Shown piece after piece: positions 1 through 36,447 of a stretch of DNA of 36,447 nt. Origin of the DNA: a virus. Under the pieces are notes generated by a model. It was not told the origin of the DNA. It searched no databases and was given only the letters and a program-made list of their open reading frames with translations. The translations under genes and the position numbers were made by a program. Within the stretch, counting starts at the first letter, position 1; the number at the start of each line of letters is the position of its first letter. The stretch spans positions 1 through 36,447 of IMG/VR virus record IMGVR_UViG_3300043772_000322; one strand, written 5' to 3'.

Positions 1-269
1 GACGCTGCTGGATCAGTTCCACGGCCTTGCCGCTGATGTTGGAGACGACCTCCTCGGCAGCATCGGGCTTGCCCAGCAGATCGCTCATGTCCTGCTCGGT
101 GATCTGCAACAGGCCAGCCAGCGCAGGGGGGATCTGTGGCGGCTTGGTGTAGCCGACCGGGCCGGCAAGCGTCTCACCGCCGTTGGCGTCGGTCACGGTA
201 TTCAGGAGCAGGTAGGGATAGTTTCTGAGGTTGTCCTCGGACCACATCATTTCGTGGCCGGCGACCTGC
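1..269. repeat. Terminal direct repeat, left copy
   Basis: This segment matches 36179-36447 over all 269 bases except at 128, 137, 182, 200 and 215. It lies inside the portal gene. Joining the ends gives a circle of about 36,178 bp and keeps the portal frame open. All five differences are at third codon positions (three Pro and two Asn codons). This is therefore an assembly overlap between strain variants of a circular or circularly permuted genome, rather than a functional long terminal repeat. Confidence 0.9.
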
Positions 270-1342
270 TCGGGCGTGAAGATCGGCTTCTCAACAGTCG
301 AAAGCGCGCTGATCTCGCCCAGCTTGGAAAGCTGCATGTTCTTCAGGCGCTGGGCGTCCTTGGCCAAACGCACATGGCCCATGCACCGCTCGACGTTGTC
401 CACAAACCAACGCTTGCCATAGACCGGGATGATCGGGATCTGGTCGCCGGCAATGTAGCCGCTGTCCTCCAGCACCTTGCTGCCGCTCATGATGTACTTG
501 CGCACCTTGCGGCGCTTCACGCGGCGCTGGCGGACCTCTTTGGTGCCGACAGCCTCAAGCATCGTTTCCAGTTCAGGATCTTGCTCGAAGTCGCGCTCAA
601 AATACTTTTCTTCCTGCCCGTCGAGGGTCTGGAAAATGCGGATCAGTTCCGACGCCTCTTCGACGCGGTAGACCTCAGCAACATAAACGACATCAGGCGT
701 TGCCCAGTCAAACCCCGTTTGCTGGATGCCCTTCGGCCAGGTGGTCGGGTCATCTTCCCAGACTTCGCGGTAGGCATCGGGCGTCATCGCGGTCAGCACA
801 TAGCACATGCGCGCGTCTGACTTGTCCTGGCGCTTGGCATCCAGATCGAAGAACACGGTGGTGTCGGCGTCATAGATCGGCTCAATGCGGATGCGCTGCT
901 TTTCGTTCTCTTCGTCGTACTCGTCTTCGTATACGGCACGCAGGCGGAACGCACCGAAGCCACCGCCGACAGCCTCCTCAAAGGCGTTGTCGTACGCCTC
1001 ATTGGCGCCGCTGTCCTGCTCGTCAGAACGGAACAGGCCATCGCACACGTCGGCCATCTTGTCGTCTTCGGTGCCGTCCTTGCTCACGAAGTCAACCGTG
1101 ATGCGGTTGTTGCGGTATTCGTTGATGATCCGCATGACGGCCAGGTGGACCTTGTTCACCTCGAACTTGGGCTTGTTCAGGTATTGCTCATAGAGGTTGC
1201 CCTCCCACTGCGCGCCGGCGATGGAGTAAAAGCGGCGATCCTCCAGGCACTGCAAACGCTCATCGCGCATCACGCCTTGGATGTCATCGAACTCGGCCAA
1301 TGCTTCTGCATGGACGTTTGCAAGCCGCTGGTCTTTGGTCAT
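1..1342 (-). CDS. Portal protein, N-terminal part (P22 gp1-like), split by the window end
   Basis: The portal is the dodecameric ring at the packaging vertex; it docks the terminase and the tail. My translation begins MTKDQRLANVHAEALAEFDD, followed by LYEQYLNKPKFEVNKVHLAV and NEYRNNRITVDF, the pattern of P22-type portals. The frame runs off the window at base 1 and continues at 35460-36447. The joined gene is 2,061 nt (686 residues), close to P22 portal (about 725). The start is ATG at 1340-1342. An AAAGG lies about 15 nt upstream, so a TTG a few codons earlier is possible. It follows the large terminase gene by about 70 bp on the same strand, the usual ter-portal order. Confidence 0.9.
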   Translation of the reverse strand, partial: MTKDQRLANVHAEALAEFDDIQGVMRDERLQCLEDRRFYSIAGAQWEGNLYEQYLNKPKFEVNKVHLAVMRIINEYRNNRITVDFVSKDGTEDDKMADVCDGLFRSDEQDSGANEAYDNAFEEAVGGGFGAFRLRAVYEDEYDEENEKQRIRIEPIYDADTTVFFDLDAKRQDKSDARMCYVLTAMTPDAYREVWEDDPTTWPKGIQQTGFDWATPDVVYVAEVYRVEEASELIRIFQTLDGQEEKYFERDFEQDPELETMLEAVGTKEVRQRRVKRRKVRKYIMSGSKVLEDSGYIAGDQIPIIPVYGKRWFVDNVERCMGHVRLAKDAQRLKNMQLSKLGEISALSTVEKPIFTPEQVAGHEMMWSEDNLRNYPYLLLNTVTDANGGETLAGPVGYTKPPQIPPALAGLLQITEQDMSDLLGKPDAAEEVVSNISGKAVELIQQR

Positions 1343-1412
1343 GCGGGCCAAGGTGCGCGCCTTTCGCTGGATATTTGGGCCGCAGTATATGACAGGCCCA
1401 ACAGAATATCAA

Positions 1413-2639
1413 TCACCGTGCCATCGGCATCATCACAGGGACGAGGCGAGGCTTCGCCTTCTCCTGCTTGCCAGCCCGGCGTGCGCCCTCGCAGGCATAG
1501 CGCAGGGCGTCGATGACGTGGTTTTCCTTGTCCTCCAGCACCGGCAAGATGCTGCCCGTGTCGCGGTCGGTCTTGTAGCTGTAGAGCGTCAGTTCATCGA
1601 TGGTGTGCTTGCAGCGCGGATGCACCACGATGTCAAAAGACTTCAGCCATTCGACGCCCTCCTCGACCGACTTCGGCCCCTTGACGGCGGGCATGATCTT
1701 CGGAAAGCCGTTCTTGCGCATGTGGCTGATGGTCTCGGGCCGCGCGCTGTCGGCCACCATCGGCCAGCGCTCAGCCTCGGGGATCGTCATAAACAGCGAA
1801 GGCGTGTCGACGATCTCGCAGCCCACCTGATAGGCTTCGTGGTCAATATATAGCTTCCGTCCTATAATGTGGCAGCGAATGCCAACGGTCGGGTCAGTGG
1901 CAAAGCCCCAGTCAGCGCCGAGGCGATGGACGGCATCAGGCGGTGCCTCGAAGTCCTCAATGGTCCAGTTCTTGAACACGCGGGTTTCGCTGTTGCGGAC
2001 ATACTCGCCTTTCCAGACGTGCAGATATTTGTCTGGATCGCGCCGCTTGTCGTATTCCATCTCGTCTTTGAGAACGTCAGGGAACCACGGGTTGTCGCTG
2101 TAGTTCACTTCGACGATCACGCTGTCGGGCGGCGGCGTTGGCCCGCGCAGCAAGCCCTCGATCGGGTCTGTGTCGAAGCGTGGGTTCCAACTGAACAGAA
2201 GCTGCGAGCCGGGCTTGCGGATGGTCGGGCGCAGGAGATCCAGCGAGAACTGGCTGATTGACTGGGCCTCCTCGACCCACGCAATGTCGAACCCCTCGAG
2301 CGACTTCACGCTGTCGGCGGTGTGGTTCTGCATGCCCTGGAAGATGATGACGCCGCCGTGCGGGCATTTGATCTCGGCCTGCTGCACTTGGAATAGATGA
2401 CCGACGCCCAATTCCTCGATCTTGTTTTCGATCAGCTTCTTGACCGACTGCTTCAGCGACTTCTGCACCTCGCGCACGCAGACCACGTCGGTCTTGCGCA
2501 TCACGCAACGCTCCACGATCCATTCCGCGAAGAAGGTTGACTTGCCAGATCCGCGCCCGCCGTATGCCCCGATGTAGCGGGCGCTCTCGCGTTGCAGGAT
2601 CGGCAGCGCCCAGCGAGGCGTGTGGATGTCTAGGTTCAC
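1413..2639 (-). CDS. Terminase large subunit (packaging ATPase/nuclease)
   Basis: This is the motor that pumps DNA into the prohead and cuts concatemers. In the 408 residues, the Walker A motif GGRGSGKS is near residue 28, Walker B reads DIAWVEEA, and SWNPRFDTDP is the motif III/coupling segment. The C-terminal RNase H-like nuclease shows LGADWGFATDPT, VADSARPET and HVIDALRYA, which supply the acidic metal ligands. The start codon is GTG at 2637-2639, with AGGTGG upstream. It lies 9 bp after the 631-residue gene and before portal. It is shorter than P22 gp2 (about 499) but complete for both domains. Confidence 0.95.
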   Translation of the reverse strand: MNLDIHTPRWALPILQRESARYIGAYGGRGSGKSTFFAEWIVERCVMRKTDVVCVREVQKSLKQSVKKLIENKIEELGVGHLFQVQQAEIKCPHGGVIIFQGMQNHTADSVKSLEGFDIAWVEEAQSISQFSLDLLRPTIRKPGSQLLFSWNPRFDTDPIEGLLRGPTPPPDSVIVEVNYSDNPWFPDVLKDEMEYDKRRDPDKYLHVWKGEYVRNSETRVFKNWTIEDFEAPPDAVHRLGADWGFATDPTVGIRCHIIGRKLYIDHEAYQVGCEIVDTPSLFMTIPEAERWPMVADSARPETISHMRKNGFPKIMPAVKGPKSVEEGVEWLKSFDIVVHPRCKHTIDELTLYSYKTDRDTGSILPVLEDKENHVIDALRYACEGARRAGKQEKAKPRLVPVMMPMAR

Positions 2640-2648
2640 TTGCCCACC

Positions 2649-4544
2649 TTAAAGGCCTTCATCTTCTGGACGCGCCGACATCAACCCAGCGGACGACATC
2701 GCGGCGATCATCCACGCTGGAGCGTTTGCCTTGCGCGCAGCCTCAATCATTTCCTTTGTGACCTTCACGTCTTTCAAAGTGTCAGCGGCAAATCCTAGCG
2801 CAGAACGGCGACCGAACCTGTCCTCAAGCTCTCGGAAGGTCGAAATAAGATCGACGACAAGGGGCGTAACACGCTGCTTCGCGCGCTTAGGGCTTCCCTC
2901 AAATACTTTATAAGCCGGGCTTGTCATCTCAAGGCCGCCGCCTGTCCCTTTTGCCCGAAGTTCTGACGCCAGATCTGGGAACGCCAGCGCATACGGGATG
3001 CCGCGACCTTGGCCAGTAAGAGTTCTGGCCGCACCCACCTTATCGACGCCGGATTGGTACGTCAGGGACTGGTCTGGAGTTGTGCCAAATGCGCCACGCT
3101 TAACATCTGGAGTGAACCCCCGGTATCCTGTCGATCCCCAGTCCATGCCAATCTGGGCTTCATCCATCATTGCGGCTCGAGCATCAGCGACTTTTGGAAG
3201 GCCCATCTTTTGCAGATTTGCCTTATCCATTCCCTTCAGGAGCGCAGCACGTTGCGTGCCGGAAGGAAGTCCAGCCACATATTCGTCAAAGTATCCTGGG
3301 GTTCCAATGCTCTTAAAGTCACCGAACGGATATATTGTTTCGCTGTATTTGACTTCTTTGCCGTCAACGATCTTCTTTCTTACAACCGACATCCCGATGC
3401 CGCGAATAGCCTCATCAATTGTCGGGATGTTTTTCGTGGCAATTGGAGCGTTCCTGAGCATTTGTCCAAATATCTGTGACGTTGGAACAGCAAAGTCAGG
3501 CGATTGCTCACCCATCAACACGCTGATGTAGAACGGGTCTTCAGTTTTGCTGGCCTCGTTTAGCTTGCTAGATGTCGCAGTTTGCGCACCAGCGTAGCCC
3601 TGCCCCGGACGGTCCATATATTGGAACCCGCCCTGCGTATCGACTGGGGTCTCAAACACATCTTCGTTCACCTGCGTCACGCGCTGGCGACCAGACGTGT
3701 CGCCAACGATCCCCATCAGCGTCCGGTCTTCAAGGTCTGATATGCTTGACTGAACTGGCGCAACCAATTCCTCATCAACAAACCCACGGCTGTAACTGCC
3801 AGAAAGTGCAGTTGGCTTTTGCGACTTAACGTCGGTCAGGCCGGCGCCAGGCATTGTAGGCCCGCGCCCAGCAATTTCTGCGGCAGATGGCATCCCGCTC
3901 AAGTTCTCTGCAATATCTGAGCCGACGCGCTCATAGCTTCTCGGACGCACAACGTCTCTCATCGGAGGGCCGCCGTTGTCTCCCATGCCGCGCCCCATGT
4001 CGAAGGGCGCTCGCATCGCTCGCTCCACCTCGGCAAAGGTCAACGGAGGACGGCCTGGGATCGGGTTGCTGTAAACCGTTGGCATCTGTCCGGGCTGATT
4101 GAGGCGGTCAACAATATCGCGGCCAGCCGCACGCATAGTGTCTCCAGCAGCCTGCGTCGTGGGCGAAAACCCCAGCAGCCCCTCCATCATCGCGGTGGCA
4201 GCAGGCACACCGATGGCACGCGCTGCTGCAATAGGTGCAGCGATGCCAGCCACGCCTGACGCCATCTCGCCCAAGGCAGCGATGCGGTCCCAATAGCTTT
4301 GATCTGGTGCCATCATGCGAGATCCGGCCCGCATTGCACCACCGATGCCTTCGACCGGGTTGAACGTCTGGTTCAGGAAGGCGAGCCGCTCACCGATGCC
4401 GCCGACGTTCAGCAGGCTGGGATCTTGCGGAGGCACGCCACGGGCCTCGGTATCGGGCCGCACGCGGCGCACGGGATACAGCATGCCGTCTGCGCGCCGC
4501 TCATATAGCACGTTTCCGATTTCGCGCAGGTCTTCGATAGCCAT
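2649..4544 (-). CDS. Large protein of unknown function between the terminase genes
   Basis: The product has 631 residues and I do not assign a function. The N-terminal part (about 45-180) is rich in Ala, Gly and Met, with hydrophobic stretches such as GEMASGVAGIAAPIAAARAI. A GMGDNGGPPM linker follows. The C-terminal half (about 330-610) looks like a folded, charged domain, for example YRGFTPDVKRGAFGTTPD. The 5' third has the base composition of its neighbours, but much of the 3' half is visibly more A+T-rich, suggesting a separate origin. It starts 3 bp after the small terminase stop and ends 9 bp before the large terminase. It resembles the large 'polyvalent' proteins of some alphaproteobacterial phages; co-packaging or ejection is only a guess. 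Confidence 0.85.
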   Translation of the reverse strand: MAIEDLREIGNVLYERRADGMLYPVRRVRPDTEARGVPPQDPSLLNVGGIGERLAFLNQTFNPVEGIGGAMRAGSRMMAPDQSYWDRIAALGEMASGVAGIAAPIAAARAIGVPAATAMMEGLLGFSPTTQAAGDTMRAAGRDIVDRLNQPGQMPTVYSNPIPGRPPLTFAEVERAMRAPFDMGRGMGDNGGPPMRDVVRPRSYERVGSDIAENLSGMPSAAEIAGRGPTMPGAGLTDVKSQKPTALSGSYSRGFVDEELVAPVQSSISDLEDRTLMGIVGDTSGRQRVTQVNEDVFETPVDTQGGFQYMDRPGQGYAGAQTATSSKLNEASKTEDPFYISVLMGEQSPDFAVPTSQIFGQMLRNAPIATKNIPTIDEAIRGIGMSVVRKKIVDGKEVKYSETIYPFGDFKSIGTPGYFDEYVAGLPSGTQRAALLKGMDKANLQKMGLPKVADARAAMMDEAQIGMDWGSTGYRGFTPDVKRGAFGTTPDQSLTYQSGVDKVGAARTLTGQGRGIPYALAFPDLASELRAKGTGGGLEMTSPAYKVFEGSPKRAKQRVTPLVVDLISTFRELEDRFGRRSALGFAADTLKDVKVTKEMIEAARKANAPAWMIAAMSSAGLMSARPEDEGL

Positions 4545-4547
4545 GCC

Positions 4548-4931
4548 TTAGCCCTTCGGATCGATGATGGTTCGCTTGATTTCGACCGGGATGGCGCCGC
4601 CGTCTGGGCCGGAGTGTTCGCTCTTCAGCGTGTCGTTCCAATCGGCGCGAAATCGGTTCTTCATCTGGAAAATATAGCTTGTAGCGTTGAAGCCATCAAC
4701 GCCGCCGAAGGTGGCGATGCGGCCCTGATCTTCCCACCAGGCTTGGGATTTCCGCAAACCTTCTTTTACGGCGTCGGAAAATTCCGGGTGGATCTTCATC
4801 CACTCGTTCAGCGTTTCGCGGTTGATGTCGAGTTCGTCAGCCATGCCAACAAGTGTTTTGCCGTCACGCCCGCACTGGATCACTGTCTCGCACATGGCTG
4901 GATCGTACTTTGTCGGCCTGCCTGCTGGCAT
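4548..4931 (-). CDS. Terminase small subunit
   Basis: This is a 127-residue DNA-recognition subunit of the packaging machine. It opens MPAGRPTKYDPAMCETVIQC, followed by a helix-turn-helix (TLVGMADELDINRETLNEW) and KIHPEFSDAVKEGL, which is typical of phage small terminases. A C-terminal region (FQMKNRFRADWND) probably mediates assembly. A strong GAGGTGAG ribosome binding site precedes ATG 4929-4931, which decides the start against a much longer open frame. It is followed after 3 bp by the 631-residue gene. Confidence 0.9.
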   Translation of the reverse strand: MPAGRPTKYDPAMCETVIQCGRDGKTLVGMADELDINRETLNEWMKIHPEFSDAVKEGLRKSQAWWEDQGRIATFGGVDGFNATSYIFQMKNRFRADWNDTLKSEHSGPDGGAIPVEIKRTIIDPKG

Positions 4932-4978
4932 ATTGCTCACCTCATCTCGGGCGATGCTGCCCGGTCGCTGGGCGCATT

Positions 4979-5200
4979 CTAACGCTTCACCGCCAAATAT
5001 GCAAACTGTCCGACGCCCTCGCGCTTGCAGAACAGGAAGACCAGCTTGTCGGTCTCGGCTCTGGCAGCCGCGTGGCGATGCAGGCCGCCGCAGGTCTGGC
5101 CGACATGGTAGACGATGCGGTCGCCCTTCTGCGCCTCGGCCAGCGCGCGGTAGAAGGCGTCCTTGCTGGTGTCGCCGGTGATATAAATCGTGCTGCTCAT
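4979..5200 (-). CDS. Small conserved-looking hypothetical protein (73 aa)
   Basis: The function is unknown. The protein is compact, with a motif-like GQTCGGLHRHAAARA segment and a KLVFLFCKREGVGQFAYLAV C-terminus. The His/Cys cluster could bind metal, but there is no recognised fold. GGAGG lies 7 nt before the ATG, and the start overlaps the stop of the preceding 196-residue gene by 4 bp. It sits directly upstream of the small terminase gene, so a packaging-linked role is possible but unproven. Confidence 0.75.
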   Translation of the reverse strand: MSSTIYITGDTSKDAFYRALAEAQKGDRIVYHVGQTCGGLHRHAAARAETDKLVFLFCKREGVGQFAYLAVKR

Positions 5201-5787
5201 TCCAAGTCCTCCAAGAAATCAAAATCATCTTCCAGATCCTGCGGCGCGCGTCTGATCGCCTTCACCTCGGCGCCGGGGAACGCCAGCTTCACCGCGTTCA
5301 CCAGCCCGTTGCGGTGTTCGTGCAGGGCGACAGCCACCTCGCGCATCGTGTGGATCGCGATGCCAGGCCGCTTGGCGTAGGCGGCAGGCCATTCACGTCC
5401 ATCCTCGATGATGCCGTAGACCTGGCCCTCGTATTCGTGTTCCCAGATGTCAGGATCGGAAACGGGCCGACCGAGGCTGACGGCTTCGGCGTCCATTGCG
5501 GTCAGCCCGCGCAGACAGATCTCGACCCAGAACTTTACCTTGTCGGGATCTTGCGCATCAATGGCGCCGTTCAGGCCAGCCATCGCCTTGCCCCACTTCG
5601 CGGCGCTCTCGGTCGAGACGAGTTCGGGCAGGCGGTCCACGCCCCATCGTTTGTCCATCTCTCTGACAGCCGCGTCGAAGGGTGCCAGCGCGAGGTCCGC
5701 TTTGATCTCATTGGCCGTCGCTCCTTTGTGCAGGATGCGGTCATCTTTTTTCTGGCGTGTTGGTCTCTTGGCCATTGTTGTCGTCAT
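5197..5787 (-). CDS. Hypothetical protein upstream of the terminase genes (196 aa)
   Basis: Not recognised. The N-terminus is basic (MTTTMAKRPTRQKKDDR), the middle is helical (around VSTESAAKWGKAMAGLNGAI), and the tail is acidic (EDDFDFLEDLE). The start is taken at ATG 5785-5787, with AGGA about 8 nt upstream; ATG 5773-5775 (MAKRPT) is an alternative. It is the first gene after the GGTGAGG repeat cluster. A basic head with an acidic tail could suit a DNA- or protein-binding packaging accessory, but nothing in the sequence proves it. Confidence 0.75.
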   Translation of the reverse strand: MTTTMAKRPTRQKKDDRILHKGATANEIKADLALAPFDAAVREMDKRWGVDRLPELVSTESAAKWGKAMAGLNGAIDAQDPDKVKFWVEICLRGLTAMDAEAVSLGRPVSDPDIWEHEYEGQVYGIIEDGREWPAAYAKRPGIAIHTMREVAVALHEHRNGLVNAVKLAFPGAEVKAIRRAPQDLEDDFDFLEDLE

Positions 5788-5797
5788 CTCTGGTTTC

Positions 5798-5935
5798 CTC
5801 ACTCTCACCTCACCTCACATAACCAACACCTTCACCTCCTCACCCCTCACCCCCTTTAGGGGGTGGGGTGAGGAGGAAGGGTGTTTTACCTCACCTTTCC
5901 TCACCTTTCCTCACCTGTGAGGCTCTAGGTGAGGT
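5798..5935. repeat. CCTCACC/GGTGAGG repeat cluster with hairpin
   Basis: About 140 bp hold CCTCACC at about 5809, 5838, 5845, 5889, 5899 and 5909, and the inverse GGTGAGG at 5867 and 5928. Three copies are spaced exactly 10 bp apart (5889, 5899, 5909; unit CCTCACCTTT). Two inverted repeats lie within it. One is a near-perfect 19-21 bp stem (5835-5855 with 5858-5876) with only 2 bp between the arms. The other is an 8 bp stem (CCTCACCT 5909-5916 with AGGTGAGG 5927-5934). No coding frame was found. It lies before the packaging genes and could be a packaging-recognition (pac), replication-origin or regulatory site. Confidence 0.75.
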
Positions 5936-5945
5936 TGCATATTTA

Positions 5946-6128
5946 TCACAGTTTGTCCCATGCAGACTTGTGCTTTCCGCCCTGCCAGCCGTGGCCAGAT
6001 GACGTGTCGCTCATGCGCACGGTGGCCCAGCCATGCTCGTTCCACTCGGTCAGGCGCTCATAGGTGGCGACGCCGGGGTGACCCCAGCTATCGCGCGTTT
6101 CGGTGGTTTTGGTTTCGATGACGGTCAT
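5946..6128 (-). CDS. Small hypothetical protein (60 aa)
   Basis: Not recognised. It is a short soluble protein rich in Thr, Gly, Trp and His (RDSWGHPGVATYERLTEWNE, then SSGHGWQGGKHKSAW). AAGGAG lies 6 nt before the ATG. It is the second gene behind the promoter-like module at 6379-6448 and lies just before the repeat cluster. Confidence 0.7.
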   Translation of the reverse strand: MTVIETKTTETRDSWGHPGVATYERLTEWNEHGWATVRMSDTSSGHGWQGGKHKSAWDKL

Positions 6129-6154
6129 GGTGGTCTCCTTGTTGGTGTTCTGGG

Positions 6155-6370
6155 TTATGCGGCGCGGCGTGCTTCGATGCGTGCGTCCATTGCGAGCATG
6201 TCGCGCTTGTGGCGCATGATGCGGCGGCCCAGTTCCAATGCCTCGCAGTCAACGATGCGACCGCAGGAGCGGTATTCTACCATGTAGGTGCCGGTATAGT
6301 AGTTGCGGGTGATTGAGATCAGGTCAGTGGCGAGGAAGTCGCGGATCAGTTTTTCGAGGCCGGTGGTCAT
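6155..6370 (-). CDS. Small hypothetical protein (71 aa), first gene after the duplicated promoter
   Basis: Not recognised. The sequence is MTTGLEKLIRDFLATDLISI, a Tyr-rich TRNYYTGTYMVEYRSCGR, then a basic helical tail. ATG 6368-6370 is preferred over ATG 6377-6379. The AAGG ribosome binding site abuts the upstream ATG, but is 9 nt from the chosen one, the same geometry as the sister leader at 11477. Confidence 0.7.
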   Translation of the reverse strand: MTTGLEKLIRDFLATDLISITRNYYTGTYMVEYRSCGRIVDCEALELGRRIMRHKRDMLAMDARIEARRAA

Positions 6371-6378
6371 CTTGTTCA

Positions 6379-6448
6379 TCCTTGTTTGCTAGTTCGTAGG
6401 ACCACCATACAGCCTGCTGCGCGCGATGCAACAATAAAATTGACGCAT
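6379..6448 (-). promoter_or_regulatory. Promoter/leader module, copy B (leftward)
   Basis: Read on the minus strand, this region has ATGCGTCAA (6440-6448), a T-rich stretch, a possible -35 TTGTTG, a 17 bp spacer and the -10-like TGTATG. A 28-base leader at 6379-6406 follows, identical to 11440-11467 (+). Including the flanking AGGCTGTA, 36 of 37 bases match. The leader ends in the AAGGA ribosome binding site. Such conservation between otherwise unrelated genes implies a shared promoter or mRNA leader and shared control by the Cro-like protein. The transcription start itself is not visible. Confidence 0.55.
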
Positions 6449-6463
6449 GAGCAATTATTTTTA

Positions 6464-8782
6464 TCACACTTCGTCATGGCTGATCCACTCTCCGACCACC
6501 ACGACGGCCACCTCACGGGCCTGCCTCGGATCTGTGATCCGCTCGACGGCCAGCACGTTTGTCTTGATCCAGGTCTTGATGATCGCCGCCACTTTGGCCT
6601 TGCCTTTCTTCTCGGTGATGTCGATGCCGAGCATGTCTGCTATTGGGACGCCCACCCATTTTTTAGACTGTTGGCTTTCACGCAGCGGCTCGTCGTTTGT
6701 GTGGGCGTCTGCAACGATCCTCTGTGCCGCCTTGGCATCTTTGGCGCTGATGCCGTCGAATGCGTCTGGCAGCGTGTACGGCACGCAGACACCGATCCAT
6801 TCGCCGTTGTCGATCTTGACGCCTTCCATCTTGCGGTAGACAGCGGCTGCTGCTGGCGGGGCCAGGTTGGCCTTGCCGTCGTCCACGCGCATGATGCTGC
6901 GGGCCTCGTTCTCGTCGATGCCCAGCTTGGCTGCATCGTCGGCTGACATGCGGTTGACCACGCGCGCAGCACGGGCCGCCCCGATCAGGCTGCCTGCGCC
7001 ACGCACGCTGTCGATCGAGGCGTCTTCCCCGTTGCCTTTGCGGATGTGATGGACCAGCCCGATAGCGCACTTTGTCTCGTCAGCCACGCGCCTTATTTCC
7101 GCCACAATGGCGTTAATGCCGACGTTGTCGTTTTCGCTGCTAAGACTATGAGCCGCGACGAAGGGATCGATGAAGACGCAACCGATCTGCTTTTCGGGGA
7201 TCTTGGCGCACAGGTATTCGACCAGCTTGGTATTGGGCAGCACGCCGTCGCGGGTCTGGATGCCGAACTTGAGGCTGAAGTCCCGGCCCGCGTTGACGAA
7301 CAGGCGGCCCTCGACCTCGGCGGGCTTGATCCCGTAATGCCGCATCGCGGCGAGAACCCGGCGCTGGATCTCAGACAGCGGATCTTCCAGATTGACCAGC
7401 CAGACGTTTGTGCGCTCTTTCACCTCCTCGCCCAGCAGCGGCCTGCCCGTCACGATGGCCAGCGCCTCCACGATCTGGAGGCTGGTTTTGCCGATGCCGC
7501 CTGCCGATGCCAGCACGCTGACGAAGGATCGCAGATAATGGTGGGCATAGATCCAGCGGCGCGGCTCGATGCTGGCCTCGTCGAACATATCGTAGAGCGT
7601 GGGCCAATCCGGGGCCGCCTCGGGGGCGTCTGGGGTGTCGAAGCTGTCAAGGTCTATGTCGTCGGCCTGTGCGCTGGCTGGTGCCTCCTGCGCGGCCTGC
7701 GGGGCCACATAGTCGAAATCATCCATGCCGTTCTCGGGCAGTTCGATCTCGGCCTTGGCCGGGCTGATCTCCAAGCCATAGGCGCGCACGGCTTTGTCGA
7801 AATCGCCCTGATGCTCATAATGCACAAAAAGGTCCCATGCATCGCCCCAGCAGTATGAACTCTCACCAAGTGACTTAGGCCTGCCCACACCAGCGGCGGC
7901 ATCCGATCCTGACAGGCTTACCCAATGCGATAAGAAGTTCTGCGTGGCGAAGCTGGGGGACGTTTGATACCGAGAACGGTAATGCTGGGACGATCCGCGC
8001 CGCTCGTATTGGTAGCGGGCGAACAGATCCTCGATGGTGTGGTCTGCGTTGAAGGCATCGACCGGGCTGACCTGATCAGGGAACTTCTGCCGACGCTCGG
8101 CACGCTGGCGCTCACGCTCGGCACGCGCCCGGTCGGCCTGCTCGGCGGCGAGGCGGTACTGTTCCAGCCTCCTGTCAATTTCTTGACGGATGGCGCTGTC
8201 GGCATCCAGACGCAGCGTGCCGGCGCGGATGATGCGGTGCTGGTAGAAGATCGGGGTGAGATCGGGGTTGCGTTTGGCCAGCGGCACGTTGGGCAGATAG
8301 ATCGGCTGCCCGCAGCGTGCCAGCGCGCCGTCTGGGTGTATGCCATTGGCATGCAGCAGGTCGAACAGGGCGGTCTGGGCAAGCTCATAGTCAGCGCCTG
8401 ACAGCACGCCCGACAAGGGCAGCAGGACGCGCCACTTGCGGTTCTCTGGAGTTGCGCCTGATGATGAGTAGGCAAGCAGGCTGACAGGCCCGCAGACGGC
8501 CTCCACGGCGGCCAGCACGTCATCTAGGCTGGGGTTGCCTCGGTCGATGTCGAGGGCGAGCATACGGAAGGCGCCACGCTCGCGCTGGGCTTCGTGGGAT
8601 CTGCCGTCGTGTTCACGGTAAGTTGAGGGAATGAAAAAGTCTGCGTCGATCTTTTCTTTCGCTTGGGGCGTCGAGACCATGCGGGCGATGTCGGCCCAAG
8701 AGATGCCCGGATAGACTTGGCCTGGCTTGTCGATGAGCGTGTGAAAAGAGCCTGGGGCTGTTAGGAAGCGGATATCAGACAT
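6464..8782 (-). CDS. Primase-helicase (PrimPol-like N-terminus, RepA/AAA_25-type helicase)
   Basis: This is probably the phage replicative helicase with a primase-like domain. Residues about 1-190 hold MLALDIDRGNPS (DxD-type metal motif) and YSSSGATPENRKWRVLLPLS, as in archaeo-eukaryotic primase-type phage proteins. A charged linker (RARAERERQRAERRQKF) follows. The RecA-like domain has Walker A ASAGGIGKTS, Walker B GCVFIDPF, GLVHHIRKG and the SVRGAGSLIGAARAARVV segment typical of RepA-like hexameric helicases. ATG 8780-8782 has a weak GGTGG before it; an in-frame GTG at 8806 would add 8 residues. It lies downstream of the ssDNA-binding protein gene. Confidence 0.88.
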   Translation of the reverse strand: MSDIRFLTAPGSFHTLIDKPGQVYPGISWADIARMVSTPQAKEKIDADFFIPSTYREHDGRSHEAQRERGAFRMLALDIDRGNPSLDDVLAAVEAVCGPVSLLAYSSSGATPENRKWRVLLPLSGVLSGADYELAQTALFDLLHANGIHPDGALARCGQPIYLPNVPLAKRNPDLTPIFYQHRIIRAGTLRLDADSAIRQEIDRRLEQYRLAAEQADRARAERERQRAERRQKFPDQVSPVDAFNADHTIEDLFARYQYERRGSSQHYRSRYQTSPSFATQNFLSHWVSLSGSDAAAGVGRPKSLGESSYCWGDAWDLFVHYEHQGDFDKAVRAYGLEISPAKAEIELPENGMDDFDYVAPQAAQEAPASAQADDIDLDSFDTPDAPEAAPDWPTLYDMFDEASIEPRRWIYAHHYLRSFVSVLASAGGIGKTSLQIVEALAIVTGRPLLGEEVKERTNVWLVNLEDPLSEIQRRVLAAMRHYGIKPAEVEGRLFVNAGRDFSLKFGIQTRDGVLPNTKLVEYLCAKIPEKQIGCVFIDPFVAAHSLSSENDNVGINAIVAEIRRVADETKCAIGLVHHIRKGNGEDASIDSVRGAGSLIGAARAARVVNRMSADDAAKLGIDENEARSIMRVDDGKANLAPPAAAAVYRKMEGVKIDNGEWIGVCVPYTLPDAFDGISAKDAKAAQRIVADAHTNDEPLRESQQSKKWVGVPIADMLGIDITEKKGKAKVAAIIKTWIKTNVLAVERITDPRQAREVAVVVVGEWISHDEV

Positions 8783-8799
8783 TGTGGCCACCGCGACAC

Positions 8800-8828
8800 T
8801 TGCCACCAGATATAGACTGCATTAAAGT
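8800..8828 (+). promoter_or_regulatory. Candidate promoter for the + strand small RNA
   Basis: TTGCCA (8800-8805, one change from TTGACA) is separated by 17 bp from TAAAGT (8823-8828, four of six to TATAAT). Initiation would be near 8835, giving a transcript of about 100 nt that ends at the terminator at 8897-8935. It points opposite to both flanking genes. Confidence 0.45.
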
Positions 8829-8834
8829 ATTCCT

Positions 8835-8935
8835 TGTGTTGGGTTGCTCTCACACATCTGGAACCTGCTCCTCCCTCGGTTCCGCCTGCCTTAACTGAAC
8901 CCCGGCGCGTTGGTCTCACGCCGGGGTTCTTTTTA
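8835..8935 (+). ncRNA. Candidate small RNA with CCUCC-rich loop (cuckoo/CcsR-like)
   Basis: This intergenic stretch is read opposite to both neighbouring genes. It forms a first hairpin, GGAACC 8860-8865 with GGTTCC 8878-8883. Its 12-base loop TGCTCCTCCCTC is complementary to Shine-Dalgarno sequences. A perfect 11 bp terminator hairpin follows. A promoter-like -35/-10 pair lies at the right distance upstream. A C-rich loop hairpin plus an intrinsic terminator is the build of the alphaproteobacterial cuckoo RNAs (CcsR of Rhodobacter). A competing reading is a minus-strand leader peptide: GGAGGAG at 8868-8874 and ATG at 8857, 11 codons. The terminator polarity favours the RNA. Confidence 0.5.
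8897..8935 (+). terminator. Intrinsic terminator, + strand polarity
   Basis: GAACCCCGGCG (8897-8907) pairs perfectly with CGCCGGGGTTC (8919-8929) over 11 bp across an 11-base loop, and TTTTT follows on the + strand. On the minus strand the hairpin is followed by GTTAAGG, with no U-run. The signal therefore ends a rightward transcript, although both flanking genes are leftward. Confidence 0.8.
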
Positions 8936-8937
8936 TA

Positions 8938-9591
8938 TCACCAGGGGATATCGTCCCCAAGTTCTTCCTTGATGCTCTGCCGCTTTTCTTCTTGCAAGGG
9001 CTGACGCGCCTGCTCAAACGGATCGGCCTTGCTTTCGACGGTATCAAAATCATCCATGCCGCCGTCACCATAGCGTGCCTCTGTGACCTGCACAGCGTCG
9101 AGCAGGAGGCTGATGCCGCCGTTCCCATCGGGATCAATGACGGCCACCGCCCATGCGCGCACGGTGCCTTTTGAGCCGCCCCAGAATGCCAGATCGGCCA
9201 GCGGCTGCTTCTGCCCGTCGATGACGGTGGGCGCCTTGTTGGGCGTGCCGTCTTTCTTCATGCCGTTGCGCTTGGCTGCGAACTGCACGATGCCGGTTTC
9301 ATTGCCGTGTTCGTCCTTCAGCTTCTTCATGCCGAAGATCGTTTTGAACTGAGGCATCTTGCTGTTGCGCGAGCGGCAGGCCTCGTAGTGGGCGCGCAGT
9401 TCTTCGTAAAGCGGCTTGGCCTGCTCTTTGGGCATGTCGAATGCCACGCTCCAGGCCGCGTTGGATGCGGTGGGCGCGCAGGGTTCGCTGGCCTGCTTCT
9501 GGGTGTTGAACCGATAGGTCTGGTTCAATTTCGGGTATTGCAGGGTCACGTTCTTGACGAGAACCTTGTGGAAGTCATCGTTGTTAGCCAT
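8938..9591 (-). CDS. Single-stranded DNA-binding protein (DUF2815/T7 gp2.5-like)
   Basis: The 217-residue product should coat single-stranded DNA during replication and recombination. The core has LVKNVTLQYPKLNQTYRF, a DMPKEQAKPLYEELRAHYE helix and a sheet-rich region (GTVRAWAVAVIDPDGNGGIS). It ends in an acidic tail finishing DDIPW, much like the DDIPF tip that bacterial SSB uses to recruit partners. GGAG lies about 6 nt before ATG 9589-9591. It sits between the exonuclease and helicase genes, as expected. Confidence 0.85.
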   Translation of the reverse strand: MANNDDFHKVLVKNVTLQYPKLNQTYRFNTQKQASEPCAPTASNAAWSVAFDMPKEQAKPLYEELRAHYEACRSRNSKMPQFKTIFGMKKLKDEHGNETGIVQFAAKRNGMKKDGTPNKAPTVIDGQKQPLADLAFWGGSKGTVRAWAVAVIDPDGNGGISLLLDAVQVTEARYGDGGMDDFDTVESKADPFEQARQPLQEEKRQSIKEELGDDIPW

Positions 9592-9615
9592 GGTTTGCTC
9601 CTCTTGGCGTTGGTC

Positions 9616-10428
9616 TCAGAAGTCTACGGTTTGGTCGAAGATGTCATCTTCGGTGGTCTCGGTCTGCCAACGCGGCAGGTCGATAGTGTTAATCAGCGGC
9701 CAGCCTGTTGTGAAGTCGGAAACGGCGATGGCGTTGCTGATCTTTAGTAGCGTCTGGGTCACGACCATGTCGGCGTGTTCCAGATAGCGGTCGGTGAGCG
9801 CGTGCAGGCCGACAGCGTGAGGCGGCTCTTTCTCGACAGCGATGAAGATGAAGGTGTCGGCCTTGTAACCTGCCGACCGAAGTGCGCGTAAGTAAAAGGC
9901 GCTTTGCACGTCATACGCATACTTCCGCAATTCACGCGGGAAGCCGTCGGGGCTGGCGTCGGTGGTGGTCTTCACGTCGAACACCAAGCCGACCTCCGGC
10001 AGATAGCCGTCAGGCCGGCATTTGACCTCGGTGCCTGTGGCCGGATCGATGCCGAAGAAGCTGGCCTCGGCCACAAAGGTCGGATCGGCCAGATACATGG
10101 CCGCCACCGGGTGAGCCTTGACGGCATCAGCGATGCGCGCGGCCAGATCGAAGTCCCCCTCGGGCAGGAGGATGACGCCATCCAGATCGGCCTCAAGCTG
10201 CGCCTTCTTCCACTTGTCACCGCGGCGATCTTCCGGCCCACGGCGGACCAGCTTTTTTTCCGGCTCAAGCACAAGCGCATGGACGGCTGACCCCATAGCA
10301 AAGGCGCTGCTGGGTTTGCGCGCCTTGCCCTTCCAGTGGGCCAGCGAGGTTTTGTAAACTGCCTTCACGTCGGATGACGAGATGGCTGGGTGGGCGTGGT
10401 AAGATTGGTTGTCTAGGTCGGTTCTCAT
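9616..10428 (-). CDS. RecE-like PD-(D/E)XK exonuclease
   Basis: This is probably a 5'-3' dsDNA exonuclease for recombination. Its 270 residues contain ISSSDVKAVYKTSLAHWK and FAMGSAVHALVLEPE (the RecE/exonuclease VIII-type start), then EVKCRPDGYLPEVGLVFDVKTTTDAS, quoted here in parts: KCRPDGY and FDVKTTT carry the D...DxK active site. YDVQSAFYLRAL follows, as in RecB-family nucleases. A GGAGG site 5-6 nt before ATG 10426-10428 fixes the start against a longer open frame. The start overlaps the RuvC-like stop by 4 bp. No separate annealase was found; the SSB-like protein may pair with it. Confidence 0.88.
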   Translation of the reverse strand: MRTDLDNQSYHAHPAISSSDVKAVYKTSLAHWKGKARKPSSAFAMGSAVHALVLEPEKKLVRRGPEDRRGDKWKKAQLEADLDGVILLPEGDFDLAARIADAVKAHPVAAMYLADPTFVAEASFFGIDPATGTEVKCRPDGYLPEVGLVFDVKTTTDASPDGFPRELRKYAYDVQSAFYLRALRSAGYKADTFIFIAVEKEPPHAVGLHALTDRYLEHADMVVTQTLLKISNAIAVSDFTTGWPLINTIDLPRWQTETTEDDIFDQTVDF

Positions 10429-10862
10429 TTCTTCCTCCATCCGTAATATGCGATCAGAGCCGCCTCGGCCCTGCCGTCGTCTTTCTTGCGCGCCCACAGA
10501 TTGGACTGATCCGGGAAGACGCTTGATGCGTATGCCCTTGATGCGTCCTTGTCGGTGGACAGGCCGAAGTGCTTCTTCCACGTCGCCGGCGGCACTTCAT
10601 TCGTCGGCACGCCAGCGTAGAACAGGCAGGCCTTCATCTCGCCGTAGGCCTGCGCGATCTTGGCTACGTTGGCTGTTCCTATGGCCATTGGGAAAAAAGG
10701 CTTTTCGATCCAGGCGCACCGCACGCTGCCGATCTCGGACAGGATGGCGCGCTTTTCCTCGATAGTGCCGGGCATGTCGAACACGCGCACGCTCATGTCG
10801 TCACCGTCCATGACCGCGATGGCGCCCGTCTTGCCGGGGTCGATGCCGATGTAGAGCGCCAT
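10425..10862 (-). CDS. RuvC-like Holliday junction resolvase
   Basis: The 145-residue RNase H-fold endonuclease should resolve branched DNA before packaging. The N-terminus ALYIGIDPGKTGAIAV holds the first catalytic Asp. WIEKPFF supplies the Glu, and KKDDGRAEAALIAYYG the C-terminal acidic pair. The length is close to bacterial RuvC (about 170). ATG 10860-10862 is used; a GTG one codon earlier is possible. It is translationally coupled at both ends (10862 and 10425-10428). Confidence 0.9.
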   Translation of the reverse strand: MALYIGIDPGKTGAIAVMDGDDMSVRVFDMPGTIEEKRAILSEIGSVRCAWIEKPFFPMAIGTANVAKIAQAYGEMKACLFYAGVPTNEVPPATWKKHFGLSTDKDASRAYASSVFPDQSNLWARKKDDGRAEAALIAYYGWRKK

Positions 10863-11128
10863 CACTCCCCCGATCCGATCTCGCCCGCCAGCGCAGAGTA
10901 GCCTGCCGCGTCGATGGCGTTGTCAGCGTGCATGGGGTTCGACTTGGCGCGGGCCAGCTTCAGCAGGGTCATCATCACGGCCACGTCATGCGGCTTGATG
11001 TTCGTGTTGAGGTGTGCCGACCAGTAAGCCGCGATCAGGCCGAAGTTGGCCTCGGCGCTGCCGTGCGTGTTGGCGCGGTCAACGGTGATGTATGCCTTGG
11101 CGGTGTCGAGGATCTCGGAGCGGTTCAT
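10862..11128 (-). CDS. DUF6378-type protein (88 aa)
   Basis: The sequence matches my recollection of the DUF6378 phage family, whose function is unknown. Typical features are RSEILDTAKAYITVDRANTH, GLIAAYWSAHLN, and a helix KPHDVAVMMTLLKLARAKSN followed by DNAIDAAGYSALA. A GGGGGAT site lies before ATG 11126-11128, and the frame overlaps the Cro-like gene by 4 bp. This family often sits in phage replication blocks. Confidence 0.8.
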   Translation of the reverse strand: MNRSEILDTAKAYITVDRANTHGSAEANFGLIAAYWSAHLNTNIKPHDVAVMMTLLKLARAKSNPMHADNAIDAAGYSALAGEIGSGE

Positions 11129-11343
11129 GCCATATCCCCCGCGCTGATCCATTCCTCTTCAAAACGCAGATCCTCAATCCCGGTGATGTCCGCGATGCGG
11201 TGGCGGTAGACTGCCGACGGCACGATGCGGCCAGTCATCCAGCGGCTGAAGCTGGACGATGCCACTGGAACTTTTCTTGCGACCCAGCCCAGCTTGCGCC
11301 CGTCCTTGGCGCACCATAGCCTGATTTTAGTTTGAGCCATCAT
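11125..11343 (-). CDS. Cro-like helix-turn-helix regulator
   Basis: This is a 72-residue DNA-binding protein. The helix-turn-helix covers about residues 12-45 (KLGWVARKVPVASSSFSRW with TGRIVPSAVYRHRIADITG), as in lambda Cro/CI-type repressors without a cleavage or dimerisation domain. GGGAG lies 7 nt before ATG 11341-11343. It faces the rightward operon across 133 bp that contain operator-like repeats, so autoregulation and control of both promoter copies is likely. No full-length CI repressor or integrase was found. Confidence 0.82.
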   Translation of the reverse strand: MMAQTKIRLWCAKDGRKLGWVARKVPVASSSFSRWMTGRIVPSAVYRHRIADITGIEDLRFEEEWISAGDMA

Positions 11344-11476
11344 TGGCGTTCTCCCTTGTTTCGGTGCCTTACGCTTACGGCGCAAAAAAAGATGCGTCAA
11401 GCGTAATTTTTTGCTTGCAAGCGGTGCGGTAGGCTGTAAGGTGGTCCTACGAACTAGCAAACAAGGAGACGACGAA
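11344..11476. promoter_or_regulatory. Divergent control region, promoter module copy A
   Basis: This is the spacer between the Cro-like gene and the rightward operon. TTACGCTT (11369-11376) and AAGCGTAA (11399-11406) form an inverted pair 22 bp apart. GCGCA/TGCGT around an A-tract (11380-11397) adds a second dyad; both suit repressor sites. Rightward, TTGCTT (11411-11416) is 18 bp before the -10-like TGTAAG (11435-11440), followed by the 28-base leader 11440-11467 shared with 6379-6406. Leftward, TTGACG (minus strand 11400-11395) is a good -35 for the regulator gene. Confidence 0.6.
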
Positions 11477-11614
11477 ATGACTGCTTACAGCCTCTACCAC
11501 GGAGAGTTTTGGATCACTGATAGCGTGAATTTTGATTGGATCAAAAATAACGCCATGCCCTTTCACAAGTCGCGCTACGCGAAGGATGTGTTCATCCTTC
11601 CTCGCAATATCTAA
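11477..11614 (+). CDS. First rightward gene, small hypothetical (45 aa)
   Basis: Not recognised. It begins MTAYSLYHGEFWITDSVNFD and ends FILPRNI; it is aromatic-rich and has no membrane segment. AAGGAG in the duplicated leader is 8-10 nt before the ATG, which makes this the primary gene of the rightward promoter. An early host-interaction role is possible. Confidence 0.65.
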   Translation: MTAYSLYHGEFWITDSVNFDWIKNNAMPFHKSRYAKDVFILPRNI

Positions 11615-11648
11615 TCAACGCGCCCCGAAACCTGACCGTGACATTCAT

Positions 11649-11792
11649 ATGACCCGCCACCCCCTTGAAGCTTCTGATATGGCCGCTGGCCGTGCTGCCC
11701 GCGCCGCAGGTATCGCCTGCCACTACAACCCCTTTGATTTCTACGCAGAGCCGCAGCGTTATTGCGCGTGGAAAGAAGGTTGGCGCGCATGA
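11649..11792 (+). CDS. Rmf/CrpP-fold-like small protein (47 aa)
   Basis: The layout fits the ribosome modulation factor/CrpP family of short basic helical proteins: GRAARAAGIACHYNPF followed after a short gap by AWKEGW. The family pattern is GxxAxxxGxxxxxNPY...W..GW. Rmf dimerises and silences ribosomes; CrpP-like proteins are plasmid- and phage-borne. Which role applies here cannot be read from sequence. The ribosome binding site is weak. The stop overlaps the next start (ATGA at 11789). Confidence 0.7.
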   Translation: MTRHPLEASDMAAGRAARAAGIACHYNPFDFYAEPQRYCAWKEGWRA

Positions 11793-11962
11793 CCCGCTAC
11801 CGTTACGAAGAAGACTACGGCGATTGGCTTTATCACAAGCAACGCGACGATGAACTGGATTGGCTGGGCGTCATCGCCCGGCCAGCACCACGCCCCCAGC
11901 CGGCGGCTTACGCGCCGCCCCAATGGAAACCAACCAAAGACCAACCAGACCCACCATTTTAG
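11789..11962 (+). CDS. Small Pro-rich hypothetical protein (57 aa)
   Basis: Not recognised. An acidic and aromatic N-terminus (MTRYRYEEDYGDWLYHKQRD) is followed by a Pro-rich tail (RPAPRPQPAAYAPPQWKPTK). It overlaps the Rmf/CrpP-like gene by 4 bp, suggesting coupled translation. Confidence 0.65.
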   Translation: MTRYRYEEDYGDWLYHKQRDDELDWLGVIARPAPRPQPAAYAPPQWKPTKDQPDPPF

Positions 11963-11971
11963 GAGAGCAAC

Positions 11972-12166
11972 ATGTCAGACCCAACCATCCTCATCACGCT
12001 GGAGCAGGCCGAGGCGGCTCTGGAGTGCATCGACCGCGACATTGAGCGCAACTACACCGACGACCACCCGAACTACCACGACACTGGCGAGATCATGTTT
12101 CTGCTGCGCCGCGCCGAACTGCGCCTGCGCTTGAGCGCCGCAATTAATGTAAACAAAGGGAAATAA
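11972..12166 (+). CDS. Small helical hypothetical protein (64 aa)
   Basis: Not recognised. It is a helical protein (TLEQAEAALECIDRDIERNY, then GEIMFLLRRAELRLRLS). AGGAGAG is 5-7 nt before the ATG. It is part of the closely packed early operon. Confidence 0.7.
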   Translation: MSDPTILITLEQAEAALECIDRDIERNYTDDHPNYHDTGEIMFLLRRAELRLRLSAAINVNKGK

Positions 12167-12169
12167 GCC

Positions 12170-12268
12170 ATGCGCATTCGTGACATCATCGCCGACCTGA
12201 TCGGCGTCATCGCAATCTTCGGCGGCGGCTACGGCCTCCTGCTTATCGGCCACGGTATGGGGTGGTAA
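12170..12268 (+). CDS. Very small membrane protein (32 aa)
   Basis: The translation is MRIRDIIADLIGVIAIFGGG followed by YGLLLIGHGMGW. A short charged start is followed by one hydrophobic segment of about 20 residues, so it should be an inner-membrane peptide. It begins 3 bp after the previous stop and ends 1 bp before the next start. Confidence 0.6.
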   Translation: MRIRDIIADLIGVIAIFGGGYGLLLIGHGMGW

Positions 12269-12269
12269 A

Positions 12270-12461
12270 ATGGCGATCAGACTAGGAGCAATGGACACCC
12301 ACATCGTGCTGACCGCGCTGTGGGATTACCGCGAGACGCTGACGATCTACAACGACACTAGGCCCACGCCGGAACTCAAAGACAAGATCGACAGCGTGGA
12401 CCGCCTGATTGAGAGCTACAAGAAATCATACTTCGCGCTGGATCGGCTGGGCATCCAATGA
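12270..12461 (+). CDS. Small helical hypothetical protein (63 aa)
   Basis: Not recognised. It is probably helical, with a charged middle (PELKDKIDSVDRLIESYKKS). The stop overlaps the methyltransferase start by 4 bp, so the two are probably translated together. Confidence 0.65.
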   Translation: MAIRLGAMDTHIVLTALWDYRETLTIYNDTRPTPELKDKIDSVDRLIESYKKSYFALDRLGIQ

Positions 12462-13495
12462 CCGCCTATTACAACGAGATTGACCCCAAGGCCGCCGCAT
12501 GGCTGCGGGAACTTATCAAGCAGGGCCACATAGCAGATGGAGTTGTGGATGACCGATCAATTGTCGATGTTACCCCTGATGAACTCAGAGGCTTCACCCA
12601 GTGCCACTTCTTCGCAGGCATCGGCGTCTGGTCCTACGCCCTGCGATCCGCAGGATGGTCCGATGATCGTCCTGTTTGGACAGGAAGCTGCCCGTGCCAG
12701 CCTTTCAGCGCGGCAGGTGCAAGAGGCGGGTTTGATGACCAGCGGCACCTCTGGCCGCACTGGCACCATCTCATCAGCCAGTGCCGCCCTCCAGTCGTCT
12801 TTGGCGAGCAGGTTGCAAGCAAGGACGGCCTCGGTTGGCTCGACCTTGTACACGCTGACATGGAAGCAACGGGCTACGCCTTCGGGGCTGCTGATCTGTG
12901 CGCTGCGGGCGTCGGCGCGCCGCACATCCGGCAGCGTCTCTTCTTCGGAGCGGTCAGGCTGGCCGACGCCGATAGTCAACGACGTGACGGGATCGACGCA
13001 CTGCTACGGCAAGAACAAGGAGATCCTGTTGAAGTTGCCGGGAGCGGCGAAGCAGACGGGCTGGCCGACGCCAACAGTGGGCAACGCGGACGGATCGCAG
13101 ATGGCGAAGGACGCCAGCGTGACGGGGCGCCGACCGGACGGCAGCAAGGCTACAGTGAGCCTGAACGCGGTGGCGCAGGCTTCAGGCTGGCCGACGCCGG
13201 CGATGACGGATCACAAGGGCGGCTACGAGGGTGGACGGATGCGGGACGGGAAGCCGTCAACGGATCGTCTGGATGTGGTGGCGCAGATTGCTGGCCCAGC
13301 CCGACTAACGGCCACTGGCGAGATGCTGATTGGCTCTTCTGCCGGGATGGAAAGTGGCGGCCAGTTGAACCCGGCACATTCCCGCTGGCTCATGGGGCTT
13401 CCGCCAGAGTGGGACGACTGCGCGGTTACGGCAATGCAATCGTTGCCCAAGCAGCGCAAACCTTCATTGAAAGCATGATGGAGATAGCAGAATGA
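12458..13495 (+). CDS. DNA (cytosine-5) methyltransferase
   Basis: The 345-residue enzyme should methylate cytosine in phage or host DNA, probably against restriction. Motif I is FFAGIGVWSYALRSAGW (SAM binding), motif IV GSCPCQPFS holds the catalytic Cys, VFGEQVAS stands for the ENV motif and HIRQRLFF for motif VIII. Motif X is GYGNAIVAQAAQTF near the C-terminus. Between them lies a repetitive Gly/Arg/Ala/Asp-rich target region with (R/G)LADA units. A second long frame, shifted by one base, runs inside the gene (12549-13478). It is coupled to neighbours by 4 bp overlaps at both ends. Confidence 0.88.
   Translation: MTAYYNEIDPKAAAWLRELIKQGHIADGVVDDRSIVDVTPDELRGFTQCHFFAGIGVWSYALRSAGWSDDRPVWTGSCPCQPFSAAGARGGFDDQRHLWPHWHHLISQCRPPVVFGEQVASKDGLGWLDLVHADMEATGYAFGAADLCAAGVGAPHIRQRLFFGAVRLADADSQRRDGIDALLRQEQGDPVEVAGSGEADGLADANSGQRGRIADGEGRQRDGAPTGRQQGYSEPERGGAGFRLADAGDDGSQGRLRGWTDAGREAVNGSSGCGGADCWPSPTNGHWRDADWLFCRDGKWRPVEPGTFPLAHGASARVGRLRGYGNAIVAQAAQTFIESMMEIAE
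12549..13478 (+). CDS. Overprinted +1 frame inside the methyltransferase gene (309 codons)
   Basis: A continuous frame covers about 90% of the methyltransferase gene. GGAG lies 6 nt before ATG 12549, and AGGA before an internal ATG at 12663. It contains SSASAALQSSLASRLQAR, TLYTLTWKQRATPSG, ICALRASARRTSGS, at least three GWPTP units and SRWLMGLPPEWDDCA near the end. I recall WPTP-repeat proteins of this kind being widely annotated in phages. The last motif also resembles the EWLMG..P.GW segment of some C5 methyltransferases. Real dual coding, a frameshifted variant of the enzyme, or a compositional echo all remain possible. Confidence 0.4.
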   Translation: MTDQLSMLPLMNSEASPSATSSQASASGPTPCDPQDGPMIVLFGQEAARASLSARQVQEAGLMTSGTSGRTGTISSASAALQSSLASRLQARTASVGSTLYTLTWKQRATPSGLLICALRASARRTSGSVSSSERSGWPTPIVNDVTGSTHCYGKNKEILLKLPGAAKQTGWPTPTVGNADGSQMAKDASVTGRRPDGSKATVSLNAVAQASGWPTPAMTDHKGGYEGGRMRDGKPSTDRLDVVAQIAGPARLTATGEMLIGSSAGMESGGQLNPAHSRWLMGLPPEWDDCAVTAMQSLPKQRKPSLKA

Positions 13496-13683
13496 CCGAC
13501 AAAACCATCGAAAGCCTGGACGCCTACATCGCCGACAGGCTGGCCAAGATTGAGGATCTGGAAAAACGCTACGGCACCGGGGTTCGCCCTGGCTGGGTTG
13601 GCGAAGAAATCACGATCCTCAATTTTTACGTCCAAGACGCAATCAACGCACGCAACGAACTGGAAAGCAAAAATGCAGAATGA
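13492..13683 (+). CDS. Small hypothetical protein with coiled-coil start (63 aa)
   Basis: Not recognised. SLDAYIADRLAKIEDLEKRY is amphipathic, followed by GWVGEEITILNFYVQDAINA. The start overlaps the methyltransferase stop by 4 bp and the end overlaps the next gene by 11 bp. Confidence 0.65.
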   Translation: MTDKTIESLDAYIADRLAKIEDLEKRYGTGVRPGWVGEEITILNFYVQDAINARNELESKNAE

Positions 13684-14092
13684 CCTTACCGAAATCATCA
13701 TTTCGAACATCATTCACACCGGGACGGGCTTCGCGGTCGTGGCGGACAACATGAGCGAAAGCGTGTTCATCCCGTCGCGCGTCATGCACGGCTCAAACGC
13801 GCGCCCTGGGGACCGCGTTTCCGCCACGCTGGTTCCAAACCCCTCACGGCCCGAGAAAACGCCGTGGCTGGCTGTTTCGCTGGCATCCGACCGGGCGCCT
13901 GTATCACGGGATGATACGCTGGCCGCCTTCATCTTGGGCAACCTGCAAGCTGATGGCCGCGCCACAGTCGAGGAGATCGCGGAGGACATGAACATGTCAG
14001 ACGCCGTCGTGGCAGCCACGCTGGCCGAGATGGTGGCAGATGGCCGCGTGGTGCGGCTGGTGTGTTTTGATTTGCCGGAGGAGGACGAATGA
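13673..14092 (+). CDS. OB-fold plus winged-helix candidate nucleic-acid-binding protein (139 aa)
   Basis: The N-terminal part (about 1-70: HTGTGFAVVADNMSESVFIP, then HGSNARPGDRVSATLVPN) has the GxGF...VF...GD layout of cold-shock/OB-fold RNA- or DNA-binding domains, though no classical RNP motif. Residues about 85-135 (TVEEIAEDMNMSDAVVAATL, then EMVADGRVVRL) form a winged helix. The combination suggests an early regulator; no family name is assigned. ATG 13673-13675 overlaps the upstream gene. Confidence 0.7.
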   Translation: MQNDLTEIIISNIIHTGTGFAVVADNMSESVFIPSRVMHGSNARPGDRVSATLVPNPSRPEKTPWLAVSLASDRAPVSRDDTLAAFILGNLQADGRATVEEIAEDMNMSDAVVAATLAEMVADGRVVRLVCFDLPEEDE

Positions 14093-14304
14093 TGTTCTGG
14101 AACAGAGAACCGAAGACCATGCCCGTGCGTGACGTGCAGTCCGAGGCGGTGGCGGCGATCATTCAGGGGTCGGCTGTGCTGCCCTCGAAGCGGCTGACCA
14201 ACGCGATCTACACGGCGCTGCTGGACAACCGCGTATCGGTCGAGGAGTTGGACGATCTGGCGAACAAGATCTCGCGCCTCGCTTGGAACAGGGGGCGCAG
14301 ATGA
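14089..14304 (+). CDS. Small helical hypothetical protein (71 aa)
   Basis: Not recognised. The core is helical (RDVQSEAVAAIIQGSAVLPS, then VSVEELDDLANKISRLAW). It overlaps its upstream and downstream neighbours by 4 bp each. Confidence 0.65.
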   Translation: MMFWNREPKTMPVRDVQSEAVAAIIQGSAVLPSKRLTNAIYTALLDNRVSVEELDDLANKISRLAWNRGRR

Positions 14305-14471
14305 GTGACTTCTGGGACAACATCCCGCTTCTGGCGGCAATAGCCTGCCTTGCGTTCTTTATCTACGGGCTGGGTCAGGTGATCTTTGCCGACATGGAAA
14401 AAAGTCAGGTGCGCTACGAACAGTGCATCGCCGCCGACAAGCAGTGGGTGCAGGAGAGTTGTGTCAGATGA
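14301..14471 (+). CDS. Small single-span membrane protein (56 aa)
   Basis: One clear membrane segment (IPLLAAIACLAFFIYGLGQV, residues about 8-27) is followed by a charged tail with two Cys (EQCIAADKQWVQESC) that could form a disulfide if periplasmic. It overlaps both neighbours by 4 bp. The function is unknown; superinfection exclusion or host-envelope modification are possibilities for such early membrane peptides. Confidence 0.65.
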   Translation: MSDFWDNIPLLAAIACLAFFIYGLGQVIFADMEKSQVRYEQCIAADKQWVQESCVR

Positions 14472-14650
14472 CCGGGCTGCATCCAGACTACGGCCTGACC
14501 GACCAGCTTCGCGTTGAGGCCATGCGCTCTGCCGCGCGCTTCGGAGTAAAGAAGGCTGCGGCTCTTTATAGCGTGTCGCCAGCCAGCCTGTACAAGTGGC
14601 GCAAGGTGCCAGCGTTGATGAAGCAGATGATGGAGGTGGGCGATGAGTGA
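14468..14650 (+). CDS. Helix-turn-helix protein (60 aa)
   Basis: After MTGLHPDYGLTDQLRVEAMR comes a helix-turn-helix of the transposase/terminase type (ARFGVKKAAALYSVSPASLY, then KWRK). It is probably a small DNA-binding regulator. The end overlaps the next gene by 8 bp. Confidence 0.65.
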   Translation: MTGLHPDYGLTDQLRVEAMRSAARFGVKKAAALYSVSPASLYKWRKVPALMKQMMEVGDE

Positions 14651-14903
14651 CGCAGAACTGATCGCACGGCTGCGGGCGTACCGAGAACATGATGAGGGAT
14701 CGGGTGGTATGGCATCGTTTGAGGTTGACGAGTGCATTGAAGCCGCCGACCGCATCGAAGCCCTGACGGCTAAGCTGGCGAAGGCGGTGGAGGCTTTGTC
14801 CCTTGCCAGCAATATGGACGCCACTGATTGGTCTGAAGCACTCGATGTCAAGAACCAAGCCCGCGCCACCCTCGCAGAGATCAAAGGAGAGAGCCATGAG
14901 TGA
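14643..14903 (+). CDS. Ead/Ea22-like hypothetical protein, tandem paralogue 1 (86 aa)
   Basis: It is an acidic helical protein with ECIEAADRIEALTAKLAKAV and a C-terminal ARATLAEIKGESHE. The next gene has the same start (MSDxELIAxLR) and the same ending, so the two arose by tandem duplication. Such proteins are common in early regions of Rhodobacter-type phages; function unknown. Confidence 0.65.
   Translation: MSDAELIARLRAYREHDEGSGGMASFEVDECIEAADRIEALTAKLAKAVEALSLASNMDATDWSEALDVKNQARATLAEIKGESHE
14857..14899 (+). repeat. Direct repeat 1 at paralogue junction
   Basis: These 43 bases match 15188-15230 with one difference (14864). They encode the conserved C-terminus ATLAEIKGES and carry the AAAGGAGAG ribosome binding site and ATG of the next gene, so each copy ends one gene and starts another. 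Confidence 0.85.
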
Positions 14904-15252
14904 CGAAGAACTGATCGCACTCCTGCGGAATGGCTGTAACTTGCAACAGCGTGACGGAGAACGTGCCGCCGACCGCATCGAGCAACTAAAGCCCCGACTG
15001 TTTCGGTGTGCAACCGATCTGCAAATATATATGGATGCTTTTGCAGTCTCAGAAGCCAAGCTATCTAAGACCGAGGGTATCTTGGCGAGGGTGGTGGATG
15101 CGTTGGAAAACGTGATTGAGGAATATGACCTGTTTCGCAAAGATGAATACGAGCGTGGCCTAGCGCCTTTGGACGATGAAATCCACGAAGCCCGCACCAC
15201 CCTCGCAGAGATCAAAGGAGAGAGCCATGAAGCCTTGCCCGACCTGCGGTAA
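14896..15252 (+). CDS. Ead/Ea22-like hypothetical protein, tandem paralogue 2 (118 aa)
   Basis: It shares MSDEELIALLR, the AADRIE segment and TLAEIKGESHE with the gene before it, but has a longer divergent middle (FAVSEAKLSKTEGILARVVD). The last residues (ALPDLR) are read through the start of the Lar-type gene, overlapping it by 26 bp. This looks like an end changed when the junction repeat was duplicated. Function unknown. Confidence 0.65.
   Translation: MSDEELIALLRNGCNLQQRDGERAADRIEQLKPRLFRCATDLQIYMDAFAVSEAKLSKTEGILARVVDALENVIEEYDLFRKDEYERGLAPLDDEIHEARTTLAEIKGESHEALPDLR
15188..15230 (+). repeat. Direct repeat 2 at paralogue junction
   Basis: Second copy of the 43-base junction repeat (see 14857-14899). 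Here it delivers the ribosome binding site and start codon of the Lar-type gene. Confidence 0.85.
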
Positions 15253-15418
15253 ACAGCCGACTGTGACGATCCGCAGTCCTGTCGAGTATGAGTTCGTCGG
15301 ATCGTGCCGCATCCAGTGCTGCGACAACTACGTTTCGGCTGACGGCATGAACGATGCCATAGAAGCGTGGAGCGAGGAGCCAAGGCCGATCCACATAGGG
15401 GAGATTACATCGCTATGA
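15227..15418 (+). CDS. Lar-type restriction alleviation protein
   Basis: The 63-residue protein begins MKPCPTCGKQPTVTI and has a second Cys pair (CRIQCCDNYVSA), giving a zinc ribbon, then MNDAIEAWSE, the usual Lar-like ending (N..AIEAWN). Lar of Rac prophage modulates type I restriction, so with the methyltransferase this suggests anti-restriction. AAAGGAGAG precedes the ATG. The stop overlaps the next start by 4 bp. Confidence 0.75.
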   Translation: MKPCPTCGKQPTVTIRSPVEYEFVGSCRIQCCDNYVSADGMNDAIEAWSEEPRPIHIGEITSL

Positions 15419-15606
15419 CCAGATCAGCCAGTGACAGCCCAGCAGCCCGCGCATTGCGTGATGCAGGCTACGTCAAGCTGCCGGGCTGGTGGGTTACTCA
15501 AGAGCAGCTTCAGTTAATCGAATACATGGCACGTCAAAATCTTGACACCATCAATAGAATAAAGGACCGATACGCTAAGGTTGATCCTAGACGATGGGAC
15601 GAGTAA
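15415..15606 (+). CDS. Small hypothetical protein (63 aa)
   Basis: Not recognised. It has ALRDAGYVKLPGWWVTQEQL then IEYMARQNLDTINRI. The PGWWVTQEQ turn followed by a helix hints at a small DNA-binding unit, but this is weak. It overlaps the Lar-type stop by 4 bp. Confidence 0.65.
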   Translation: MTRSASDSPAARALRDAGYVKLPGWWVTQEQLQLIEYMARQNLDTINRIKDRYAKVDPRRWDE

Positions 15607-15607
15607 C

Positions 15608-15676
15608 ATGTCGGGGCGAGAGACGTTGCAACCGTCGATCTCGCCCCTATCAACAGCGAATGGAGCTTCGCCATGA
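15608..15676 (+). CDS. Possible 22-codon leader peptide before the HNH gene
   Basis: ATG 15608 opens a frame reading MSGRETLQPSISPLSTANGA then SP, and its stop overlaps the HNH start (ATGA at 15673-15676). The coding stretch coincides with the hairpin at 15613-15647, so translating it would melt that hairpin. No strong ribosome binding site was seen, so this is tentative. Confidence 0.3.
   Translation: MSGRETLQPSISPLSTANGASP
15613..15647 (+). promoter_or_regulatory. Stable hairpin in front of the HNH gene
   Basis: GGGGCGAGA (15613-15621) pairs with TCTCGCCCC (15639-15647), and inside it GACG pairs with CGTC around TTGCAAC, with a two-base bulge. No T-run follows, so it is not a plain terminator. 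It may hold down expression of the endonuclease or mark the edge of the inserted gene. Confidence 0.6.
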
Positions 15677-16194
15677 CTGATAAGAATTTACCGTCCATTG
15701 AATATTTGCACAAGCGTCTCCGCTATGAGCCGGAGACTGGCAAACTGTTCTGGCGAGATTGTGAGGAAGCACGGGGGCCAGGACCAGCTTCGCCAAACAA
15801 GGAAGCGTTCACCGCACTCGATGGAACCAGACACAGGCATGGCTGCATTGATGGTCGAAAGTTTAAAGCTCATCGCGTGATTTGGGCGCTTTATCATGGT
15901 GAATGGCCGAGAGATATGATCGATCACATCAATGGCATCCGAACCGATAACAGGATTAAAAATTTGCGTGATGTAAGTAATCAAGAAAATCAGCGCAACG
16001 CGTCAATGAGGTGCAACAATACTAGCGGTATATGTGGGGTCCATTGGGATAAAAGAACAAAAAGTTGGAGGGCGACCGTGAAGGTTGATGGGCAGAAAAA
16101 ACATCTAGGCCGTTTCTCTGACATTAAGGACGCAGCGTCTGCCCGCGCTGAGGCTTCACGCCAATACGGCTTCACTGACAGACATGGAACATAA
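15673..16194 (+). CDS. HNH homing-type endonuclease with AP2 domain
   Basis: The 173-residue protein has an HNH_3-type nuclease core (AHRVIWALYHGEWPRDMIDH, then INGIRTDNRIKNLRDVS). A C-terminal AP2-like DNA-binding domain follows (SGICGVHWDKRTKSWRATVK and HLGRFSDIKDAASARAEA). Such free-standing endonucleases spread between phage genomes. The gene is clearly more A+T-rich than its neighbours, supporting recent arrival. Confidence 0.88.
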   Translation: MTDKNLPSIEYLHKRLRYEPETGKLFWRDCEEARGPGPASPNKEAFTALDGTRHRHGCIDGRKFKAHRVIWALYHGEWPRDMIDHINGIRTDNRIKNLRDVSNQENQRNASMRCNNTSGICGVHWDKRTKSWRATVKVDGQKKHLGRFSDIKDAASARAEASRQYGFTDRHGT

Positions 16195-16207
16195 GGAGAA
16201 AAAACCA

Positions 16208-16519
16208 ATGGCCCCGCCACGGCGTCATATCACCCGCGACATGATCCAAGCCGCAAAAGACAAAGGGTGGCATTTAACTTTAGCAGCGTCCCACTATGGC
16301 ATGCACAGATCCAGCATTGCCGCCGCCTGCGAGCGTTTCGGCATCGTCTTGCCCATGCACCAGTTCTCGCCGCAGCGGGTCAGCCCGAAGAGCAAGGTGT
16401 GGGTTGACGTGATCGACGGCGAGACGAAGCCCAAGGTCAAGCTGTCGGCCAGCCCTCGCGCCATCGAGCGGGCCTTGGAAGACATGGCGCGGGAAAAGCG
16501 GTTGCGGGCCGCAGGCTGA
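16208..16519 (+). CDS. Helix-turn-helix DNA-binding protein (103 aa)
   Basis: It is a basic protein (MAPPRRHITRDMIQAAKDKG). The helix-turn-helix is about residues 15-45 (LTLAASHYGMHRSSIAAACE), and the helical tail reads SPRAIERALEDMAREKRLRA. AAGGAG lies about 9 nt before ATG 16208. It is the last rightward gene, a candidate late regulator. Confidence 0.65.
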   Translation: MAPPRRHITRDMIQAAKDKGWHLTLAASHYGMHRSSIAAACERFGIVLPMHQFSPQRVSPKSKVWVDVIDGETKPKVKLSASPRAIERALEDMAREKRLRAAG

Positions 16520-16530
16520 ACCGCTAACTT

Positions 16531-16617
16531 AAATTGCGAGGGGCGCAGCACAGGCTTTGTGTTGGTCAAGATCAGACTGCGCTACGGCTCATCTTCACCA
16601 AGCGCCCCTCGCGATTA
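16531..16617. terminator. Branched inverted-repeat structure between convergent operons
   Basis: GCGAGGGGCGC (16536-16546) pairs with GCGCCCCTCGC (16602-16612), extendable by about four pairs. Within the 55-base interior, AGCACA/TGTGTT (16547-16552 with 16558-16563) forms a hairpin. GGTCAAGAT (16564-16572) pairs with ATCTTCACC (16591-16599), 8 of 9, as a second. The whole folds as a three-way junction on either strand. The late leftward operon stops here and the early rightward one ends just before, so a bidirectional terminator is the simple reading. A clear T-run is lacking. Confidence 0.55.
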
Positions 16618-17757
16618 ATCTAAAAACCTGTCGATAGGGTCCAGCGCCCGCATCACAAGGCCGTCCATCTTGTGGAAGGTCAACGACTGCAAGGCGCGCC
16701 GGCCACCGTATCCCATGCCGGCGGCATAAGCGTCGGGCGGACAGAAGGCGCGCAGGCTCTCATAGCGCAGCGGCCCGAGATCCTTGGCCTGGTCGTGGTG
16801 AACGTGCCCCGTCAGATAGTGCCGGTGCCTTGTCTGCGACCAGAACGGGCAGACATCCGACAGATACAGCGCCATCTGCTGTGGTTTGCCCTTATCCCCG
16901 TGGTGGGCGAAGATCGCGCACTTGCCCCATTGCAGCATAAACAGGTCGCGCGGATCTTTCTCGACCGAAACCCGGCCTTCATTGCGATAACGCTCTGCCA
17001 GGGCGAAATTGAGCGTCATGCTGCTGTGCGGGTCATGGTTGCCACGCAGCACGCGCACCAGCACGTTAGCGTGCTTCTGAAGCAACTTGTGGATGGTCTC
17101 TGCGATTATCCCAATGCCAACGTCAAGCACCTTCCAGAACCGCCCGTCAACGTCCAGCTTGTGACGGTTGGCTGGCGTCTCTGACCGCGTGTCGTCGCTG
17201 TGGAAGTAGTCGCCACCGATCAGCAGCACGGCCTGCTCGGCGGCAGGCGTGAGCGCCAGCACCTTGCCAAAAGCGTGCCGCATGTCCTGAGCCGCGTGGC
17301 CGAGGTCATAGTCCTGTGACCCTGTTTCGCGGCCCCACGCCATCATGCCGACGTGCGCGTCCATCAGCGGATAAACGGCGCACAGATCGGCCATGACGGT
17401 TTCAGGGGCCACCACAGGCTCGGCTGGCACCATGCCCTCCAGCGCTGCCCGTATGCGCTCTGCGACGGCCTCTGGCGCCTCGCCCTCGGGCCGCAGCATG
17501 ACAGAATAGCCCGGCTCATCGTCTTTGGCCGGCACCTTCACCCAGGCCAGCGACGGCGTCAGGTTTGTGCCTACGGCTTTCATGCTGTCGGCAATGGCGG
17601 GGTCTACGGTGTATTGCTTGCGCGTTTCGGCATCATGCCCAGCGCGGTCCAGCATGCGCTGAAGATCACGGCGGTTGATGCCGATCTCTTTGGCCGCAGC
17701 GGTCACGTTACCAAGCCGCTTGTAAGCCTCGATAGCCTCTTGCTGTCTAGGTGTCAT
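16615..17757 (-). CDS. Metallophosphoesterase with N-terminal helix-turn-helix
   Basis: The 380-residue protein begins with a helix-turn-helix (RQQEAIEAYKRLGNVTAAAK, then EIGINRRDLQRML). It continues with a calcineurin-like phosphoesterase holding DAHVG, GGDYFHSDD, RGNHDPHSS, FAHHGDKGK and TGHVHHD, the full metal-ligand set. Substrates of these phage enzymes are unknown; DNA repair or nucleotide phosphates are possible. ATG 17755-17757 is chosen; ATG 17770-17772 would add five residues. It overlaps the Rz1-like stop. Confidence 0.88.
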   Translation of the reverse strand: MTPRQQEAIEAYKRLGNVTAAAKEIGINRRDLQRMLDRAGHDAETRKQYTVDPAIADSMKAVGTNLTPSLAWVKVPAKDDEPGYSVMLRPEGEAPEAVAERIRAALEGMVPAEPVVAPETVMADLCAVYPLMDAHVGMMAWGRETGSQDYDLGHAAQDMRHAFGKVLALTPAAEQAVLLIGGDYFHSDDTRSETPANRHKLDVDGRFWKVLDVGIGIIAETIHKLLQKHANVLVRVLRGNHDPHSSMTLNFALAERYRNEGRVSVEKDPRDLFMLQWGKCAIFAHHGDKGKPQQMALYLSDVCPFWSQTRHRHYLTGHVHHDQAKDLGPLRYESLRAFCPPDAYAAGMGYGGRRALQSLTFHKMDGLVMRALDPIDRFLD

Positions 17758-17974
17758 TGGCACACCCGGCATCGATCAGGCGGATCAGCCGCGCGCCCGT
17801 GACCAGCGAAAGAGGCCCACCATCGTGCGCCAGTGCCGCCGCATGTTCCGTCCGCGCCGCATCGGTTGCGCCGCAGATCGCATCACCGCTTGCCACGCTC
17901 ACGCAGCCAGTCACGGGCAGCGTCAGCATCAGACATGCGGCCCACCTCGTCCATGCGTTGGCGTGTCTGAACAT
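17747..17974 (-). CDS. Outer spanin (Rz1-like lipoprotein)
   Basis: The 75-residue lipoprotein has a signal sequence ACLMLTLPVTGC ending in a VTGC lipobox, then a short periplasmic part (TEHAAALAHDGGPLSLVTGA). It would be lipidated and inserted in the outer membrane to fuse with the inner spanin at lysis. It overlaps the 3' part of the Rz-like gene by 92 bp in a different frame, the hallmark of Rz/Rz1 pairs. Internal Cys residues may link dimers. Confidence 0.82.
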   Translation of the reverse strand: MFRHANAWTRWAACLMLTLPVTGCVSVASGDAICGATDAARTEHAAALAHDGGPLSLVTGARLIRLIDAGCANDT

Positions 17975-18101
17975 AGTCTTCAAGCCCCTCAACTTTGGCG
18001 TCAGCCTGGGCTGTCTTTTTGCCGCCAAACCAGCTTGCTGCCAGCATGGCGACAAAAAGAAACAGCTTAGAGACGGCGCCAACCAGCGCCTGCCAGATCA
18101 T
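17883..18101 (-). CDS. Inner spanin (Rz-like)
   Basis: This is a 72-residue type II membrane protein. The N-terminal span (LVGAVSKLFLFVAMLAASWF) is followed by a charged helical part (DAKVEGLEDYVQTRQRMDEV). It is short for an i-spanin. The start overlaps the holin stop (ATGA at 18098-18101). It works with the lipoprotein encoded within it. Confidence 0.8.
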   Translation of the reverse strand: MIWQALVGAVSKLFLFVAMLAASWFGGKKTAQADAKVEGLEDYVQTRQRMDEVGRMSDADAARDWLRERGKR

Positions 18102-18262
18102 GCGCGCTTGGAGTAGATCGACCAAGCGGCAGTAGCCAACGTGGCCACAGCGCCGCCAATGGTAGTAACGGTCTCAGCATCGACCAGACCTTTGCCAACA
18201 AAGTAGCCGCCAACAGCAGCAACGAGGGCGCGAACCACGCCTGCGATTTGTTCACCAGTCAT
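18098..18262 (-). CDS. Holin (Pam3-gp28 type)
   Basis: The 54-residue translation is MTGEQIAGVVRALVAAVGGY, FVGKGLVDAETVTTIGGAVA and TLATAAWSIYSKRA. It has two hydrophobic segments flanking GLVDAE, a class II holin layout, and matches my memory of the Pam3-gp28 holin family of Rhodobacterales phages. It should form the inner-membrane hole or trigger lysis. It is directly upstream of the spanins. Confidence 0.78.
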   Translation of the reverse strand: MTGEQIAGVVRALVAAVGGYFVGKGLVDAETVTTIGGAVATLATAAWSIYSKRA

Positions 18263-18274
18263 GTCAGTCTCCTT

Positions 18275-18682
18275 TCAGGCCGGATATTTCCGGCGGTCCA
18301 ATTCAAAGTGCGGCATGTCTTTGAACGTGCGCCAATCGCCGCCCCAGACAATCGGCACATCTTCTGCCATTGCGGCAGCCTTTATTGACTTCGCAATGGC
18401 GGCCAGCAAGCGCGGGCTGGCCATCTCTTCAAAGACAACCTTGCCGTCCCGGTTCACGTCCACCCAAGCATACAGATCCACGGCATGTCCTGTCAGGTGC
18501 CGGCTGTTCATGGTCGTGGATGCGCCGATCCGCACAAGCTCTCGCTGTCTGTCCAGCGTCCGCAGGCCCTCTGTCACAACGAAATCGTGCGGGCTGTCGT
18601 GCAGCGCACGGTCCAGCACGGCCCGAAGATCCGGGTGGATGCCCTTCATGCTGGCGAGGCTGCGTGCGCTCCAGGATCTCAT
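18275..18682 (-). CDS. M15-family endolysin (L-Ala-D-Glu or D-Ala peptidase) with EF-hand-like loop
   Basis: The 135-residue peptidoglycan peptidase has SRHLTGHAVDL (His and Asp zinc ligands) and DMPHFEL (second His), with the family-typical VTEGLRTLDRQREL. Between them DVNRDGKVVFEE (about residues 75-86) has D1, N3, D5, G6, V8 and E12 of an EF-hand. This recalls the calcium-controlled T5 endolysin. No signal peptide, so it depends on the holin. The start overlaps the upstream stop by 4 bp. Confidence 0.88.
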   Translation of the reverse strand: MRSWSARSLASMKGIHPDLRAVLDRALHDSPHDFVVTEGLRTLDRQRELVRIGASTTMNSRHLTGHAVDLYAWVDVNRDGKVVFEEMASPRLLAAIAKSIKAAAMAEDVPIVWGGDWRTFKDMPHFELDRRKYPA

Positions 18683-18915
18683 TTGCGCAGGCTCTCTTCA
18701 ATCTTGTCCAGCTTGTCGAAAACCTTCTGGATCAGGATTTGCAGGTTCTTCATCTCAAGATCGTGGGCCTTGTTGTTCGCCGACGCCTGGGCCTTCAGCA
18801 CCTCGATGTCAGTGCTATGGGTTTGCTGCTTGTTGTGCAGCACCCACACGAAGGCCGCCACAGGGGCAACGATCCACTGCATGACAGCCTCAAGCACTTC
18901 CATAGCGTCCCTCAT
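18679..18915 (-). CDS. Membrane-anchored coiled-coil protein of the lysis cassette (78 aa)
   Basis: One membrane span (AVMQWIVAPVAAFVWVL, residues about 10-27) is followed by a long coiled coil (DLEMKNLQILIQKVFDKLDK). The layout resembles small phage holin-associated or antiholin proteins. It lies just upstream of the endolysin gene. The exact role is uncertain; it could be a second holin or an extra spanin-like partner. Confidence 0.7.
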   Translation of the reverse strand: MRDAMEVLEAVMQWIVAPVAAFVWVLHNKQQTHSTDIEVLKAQASANNKAHDLEMKNLQILIQKVFDKLDKIEESLRK

Positions 18916-19205
18916 GTCTTATTCCGCTTCGAAATGGCCGCAGCCTTTTTCTTGGCATCTGCCTTGCTGGACGCGCCCCATGCCTTCAAAGAAAGCAGCA
19001 GGCGCGTCGGTTCACCGTCTTTATACTCAGGCCCAGGCATGTTGCCCATGCGCGCCAGAAATGAAGCCCGGCGAGGATTGTCGCCAGACTTCACCGGGGC
19101 CTTCAGGTTCATGCCCTCGGCCTTCGCAGAGGCGCGCCCCTTGGCGTTCAATCCGCCCTTGGGGTTCTTGCCCTCTTTACGCTGCCAAGCCGGCGTCTTC
19201 GCCAT
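18912..19205 (-). CDS. DUF6321-type small basic protein (97 aa)
   Basis: A highly basic protein: MAKTPAWQRKEGKNPKGGLN, NPRRASFLARMGNMPGPE and LKAWGASSKADAKKKAAAI. As I recall, this matches the DUF6321 phage family of unknown function. Its basic nature suggests DNA contact, possibly inside the virion. Confidence 0.78.
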   Translation of the reverse strand: MAKTPAWQRKEGKNPKGGLNAKGRASAKAEGMNLKAPVKSGDNPRRASFLARMGNMPGPEYKDGEPTRLLLSLKAWGASSKADAKKKAAAISKRNKT

Positions 19206-19206
19206 G

Positions 19207-19500
19207 TTAGTAACGCGGCGGCCAGTTGTCGTAGCCGTTCAGCGTGATCGCGGCAGAGCCAGACGTGTATTCGCCTGTCTTGATGCCTGCCCGGTAAAAG
19301 TTCTTCATCGGGTCATAGCCGACACCCTCGAAGGGCGCCGTGAACGTGTTGACATCACGCCACACCGTGCCGTCGGTCGAGCGCTGCACAGTGACGGTGG
19401 CAACAAACGTCCCGGAGATGGAGACGTTAAAGTCACCGATGATATAGACGGCATCAGTGAACGTGTTCTGAGCCGATAGGGTCTTGGTTGTCGCTGGCAT
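19207..19500 (-). CDS. Small beta-rich structural protein (97 aa)
   Basis: It is a beta-rich sequence (DFNVSISGTFVATVTVQRST, then GYDPMKNFYRAGIKTGEYTS) without signal or membrane segment. The DGTVW...FYRAGI pattern is common in small phage structural proteins next to receptor-binding genes. No specific function is assigned. Confidence 0.7.
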   Translation of the reverse strand: MPATTKTLSAQNTFTDAVYIIGDFNVSISGTFVATVTVQRSTDGTVWRDVNTFTAPFEGVGYDPMKNFYRAGIKTGEYTSGSAAITLNGYDNWPPRY

Positions 19501-19510
19501 GATCGCCTCC

Positions 19511-20800
19511 TTACGAAATGATGGTGTCCCGGAATACCGGACCGATGATTGACCTGTATCCAGCTACGCTAGACACCACTTGCAGAGAAGAGTTAGGCAC
19601 GCGCTCCTCATAGTATTCAATCGCCTCAAGGTGGCCGTTGAGGTAATTCGTGCCATCGCTGCCAAGGCGCGCCTGCGTGACGACCGGGATCGTGGCAACG
19701 CCATCTCTAACAGATGTGCCGCTGTTCAGGCTTGCGGCGCAGTCGTTGGTCGCCCAAGCGCCCGCAAGGCGATAACTGGTGTTCGCCGCAATGGTGCCTG
19801 CGTCGATCTGTGCCTGATCTGATCCACCAGCCCTGACGTAGAGTTCAGGGTTTGTGGTATTCCCACGAAATGCAATGATGTTGTTCGCGGTGGTGTCGTC
19901 AAACTGCACCCAAGGGCGCGTTCCTGAAACAGTGCTTGGTCGAGCCTTCACAACGGCAGATCCGCGCCCGGCCTGCCACCATCCGCTAAAGTTCGACCCA
20001 GTGACGGTAGCCACGTCTGCGTTTCTAGCTGTAGTCCCGGTCGAAAGGTTGGGGATATAGCTGGTTGGGAAGCCACCTGCTTCAACTTGCAAGCAATCTA
20101 CAAACAAGCCCTTAGTGGGGTCTCCAGCATACGAAGTGTTGCCTGCGTCATCTAGCATCAAAATGCTGACTGAGGTTGCCAAACCGGGAGAAGCCACCAG
20201 TGTACAGTAATACCAGCCATCGGCTGACGCACGGATGAACCCAGTAGCCGATAACGTATAATCTACTGAACCTGCGCCTTGCAAAGTAAACCTTACAGTG
20301 TTTCCTGTGCTGCCAAATTGAAGCTGAACCTTGGTTCTTTCACCCGGCTTTACCCGAACTGTGTAAGCATAGGTTCCTGCTGATGCAATAATACCGATAC
20401 GGAAGCACCCATGACTTCCTGTGGCGCTTGTTTCGACCAACTTATCTGAAGCATTGGCTACCCCATAAGGGGAGGTCGTGGCGTTTTGCACCAGCGTCAT
20501 GTTGAGATATGTATTGGGGCGCGTAGCACCAGCGTCTGCAGAGTTCCTGAAATCCTCAGAATAAGAAGCTAAATTTGTGCGGCTTTCTTCAATAAGCAGC
20601 CCTCTGGGCGAAAGTGTTCCCGGATCATAATCAAATCGCGGAAGGTTCGCGTTAACAACTTCAATGTAGCCGCTCTTGTTTATGCGGGTAGCCGTGTTCA
20701 GCGCCCGTGAGACGGCCACGCGGTTGTCCAGCGATCCGGCCAAGAAGTCGAGGGCGACGAGAGGTGGAGTGCTGCCAGCGAAGATTGGGTTGATCATCAT
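19511..20800 (-). CDS. Receptor-binding/spike-type protein with LamG-like domain
   Basis: The 429-residue protein has a conserved start (GLLIEESRTNLASYSEDF) and jelly-roll-like repeats (YAYTVRVKPGERTKVQLQFG, then ADGWYYCTLVAS). A C-terminal lectin-like part (GTRPWVQFDDTTANNIIAF) ends in an EAIEYYEERVP segment. Such proteins occur as head or tail spikes and bind carbohydrate. It follows the tailspike gene with a 4 bp overlap, so it may add a second receptor specificity. Confidence 0.75.
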   Translation of the reverse strand: MMINPIFAGSTPPLVALDFLAGSLDNRVAVSRALNTATRINKSGYIEVVNANLPRFDYDPGTLSPRGLLIEESRTNLASYSEDFRNSADAGATRPNTYLNMTLVQNATTSPYGVANASDKLVETSATGSHGCFRIGIIASAGTYAYTVRVKPGERTKVQLQFGSTGNTVRFTLQGAGSVDYTLSATGFIRASADGWYYCTLVASPGLATSVSILMLDDAGNTSYAGDPTKGLFVDCLQVEAGGFPTSYIPNLSTGTTARNADVATVTGSNFSGWWQAGRGSAVVKARPSTVSGTRPWVQFDDTTANNIIAFRGNTTNPELYVRAGGSDQAQIDAGTIAANTSYRLAGAWATNDCAASLNSGTSVRDGVATIPVVTQARLGSDGTNYLNGHLEAIEYYEERVPNSSLQVVSSVAGYRSIIGPVFRDTIIS

Positions 20801-22875
20801 ACCACCTTTACCGTGCCAGTGTCATTCCAAAGGTCGCCAGTGCTTAGGCCGGTTGATGCAGTGGGAAGAGAGCCGACGTTATAGCTTGTCGTGCGGAACT
20901 GCGTGGGAACAGTCGTTTCCAAAACCCGGTTAGACTGTCCGAGGACGTTGGCAATCCGCAACATGTCCGTCGTCCCTGCGTGGTTGTTGGCGATCACCGT
21001 GATCTGGTCAATTGTTGCCGTTCCCGCCGTGCTAGTGTTGTCAAGCGTTCCAGCCCGCGTTTTTACAACTGCGTTCTCTATGACGTTCCCGATCAGCGCC
21101 ACAGACTTGACGATGGAAAAGAACATCTCACCGCATTCCGAAAGGAAGTTGTTCTCAATGCGGAAATGACCTCTGGCGAACGACAGCGAAAACGAAGCGT
21201 TGGTGATTGCAGAAAGGAAGTTTCCCGAAACCTCGGCATAGCCATTGTTCAGCGCAACGGCACGGTCGCATTCCGTGATGAAGTTGTCATTGATCGTAAT
21301 GCGAGGCGAGTTGGCACTGGCCTCGTAATAGAAGCCAGCATAGGCATCGCGGATTGAGTTTTCCTCCGCAGCCACAGCTTCCCCGCTCACCACATGGATG
21401 CCGTTGTTTGCCGTGCTGACGCGGTTTTTCTCAATACGAAGGCCCGTTGCAGCCGCTGCCGAATCTGGCTGCACGAGAACACCAGCGGCGCGATCATTAT
21501 AAGTCGCCTTCTTCCGAAGGTTCAGGATCGTGTTGTCTGCGATGGTGATGTAGCTTGCGGCTTGCACCAAAATGCCAACGTATCCGTGGGTGACCGTGGT
21601 GCTGCCACCGCTTAGGATGTAGTTATCTCGGCAAGTCGAGAAGTCGGCATCCAGAGGCAGGTTGTAAGAGTTAGCACCGCCTGTTGAGGTGGGATGCCCG
21701 ATGGTGATCCCAGAAATTGCAGACTCGTCAACGGTGTTTCCAGAAATGACGCACTGCTTGCTGTTTACGCCAATCGAAGACACGCCAGCCCAAGTCAGCC
21801 CTGACCTATTGTTCGTGATGCGGTAGGACTGCCCGGCAACCGTTTCAATGCAAGTTCCCGCTGACACAGGAATATAATTGCCCTCGATGATGGTCATGTC
21901 GCTCTCTGCCGACCAGAACAAGCCGACATTGGTCCCATAGTTGTTTGAGAACGAGCAGTTCTCAGAACGAACGAACATAACGATCTGTGACTGATTATAG
22001 TTGGAGATCGTCTGCTGGTCGATGAACTGACAGTTGGTGACCTTGCAATTCCGGGCGTCTTCGAAGCGGACAATGTTGATCTCAGAGACTAGCATTTGAC
22101 CAGCACTCAGCGTGCTGCCATCACGATTTACTTGGAACGTAAAGCCATCGATCAGGATGTTTTCGAAGCTGATTGATCCCGTTCCGATGCGCCACAGAAT
22201 AGTCAGCGGGCGGGCGGTGATGTTGACCGTGGAAAACACACCGTAGAAGCGGGTGATGCCTCCAGTGTAGTTCAATGGGTTTACGCTGATCGTGCAGCCG
22301 TTGCCCAGCAAAGAGACGTTGGTTTTCAGGAGTATCTGCCCGGAAACAAGATATGTCTCGCCGTTTACAAAGCTAACCGTTCCACCACCTTGGGCATCGA
22401 TTGCATTGATTGCGTTCCGAATGGCCACAGTATCATCTGTGATCCCATCACCGACAGCGCCGAAATCTTTGACAGAAACATAGTCCTGCAACCGCGCCGT
22501 CAGCACGCGATCCACCGCGCCTGATGATCCTTCATTGTAGATCATCTGATCGGTGCGGCTGGCAGTGGTGCCTGGAGTGACACCATAGCCCACCGGGCTG
22601 TAGATCACCAAAGTGTTATTCTTGTCGCGCACCGTGACTGAGAACTGGCTGTTCGCGTAGATAAGCGCGGGAGATCCGTTCCGCATGACATAGCCATTTG
22701 ACGTGCGCAGGGGCTGGGCCGCCGGCTGCGTGAATGCCGCGTCATAGTAAACCTGGATCGGGTTTGTTTCCGGGTTCAGGTTGGCCGTGCCGAAGTACAA
22801 ATAGCCCGCGTCCAGCGGATCGCCGTTCTTGTCGGTGAAGATCGGATATGGCGGGGCGAGTTGCGTCAGCGGCAT
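20797..22875 (-). CDS. Tailspike: P22-like head-binding domain plus beta-helix
   Basis: Residues about 1-105 match the P22 tailspike head-binding domain (PPYPIFTDKNGDPLDAGYLY, then GTANLNPETNPIQVYYDAAF and RTSNGYVMRNGSPALIY). The beta-helix begins at VSVKDFGAVGDGITDDTVAI, the pectate-lyase-like start of many depolymerases. Many NN/SGN turns follow (ISGNTVDESAISGITIGHPT). It should bind and probably cleave host polysaccharide. AGGA lies 7 nt before ATG 22873-22875. The gene is somewhat A+T-richer than neighbours, as usual for exchanged tailspikes. Confidence 0.9.
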   Translation of the reverse strand: MPLTQLAPPYPIFTDKNGDPLDAGYLYFGTANLNPETNPIQVYYDAAFTQPAAQPLRTSNGYVMRNGSPALIYANSQFSVTVRDKNNTLVIYSPVGYGVTPGTTASRTDQMIYNEGSSGAVDRVLTARLQDYVSVKDFGAVGDGITDDTVAIRNAINAIDAQGGGTVSFVNGETYLVSGQILLKTNVSLLGNGCTISVNPLNYTGGITRFYGVFSTVNITARPLTILWRIGTGSISFENILIDGFTFQVNRDGSTLSAGQMLVSEINIVRFEDARNCKVTNCQFIDQQTISNYNQSQIVMFVRSENCSFSNNYGTNVGLFWSAESDMTIIEGNYIPVSAGTCIETVAGQSYRITNNRSGLTWAGVSSIGVNSKQCVISGNTVDESAISGITIGHPTSTGGANSYNLPLDADFSTCRDNYILSGGSTTVTHGYVGILVQAASYITIADNTILNLRKKATYNDRAAGVLVQPDSAAAATGLRIEKNRVSTANNGIHVVSGEAVAAEENSIRDAYAGFYYEASANSPRITINDNFITECDRAVALNNGYAEVSGNFLSAITNASFSLSFARGHFRIENNFLSECGEMFFSIVKSVALIGNVIENAVVKTRAGTLDNTSTAGTATIDQITVIANNHAGTTDMLRIANVLGQSNRVLETTVPTQFRTTSYNVGSLPTASTGLSTGDLWNDTGTVKVV

Positions 22876-22927
22876 TTGGCATCCTTTCGCGTGATTTTTA
22901 CCACGAAATGCGGGGTCTTGGATAGGG

Positions 22928-25159
22928 TCATTGCTGACCACCGATTGTCATGCGGCCAGTGATCGGAATGCGCGGGCCGATCTCTTCTTCCTGCGACAGC
23001 GCAGCACCTGCGCCAGCGCCCACAGCAGCTTCTCTGGGCGTGCCGACGATCTGTCGGGGAGCATTGCGCTGCGCGGTGGAGGCCGCAGCCCTAGCGGCCC
23101 CAAACGGCTCTCTGATGATGCCGGCGAGATAGTTCTGGATGATGAACTGGCCTGGGCCAGATGCAGTAAACGATGAGGCAATGCGCTGGATCGCGCCGGC
23201 AGCCGCGTTGGCGCTGTTTGATGCGTTCACGGCGGCATTGGTGGCACGCGCAGCGACGTTGGCAAACTGGGTAATCGTGTCGCGCTCAGCCTTGCTGAAC
23301 AGATTGTTCACGACGCCAGGGTTGTTGCGCTGCAAGTTTTCCCATGACTTCTTAAAGTTGACGCCCGAGACCTGACGCTCACCGCCCCTGAACGCACCTT
23401 CAGCCGTATCCGTCAGGCGGATCAAGGCCTCTTGGCGCAGGGCGTTCCATTCAGCCTCTGGCAGCTTGCTCTTCAGCGTGAGCAGATCCCGAGGCAGCTT
23501 GGTCTTGGATGCCAAGCCGGATGCGGTCATGGTGAAGATCGCATTGGCAGCTTCTTCTGGCGCCACCTTCAACTGGCGCTGGCCATCGCGCGTGACCTTC
23601 TCGGTCAGCACGTTCAGGACGCCGCCTTTGCTTTCCCACGTCTTGGCATATTCGGCCCAGTTCGTGATGGCGTTTTTCCATGCTGAAACCGCCGACTGAT
23701 CGCCGATCAAAAGCTGATTGTCCACGGCAGCCGCCAGGCGCTCGTCAAAGTCCCTCAAGACCTTGCCAGCCGCCGCCGCCTCAACGGTCGGCGCGCCGCT
23801 GCGCAGATTGCTGACCTGCTTGCGCCAGGTCTGCAAAGCCTTGATGTCGCCGCCATTGGCCATGATCTCGTCAAGGCGCAAAAGCAGGCCGTCCATCTGC
23901 GGCGCGGTGATCGGATCGAAGCCTTCGCGGTAAGTGGTCCGCACGGCGTCTGCGATGTTTAGCGCCTCGTCGGGCTGCACGTTGGCCGCGCCAGACGCAC
24001 GCGCCTGAGCGTAAAGATCATCAGCCCGCGCCTTGTCGCCGGCACGCGCAGCCACAAGGGCCTCTTGCGCCAGACGGCCACCTTCACCTTTGGCAACTGG
24101 TGCGGCACCGGGCGCAATGCCTTCAGTGATGGCTGTGATGTTGCCGCGCAGAGCCTCTTGCTGGCCCTCACGGAAGCCTGTCATCGTGCGCTCTGCTGCC
24201 CCGCCATATGCGCCGCTTGCCATCATGTCTTCGGCAAGCTGCTGGCCCTTGCTGCCAGTGATCTGGCCGCGCGTCATCGGCACCTCAACAGGAAGGCCGC
24301 GCGACATAGCCGTGACAGCGGCAGCACCCGGCTCAACGCCGGCGCGGGCTTGCTTTTGTATCTCAGCAGCCACCGCAGCCGTCACCTGATCGGGATCAAG
24401 ACCAGCATCGCGCACTAGTTTGGCTGGGCCGGGAAGCAAGCGGCCATCGGGGCCAAGCACGCGATCAGCGCCGCTGCGACGGGCTGCGCTCACAAGAGAT
24501 CCAACCACGTTGAACAGCTTTTCGCCAGCGACACCACCAACGGCACCGATCGGAACGTCCGTCACCTGAAACGGAACACCGCTTAGGGTAGAGCTTGCGC
24601 CTTCAACCACGGCGGCTTCGGTCGCGCCAATTGTAGCAGCGCCCAGCGCGCCCGTTGTGGGCAGGCCAACAGCGCGCAGGCCGCGCCCGATAGGCGTGGT
24701 CGCAGCGACAGCGCCGGCAGCCTGCATGGCCTCGGTGAAGCCCAGCCCAGGCTCGTTGGGATAAACCCGCGTAAACTGCCCAGTTTTCTTGCCATCACGA
24801 TAAACAGGCATGACCGCATATAGGCGGCCAGCCTCATCCTCGCCAAACTCTGCTTCAGGCTCGATCTTGGCAATGCCGCTGCGCAGGCGATCAGGGCTGC
24901 GCGTCGTGGCCAGCAATGCCGTCATTTGCGCTGCTTGGGCGGGCGGCAGGCCGAGGTTTGACTTGACCATCGCCGGGATGGTGGGGTCAGCGTCAGATCC
25001 GGCAATGGATGTCCAGAGCCGAGACAAGACGCCCGGCTTTTCTTCGACAGGCTGCGCGCCAAGCATTTTCTGCAATGCAGCGAAGGCTTGCTGCTCTGTC
25101 TCGGCGGTGACTTTGTATTTCGTGCCGTCTGGTGTGGTCAGTTCAAAATCAGCCATCAT
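22928..25159 (-). CDS. Ejected internal virion protein (P22 gp16 position)
   Basis: The 743 residues start FELTTPDGTKYKVTAETEQQ and contain a small hydrophobic stretch (PIGRGLRAVGLPTTGALGAA). A long Ala-rich helical body and NAAVNASNSANAAAGAIQRI follow. Large Ala-rich helical proteins here are the pilot proteins that leave the virion ahead of the DNA. Homology to gp16 is by position and composition, not by clear motif. ATG 25159 overlaps the upstream stop. Confidence 0.75.
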   Translation of the reverse strand: MMADFELTTPDGTKYKVTAETEQQAFAALQKMLGAQPVEEKPGVLSRLWTSIAGSDADPTIPAMVKSNLGLPPAQAAQMTALLATTRSPDRLRSGIAKIEPEAEFGEDEAGRLYAVMPVYRDGKKTGQFTRVYPNEPGLGFTEAMQAAGAVAATTPIGRGLRAVGLPTTGALGAATIGATEAAVVEGASSTLSGVPFQVTDVPIGAVGGVAGEKLFNVVGSLVSAARRSGADRVLGPDGRLLPGPAKLVRDAGLDPDQVTAAVAAEIQKQARAGVEPGAAAVTAMSRGLPVEVPMTRGQITGSKGQQLAEDMMASGAYGGAAERTMTGFREGQQEALRGNITAITEGIAPGAAPVAKGEGGRLAQEALVAARAGDKARADDLYAQARASGAANVQPDEALNIADAVRTTYREGFDPITAPQMDGLLLRLDEIMANGGDIKALQTWRKQVSNLRSGAPTVEAAAAGKVLRDFDERLAAAVDNQLLIGDQSAVSAWKNAITNWAEYAKTWESKGGVLNVLTEKVTRDGQRQLKVAPEEAANAIFTMTASGLASKTKLPRDLLTLKSKLPEAEWNALRQEALIRLTDTAEGAFRGGERQVSGVNFKKSWENLQRNNPGVVNNLFSKAERDTITQFANVAARATNAAVNASNSANAAAGAIQRIASSFTASGPGQFIIQNYLAGIIREPFGAARAAASTAQRNAPRQIVGTPREAAVGAGAGAALSQEEEIGPRIPITGRMTIGGQQ

Positions 25160-26457
25160 TCGATCCTTTGAATGGTGACGCCATCAATCACGACTGGCTG
25201 CGTTCCAGGCTTAGGCGCGGTTTCTGGCGCCCTGAAGTCAGCCAACGGGTTGGGCAATTCACGCAATGCCTTGCGGGCCTCTGCCTGCGTAATCTCACCG
25301 TCTAGAGCCTGCCCTGCAATGATTGAGGCTGCCACGTCATATTCATTGATGGCGCGGATGGTCTCAATGATGATCTGGTTGCCGCCCGGCTGGTTGATGA
25401 GCGCAGGCAGAGACGCCTTGAACAGCGCAAGGTCTGCGTCCGACATGGTGCCAGATCCAGGTGGGCGTTGCTGCGGAACAAGGCGATTAATTGCGGCTTG
25501 TGCCGCTTGGATTTCACCGAGATCCTCAGTGTTGATGCCATAGCCGCCCAAAAATGCTTTGAACGCTGCGCCGCCGCCAGTTTCGACGTTGGCCAAGTTC
25601 GCCTCAAGGTTTTCAAGTTCCACCAGTGAACGGCTCGCAGCCGTCCCCTGATTGGCAATTGTGGAAAACTGGGTCGCGGCCTCCGCGCCTGCCTTTTTGG
25701 CAAACTCAGTCTCGCCAGCGCCAACGATGTTCTGCACCAGCGGGCCTTTTTCACCGCCGCCACGCAGCATGAAGTCACGATATTCGGGCGTGCCTTCGGT
25801 AAGGCCGGCAGCCCTTGCGCGTTCTTGCAGTGTGCGGAATGTCCCTGTAGCCTCACCGCTTTGCCCGGTGGCATCAAGGATTGACTTCATCGTTTCCTTT
25901 GGCAGCGCCCCCGAAGCCGTCAACAGCGCCAGCGTGGCCACACCTTGGCCCTGTGGGTCGATCTCTACCAGCTTGCGGTTGGCACGCAGGGCAGCGGCTT
26001 CCTGCGCGTCTCCTGCGTTCTCTGCGGCTGCAATGCGCTCGTCCAGCATGGCCAAGGCCACCTCAGGCTTGCCACCCAGAAGGCTGGTCGAAAGCTGAAT
26101 GCCGAATTGCGTGTCAGCCTCACGGCGCGGGGCTTCCATCGCCTCAAACGCACTCTGGAACTCGCCAAAAGTCGAGGCGTTGTTCAGCGCAAACTGGTTC
26201 AGCGCGTCGGTCGTCAGCGTGCCATTCCTCGCCATGTCGCGCAGGCCCGAAAGCTGCGCTTGCATGGCCTCGGCCTGCGCACGCTGGCGCTCTGCCTCGG
26301 CACGGCGCATCTCAAACTCGGAAGCGGCGCGGGCCTCTGCGGCGGCGCGCATGTCCATAACCTGGCGTTGCTCAATGTCAGCCCGCCCAAGTCCATAGCC
26401 GCGCATAGCCTCCTCGATGGGGTTCTGCACGTCCAGCATATAGTTGATGGGTTCCAT
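25156..26457 (-). CDS. Ejected internal virion protein (P22 gp20 position)
   Basis: The 433-residue protein has an Arg/Glu/Ala coiled coil at about 35-85 (EFEMRRAEAERQRAQAEAMQ), Ala-rich helices and a Pro-rich end. It sits between the gp7- and gp16-like genes, as P22 gp20 does. The predicted role is DNA transfer through the envelope. The start overlaps the upstream stop (TAATG). Confidence 0.75.
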   Translation of the reverse strand: MEPINYMLDVQNPIEEAMRGYGLGRADIEQRQVMDMRAAAEARAASEFEMRRAEAERQRAQAEAMQAQLSGLRDMARNGTLTTDALNQFALNNASTFGEFQSAFEAMEAPRREADTQFGIQLSTSLLGGKPEVALAMLDERIAAAENAGDAQEAAALRANRKLVEIDPQGQGVATLALLTASGALPKETMKSILDATGQSGEATGTFRTLQERARAAGLTEGTPEYRDFMLRGGGEKGPLVQNIVGAGETEFAKKAGAEAATQFSTIANQGTAASRSLVELENLEANLANVETGGGAAFKAFLGGYGINTEDLGEIQAAQAAINRLVPQQRPPGSGTMSDADLALFKASLPALINQPGGNQIIIETIRAINEYDVAASIIAGQALDGEITQAEARKALRELPNPLADFRAPETAPKPGTQPVVIDGVTIQRIE

Positions 26458-27149
26458 TAGAACGCCCCTCCACCGTAGAACATGCCCTGCCCGAAGGTCA
26501 GCGGCGCGCTGGCACCTTGCGGCGTATAGCCTTGATACGCCATGCCGCGCCCGATGGCCATGCCAGCGCTGCCGATCAGATTGCCAAAGGCTTGCCCTTG
26601 CGCCAACGCGCTGCCGGCACGCGCGGCGCCCTGCTGCTGCATGAGGCTAGAGATGTTCTGACCAGTCTGCATTCCAGCAGTGCCAACGCCAGCCGCTGCG
26701 TTCTGACCAGCCGATGCAAGCCCTCCGAGACGGCTGTATTGCTGCTCAATCAGGCCAGACAGGATCTGCGGGCGGAACTGGGCCAGCGCGCCCTGCACGT
26801 TGCCACCACGCAGGCCGCCCGTGGCAGCGGCGTTCTGCAAGATCGCGGTCTCACCCTGCTGCGCCAGCGCGGCAAACTCCGGGCCTTGCTCAATCGATTG
26901 CAGGGCCGCGCGCTGGGCATCGGCACCAGCCGCGCCTGTCAGCGCCATCTGCTGGCCAAAAGCCGTCGTGCCACCCGTGACAAACGGTGCAAGAAGCTCG
27001 CGCACCGCTTCGAACTGGCGGCGCTGTTCCTCAATGCCTGCCTGCGCAGATGCGGTTTGTGCGGCAGCGCCTCTGCGTGCTGCGCTGGATTGCACACCGG
27101 CGCTCAGAAGAGAGCCGCCAAGCAGGGCAAGACCTGTGCTAATGGCCAT
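26457..27149 (-). CDS. Ejection/DNA-transfer protein (P22 gp7-like)
   Basis: The 230-residue protein begins MAISTGLALLGGSLLSAGVQ, a hydrophobic stretch, then a helical region (AQAGIEEQRRQFEAVRELLA). Gln/Gly/Ala-rich repeats follow (QYSRLGGLASAGQNAAAGVG). This is characteristic of gp7-type proteins, which are packaged and ejected. AGGA before ATG 27147-27149 decides the start against a longer open frame. It overlaps the GNAT gene end by 11 bp. Confidence 0.8.
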   Translation of the reverse strand: MAISTGLALLGGSLLSAGVQSSAARRGAAAQTASAQAGIEEQRRQFEAVRELLAPFVTGGTTAFGQQMALTGAAGADAQRAALQSIEQGPEFAALAQQGETAILQNAAATGGLRGGNVQGALAQFRPQILSGLIEQQYSRLGGLASAGQNAAAGVGTAGMQTGQNISSLMQQQGAARAGSALAQGQAFGNLIGSAGMAIGRGMAYQGYTPQGASAPLTFGQGMFYGGGAF

Positions 27150-27699
27150 GACGGATTTCCTTCGTGAATGTGCGCTCAATCGGCATAAAGCCGCTGCGGG
27201 AATAAACGCGCTCCATCGTCCCCGCTCGCTCGTTTTCAAGCGCGATCATAAACAACTGGCTTGCGCCGATCTGCTCGGCCCAGCCCTCGATTGCAAACAT
27301 CATCTGCTTGCCGGCGCTAGATCCGCGCTCTGCCGGATCAACCCACCAAAACAATTCCTGCGCGACGGTCACGCTGGGCGCGAAATAAAGCGGGAAGGCC
27401 ATTGCGCCCGCAATGCCAACCACGTCGCCGCCCTTGTCAGCCACCCAAACCTGCGCTGCGTCTGAAGCGTCAACGTGATCCAGAAACGCGCCAAAGCCCG
27501 CTTCATCGAAATCAACACGCTGTCCCATCGGAGACGCAGCGAAGAACGCCCGCGCCTGCTCAATCACGCCTGCCTTGTCTGATTTTTCAGCTTGGCGAAC
27601 CAGCACCGGGCAACCCTCTTTGGATCTTGCCTGCTGGTGGGCCAAAGTCTCAGCGTCCGCATTATCGCAGAAATCGGTTTTTCGGGCAAGGCTCGTCAT
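27139..27699 (-). CDS. GNAT-family N-acetyltransferase
   Basis: The 186-residue enzyme has the acetyl-CoA site VDPAERGSSAGKQMMF (motif A; RGSSAGK standing for Q/RxxGxG/A) and a C-terminal TMERVYSRSGFMPIE (motif B). An acceptor substrate cannot be predicted. Location among virion genes suggests it modifies a capsid or ejection protein. The first about 35 residues are an extension without a clear match. The start overlaps the upstream stop by 4 bp. Confidence 0.85.
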   Translation of the reverse strand: MTSLARKTDFCDNADAETLAHQQARSKEGCPVLVRQAEKSDKAGVIEQARAFFAASPMGQRVDFDEAGFGAFLDHVDASDAAQVWVADKGGDVVGIAGAMAFPLYFAPSVTVAQELFWWVDPAERGSSAGKQMMFAIEGWAEQIGASQLFMIALENERAGTMERVYSRSGFMPIERTFTKEIRHGH

Positions 27700-28274
27700 T
27701 GCAAACGGAACCTTTCGAGGATGGCATATGGATTGTACAGGGAAAGCGGATCGACGCGCTCCCCGTAAAGATCCGCCACACGGTTCGACGGCTGGTAACC
27801 ACGCGCGAAATCGCTCTCCTCCGCGCCACCCGGCATCGGGCGGAAACGGGATTGCGTGGGCGTTCCAAGATAGCTGGCAGCCCGTTGATCGCGATATTCT
27901 GCGGATGGTCGCAAGAAGTCCCTGACGATAGCCGCCGCGGCAGATCCAGCATCAGGTGCCGACATAATGGATCGGGCCGCCGCGCTTTCCGGGCCTTGCA
28001 GTTCCATCATCATAAAATCAAGCTGCGCGTCCACATCGCTGGGGTCAACGCCCCGCTCGCTGGCAAACGCCTCATACTCCACACGGCGAGGGCCTGTCAG
28101 TTGGTACAGGCCGAAGCCACCGCGCGACCCCGGCACAATAGGATTGCGCTCGTTGATGCCAGGATCAAGCCCGCTTTCGTCCTGAAAGTTCATGACGAAG
28201 CCCTCCGCGATATGCGGCGGCAAACCACGGGCGATCAGTTTTTCCCTGATTTCATTCGGGTCAATTGTGGCCAT
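27696..28274 (-). CDS. Virion-associated lysozyme (phage tail lysozyme type)
   Basis: In the 192-residue protein the N-terminal domain has LPPHIAEGFVMNFQDESGLD (candidate catalytic Glu) and RGGFGLYQLTGPRRVEYEAF, the tail-lysozyme-like glycosidase layout. The rest (SADFARG-type linker and NRVADLYGERVDPL) is probably the virion anchor. It would open peptidoglycan during DNA entry, separate from the M15 endolysin used for lysis. GGAG lies 7 nt before ATG 28272-28274. Confidence 0.8.
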   Translation of the reverse strand: MATIDPNEIREKLIARGLPPHIAEGFVMNFQDESGLDPGINERNPIVPGSRGGFGLYQLTGPRRVEYEAFASERGVDPSDVDAQLDFMMMELQGPESAAARSIMSAPDAGSAAAAIVRDFLRPSAEYRDQRAASYLGTPTQSRFRPMPGGAEESDFARGYQPSNRVADLYGERVDPLSLYNPYAILERFRLQ

Positions 28275-28645
28275 CAATCGTCTCCTTCGTGCGCCTGGCA
28301 TGCGCGCAGGGCGGAACAGACGAAATCGAACTTCTTGCAATAGCCGCGACCGCCGCCCGAGGCGTCATAGTCCGTCACCGGGATGCTTTCCATCATGGCC
28401 TGCATCATCGGGTCAACGCAGAAGTATTCGCAGTTCAGGCACATGCGACGGCGGGCTTCCTTCTCGTTCATGTCCCAGGCTTTGGCCAGCCCAGCCCAGA
28501 ACGGCTTGTTCGCCTTCGGGTCAAGCGACGGATTGGCCGGGCCAAACTTCCAGCTATCAATCGCAACCTGCTTGTTCTTCTTGTTTTCGGCTGCGCTGGA
28601 GATCTTCATCTTCGGCAGACCAAACTCAATCATCATGTCGTCCAT
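28274..28645 (-). CDS. Cys-rich hypothetical protein among tail genes (123 aa)
   Basis: Function unknown. RRRMCLNCEYFCVDPMMQAM and GGGRGYCKKFDFVCSALRAC give a CxxCxxxC...C...C...C set that could bind zinc or an iron-sulfur cluster; the spacing is unlike common zinc fingers. Similar Cys-rich proteins recur beside tail genes in other environmental phages, as I recall. It overlaps both neighbours. Confidence 0.75.
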   Translation of the reverse strand: MDDMMIEFGLPKMKISSAAENKKNKQVAIDSWKFGPANPSLDPKANKPFWAGLAKAWDMNEKEARRRMCLNCEYFCVDPMMQAMMESIPVTDYDASGGGRGYCKKFDFVCSALRACQAHEGDD

Positions 28646-28980
28646 TACGAAACCTCCCGGCCTGAAGCGCGAATGTTGATTGAGGTGCCAGTGCTGGCAA
28701 TCGTGGAAATAAAGCCGCCGGGCGCAAGCGCCTGACCGACCAATTCGGGGAAGGTGTAGGTTTCTGACGCCTGAAGCGTTTTCGTCTTCACGATCAGGTT
28801 GTCATTGCCAGCAGATCCGCCAGAGGTCACAAGGTTAACGCTGATCGTGCGTGCCACCGTGTCGTAATTCGTGGCGGTGAATTTATCAATGATCGCCGTT
28901 ACACCGCTTGCGGTATATTGGGCGGTCTGACCAACCTCGGCGGTCTTAGCCGGGATCAGAACCTTCGTGACAACAGCCAT
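28645..28980 (-). CDS. Small beta-rich virion protein (111 aa)
   Basis: It is a beta-sandwich-like sequence (FTATNYDTVARTISVNLVTS, then TLQASETYTFPELVGQALAP). The pattern is of small decoration or tail-associated structural proteins. GGAGG lies 7 nt before the ATG. No definite role. Confidence 0.75.
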   Translation of the reverse strand: MAVVTKVLIPAKTAEVGQTAQYTASGVTAIIDKFTATNYDTVARTISVNLVTSGGSAGNDNLIVKTKTLQASETYTFPELVGQALAPGGFISTIASTGTSINIRASGREVS

Positions 28981-28982
28981 GT

Positions 28983-29780
28983 TTAAACCTCCAGAGAGCT
29001 GACGTTATCTGTCACCGTCAAAATCACTGACGGCACAGATGGATGGATTACCGAAGCTAGATCGGCCAACAAAATGACAGACGTGTCGTCCACTTCCCAC
29101 ATCAATTCGATGTAGTCCCCAGCGTTCAACTGGATAACGTAGTTCCACGCCGTGATGATCTCTGCGTTGTTGCCCTGGATGCGAATTTGCCCAGCACTGT
29201 CCGGGACGTTGACGCCGTTCTTGCGCAGCCAGATCCACACCAGCCCAACACCGCCAGATGTCTTGTCCACCTGCGCAGAGAATTGCAGGTTGTAGACGTT
29301 GGGACGGTCAACATAAACGCGCGACGTTGGCGTGCCGATATAAACGCCCTGCGACAAGTCTGTGCTGTTGAATGTCATGGCATAAGCGGTATTGATCGCA
29401 GCCGCCGTTTGCGTGGTCGTGTCATAGAACGACCCATAGCGCGGCGTCCTGAACTCCTTGGGCGGCGGCAATTGCTGCAATGCAGAAATCTGCTGCTGCA
29501 AATTGTCGATCTGCTCCTGAGACGCAGGTGCAGGCGCAAGCGCCACCAGATCGACATGCCGTTTGGCATCAAATGCCTCAGAAAGTGCCACTTCTGCTTT
29601 GTTGTCAGCCGCGCCGGTGGCTTGGATGTTGTCAAGGATCAACTGGTTGAGGATAACAATATCAGCAGGCGTCAACTGCCCAGCGACCTTGAACAGCCGC
29701 TCAATCGCTCGGATGGCGTCAGGGTCATTGCCGACAAAGGCGGCGATCTGGTTTCGATTAAGCGGGGTCGGATCAGCCAT
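28983..29780 (-). CDS. Coiled coil plus C1q/TNF-like knob protein, needle candidate
   Basis: In the 265 residues the helical N-terminal half holds a coiled coil (EQIDNLQQQISALQQLP). The C-terminal part (about 130-265) looks like a trimeric jelly-roll knob: YGSFYDTTTQTAAAINTAYA, NVYNLQFSAQVD, VWIWLRKNGVNV and LNAGDYIELMWEVDD. It lies just after the gp10-like gene, where P22 places tail needle gp26. Sf6 and HK620 needles end in such a knob, so a tail needle is the best guess; a head or tail fibre is the alternative. Confidence 0.7.
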   Translation of the reverse strand: MADPTPLNRNQIAAFVGNDPDAIRAIERLFKVAGQLTPADIVILNQLILDNIQATGAADNKAEVALSEAFDAKRHVDLVALAPAPASQEQIDNLQQQISALQQLPPPKEFRTPRYGSFYDTTTQTAAAINTAYAMTFNSTDLSQGVYIGTPTSRVYVDRPNVYNLQFSAQVDKTSGGVGLVWIWLRKNGVNVPDSAGQIRIQGNNAEIITAWNYVIQLNAGDYIELMWEVDDTSVILLADLASVIHPSVPSVILTVTDNVSSLEV

Positions 29781-31180
29781 TAGAATGCCAGCGGTTCGAC
29801 CCGCGCCTCCAGCCGTGCCATCGCAAGTTGCGCCTCGCTGGTGCCACGGAACTTCTGCAAGCGCCAATTGCGCATGTGGCCCTGCTGAAGCCAGACCACC
29901 CGCTTGTTGTACTCGCCCAGCTTGCCCACGCGCGCGGGCTTTTCCACGCTGTAGGTCAGGCCATCAACCGAGTACGATGTCCACACGGTCGGATCAGCAC
30001 CGGGCTGCACGCGGCCCGTCAGCGAGACCAACTCCATGTCGTGGAAGATTGCCCCACGGCTCTCGTTGTAGACGATGGTCGTGCCGAACTCCCAGCCGAT
30101 TGTTTCGCCCCAATGCGACGCGATGTTCTTGTCCAGATAGCCAACGTCGGTCGCCGCAGGCTTGCAGACGTTCCAACGGTCATAAGCAAAGACGGCATCG
30201 CAGACAGCCCATCGACCGAGGCCGACGAGCGAGGTGCGCAGGAAGAACCAGACAGGCTGCCCGACAGCCTGCGATCCTGCGGCGTCAAACACGATGGTCT
30301 GATCTGGCAGGTGGATGTCAAGGAACTGGTGGCCGCCCTCGGTGCGCTCCTGCATGAACGAGGTGGAAAGCTGTGCTTCGGTATAGCCCGCAAGGATTTC
30401 CTCAATCTCGCGCGTGGCGACCTTCTGCGCCGTGCCGTTGGCGCCGATATAGATTGAGATGTTCTCGTTGGTGCCACTGCCCATGAAGGCAATGTTCTCG
30501 CCAAAGACGCAGCAGGTGTGCGTGCCAAGCGTTCCCTTCTGGATCTGCGCGCCAGTGATGCGCTGGAACGGAAAGCCCGCCGTGCCGGTGTTGTCGAAGA
30601 CCTCGATGGTGTGGCGGTTCAGCGCGTAGATCTCGTTGCGCAGCTTTAGCAGAGCCTTCACCGGGTCAGGGTCAGCTTCCGATGATCCATACTTCAGAGG
30701 ATCGACCGCGAAGGGGTTGTTCAATTCGGTGATGACGAGGAACTCGCCGTCTGTCGTCATGAAGTAACCATCGACCCAAACCACGGTTAGAGCCGTGCCG
30801 AGATCTGGGTCAGTGACCTGCGTCAGTGTCGTGCCGTCGTAGAGATATAGCCGCCCGCCCGACGTGACCGCCAGATAGTCGAAGCTATAGGTGAACGTCA
30901 CGCGGCCACCGCTGCCGACATCCCCGATCACCGTGACCGTGCCGTTCTGCGCGACAGTCACCAGCTTGGTCCCCATCACGCGGTAAAGCACCCCGTTCCA
31001 ATTCAGGCCGCCCCGGTTGAAACCAGGCCCGTCACCAGTCTTCACAATGCCATCACCGGGGCGCAGATAGCCCTCCGAGATGCCCGTGGCTTTCGGCACA
31101 GGCACAAGGTTGACAGGATAGCTCGTCCGAAAATCGGGCGAGCCATCCGTGTAGATCCCGTTGATGATGGAAATTTGCAT
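29780..31180 (-). CDS. Packaged-DNA stabilisation protein / tail hub (P22 gp10-like)
   Basis: The 466 residues match the P22 gp10 family layout: NGIYTDGSPDFRTSYPVNLV, GYLRPGDGI, a beta-propeller-like body with VTSGGRLYLYDGTTLTQVTD, IYALNRHTIEVFDNTGTAGF and PFQRI, and a C-terminal WLQQGHMRNWRLQKFRG. gp10 closes the portal-gp4 ring and receives needle and tailspikes. The end overlaps the needle-candidate start (TAATG). Confidence 0.9.
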   Translation of the reverse strand: MQISIINGIYTDGSPDFRTSYPVNLVPVPKATGISEGYLRPGDGIVKTGDGPGFNRGGLNWNGVLYRVMGTKLVTVAQNGTVTVIGDVGSGGRVTFTYSFDYLAVTSGGRLYLYDGTTLTQVTDPDLGTALTVVWVDGYFMTTDGEFLVITELNNPFAVDPLKYGSSEADPDPVKALLKLRNEIYALNRHTIEVFDNTGTAGFPFQRITGAQIQKGTLGTHTCCVFGENIAFMGSGTNENISIYIGANGTAQKVATREIEEILAGYTEAQLSTSFMQERTEGGHQFLDIHLPDQTIVFDAAGSQAVGQPVWFFLRTSLVGLGRWAVCDAVFAYDRWNVCKPAATDVGYLDKNIASHWGETIGWEFGTTIVYNESRGAIFHDMELVSLTGRVQPGADPTVWTSYSVDGLTYSVEKPARVGKLGEYNKRVVWLQQGHMRNWRLQKFRGTSEAQLAMARLEARVEPLAF

Positions 31181-31627
31181 TTAGCCGACCCGGTACCAGG
31201 CGTTGGTAGCAGCATCATATCGCATGGTGAAGAAGGCGTTGGCAGCGGCCAAGGTGGTCGGCGCGCCGGTGACAGTGGTGCCGCCAGCCGAGACGGTCAG
31301 CGCGGAAACGATCTGCGTGCAGTTGACGCTCACCTCTTGCTTGTCGGTCGGCGCCGAGGGCAGCACGATGGTGCCAGCCGCGAAGGTTGCCGTGGGCGTC
31401 AGCAACAGCCAAGTGTCGCCGGCAGCTACAGTCACCGAGAACCCCGTGGCGCTGGGTGCCGCGTATTGCGTCGTCAGCGAACCCGGCAGCGTCAGGTTGT
31501 CCTGCATAAAGGTCAGCAGAAGGTTGATCGAGGCTTTGCGCGTGTCGCCGTTATTCGTGGCCCAGACGGCGAGGAGATCGCCAAGCTGGATCGTGTCAAG
31601 CGAAGAAAGCTGATTGATGTTGGTCAT
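31181..31627 (-). CDS. Small virion protein between gp4- and gp10-like genes (148 aa)
   Basis: The N-terminal part (NQLSSLDTIQLGDLLAVWAT, then NNGDTRKASINLLLTFMQDN) is a virion-anchor segment seen at the start of various tail and spike proteins. The rest is beta-rich (GDTWLLLTPTATFAAGTIVL). It may be a short fibre or accessory plug. It ends one base before the gp10-like start codon. Confidence 0.75.
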   Translation of the reverse strand: MTNINQLSSLDTIQLGDLLAVWATNNGDTRKASINLLLTFMQDNLTLPGSLTTQYAAPSATGFSVTVAAGDTWLLLTPTATFAAGTIVLPSAPTDKQEVSVNCTQIVSALTVSAGGTTVTGAPTTLAAANAFFTMRYDAATNAWYRVG

Positions 31628-31631
31628 CGCG

Positions 31632-32117
31632 TCATTCCCATGTCAATGCGCTGTCCGGGCCAACCGTCAGCGGGTCAATCGGTTGACGCAGGAACGCGTC
31701 GTTGTAATAGCGCCAGCCCTTGTTGCCCTGGCCGCTCGGGATCGTCATATCGCCAAGCTGCATTTCGGTCGGGAAGGTCGATCTGGACAGCAGCGCCTTG
31801 TAAGACATCTGAGCGTTGGCCTTCGTGTCTGGTGAAACTGTCTTACCATACCCCGGCGCGATGCGCACCGCCAGATTGAGGTGCATGGCTTCAAGCGCGT
31901 CATCAGGAACGCCGATCACCTGATCCAGATCGCTGGCAGCGTTGGAAGACGGCAGCGGATAGCGCAGGCGGATGCCCTTGCCGTTCCACGTTGCCATCAT
32001 CGCGTCAAGGCGCTGCAAGGCACCTTCCAACTGCTGCGGGGCCAAGTCAAAGACATAGCCAGCGAGGCCGATCTCTTCGAATGCCCGGTTCACGATGTCG
32101 CGCTTGGTGTATGCCAT
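31632..32117 (-). CDS. Head completion / tail accessory factor (P22 gp4-like)
   Basis: The 161 residues show YTKRDIVNRAFEEIGLAGYV, LQRLDAMMATWNGKGIRLRY and a long MHLNLAVRIAPGYGKTVSPD segment, the pattern of P22 gp4. Twelve copies sit beneath the portal and stabilise packaged DNA. ATG 32115-32117 overlaps the upstream stop (TGATG). P22 gp4 has about 166 residues, so the size fits. Confidence 0.88.
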   Translation of the reverse strand: MAYTKRDIVNRAFEEIGLAGYVFDLAPQQLEGALQRLDAMMATWNGKGIRLRYPLPSSNAASDLDQVIGVPDDALEAMHLNLAVRIAPGYGKTVSPDTKANAQMSYKALLSRSTFPTEMQLGDMTIPSGQGNKGWRYYNDAFLRQPIDPLTVGPDSALTWE

Positions 32118-32344
32118 CACAGAGCCTCAGATTTGCGCGTGTGGCCACGCTTTGGTTTAGCCTTGGCCTCGGGTTCAGGATCTTGCACAGCACCGCTGGA
32201 GGCTGCGATAGCCTCGCGCACGGTGAAGTGCCAGCCAGCCTTGATGGTGGCTTCAATCTCGTCATCTTCCACGATGCACAGATCAAACGTCTCGGTCGCG
32301 CTCCGCTTGAACGCACCGGGAGATTTGTAAAGCATGGTCGTCAT
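32117..32344 (-). CDS. Small hypothetical protein, head-tail region (75 aa)
   Basis: Not recognised. It begins MTTMLYKSPGAFKRSATETF, has an acidic middle (CIVEDDEIEATIKAGWHFTV) and a basic tail (EAKAKPKRGHTRKSEAL). Similar small proteins with YKSPG starts are found beside gp4-like genes. It overlaps both neighbours by 3-4 bp. Confidence 0.7.
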   Translation of the reverse strand: MTTMLYKSPGAFKRSATETFDLCIVEDDEIEATIKAGWHFTVREAIAASSGAVQDPEPEAKAKPKRGHTRKSEAL

Positions 32345-32493
32345 TTTTTGCCCTTCTTGGCTGTCTTTTCCGATGCCTTGAAAGCGGCTGCGGTCGGCGC
32401 GCCCTTGGTGCCAGGCTTGCGCATCTTCTCGCCAGATCCAGCTTTGATGCGCGCCTTCTTGGCTGCGATGTTCGCGTAGAGACCACCCGGCAT
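32341..32493 (-). CDS. Small basic protein (50 aa)
   Basis: The translation is MPGGLYANIAAKKARIKAGS, GEKMRKPGTKGAPTAAAFKA, SEKTAKKGKK. It is strongly basic and of a kind frequent next to coat genes in Alphaproteobacteria and marine phages. It may bind packaged DNA; function unknown. The start overlaps the previous stop (TAATG) and the stop the next start (ATGA). Confidence 0.75.
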   Translation of the reverse strand: MPGGLYANIAAKKARIKAGSGEKMRKPGTKGAPTAAAFKASEKTAKKGKK

Positions 32494-32657
32494 TATTTCT
32501 TCCCCTTCGGTGCTTTGCCGGGCTTGCCGGCTTTCATGGCTGCGGTGCGTGCGGTGTTCAATGCGATGGCGATGGCCTGCTTGCGCGGCTTGCTTTTACT
32601 TTCGGTTCGTATATTTTCGGCTATAGCTTTCTTGCCATAACCCTTGACCAAAGGCAT
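32493..32657 (-). CDS. Small basic protein (DUF6496-like, 54 aa)
   Basis: It begins MPLVKGYGKKAIAENIRTES and continues KQAIAIALNTARTAAMKAGK, resembling DUF6496-type phage proteins of unknown role. GGAGG lies 5 nt before ATG 32655-32657, ruling out the longer open frame. The ribosome binding site overlaps the start of the backward HNH gene. Confidence 0.75.
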   Translation of the reverse strand: MPLVKGYGKKAIAENIRTESKSKPRKQAIAIALNTARTAAMKAGKPGKAPKGKK

Positions 32658-32667
32658 GTTGACCTCC

Positions 32668-33219
32668 ATGGAAAAACCTTGCGCGCATTGTGGCACAGTT
32701 TTCAGTTTTCCGAAATACCGTTCTGAGACGGCAAAGTATTGCTCCAGACGGTGCCTCGCTTTGGCATCTATGGTTCAGGTGAGTGCCACATGCGCCATGT
32801 GTGGTGATGAATTTAGCCACATTTCGTCCAGATGTAAAACCGCAAAATATTGCTCAAGAGAGTGCTATAGTAAGTCTTTAAAGGGCAGAGGACGCACATT
32901 GTGCAAGTGTGAATTTTGCGGAAAGGATTTTCTTGCCGCAAAATCACAAAACAGAAAGTTTTGCAGTCGATCCTGCACAAGCAAACAGAGCAAGGAAACG
33001 TGGAAACCTAAGTTCTCCACTGTAAGAAAAAGCATGCTTAGGCGAGGCATGATAAATTCTTGCGAAAGATGCGGATACCATGCTGAACCCAAGATTCTTG
33101 GGGTTCATCATAAGGACAGAGATAGGAAGAATAATGATATTAATAACTTAGAGGTTCTTTGCCCAAACTGTCACTCAATTGAACACCTTAAACATATTCC
33201 ACATGGATTTTCTGAATAG
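32668..33219 (+). CDS. HNH endonuclease with three zinc-knuckle repeats, inserted backwards
   Basis: The 183-residue protein has three tandem units of about 36 residues, each with CxxC...KYCSxxC (CAHCGTVF, CAMCGDEF, CEFCGKDF). An HNH core follows: CERCGYHAEPKILGVHHKDR, then NNDINNLEVLCPNCHSIEHL. The knuckles should bind DNA and the HNH cleave it. It is the only + strand gene in the structural block and is far more A+T-rich, so it is a mobile homing-type gene. ATG 32668 is used; in-frame ATG 32656 or TTG 32644 are possible. Confidence 0.85.
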   Translation: MEKPCAHCGTVFSFPKYRSETAKYCSRRCLALASMVQVSATCAMCGDEFSHISSRCKTAKYCSRECYSKSLKGRGRTLCKCEFCGKDFLAAKSQNRKFCSRSCTSKQSKETWKPKFSTVRKSMLRRGMINSCERCGYHAEPKILGVHHKDRDRKNNDINNLEVLCPNCHSIEHLKHIPHGFSE

Positions 33220-33224
33220 TTGAA

Positions 33225-33246
33225 GGGGGCGAGTTTCCCCGCCCCC
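33225..33246. terminator. Stem-loop between coat gene and HNH gene
   Basis: GGGGGCG (33225-33231) pairs with CGCCCCC (33240-33246) around 8 bases. It lies 12 bp past the coat gene stop and just after the HNH stop. It lacks a strong T-run either way, so it may be a leaky terminator keeping coat mRNA abundant, as in many phages. Confidence 0.5.
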
Positions 33247-33257
33247 AAAGATCACAA

Positions 33258-34553
33258 TCAGGGAACCTGATTGAAGAGCATGATGCCCGACATTTCAGGC
33301 TGCTTGTTCACAACGCCGAAGAAGGTATCCATACGATACTTCGTGACGGCGGTGTTGATGTCGTAGAACTTCTGCATCACCAGTTCGATGCCCTGATCGG
33401 TGGTGCCACGCATGATTTCCACGCCAGCGTTAGCGGGGATTGCGTAACGGCCCGGCAGGATTTCCAGAGCGTCTTTCTGCCAGAAGCAGTTGATGTCAGC
33501 GGCATCGACGTTCAGGATGGTGATGACAGCGTTGTCAGCCGGGGTTGCAGTGACGTTCTTGTACTGCAATTCAGCATCGGTCGAACCACCAGCCGAGATG
33601 ATCGGCGGGGAGATGACGATGGTGTTGTTGCCGGCAGTGCCGCCGCCCGAGGTGATCGAGATCACGCGGAACGTCTTGGCCTGGCCAGTGTCGCCCTTGG
33701 TGATGTGATGCACCGCGTTGACGCCCGCGATCTTAAACGCATCGCCGACACGCAGGACAGCACCGGCTGCCAAGGTGACGTTGAGCGACTGATAGCGGTT
33801 GTCCACGTTGGCGGTTTCACCCGAGCCTGCGGTCGAGGTCGCACGCGGGGTGTAGTACTGGTTGGCGCCATTTACGTCGATGTCGCCGACCGGGGTGGTG
33901 TTGGCCGCGATGCGGTTGGCATAGTCCATCTTGTAGGTCTGGAAGCCAGCAACCTCACCGACGAACGAACGCTCGTAAGCGGTGGTCGGCTTGCCCGTCA
34001 TGGTCTGACGGCCAGCGAGATCCGACGCCATGCCGTTATACGAGCGCGAAGACAGCGCCAGATAACGGTCGAACATCTGCACGCCCTGCTCGTTGAACAC
34101 AGCGTCGCATTCAGCCACGTCCGAGTAGCCGCCGGCAGAGCCAGAGCGGGTCACGACGAGGGTGGACTGAGCAGCAGCCACGTTCATGATGGCGACGTTG
34201 ATGTCCGAAGCAAGTTTCTGCTTTGCGGAATCGCCCAGGCGGCCTTCCTGCAACTGGTCGCGCAGTTCTTTCGCGTCCAGAGCAAACGGCACGGTCTTGC
34301 TGAAGCCGATGGTGGCCGGAACAGCAAGCTGCGTGAAGTCAATGAAGCTGGACGAGATGTCGGTGCGCGGTGCGCCGTTGATCGAGGTCGCAATGTAGGG
34401 CTGCGGACGCCAGATCTGGTCGTTGGTGCGGGCCATCATTTCGTCGCCGGTGTTGTACACCGACACGTTGCGCGACATTACCAGCGCATCGTTGAAGCCT
34501 TCGAGGATGTTCTCAAAGGCAACTCGTTCTTCTTTTGAAAAAGCGTTAGCCAT
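33258..34553 (-). CDS. Major capsid protein (P22 coat-like)
   Basis: The 431 residues (P22 coat is 430) start with ILEGFNDALVMSRNVSVYNT and contain NDQIWRPQPYIATSING, PFALDAKELRD, LASDINVAIMNVAAAQSTLV, EVAGFQTYKMD, NVDNRYQSLNVTLAAGAVLR, GDAFKIAGVNAV and NCFWQKDALEILPGRYAIPA. These follow the order of the P22 coat protein with its HK97-like fold. It follows the scaffold gene. Confidence 0.93.
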   Translation of the reverse strand: MANAFSKEERVAFENILEGFNDALVMSRNVSVYNTGDEMMARTNDQIWRPQPYIATSINGAPRTDISSSFIDFTQLAVPATIGFSKTVPFALDAKELRDQLQEGRLGDSAKQKLASDINVAIMNVAAAQSTLVVTRSGSAGGYSDVAECDAVFNEQGVQMFDRYLALSSRSYNGMASDLAGRQTMTGKPTTAYERSFVGEVAGFQTYKMDYANRIAANTTPVGDIDVNGANQYYTPRATSTAGSGETANVDNRYQSLNVTLAAGAVLRVGDAFKIAGVNAVHHITKGDTGQAKTFRVISITSGGGTAGNNTIVISPPIISAGGSTDAELQYKNVTATPADNAVITILNVDAADINCFWQKDALEILPGRYAIPANAGVEIMRGTTDQGIELVMQKFYDINTAVTKYRMDTFFGVVNKQPEMSGIMLFNQVP

Positions 34554-34576
34554 TTCCGTGGTCCTTCATGTGGGGT

Positions 34577-35434
34577 TTAGCCCTTGGCCTTCTGCTTCTT
34601 ATACTGGAAAACCTTGGAATAGTCGCCAGTCTTTTCTGCTTCAGACCGCAGGCGGTCTAGGGTGCTGTCAACCGCGCCAGACGGGCGGGCGGTGCCGCTG
34701 ATCTTGCGCTCGGGTGACGATTGAGCCTTACGGTTCGAGATTTTCAACTGCGTCTCCAATTTCGCAACCGCGAAGGCGAACTTCACGGGATCGGTGATGG
34801 AAGCGATTTCCTTCGCTTTTTTCGGGTTCTTGCCCAGAGCATAAACGACAAGCGCCGGGTTTTCGGCACCTTGCACAATCATCCCCTGTTGCATGACGCT
34901 AAGGGTGTCTTGGACGACATCCTCGGCAAACTCAAAGTCGCGCACCTTCAGGCTGGCCTTCGCCCCCTGATAGCCCTCCAACTTGCGCTCCCATTCTTTC
35001 TGAACAGCTTGGTGCTCAGACTTCATGGCAGCCTCACGGTCGTCGTGCTGGCGCTTCTTGTCGTACCATGCGGTCAATTCCCGCTCGTATCGGTCGGTGT
35101 CGTAATCGGCTTTCTCAAGCGTTGGCTTCGGTCCGAGGGGCGCGACCCCGGGTGTGTTCCGCTGTTCGACCTGCGCTAGACGCTGTTCAAGCTCCTTGGC
35201 TCGACGTTTCTCCTCACGATACTGCTTGCGAAGGTCACGAACCCAATCGGGCGCGCGGGCCTCCTCATCTTCTTCCGGGGCTGGCGCTTCCCCGCCGATC
35301 GATATGACGACCTCTCCATCTTCGGCATCATCGCCTTCAGCCTCGTCTGCCATCTCGGCATCTTCGGCCTCTAGTTCAGTTTCTTCAGCCTCGACTTCAA
35401 AGTCCTCTTCAACCTGTTCTGCCAATTCAGTCAT
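34577..35434 (-). CDS. Scaffolding protein (P22 gp8-like)
   Basis: It has 285 residues. A very acidic N-terminus (EEDFEVEAEETELEAEDAEM) is followed by a coiled coil (LRKQYREEKRRAKELEQRLA), a helical middle and a basic C-terminal helix-turn-helix-like end (TLDRLRSEAEKTGDYSKVFQ, then YKKQKAKG). P22 scaffold uses such an end to bind coat. It lies between portal and coat as in P22. Confidence 0.88.
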   Translation of the reverse strand: MTELAEQVEEDFEVEAEETELEAEDAEMADEAEGDDAEDGEVVISIGGEAPAPEEDEEARAPDWVRDLRKQYREEKRRAKELEQRLAQVEQRNTPGVAPLGPKPTLEKADYDTDRYERELTAWYDKKRQHDDREAAMKSEHQAVQKEWERKLEGYQGAKASLKVRDFEFAEDVVQDTLSVMQQGMIVQGAENPALVVYALGKNPKKAKEIASITDPVKFAFAVAKLETQLKISNRKAQSSPERKISGTARPSGAVDSTLDRLRSEAEKTGDYSKVFQYKKQKAKG

Positions 35435-35459
35435 GCGATCCTCGCGATTTTCTCACCCA

Positions 35460-36447
35460 TTACATTGTGCGGCTGGGCGGTTGCCGCATTCCGGTGGCGA
35501 CGGTCTCTTGCAGAGCCTTCGCCGTTTCCACGACGTTGGTGCGCTCTTTCTGCTGAATGCCAGCAAGCACCTCAACGGTCTTGGCGCGGGTCTCTTCCGC
35601 ACGCGCCAAGGTGTATTCTGTATTGGCCTGAGCCTGGCCAGCCTTGGCCTGCGCTTCCATCGCGGCGGCCTGTAGGTAAAGCGCCTGCGGATCGGGCTGC
35701 TGCGCGGCCTGCATTTCGGCCAACAGCTTCTCGCCTTCCTGCTCGGTCGGCTGGATGACGCCCATTTTGATCAGCTTGTCGCGGAAGTAAGCGCGCACCT
35801 CGCCGATGCCCTCGCCGTCCATGTTCATCATGGCCATCGATGTCAGCACCTGCTGCGTCTCAGGATCTGGCGCGATCTGGATCATGCCCAACAGCGCGCG
35901 AACCGTGGCGCTGCGCTTGGTGGCCGATGCCGGGCCGACATCCACAGCCACGTCAAACTTGGCGTTGGACAGGTCGTTTTCGTATTCGACTTCGCCGGTC
36001 TTGGGGTTGAGCATCGGTTTGCCGATTTCAATGCTGGACAACTCACCGCCGAGGCCCACCGACTTCATCTTGCGGCCAGGTTCGACCACGATGTCACGCG
36101 CCATCGACAGCCAGACCTCACCGCAACGCTTCACGGCTTTGGACATGTTCGACATGTAGATAAATGTCTGCATGTCCAGACGCTGCTGGATCAGTTCCAC
36201 GGCCTTGCCGCTGATGTTGGAGACGACCTCCTCGGCAGCATCGGGCTTGCCCAGCAGATCGCTCATGTCCTGCTCGGTGATCTGCAACAGGCCAGCCAGC
36301 GCAGGTGGGATCTGCGGCGGCTTGGTGTAGCCGACCGGGCCGGCAAGCGTCTCACCGCCATTGGCGTCGGTCACGGTGTTCAGGAGCAGGTAAGGATAGT
36401 TTCTGAGGTTGTCCTCGGACCACATCATTTCGTGGCCGGCGACCTGC
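35460..36447 (-). CDS. Portal protein, C-terminal part, split by the window end
   Basis: This continues the gene at 1-1342. It contains NLRNYPYLLLNTVTDANGGE, a wing/stem region (DMSDLLGKPDAAEEVVSNIS) and KRSATVRALLGMIQIAPDP. The C-terminal Ala/Gln/Glu-rich helix (LQAAAMEAQAKAGQAQANTE) would form the P22-like barrel. An in-frame ATG at 36428 is internal, not the start. The gene ends 25 bp before the scaffold start. Confidence 0.9.
   Translation of the reverse strand, partial: QVAGHEMMWSEDNLRNYPYLLLNTVTDANGGETLAGPVGYTKPPQIPPALAGLLQITEQDMSDLLGKPDAAEEVVSNISGKAVELIQQRLDMQTFIYMSNMSKAVKRCGEVWLSMARDIVVEPGRKMKSVGLGGELSSIEIGKPMLNPKTGEVEYENDLSNAKFDVAVDVGPASATKRSATVRALLGMIQIAPDPETQQVLTSMAMMNMDGEGIGEVRAYFRDKLIKMGVIQPTEQEGEKLLAEMQAAQQPDPQALYLQAAAMEAQAKAGQAQANTEYTLARAEETRAKTVEVLAGIQQKERTNVVETAKALQETVATGMRQPPSRTM
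36179..36447. repeat. Terminal direct repeat, right copy
   Basis: Counterpart of 1-269, inside the portal gene. It differs at 36306, 36315, 36360, 36378 and 36393, all silent third-position changes in the portal frame. Confidence 0.9.

Follow-up and report, generated by a model that had tools for sequence, protein, structure and literature searches.

A candidate small RNA with an anti-Shine-Dalgarno loop opposite the leader of a phage primase-helicase gene

Does the short gap between two leftward replication genes of this virus encode an RNA on the opposite strand and, if so, would that RNA act on the genes that it lies across or on other mRNAs? To our knowledge, small RNAs of phages have rarely been described outside the enterobacterial models. 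A preliminary description of the window (the whole stretch of 36,447 bases that was analysed) had proposed a phage-borne RNA resembling the cuckoo RNAs and CcsR, displaying an anti-Shine-Dalgarno (aSD) loop and perhaps captured from a host.

The locus and its predicted RNA

The promoter, the hairpin and the terminator named in that description are all present where it placed them, on the plus strand. The putative σ70-type promoter (8800-8828) consists of TTGCCA at 8800-8805 and TAAAGT at 8823-8828, separated by a spacer of 17 nt. A promoter scan over 1.7 kb found one site against 0.3 expected, which is weak when taken alone, and the assignment also draws on conservation. The promoter would give rise to a small antisense RNA of about 100 nt (8835-8935), with a 5' end placed 7 nt past the -10 element, as inferred from the promoter, and a 3' end set at the T-run. 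Folding and a covariance model both point to such an RNA: 8835-8936 has a folding energy of -39.0 kcal/mol versus -26.9 ± 3.2 for shuffled sequences (z = -3.8), and covariance model R1 gives 75.8 bits on the plus strand and 23.9 on the minus strand, with the window itself being part of the training alignment.

The predicted fold begins with a 5' hairpin (8835-8856). This is followed by the aSD hairpin (8860-8883), seen by direct reading, folding and covariation, in which a 6-bp stem (GGAACC at 8860-8865 and GGTTCC at 8878-8883) encloses a 12-nt loop, TGCTCCTCCCTC, that contains CTCCTCCC at 8868-8875. The intrinsic terminator (8897-8934) has a perfect 11-bp stem (8897-8907 and 8919-8929) followed by TTTTT at 8930-8934. 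It is the sole strong intrinsic terminator of the window, either strand counted: a custom scan of both strands over the 36,447 bases found no second stem of at least 8 bp with a comparable T-run. The terminator loop (8908-8918, plus strand) reads YUGGUC on the RNA in the window's lineage, where its stem covaries. It resembles the UUGG loops known from antisense RNAs of plasmids, and in other lineages the aSD motif is found there.

CTCCTCCC occurs a single time in the window. The exact complement of the loop, GAGGGAGGAGCA, is found nowhere else in the phage and is thus a single copy in cis, and no second near-perfect target for the loop was found in the phage. Apart from this stem read on its reverse strand, model R1 detected no further copy in the phage.

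On the minus strand, the gene upstream of the leader encodes a gp2.5-like ssDNA-binding protein (8938-9591; PHROG 112, 2.4e-15) that also matches a Roseobacter phage ssDNA-binding protein. Downstream is the presumed cis target, a RepA-like primase-helicase (6464-8782), identified by Pfam (AAA_25, 3.6e-35), by PHROG (DNA polymerase/primase) and by 37% identity to a Roseobacter phage helicase/primase. Its start is most likely the ATG at 8782 rather than the GTG at 8806. The gap between the leftward genes is therefore about 155 nt long in place of 131 bp, and two short leader frames lie inside it. The first, the 11-codon frame from 8857 noticed earlier (MCESNPTQGIL, 8822-8857), is real and stands behind a Shine-Dalgarno sequence, GGAGGAG (8868-8874), which is the exact complement of the aSD loop. 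Its peptide is not conserved, and other lineages have a different frame here or no separate one. The second (8775-8822) has 15 codons, MQSISGGKCRGGHNV, and a stop codon that overlaps the primase start (ATGTCTGA). The middle of this second peptide varies freely among relatives.

Elsewhere in the window, the terminase large subunit (1413-2639, minus strand) is 69% identical to that of Xanthomonas phage PBR31. With replication genes nearest those of Roseobacter phages and a terminase nearest that of PBR31, the genome is a mosaic.

Conservation among related phages

The comparison set comprised about 100 related viral contigs from uncultured phages. A search with the ssDNA-binding protein yielded 80 related viral contigs, and more came from alignment scans, other queries and DNA patterns; the relatives were found through the neighbouring gene or the motif itself, and the frequencies are valid for this clade alone. 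A DNA search of a phage collection with a 4.1 kb query gave no match. On the gene strand, nearly all relatives have, 3' of the ssDNA-binding gene, an A-tract, a GC-rich hairpin, a second hairpin, a short leader and the primase-helicase. The loop of the second hairpin reads GGAGGAG or GAGAGGAG on that strand.

Fifty-three distinct gap sequences have a coupled start; their lineages are akin, and the counts are not counts of independent events. All 53 carry TTGNNN-17-TANNNN on the opposite strand at the same position, together with the aSD hairpin loop and a terminator that faces one way only, and the promoter pattern is present in further lineages as well. Each has a leader of 15, 17 or 13 codons that overlaps the primase start by ATGTCTGA or a close variant. 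In each, too, a start codon lies 6-13 nt past the Shine-Dalgarno sequence of the loop. A suspicion raised by eye, that sense start codons had been lost in the long-form lineages, was rejected, as NTG is retained there at 8-11 nt. The predicted RNA is 70-105 nt long across the family. A shorter form of 73-76 nt in other lineages lacks the 5' hairpin and would start where the aSD hairpin begins on its 5' side, or close to it. In L029 and L031 (about 660 bp past the ssDNA-binding gene) and in L228, an HNH-like frame (MEEVWKPVPSKPG...) has been inserted between that gene and the RNA unit, which is intact.

The promoter overlaps the leader, and its conservation was measured against that of the peptide. 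For 17 distinct 17-codon leader peptides, the summed antisense promoter score is 136 versus 3.3 ± 4.9 under random synonymous codon choice (none of 20,000 redraws reach it), a measure of constraint that gives no P value for independent events, since the sequences are related. A synonymous redraw yields a promoter in 2-4% of cases per leader. In these leaders, the -10 element covers codons 3-4 as ANN NTA and is formed through ATA, TTA or CTA, which this phage seldom uses (5%, 1% and 6% of the codons for the respective amino acid). The key promoter positions have a mean entropy of 0.40 bits, compared to 1.16 across the spacer and 1.47 at its third positions, which is as would be expected for a promoter, not for a peptide. 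L237, which has a leader of 13 codons with different indels, still has TTGCCA-17-TATAGT. These patterns indicate that the predicted promoter is conserved at the nucleotide level above the needs of the overlapping leader peptide. However, the TTG of the -35 element overlaps an AAGG that is probably the ribosome site of the primase, so part of the TTG conservation has a sense explanation.

The terminator is directional. The stem behind the ssDNA-binding gene is followed by 4-7 T in the next eight bases on the opposite strand versus 0-3 on the gene strand (L069: 5), and in all distinct homologous stem-loops of the clade it is the antisense side that is richer in T. No relative retained the leader frame and lost the terminator hairpin and T-run. 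Many marine relatives that have no aSD hairpin (L158-L224) also have a hairpin after the ssDNA-binding gene with its T-run on the antisense side.

Both stems covary. In alignment A4, which places hairpin 1 of L069 and L154 out of register, 10 of the 19 base pairs have changed on both sides (4 of 6 in the aSD stem and 6 of 13 in the terminator). The covariation score is 0.322 versus 0.151 ± 0.019, a value reached by none of 500 shuffles, and the signal is destroyed when the partner strand is slid. Covariation alone picks no strand, because both strands would fold. An asymmetry between G-U and A-C wobbles was tried as a test of strand; it was mixed, pointed both ways and was dropped.

An opposite-strand RNA gene very probably exists. 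The candidate proposed initially, a plus-strand small RNA gene that combines an aSD hairpin with an intrinsic terminator, is supported as a conserved feature of related phages, and the covariation of loop, arms and terminator that the preliminary description had wished to see checked was observed.

Likeness to known RNA families

No Rfam family matches the window at gathering threshold. Below threshold, the plus strand gives 21.6 bits for anti-hemB, 21.5 for ar14 and 19.4 for mmgR, and the minus strand 20.8 for ylbH. Anti-hemB (RF02837) has the best E-value for this stretch (0.0055), its 21.6 bits standing against a gathering score of 49.5. It shares with the phage RNA a CUCCUCCC loop that has a CCCCGGCG terminator behind it; unlike the phage RNA, it is a Burkholderia family found in a different context. 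For ar14/NfeR1 (RF02344), with a gathering score of 58.8 bits, the window reaches 21.5, L241 29.5, L246 27.2 and L154 30.7, where it is the top family. CcsR1 (RF02791; gathering score 65.3 bits) has no match in the window and reaches 24.1 in L246. In L246, ar14 and CcsR1 have the top two scores among 4227 Rfam families. The relatives' best scores are 24-31 bits; the gathering scores of the families compared are about 41-65.3.

RNAs of the cuckoo type have two to four hairpins, whose helices vary in sequence while a loop motif is conserved (PMC4504443). The phage RNA resembles ar14/NfeR1 and CcsR in being a short, predicted σ70-type RNA of two or three hairpins with variable stems, a CU-rich aSD loop and an intrinsic terminator. 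Its stems covary and its CU loop is conserved, with stem sequences that are partly alike. ar14 has three hairpins with CCUCCUCCC unpaired in each (PMC10746234). The window also has three hairpins, but with the motif CUCCUCCC in one loop, one base short of CCUCCUCCC, and falls outside that description of ar14; relatives have a CU-rich motif in two, which is a further likeness to the cuckoo RNAs. In alphaproteobacteria, CcsR and a DUF1127 protein are encoded together (PMC10253847). The phage RNA, by contrast, is phage-borne and antisense to a replication leader; its neighbours are the ssDNA-binding protein and the primase-helicase, and no DUF1127 neighbour was seen. The cuckoo/CcsR likeness thus holds for the architecture and for the second aSD loop in relatives, and membership of the Rfam families does not follow from scores of 21.5 bits in the window and 24-31 in relatives. 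Capture from a host found no support: no bacterial homologue was found, a genome pattern scan gave two chance matches, and a protein scan found no bacterial or prophage copies.

A different likeness is to the replication-control RNAs of plasmids. CopA of plasmid R1 and Inc/RNAI of the I-complex plasmids are antisense to the leader of a replication gene and pair over the site that governs a coupled leader peptide (PMC10724649). Judging by sequence and conservation, the phage RNA has its own promoter on the strand opposite such a leader, and the stop/start overlap that suggests coupling is present in all 53 distinct coupled-start gaps. Unlike CopA and RNAI, the phage RNA would have a primase-helicase as its target, its loop is predicted to pair with the Shine-Dalgarno sequence itself, and its terminator hairpin is separate. 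No sequence relation to CopA or RNAI was found.

Among phage RNAs, lambda OOP and P22 sar are short cis-antisense RNAs with their own promoter and terminator, OOP lying beside a replication gene. Unlike the RNA described here, they lack an aSD loop and have other targets (cII and ant). The c4 RNA of P1/P7 is a phage antisense RNA with loops complementary to a ribosome-binding-site region (PMC12197685); it controls an antirepressor and is made from the same strand as its target, whereas the RNA here has an opposite-strand promoter. A limited literature search, which covered PMC12197685 by keyword, found no phage aSD RNA of this kind.

Possible roles of the RNA

The most likely role, with about an even chance of being right, is cis-antisense control of the coupled translation of leader and primase-helicase, in the manner of CopA or c4. 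The comparison supplies the conserved promoter, the aSD hairpin, the one-way terminator and the coupled leader; the steps from there, from transcription and pairing to coupling and a change in primase-helicase output, are proposed as follows. The promoter inside the leader ORF would produce the plus-strand RNA of about 100 nt, which would end at its own terminator directly behind the ssDNA-binding gene. Such an RNA would be an exact complement of the leader in the primase-helicase mRNA, and its 12-nt loop would show the complement of the leader Shine-Dalgarno. The loops would pair first and a longer duplex would form next, closing the leader ORF to ribosomes; with the leader stop overlapping the primase-helicase start, a block of the leader would lower primase-helicase translation. 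Through its aSD loop, the RNA might secondarily affect other mRNAs.

The loop retains a Shine-Dalgarno sequence and start codon in 53 of 53 gaps and has a complement that is unique in the phage, so it appears to be under constraint on both strands, as would be expected of a cis-antisense pair. The preliminary description had itself cautioned that the loop complements the leader ribosome-binding site; with that site kept in all 53, mimicry is no more likely than a cis-antisense role. If true, phages of this group would control the translation of their replication genes the way plasmids do, and they would offer a test case of whether cuckoo-type aSD loops arise by convergence on ribosome sites or by descent from host RNAs.

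The main rival, which is considered doubtful, is a trans-acting, cuckoo-like RNA whose aSD loop or loops would bind ribosome sites of host or phage mRNAs, its location opposite the primase leader being secondary. In L154, L241/L242 and L244-L268, the terminator loop of the opposite strand also contains UCCUCCC, UUUCUCCCC, UUCUCCCC or similar, with no start codon nearby on the gene strand; a motif there would be superfluous for action in cis. The tree of the ssDNA-binding protein requires at least two label changes on well-supported (starred) branches, and the rankings of ar14 and CcsR1 in L246 and of ar14 in L154 point the same way. Furthermore, in L058 (at 4752-7993) and likewise in L060, the primase-helicase has been replaced by a 218-aa frame without a Pfam match and an 861-aa frame, and the unit has outlasted it, with TTGCCA-17-TATACT, the aSD hairpin and the terminator retained and no start codon behind the Shine-Dalgarno; this too speaks against a cis role. 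Distant Roseobacter phages have CTCTTCCTCCCC beside an antisense terminator, mostly without a start codon at Shine-Dalgarno spacing. However, the covariance model reaches none of them at E ≤ 1, and they are taken as an analogy, not as members. In the window, the motif is confined to one of the three loops and is short of the first C of CCUCCUCCC, every Rfam score is below gathering, the phage offers no second near-perfect target, and a purely trans-acting RNA would not need the spaced sense start codon seen in 53 of 53 coupled-start gaps. It is also conceivable, and rather unlikely, that both modes are combined in a CopA-like cis-antisense RNA with cuckoo loop architecture that would additionally be active in trans at ribosome sites of host or phage, tying replication to global translation.

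That same start codon 6-13 nt behind the loop Shine-Dalgarno, with its conserved coupled leader, speaks for a sense-strand element. Such an element, in which the hairpin would display or gate the Shine-Dalgarno of the coupled leader and the second hairpin would protect the upstream mRNA end without any antisense RNA, is improbable. Most stems pair on both strands, and two wobble events pair on the sense strand only; against this stand an antisense promoter kept more strictly than the peptide demands, a T-run confined to the antisense side, the Shine-Dalgarno-like terminator loops without any nearby start, and the hairpin, promoter and terminator that persist in L058/L060 without a start codon behind the Shine-Dalgarno. 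Very improbable is an origin or primer transcript, as was once proposed for lambda OOP, in which antisense transcription would open or prime an origin at the replication gene and the aSD loop would be incidental. It would leave the aSD loops in both hairpins unexplained, and the terminator stops the predicted RNA within about 100 nt; in its favour, the unit sits between the ssDNA-binding and primase-helicase genes and stays when another replication-type module displaces the latter.
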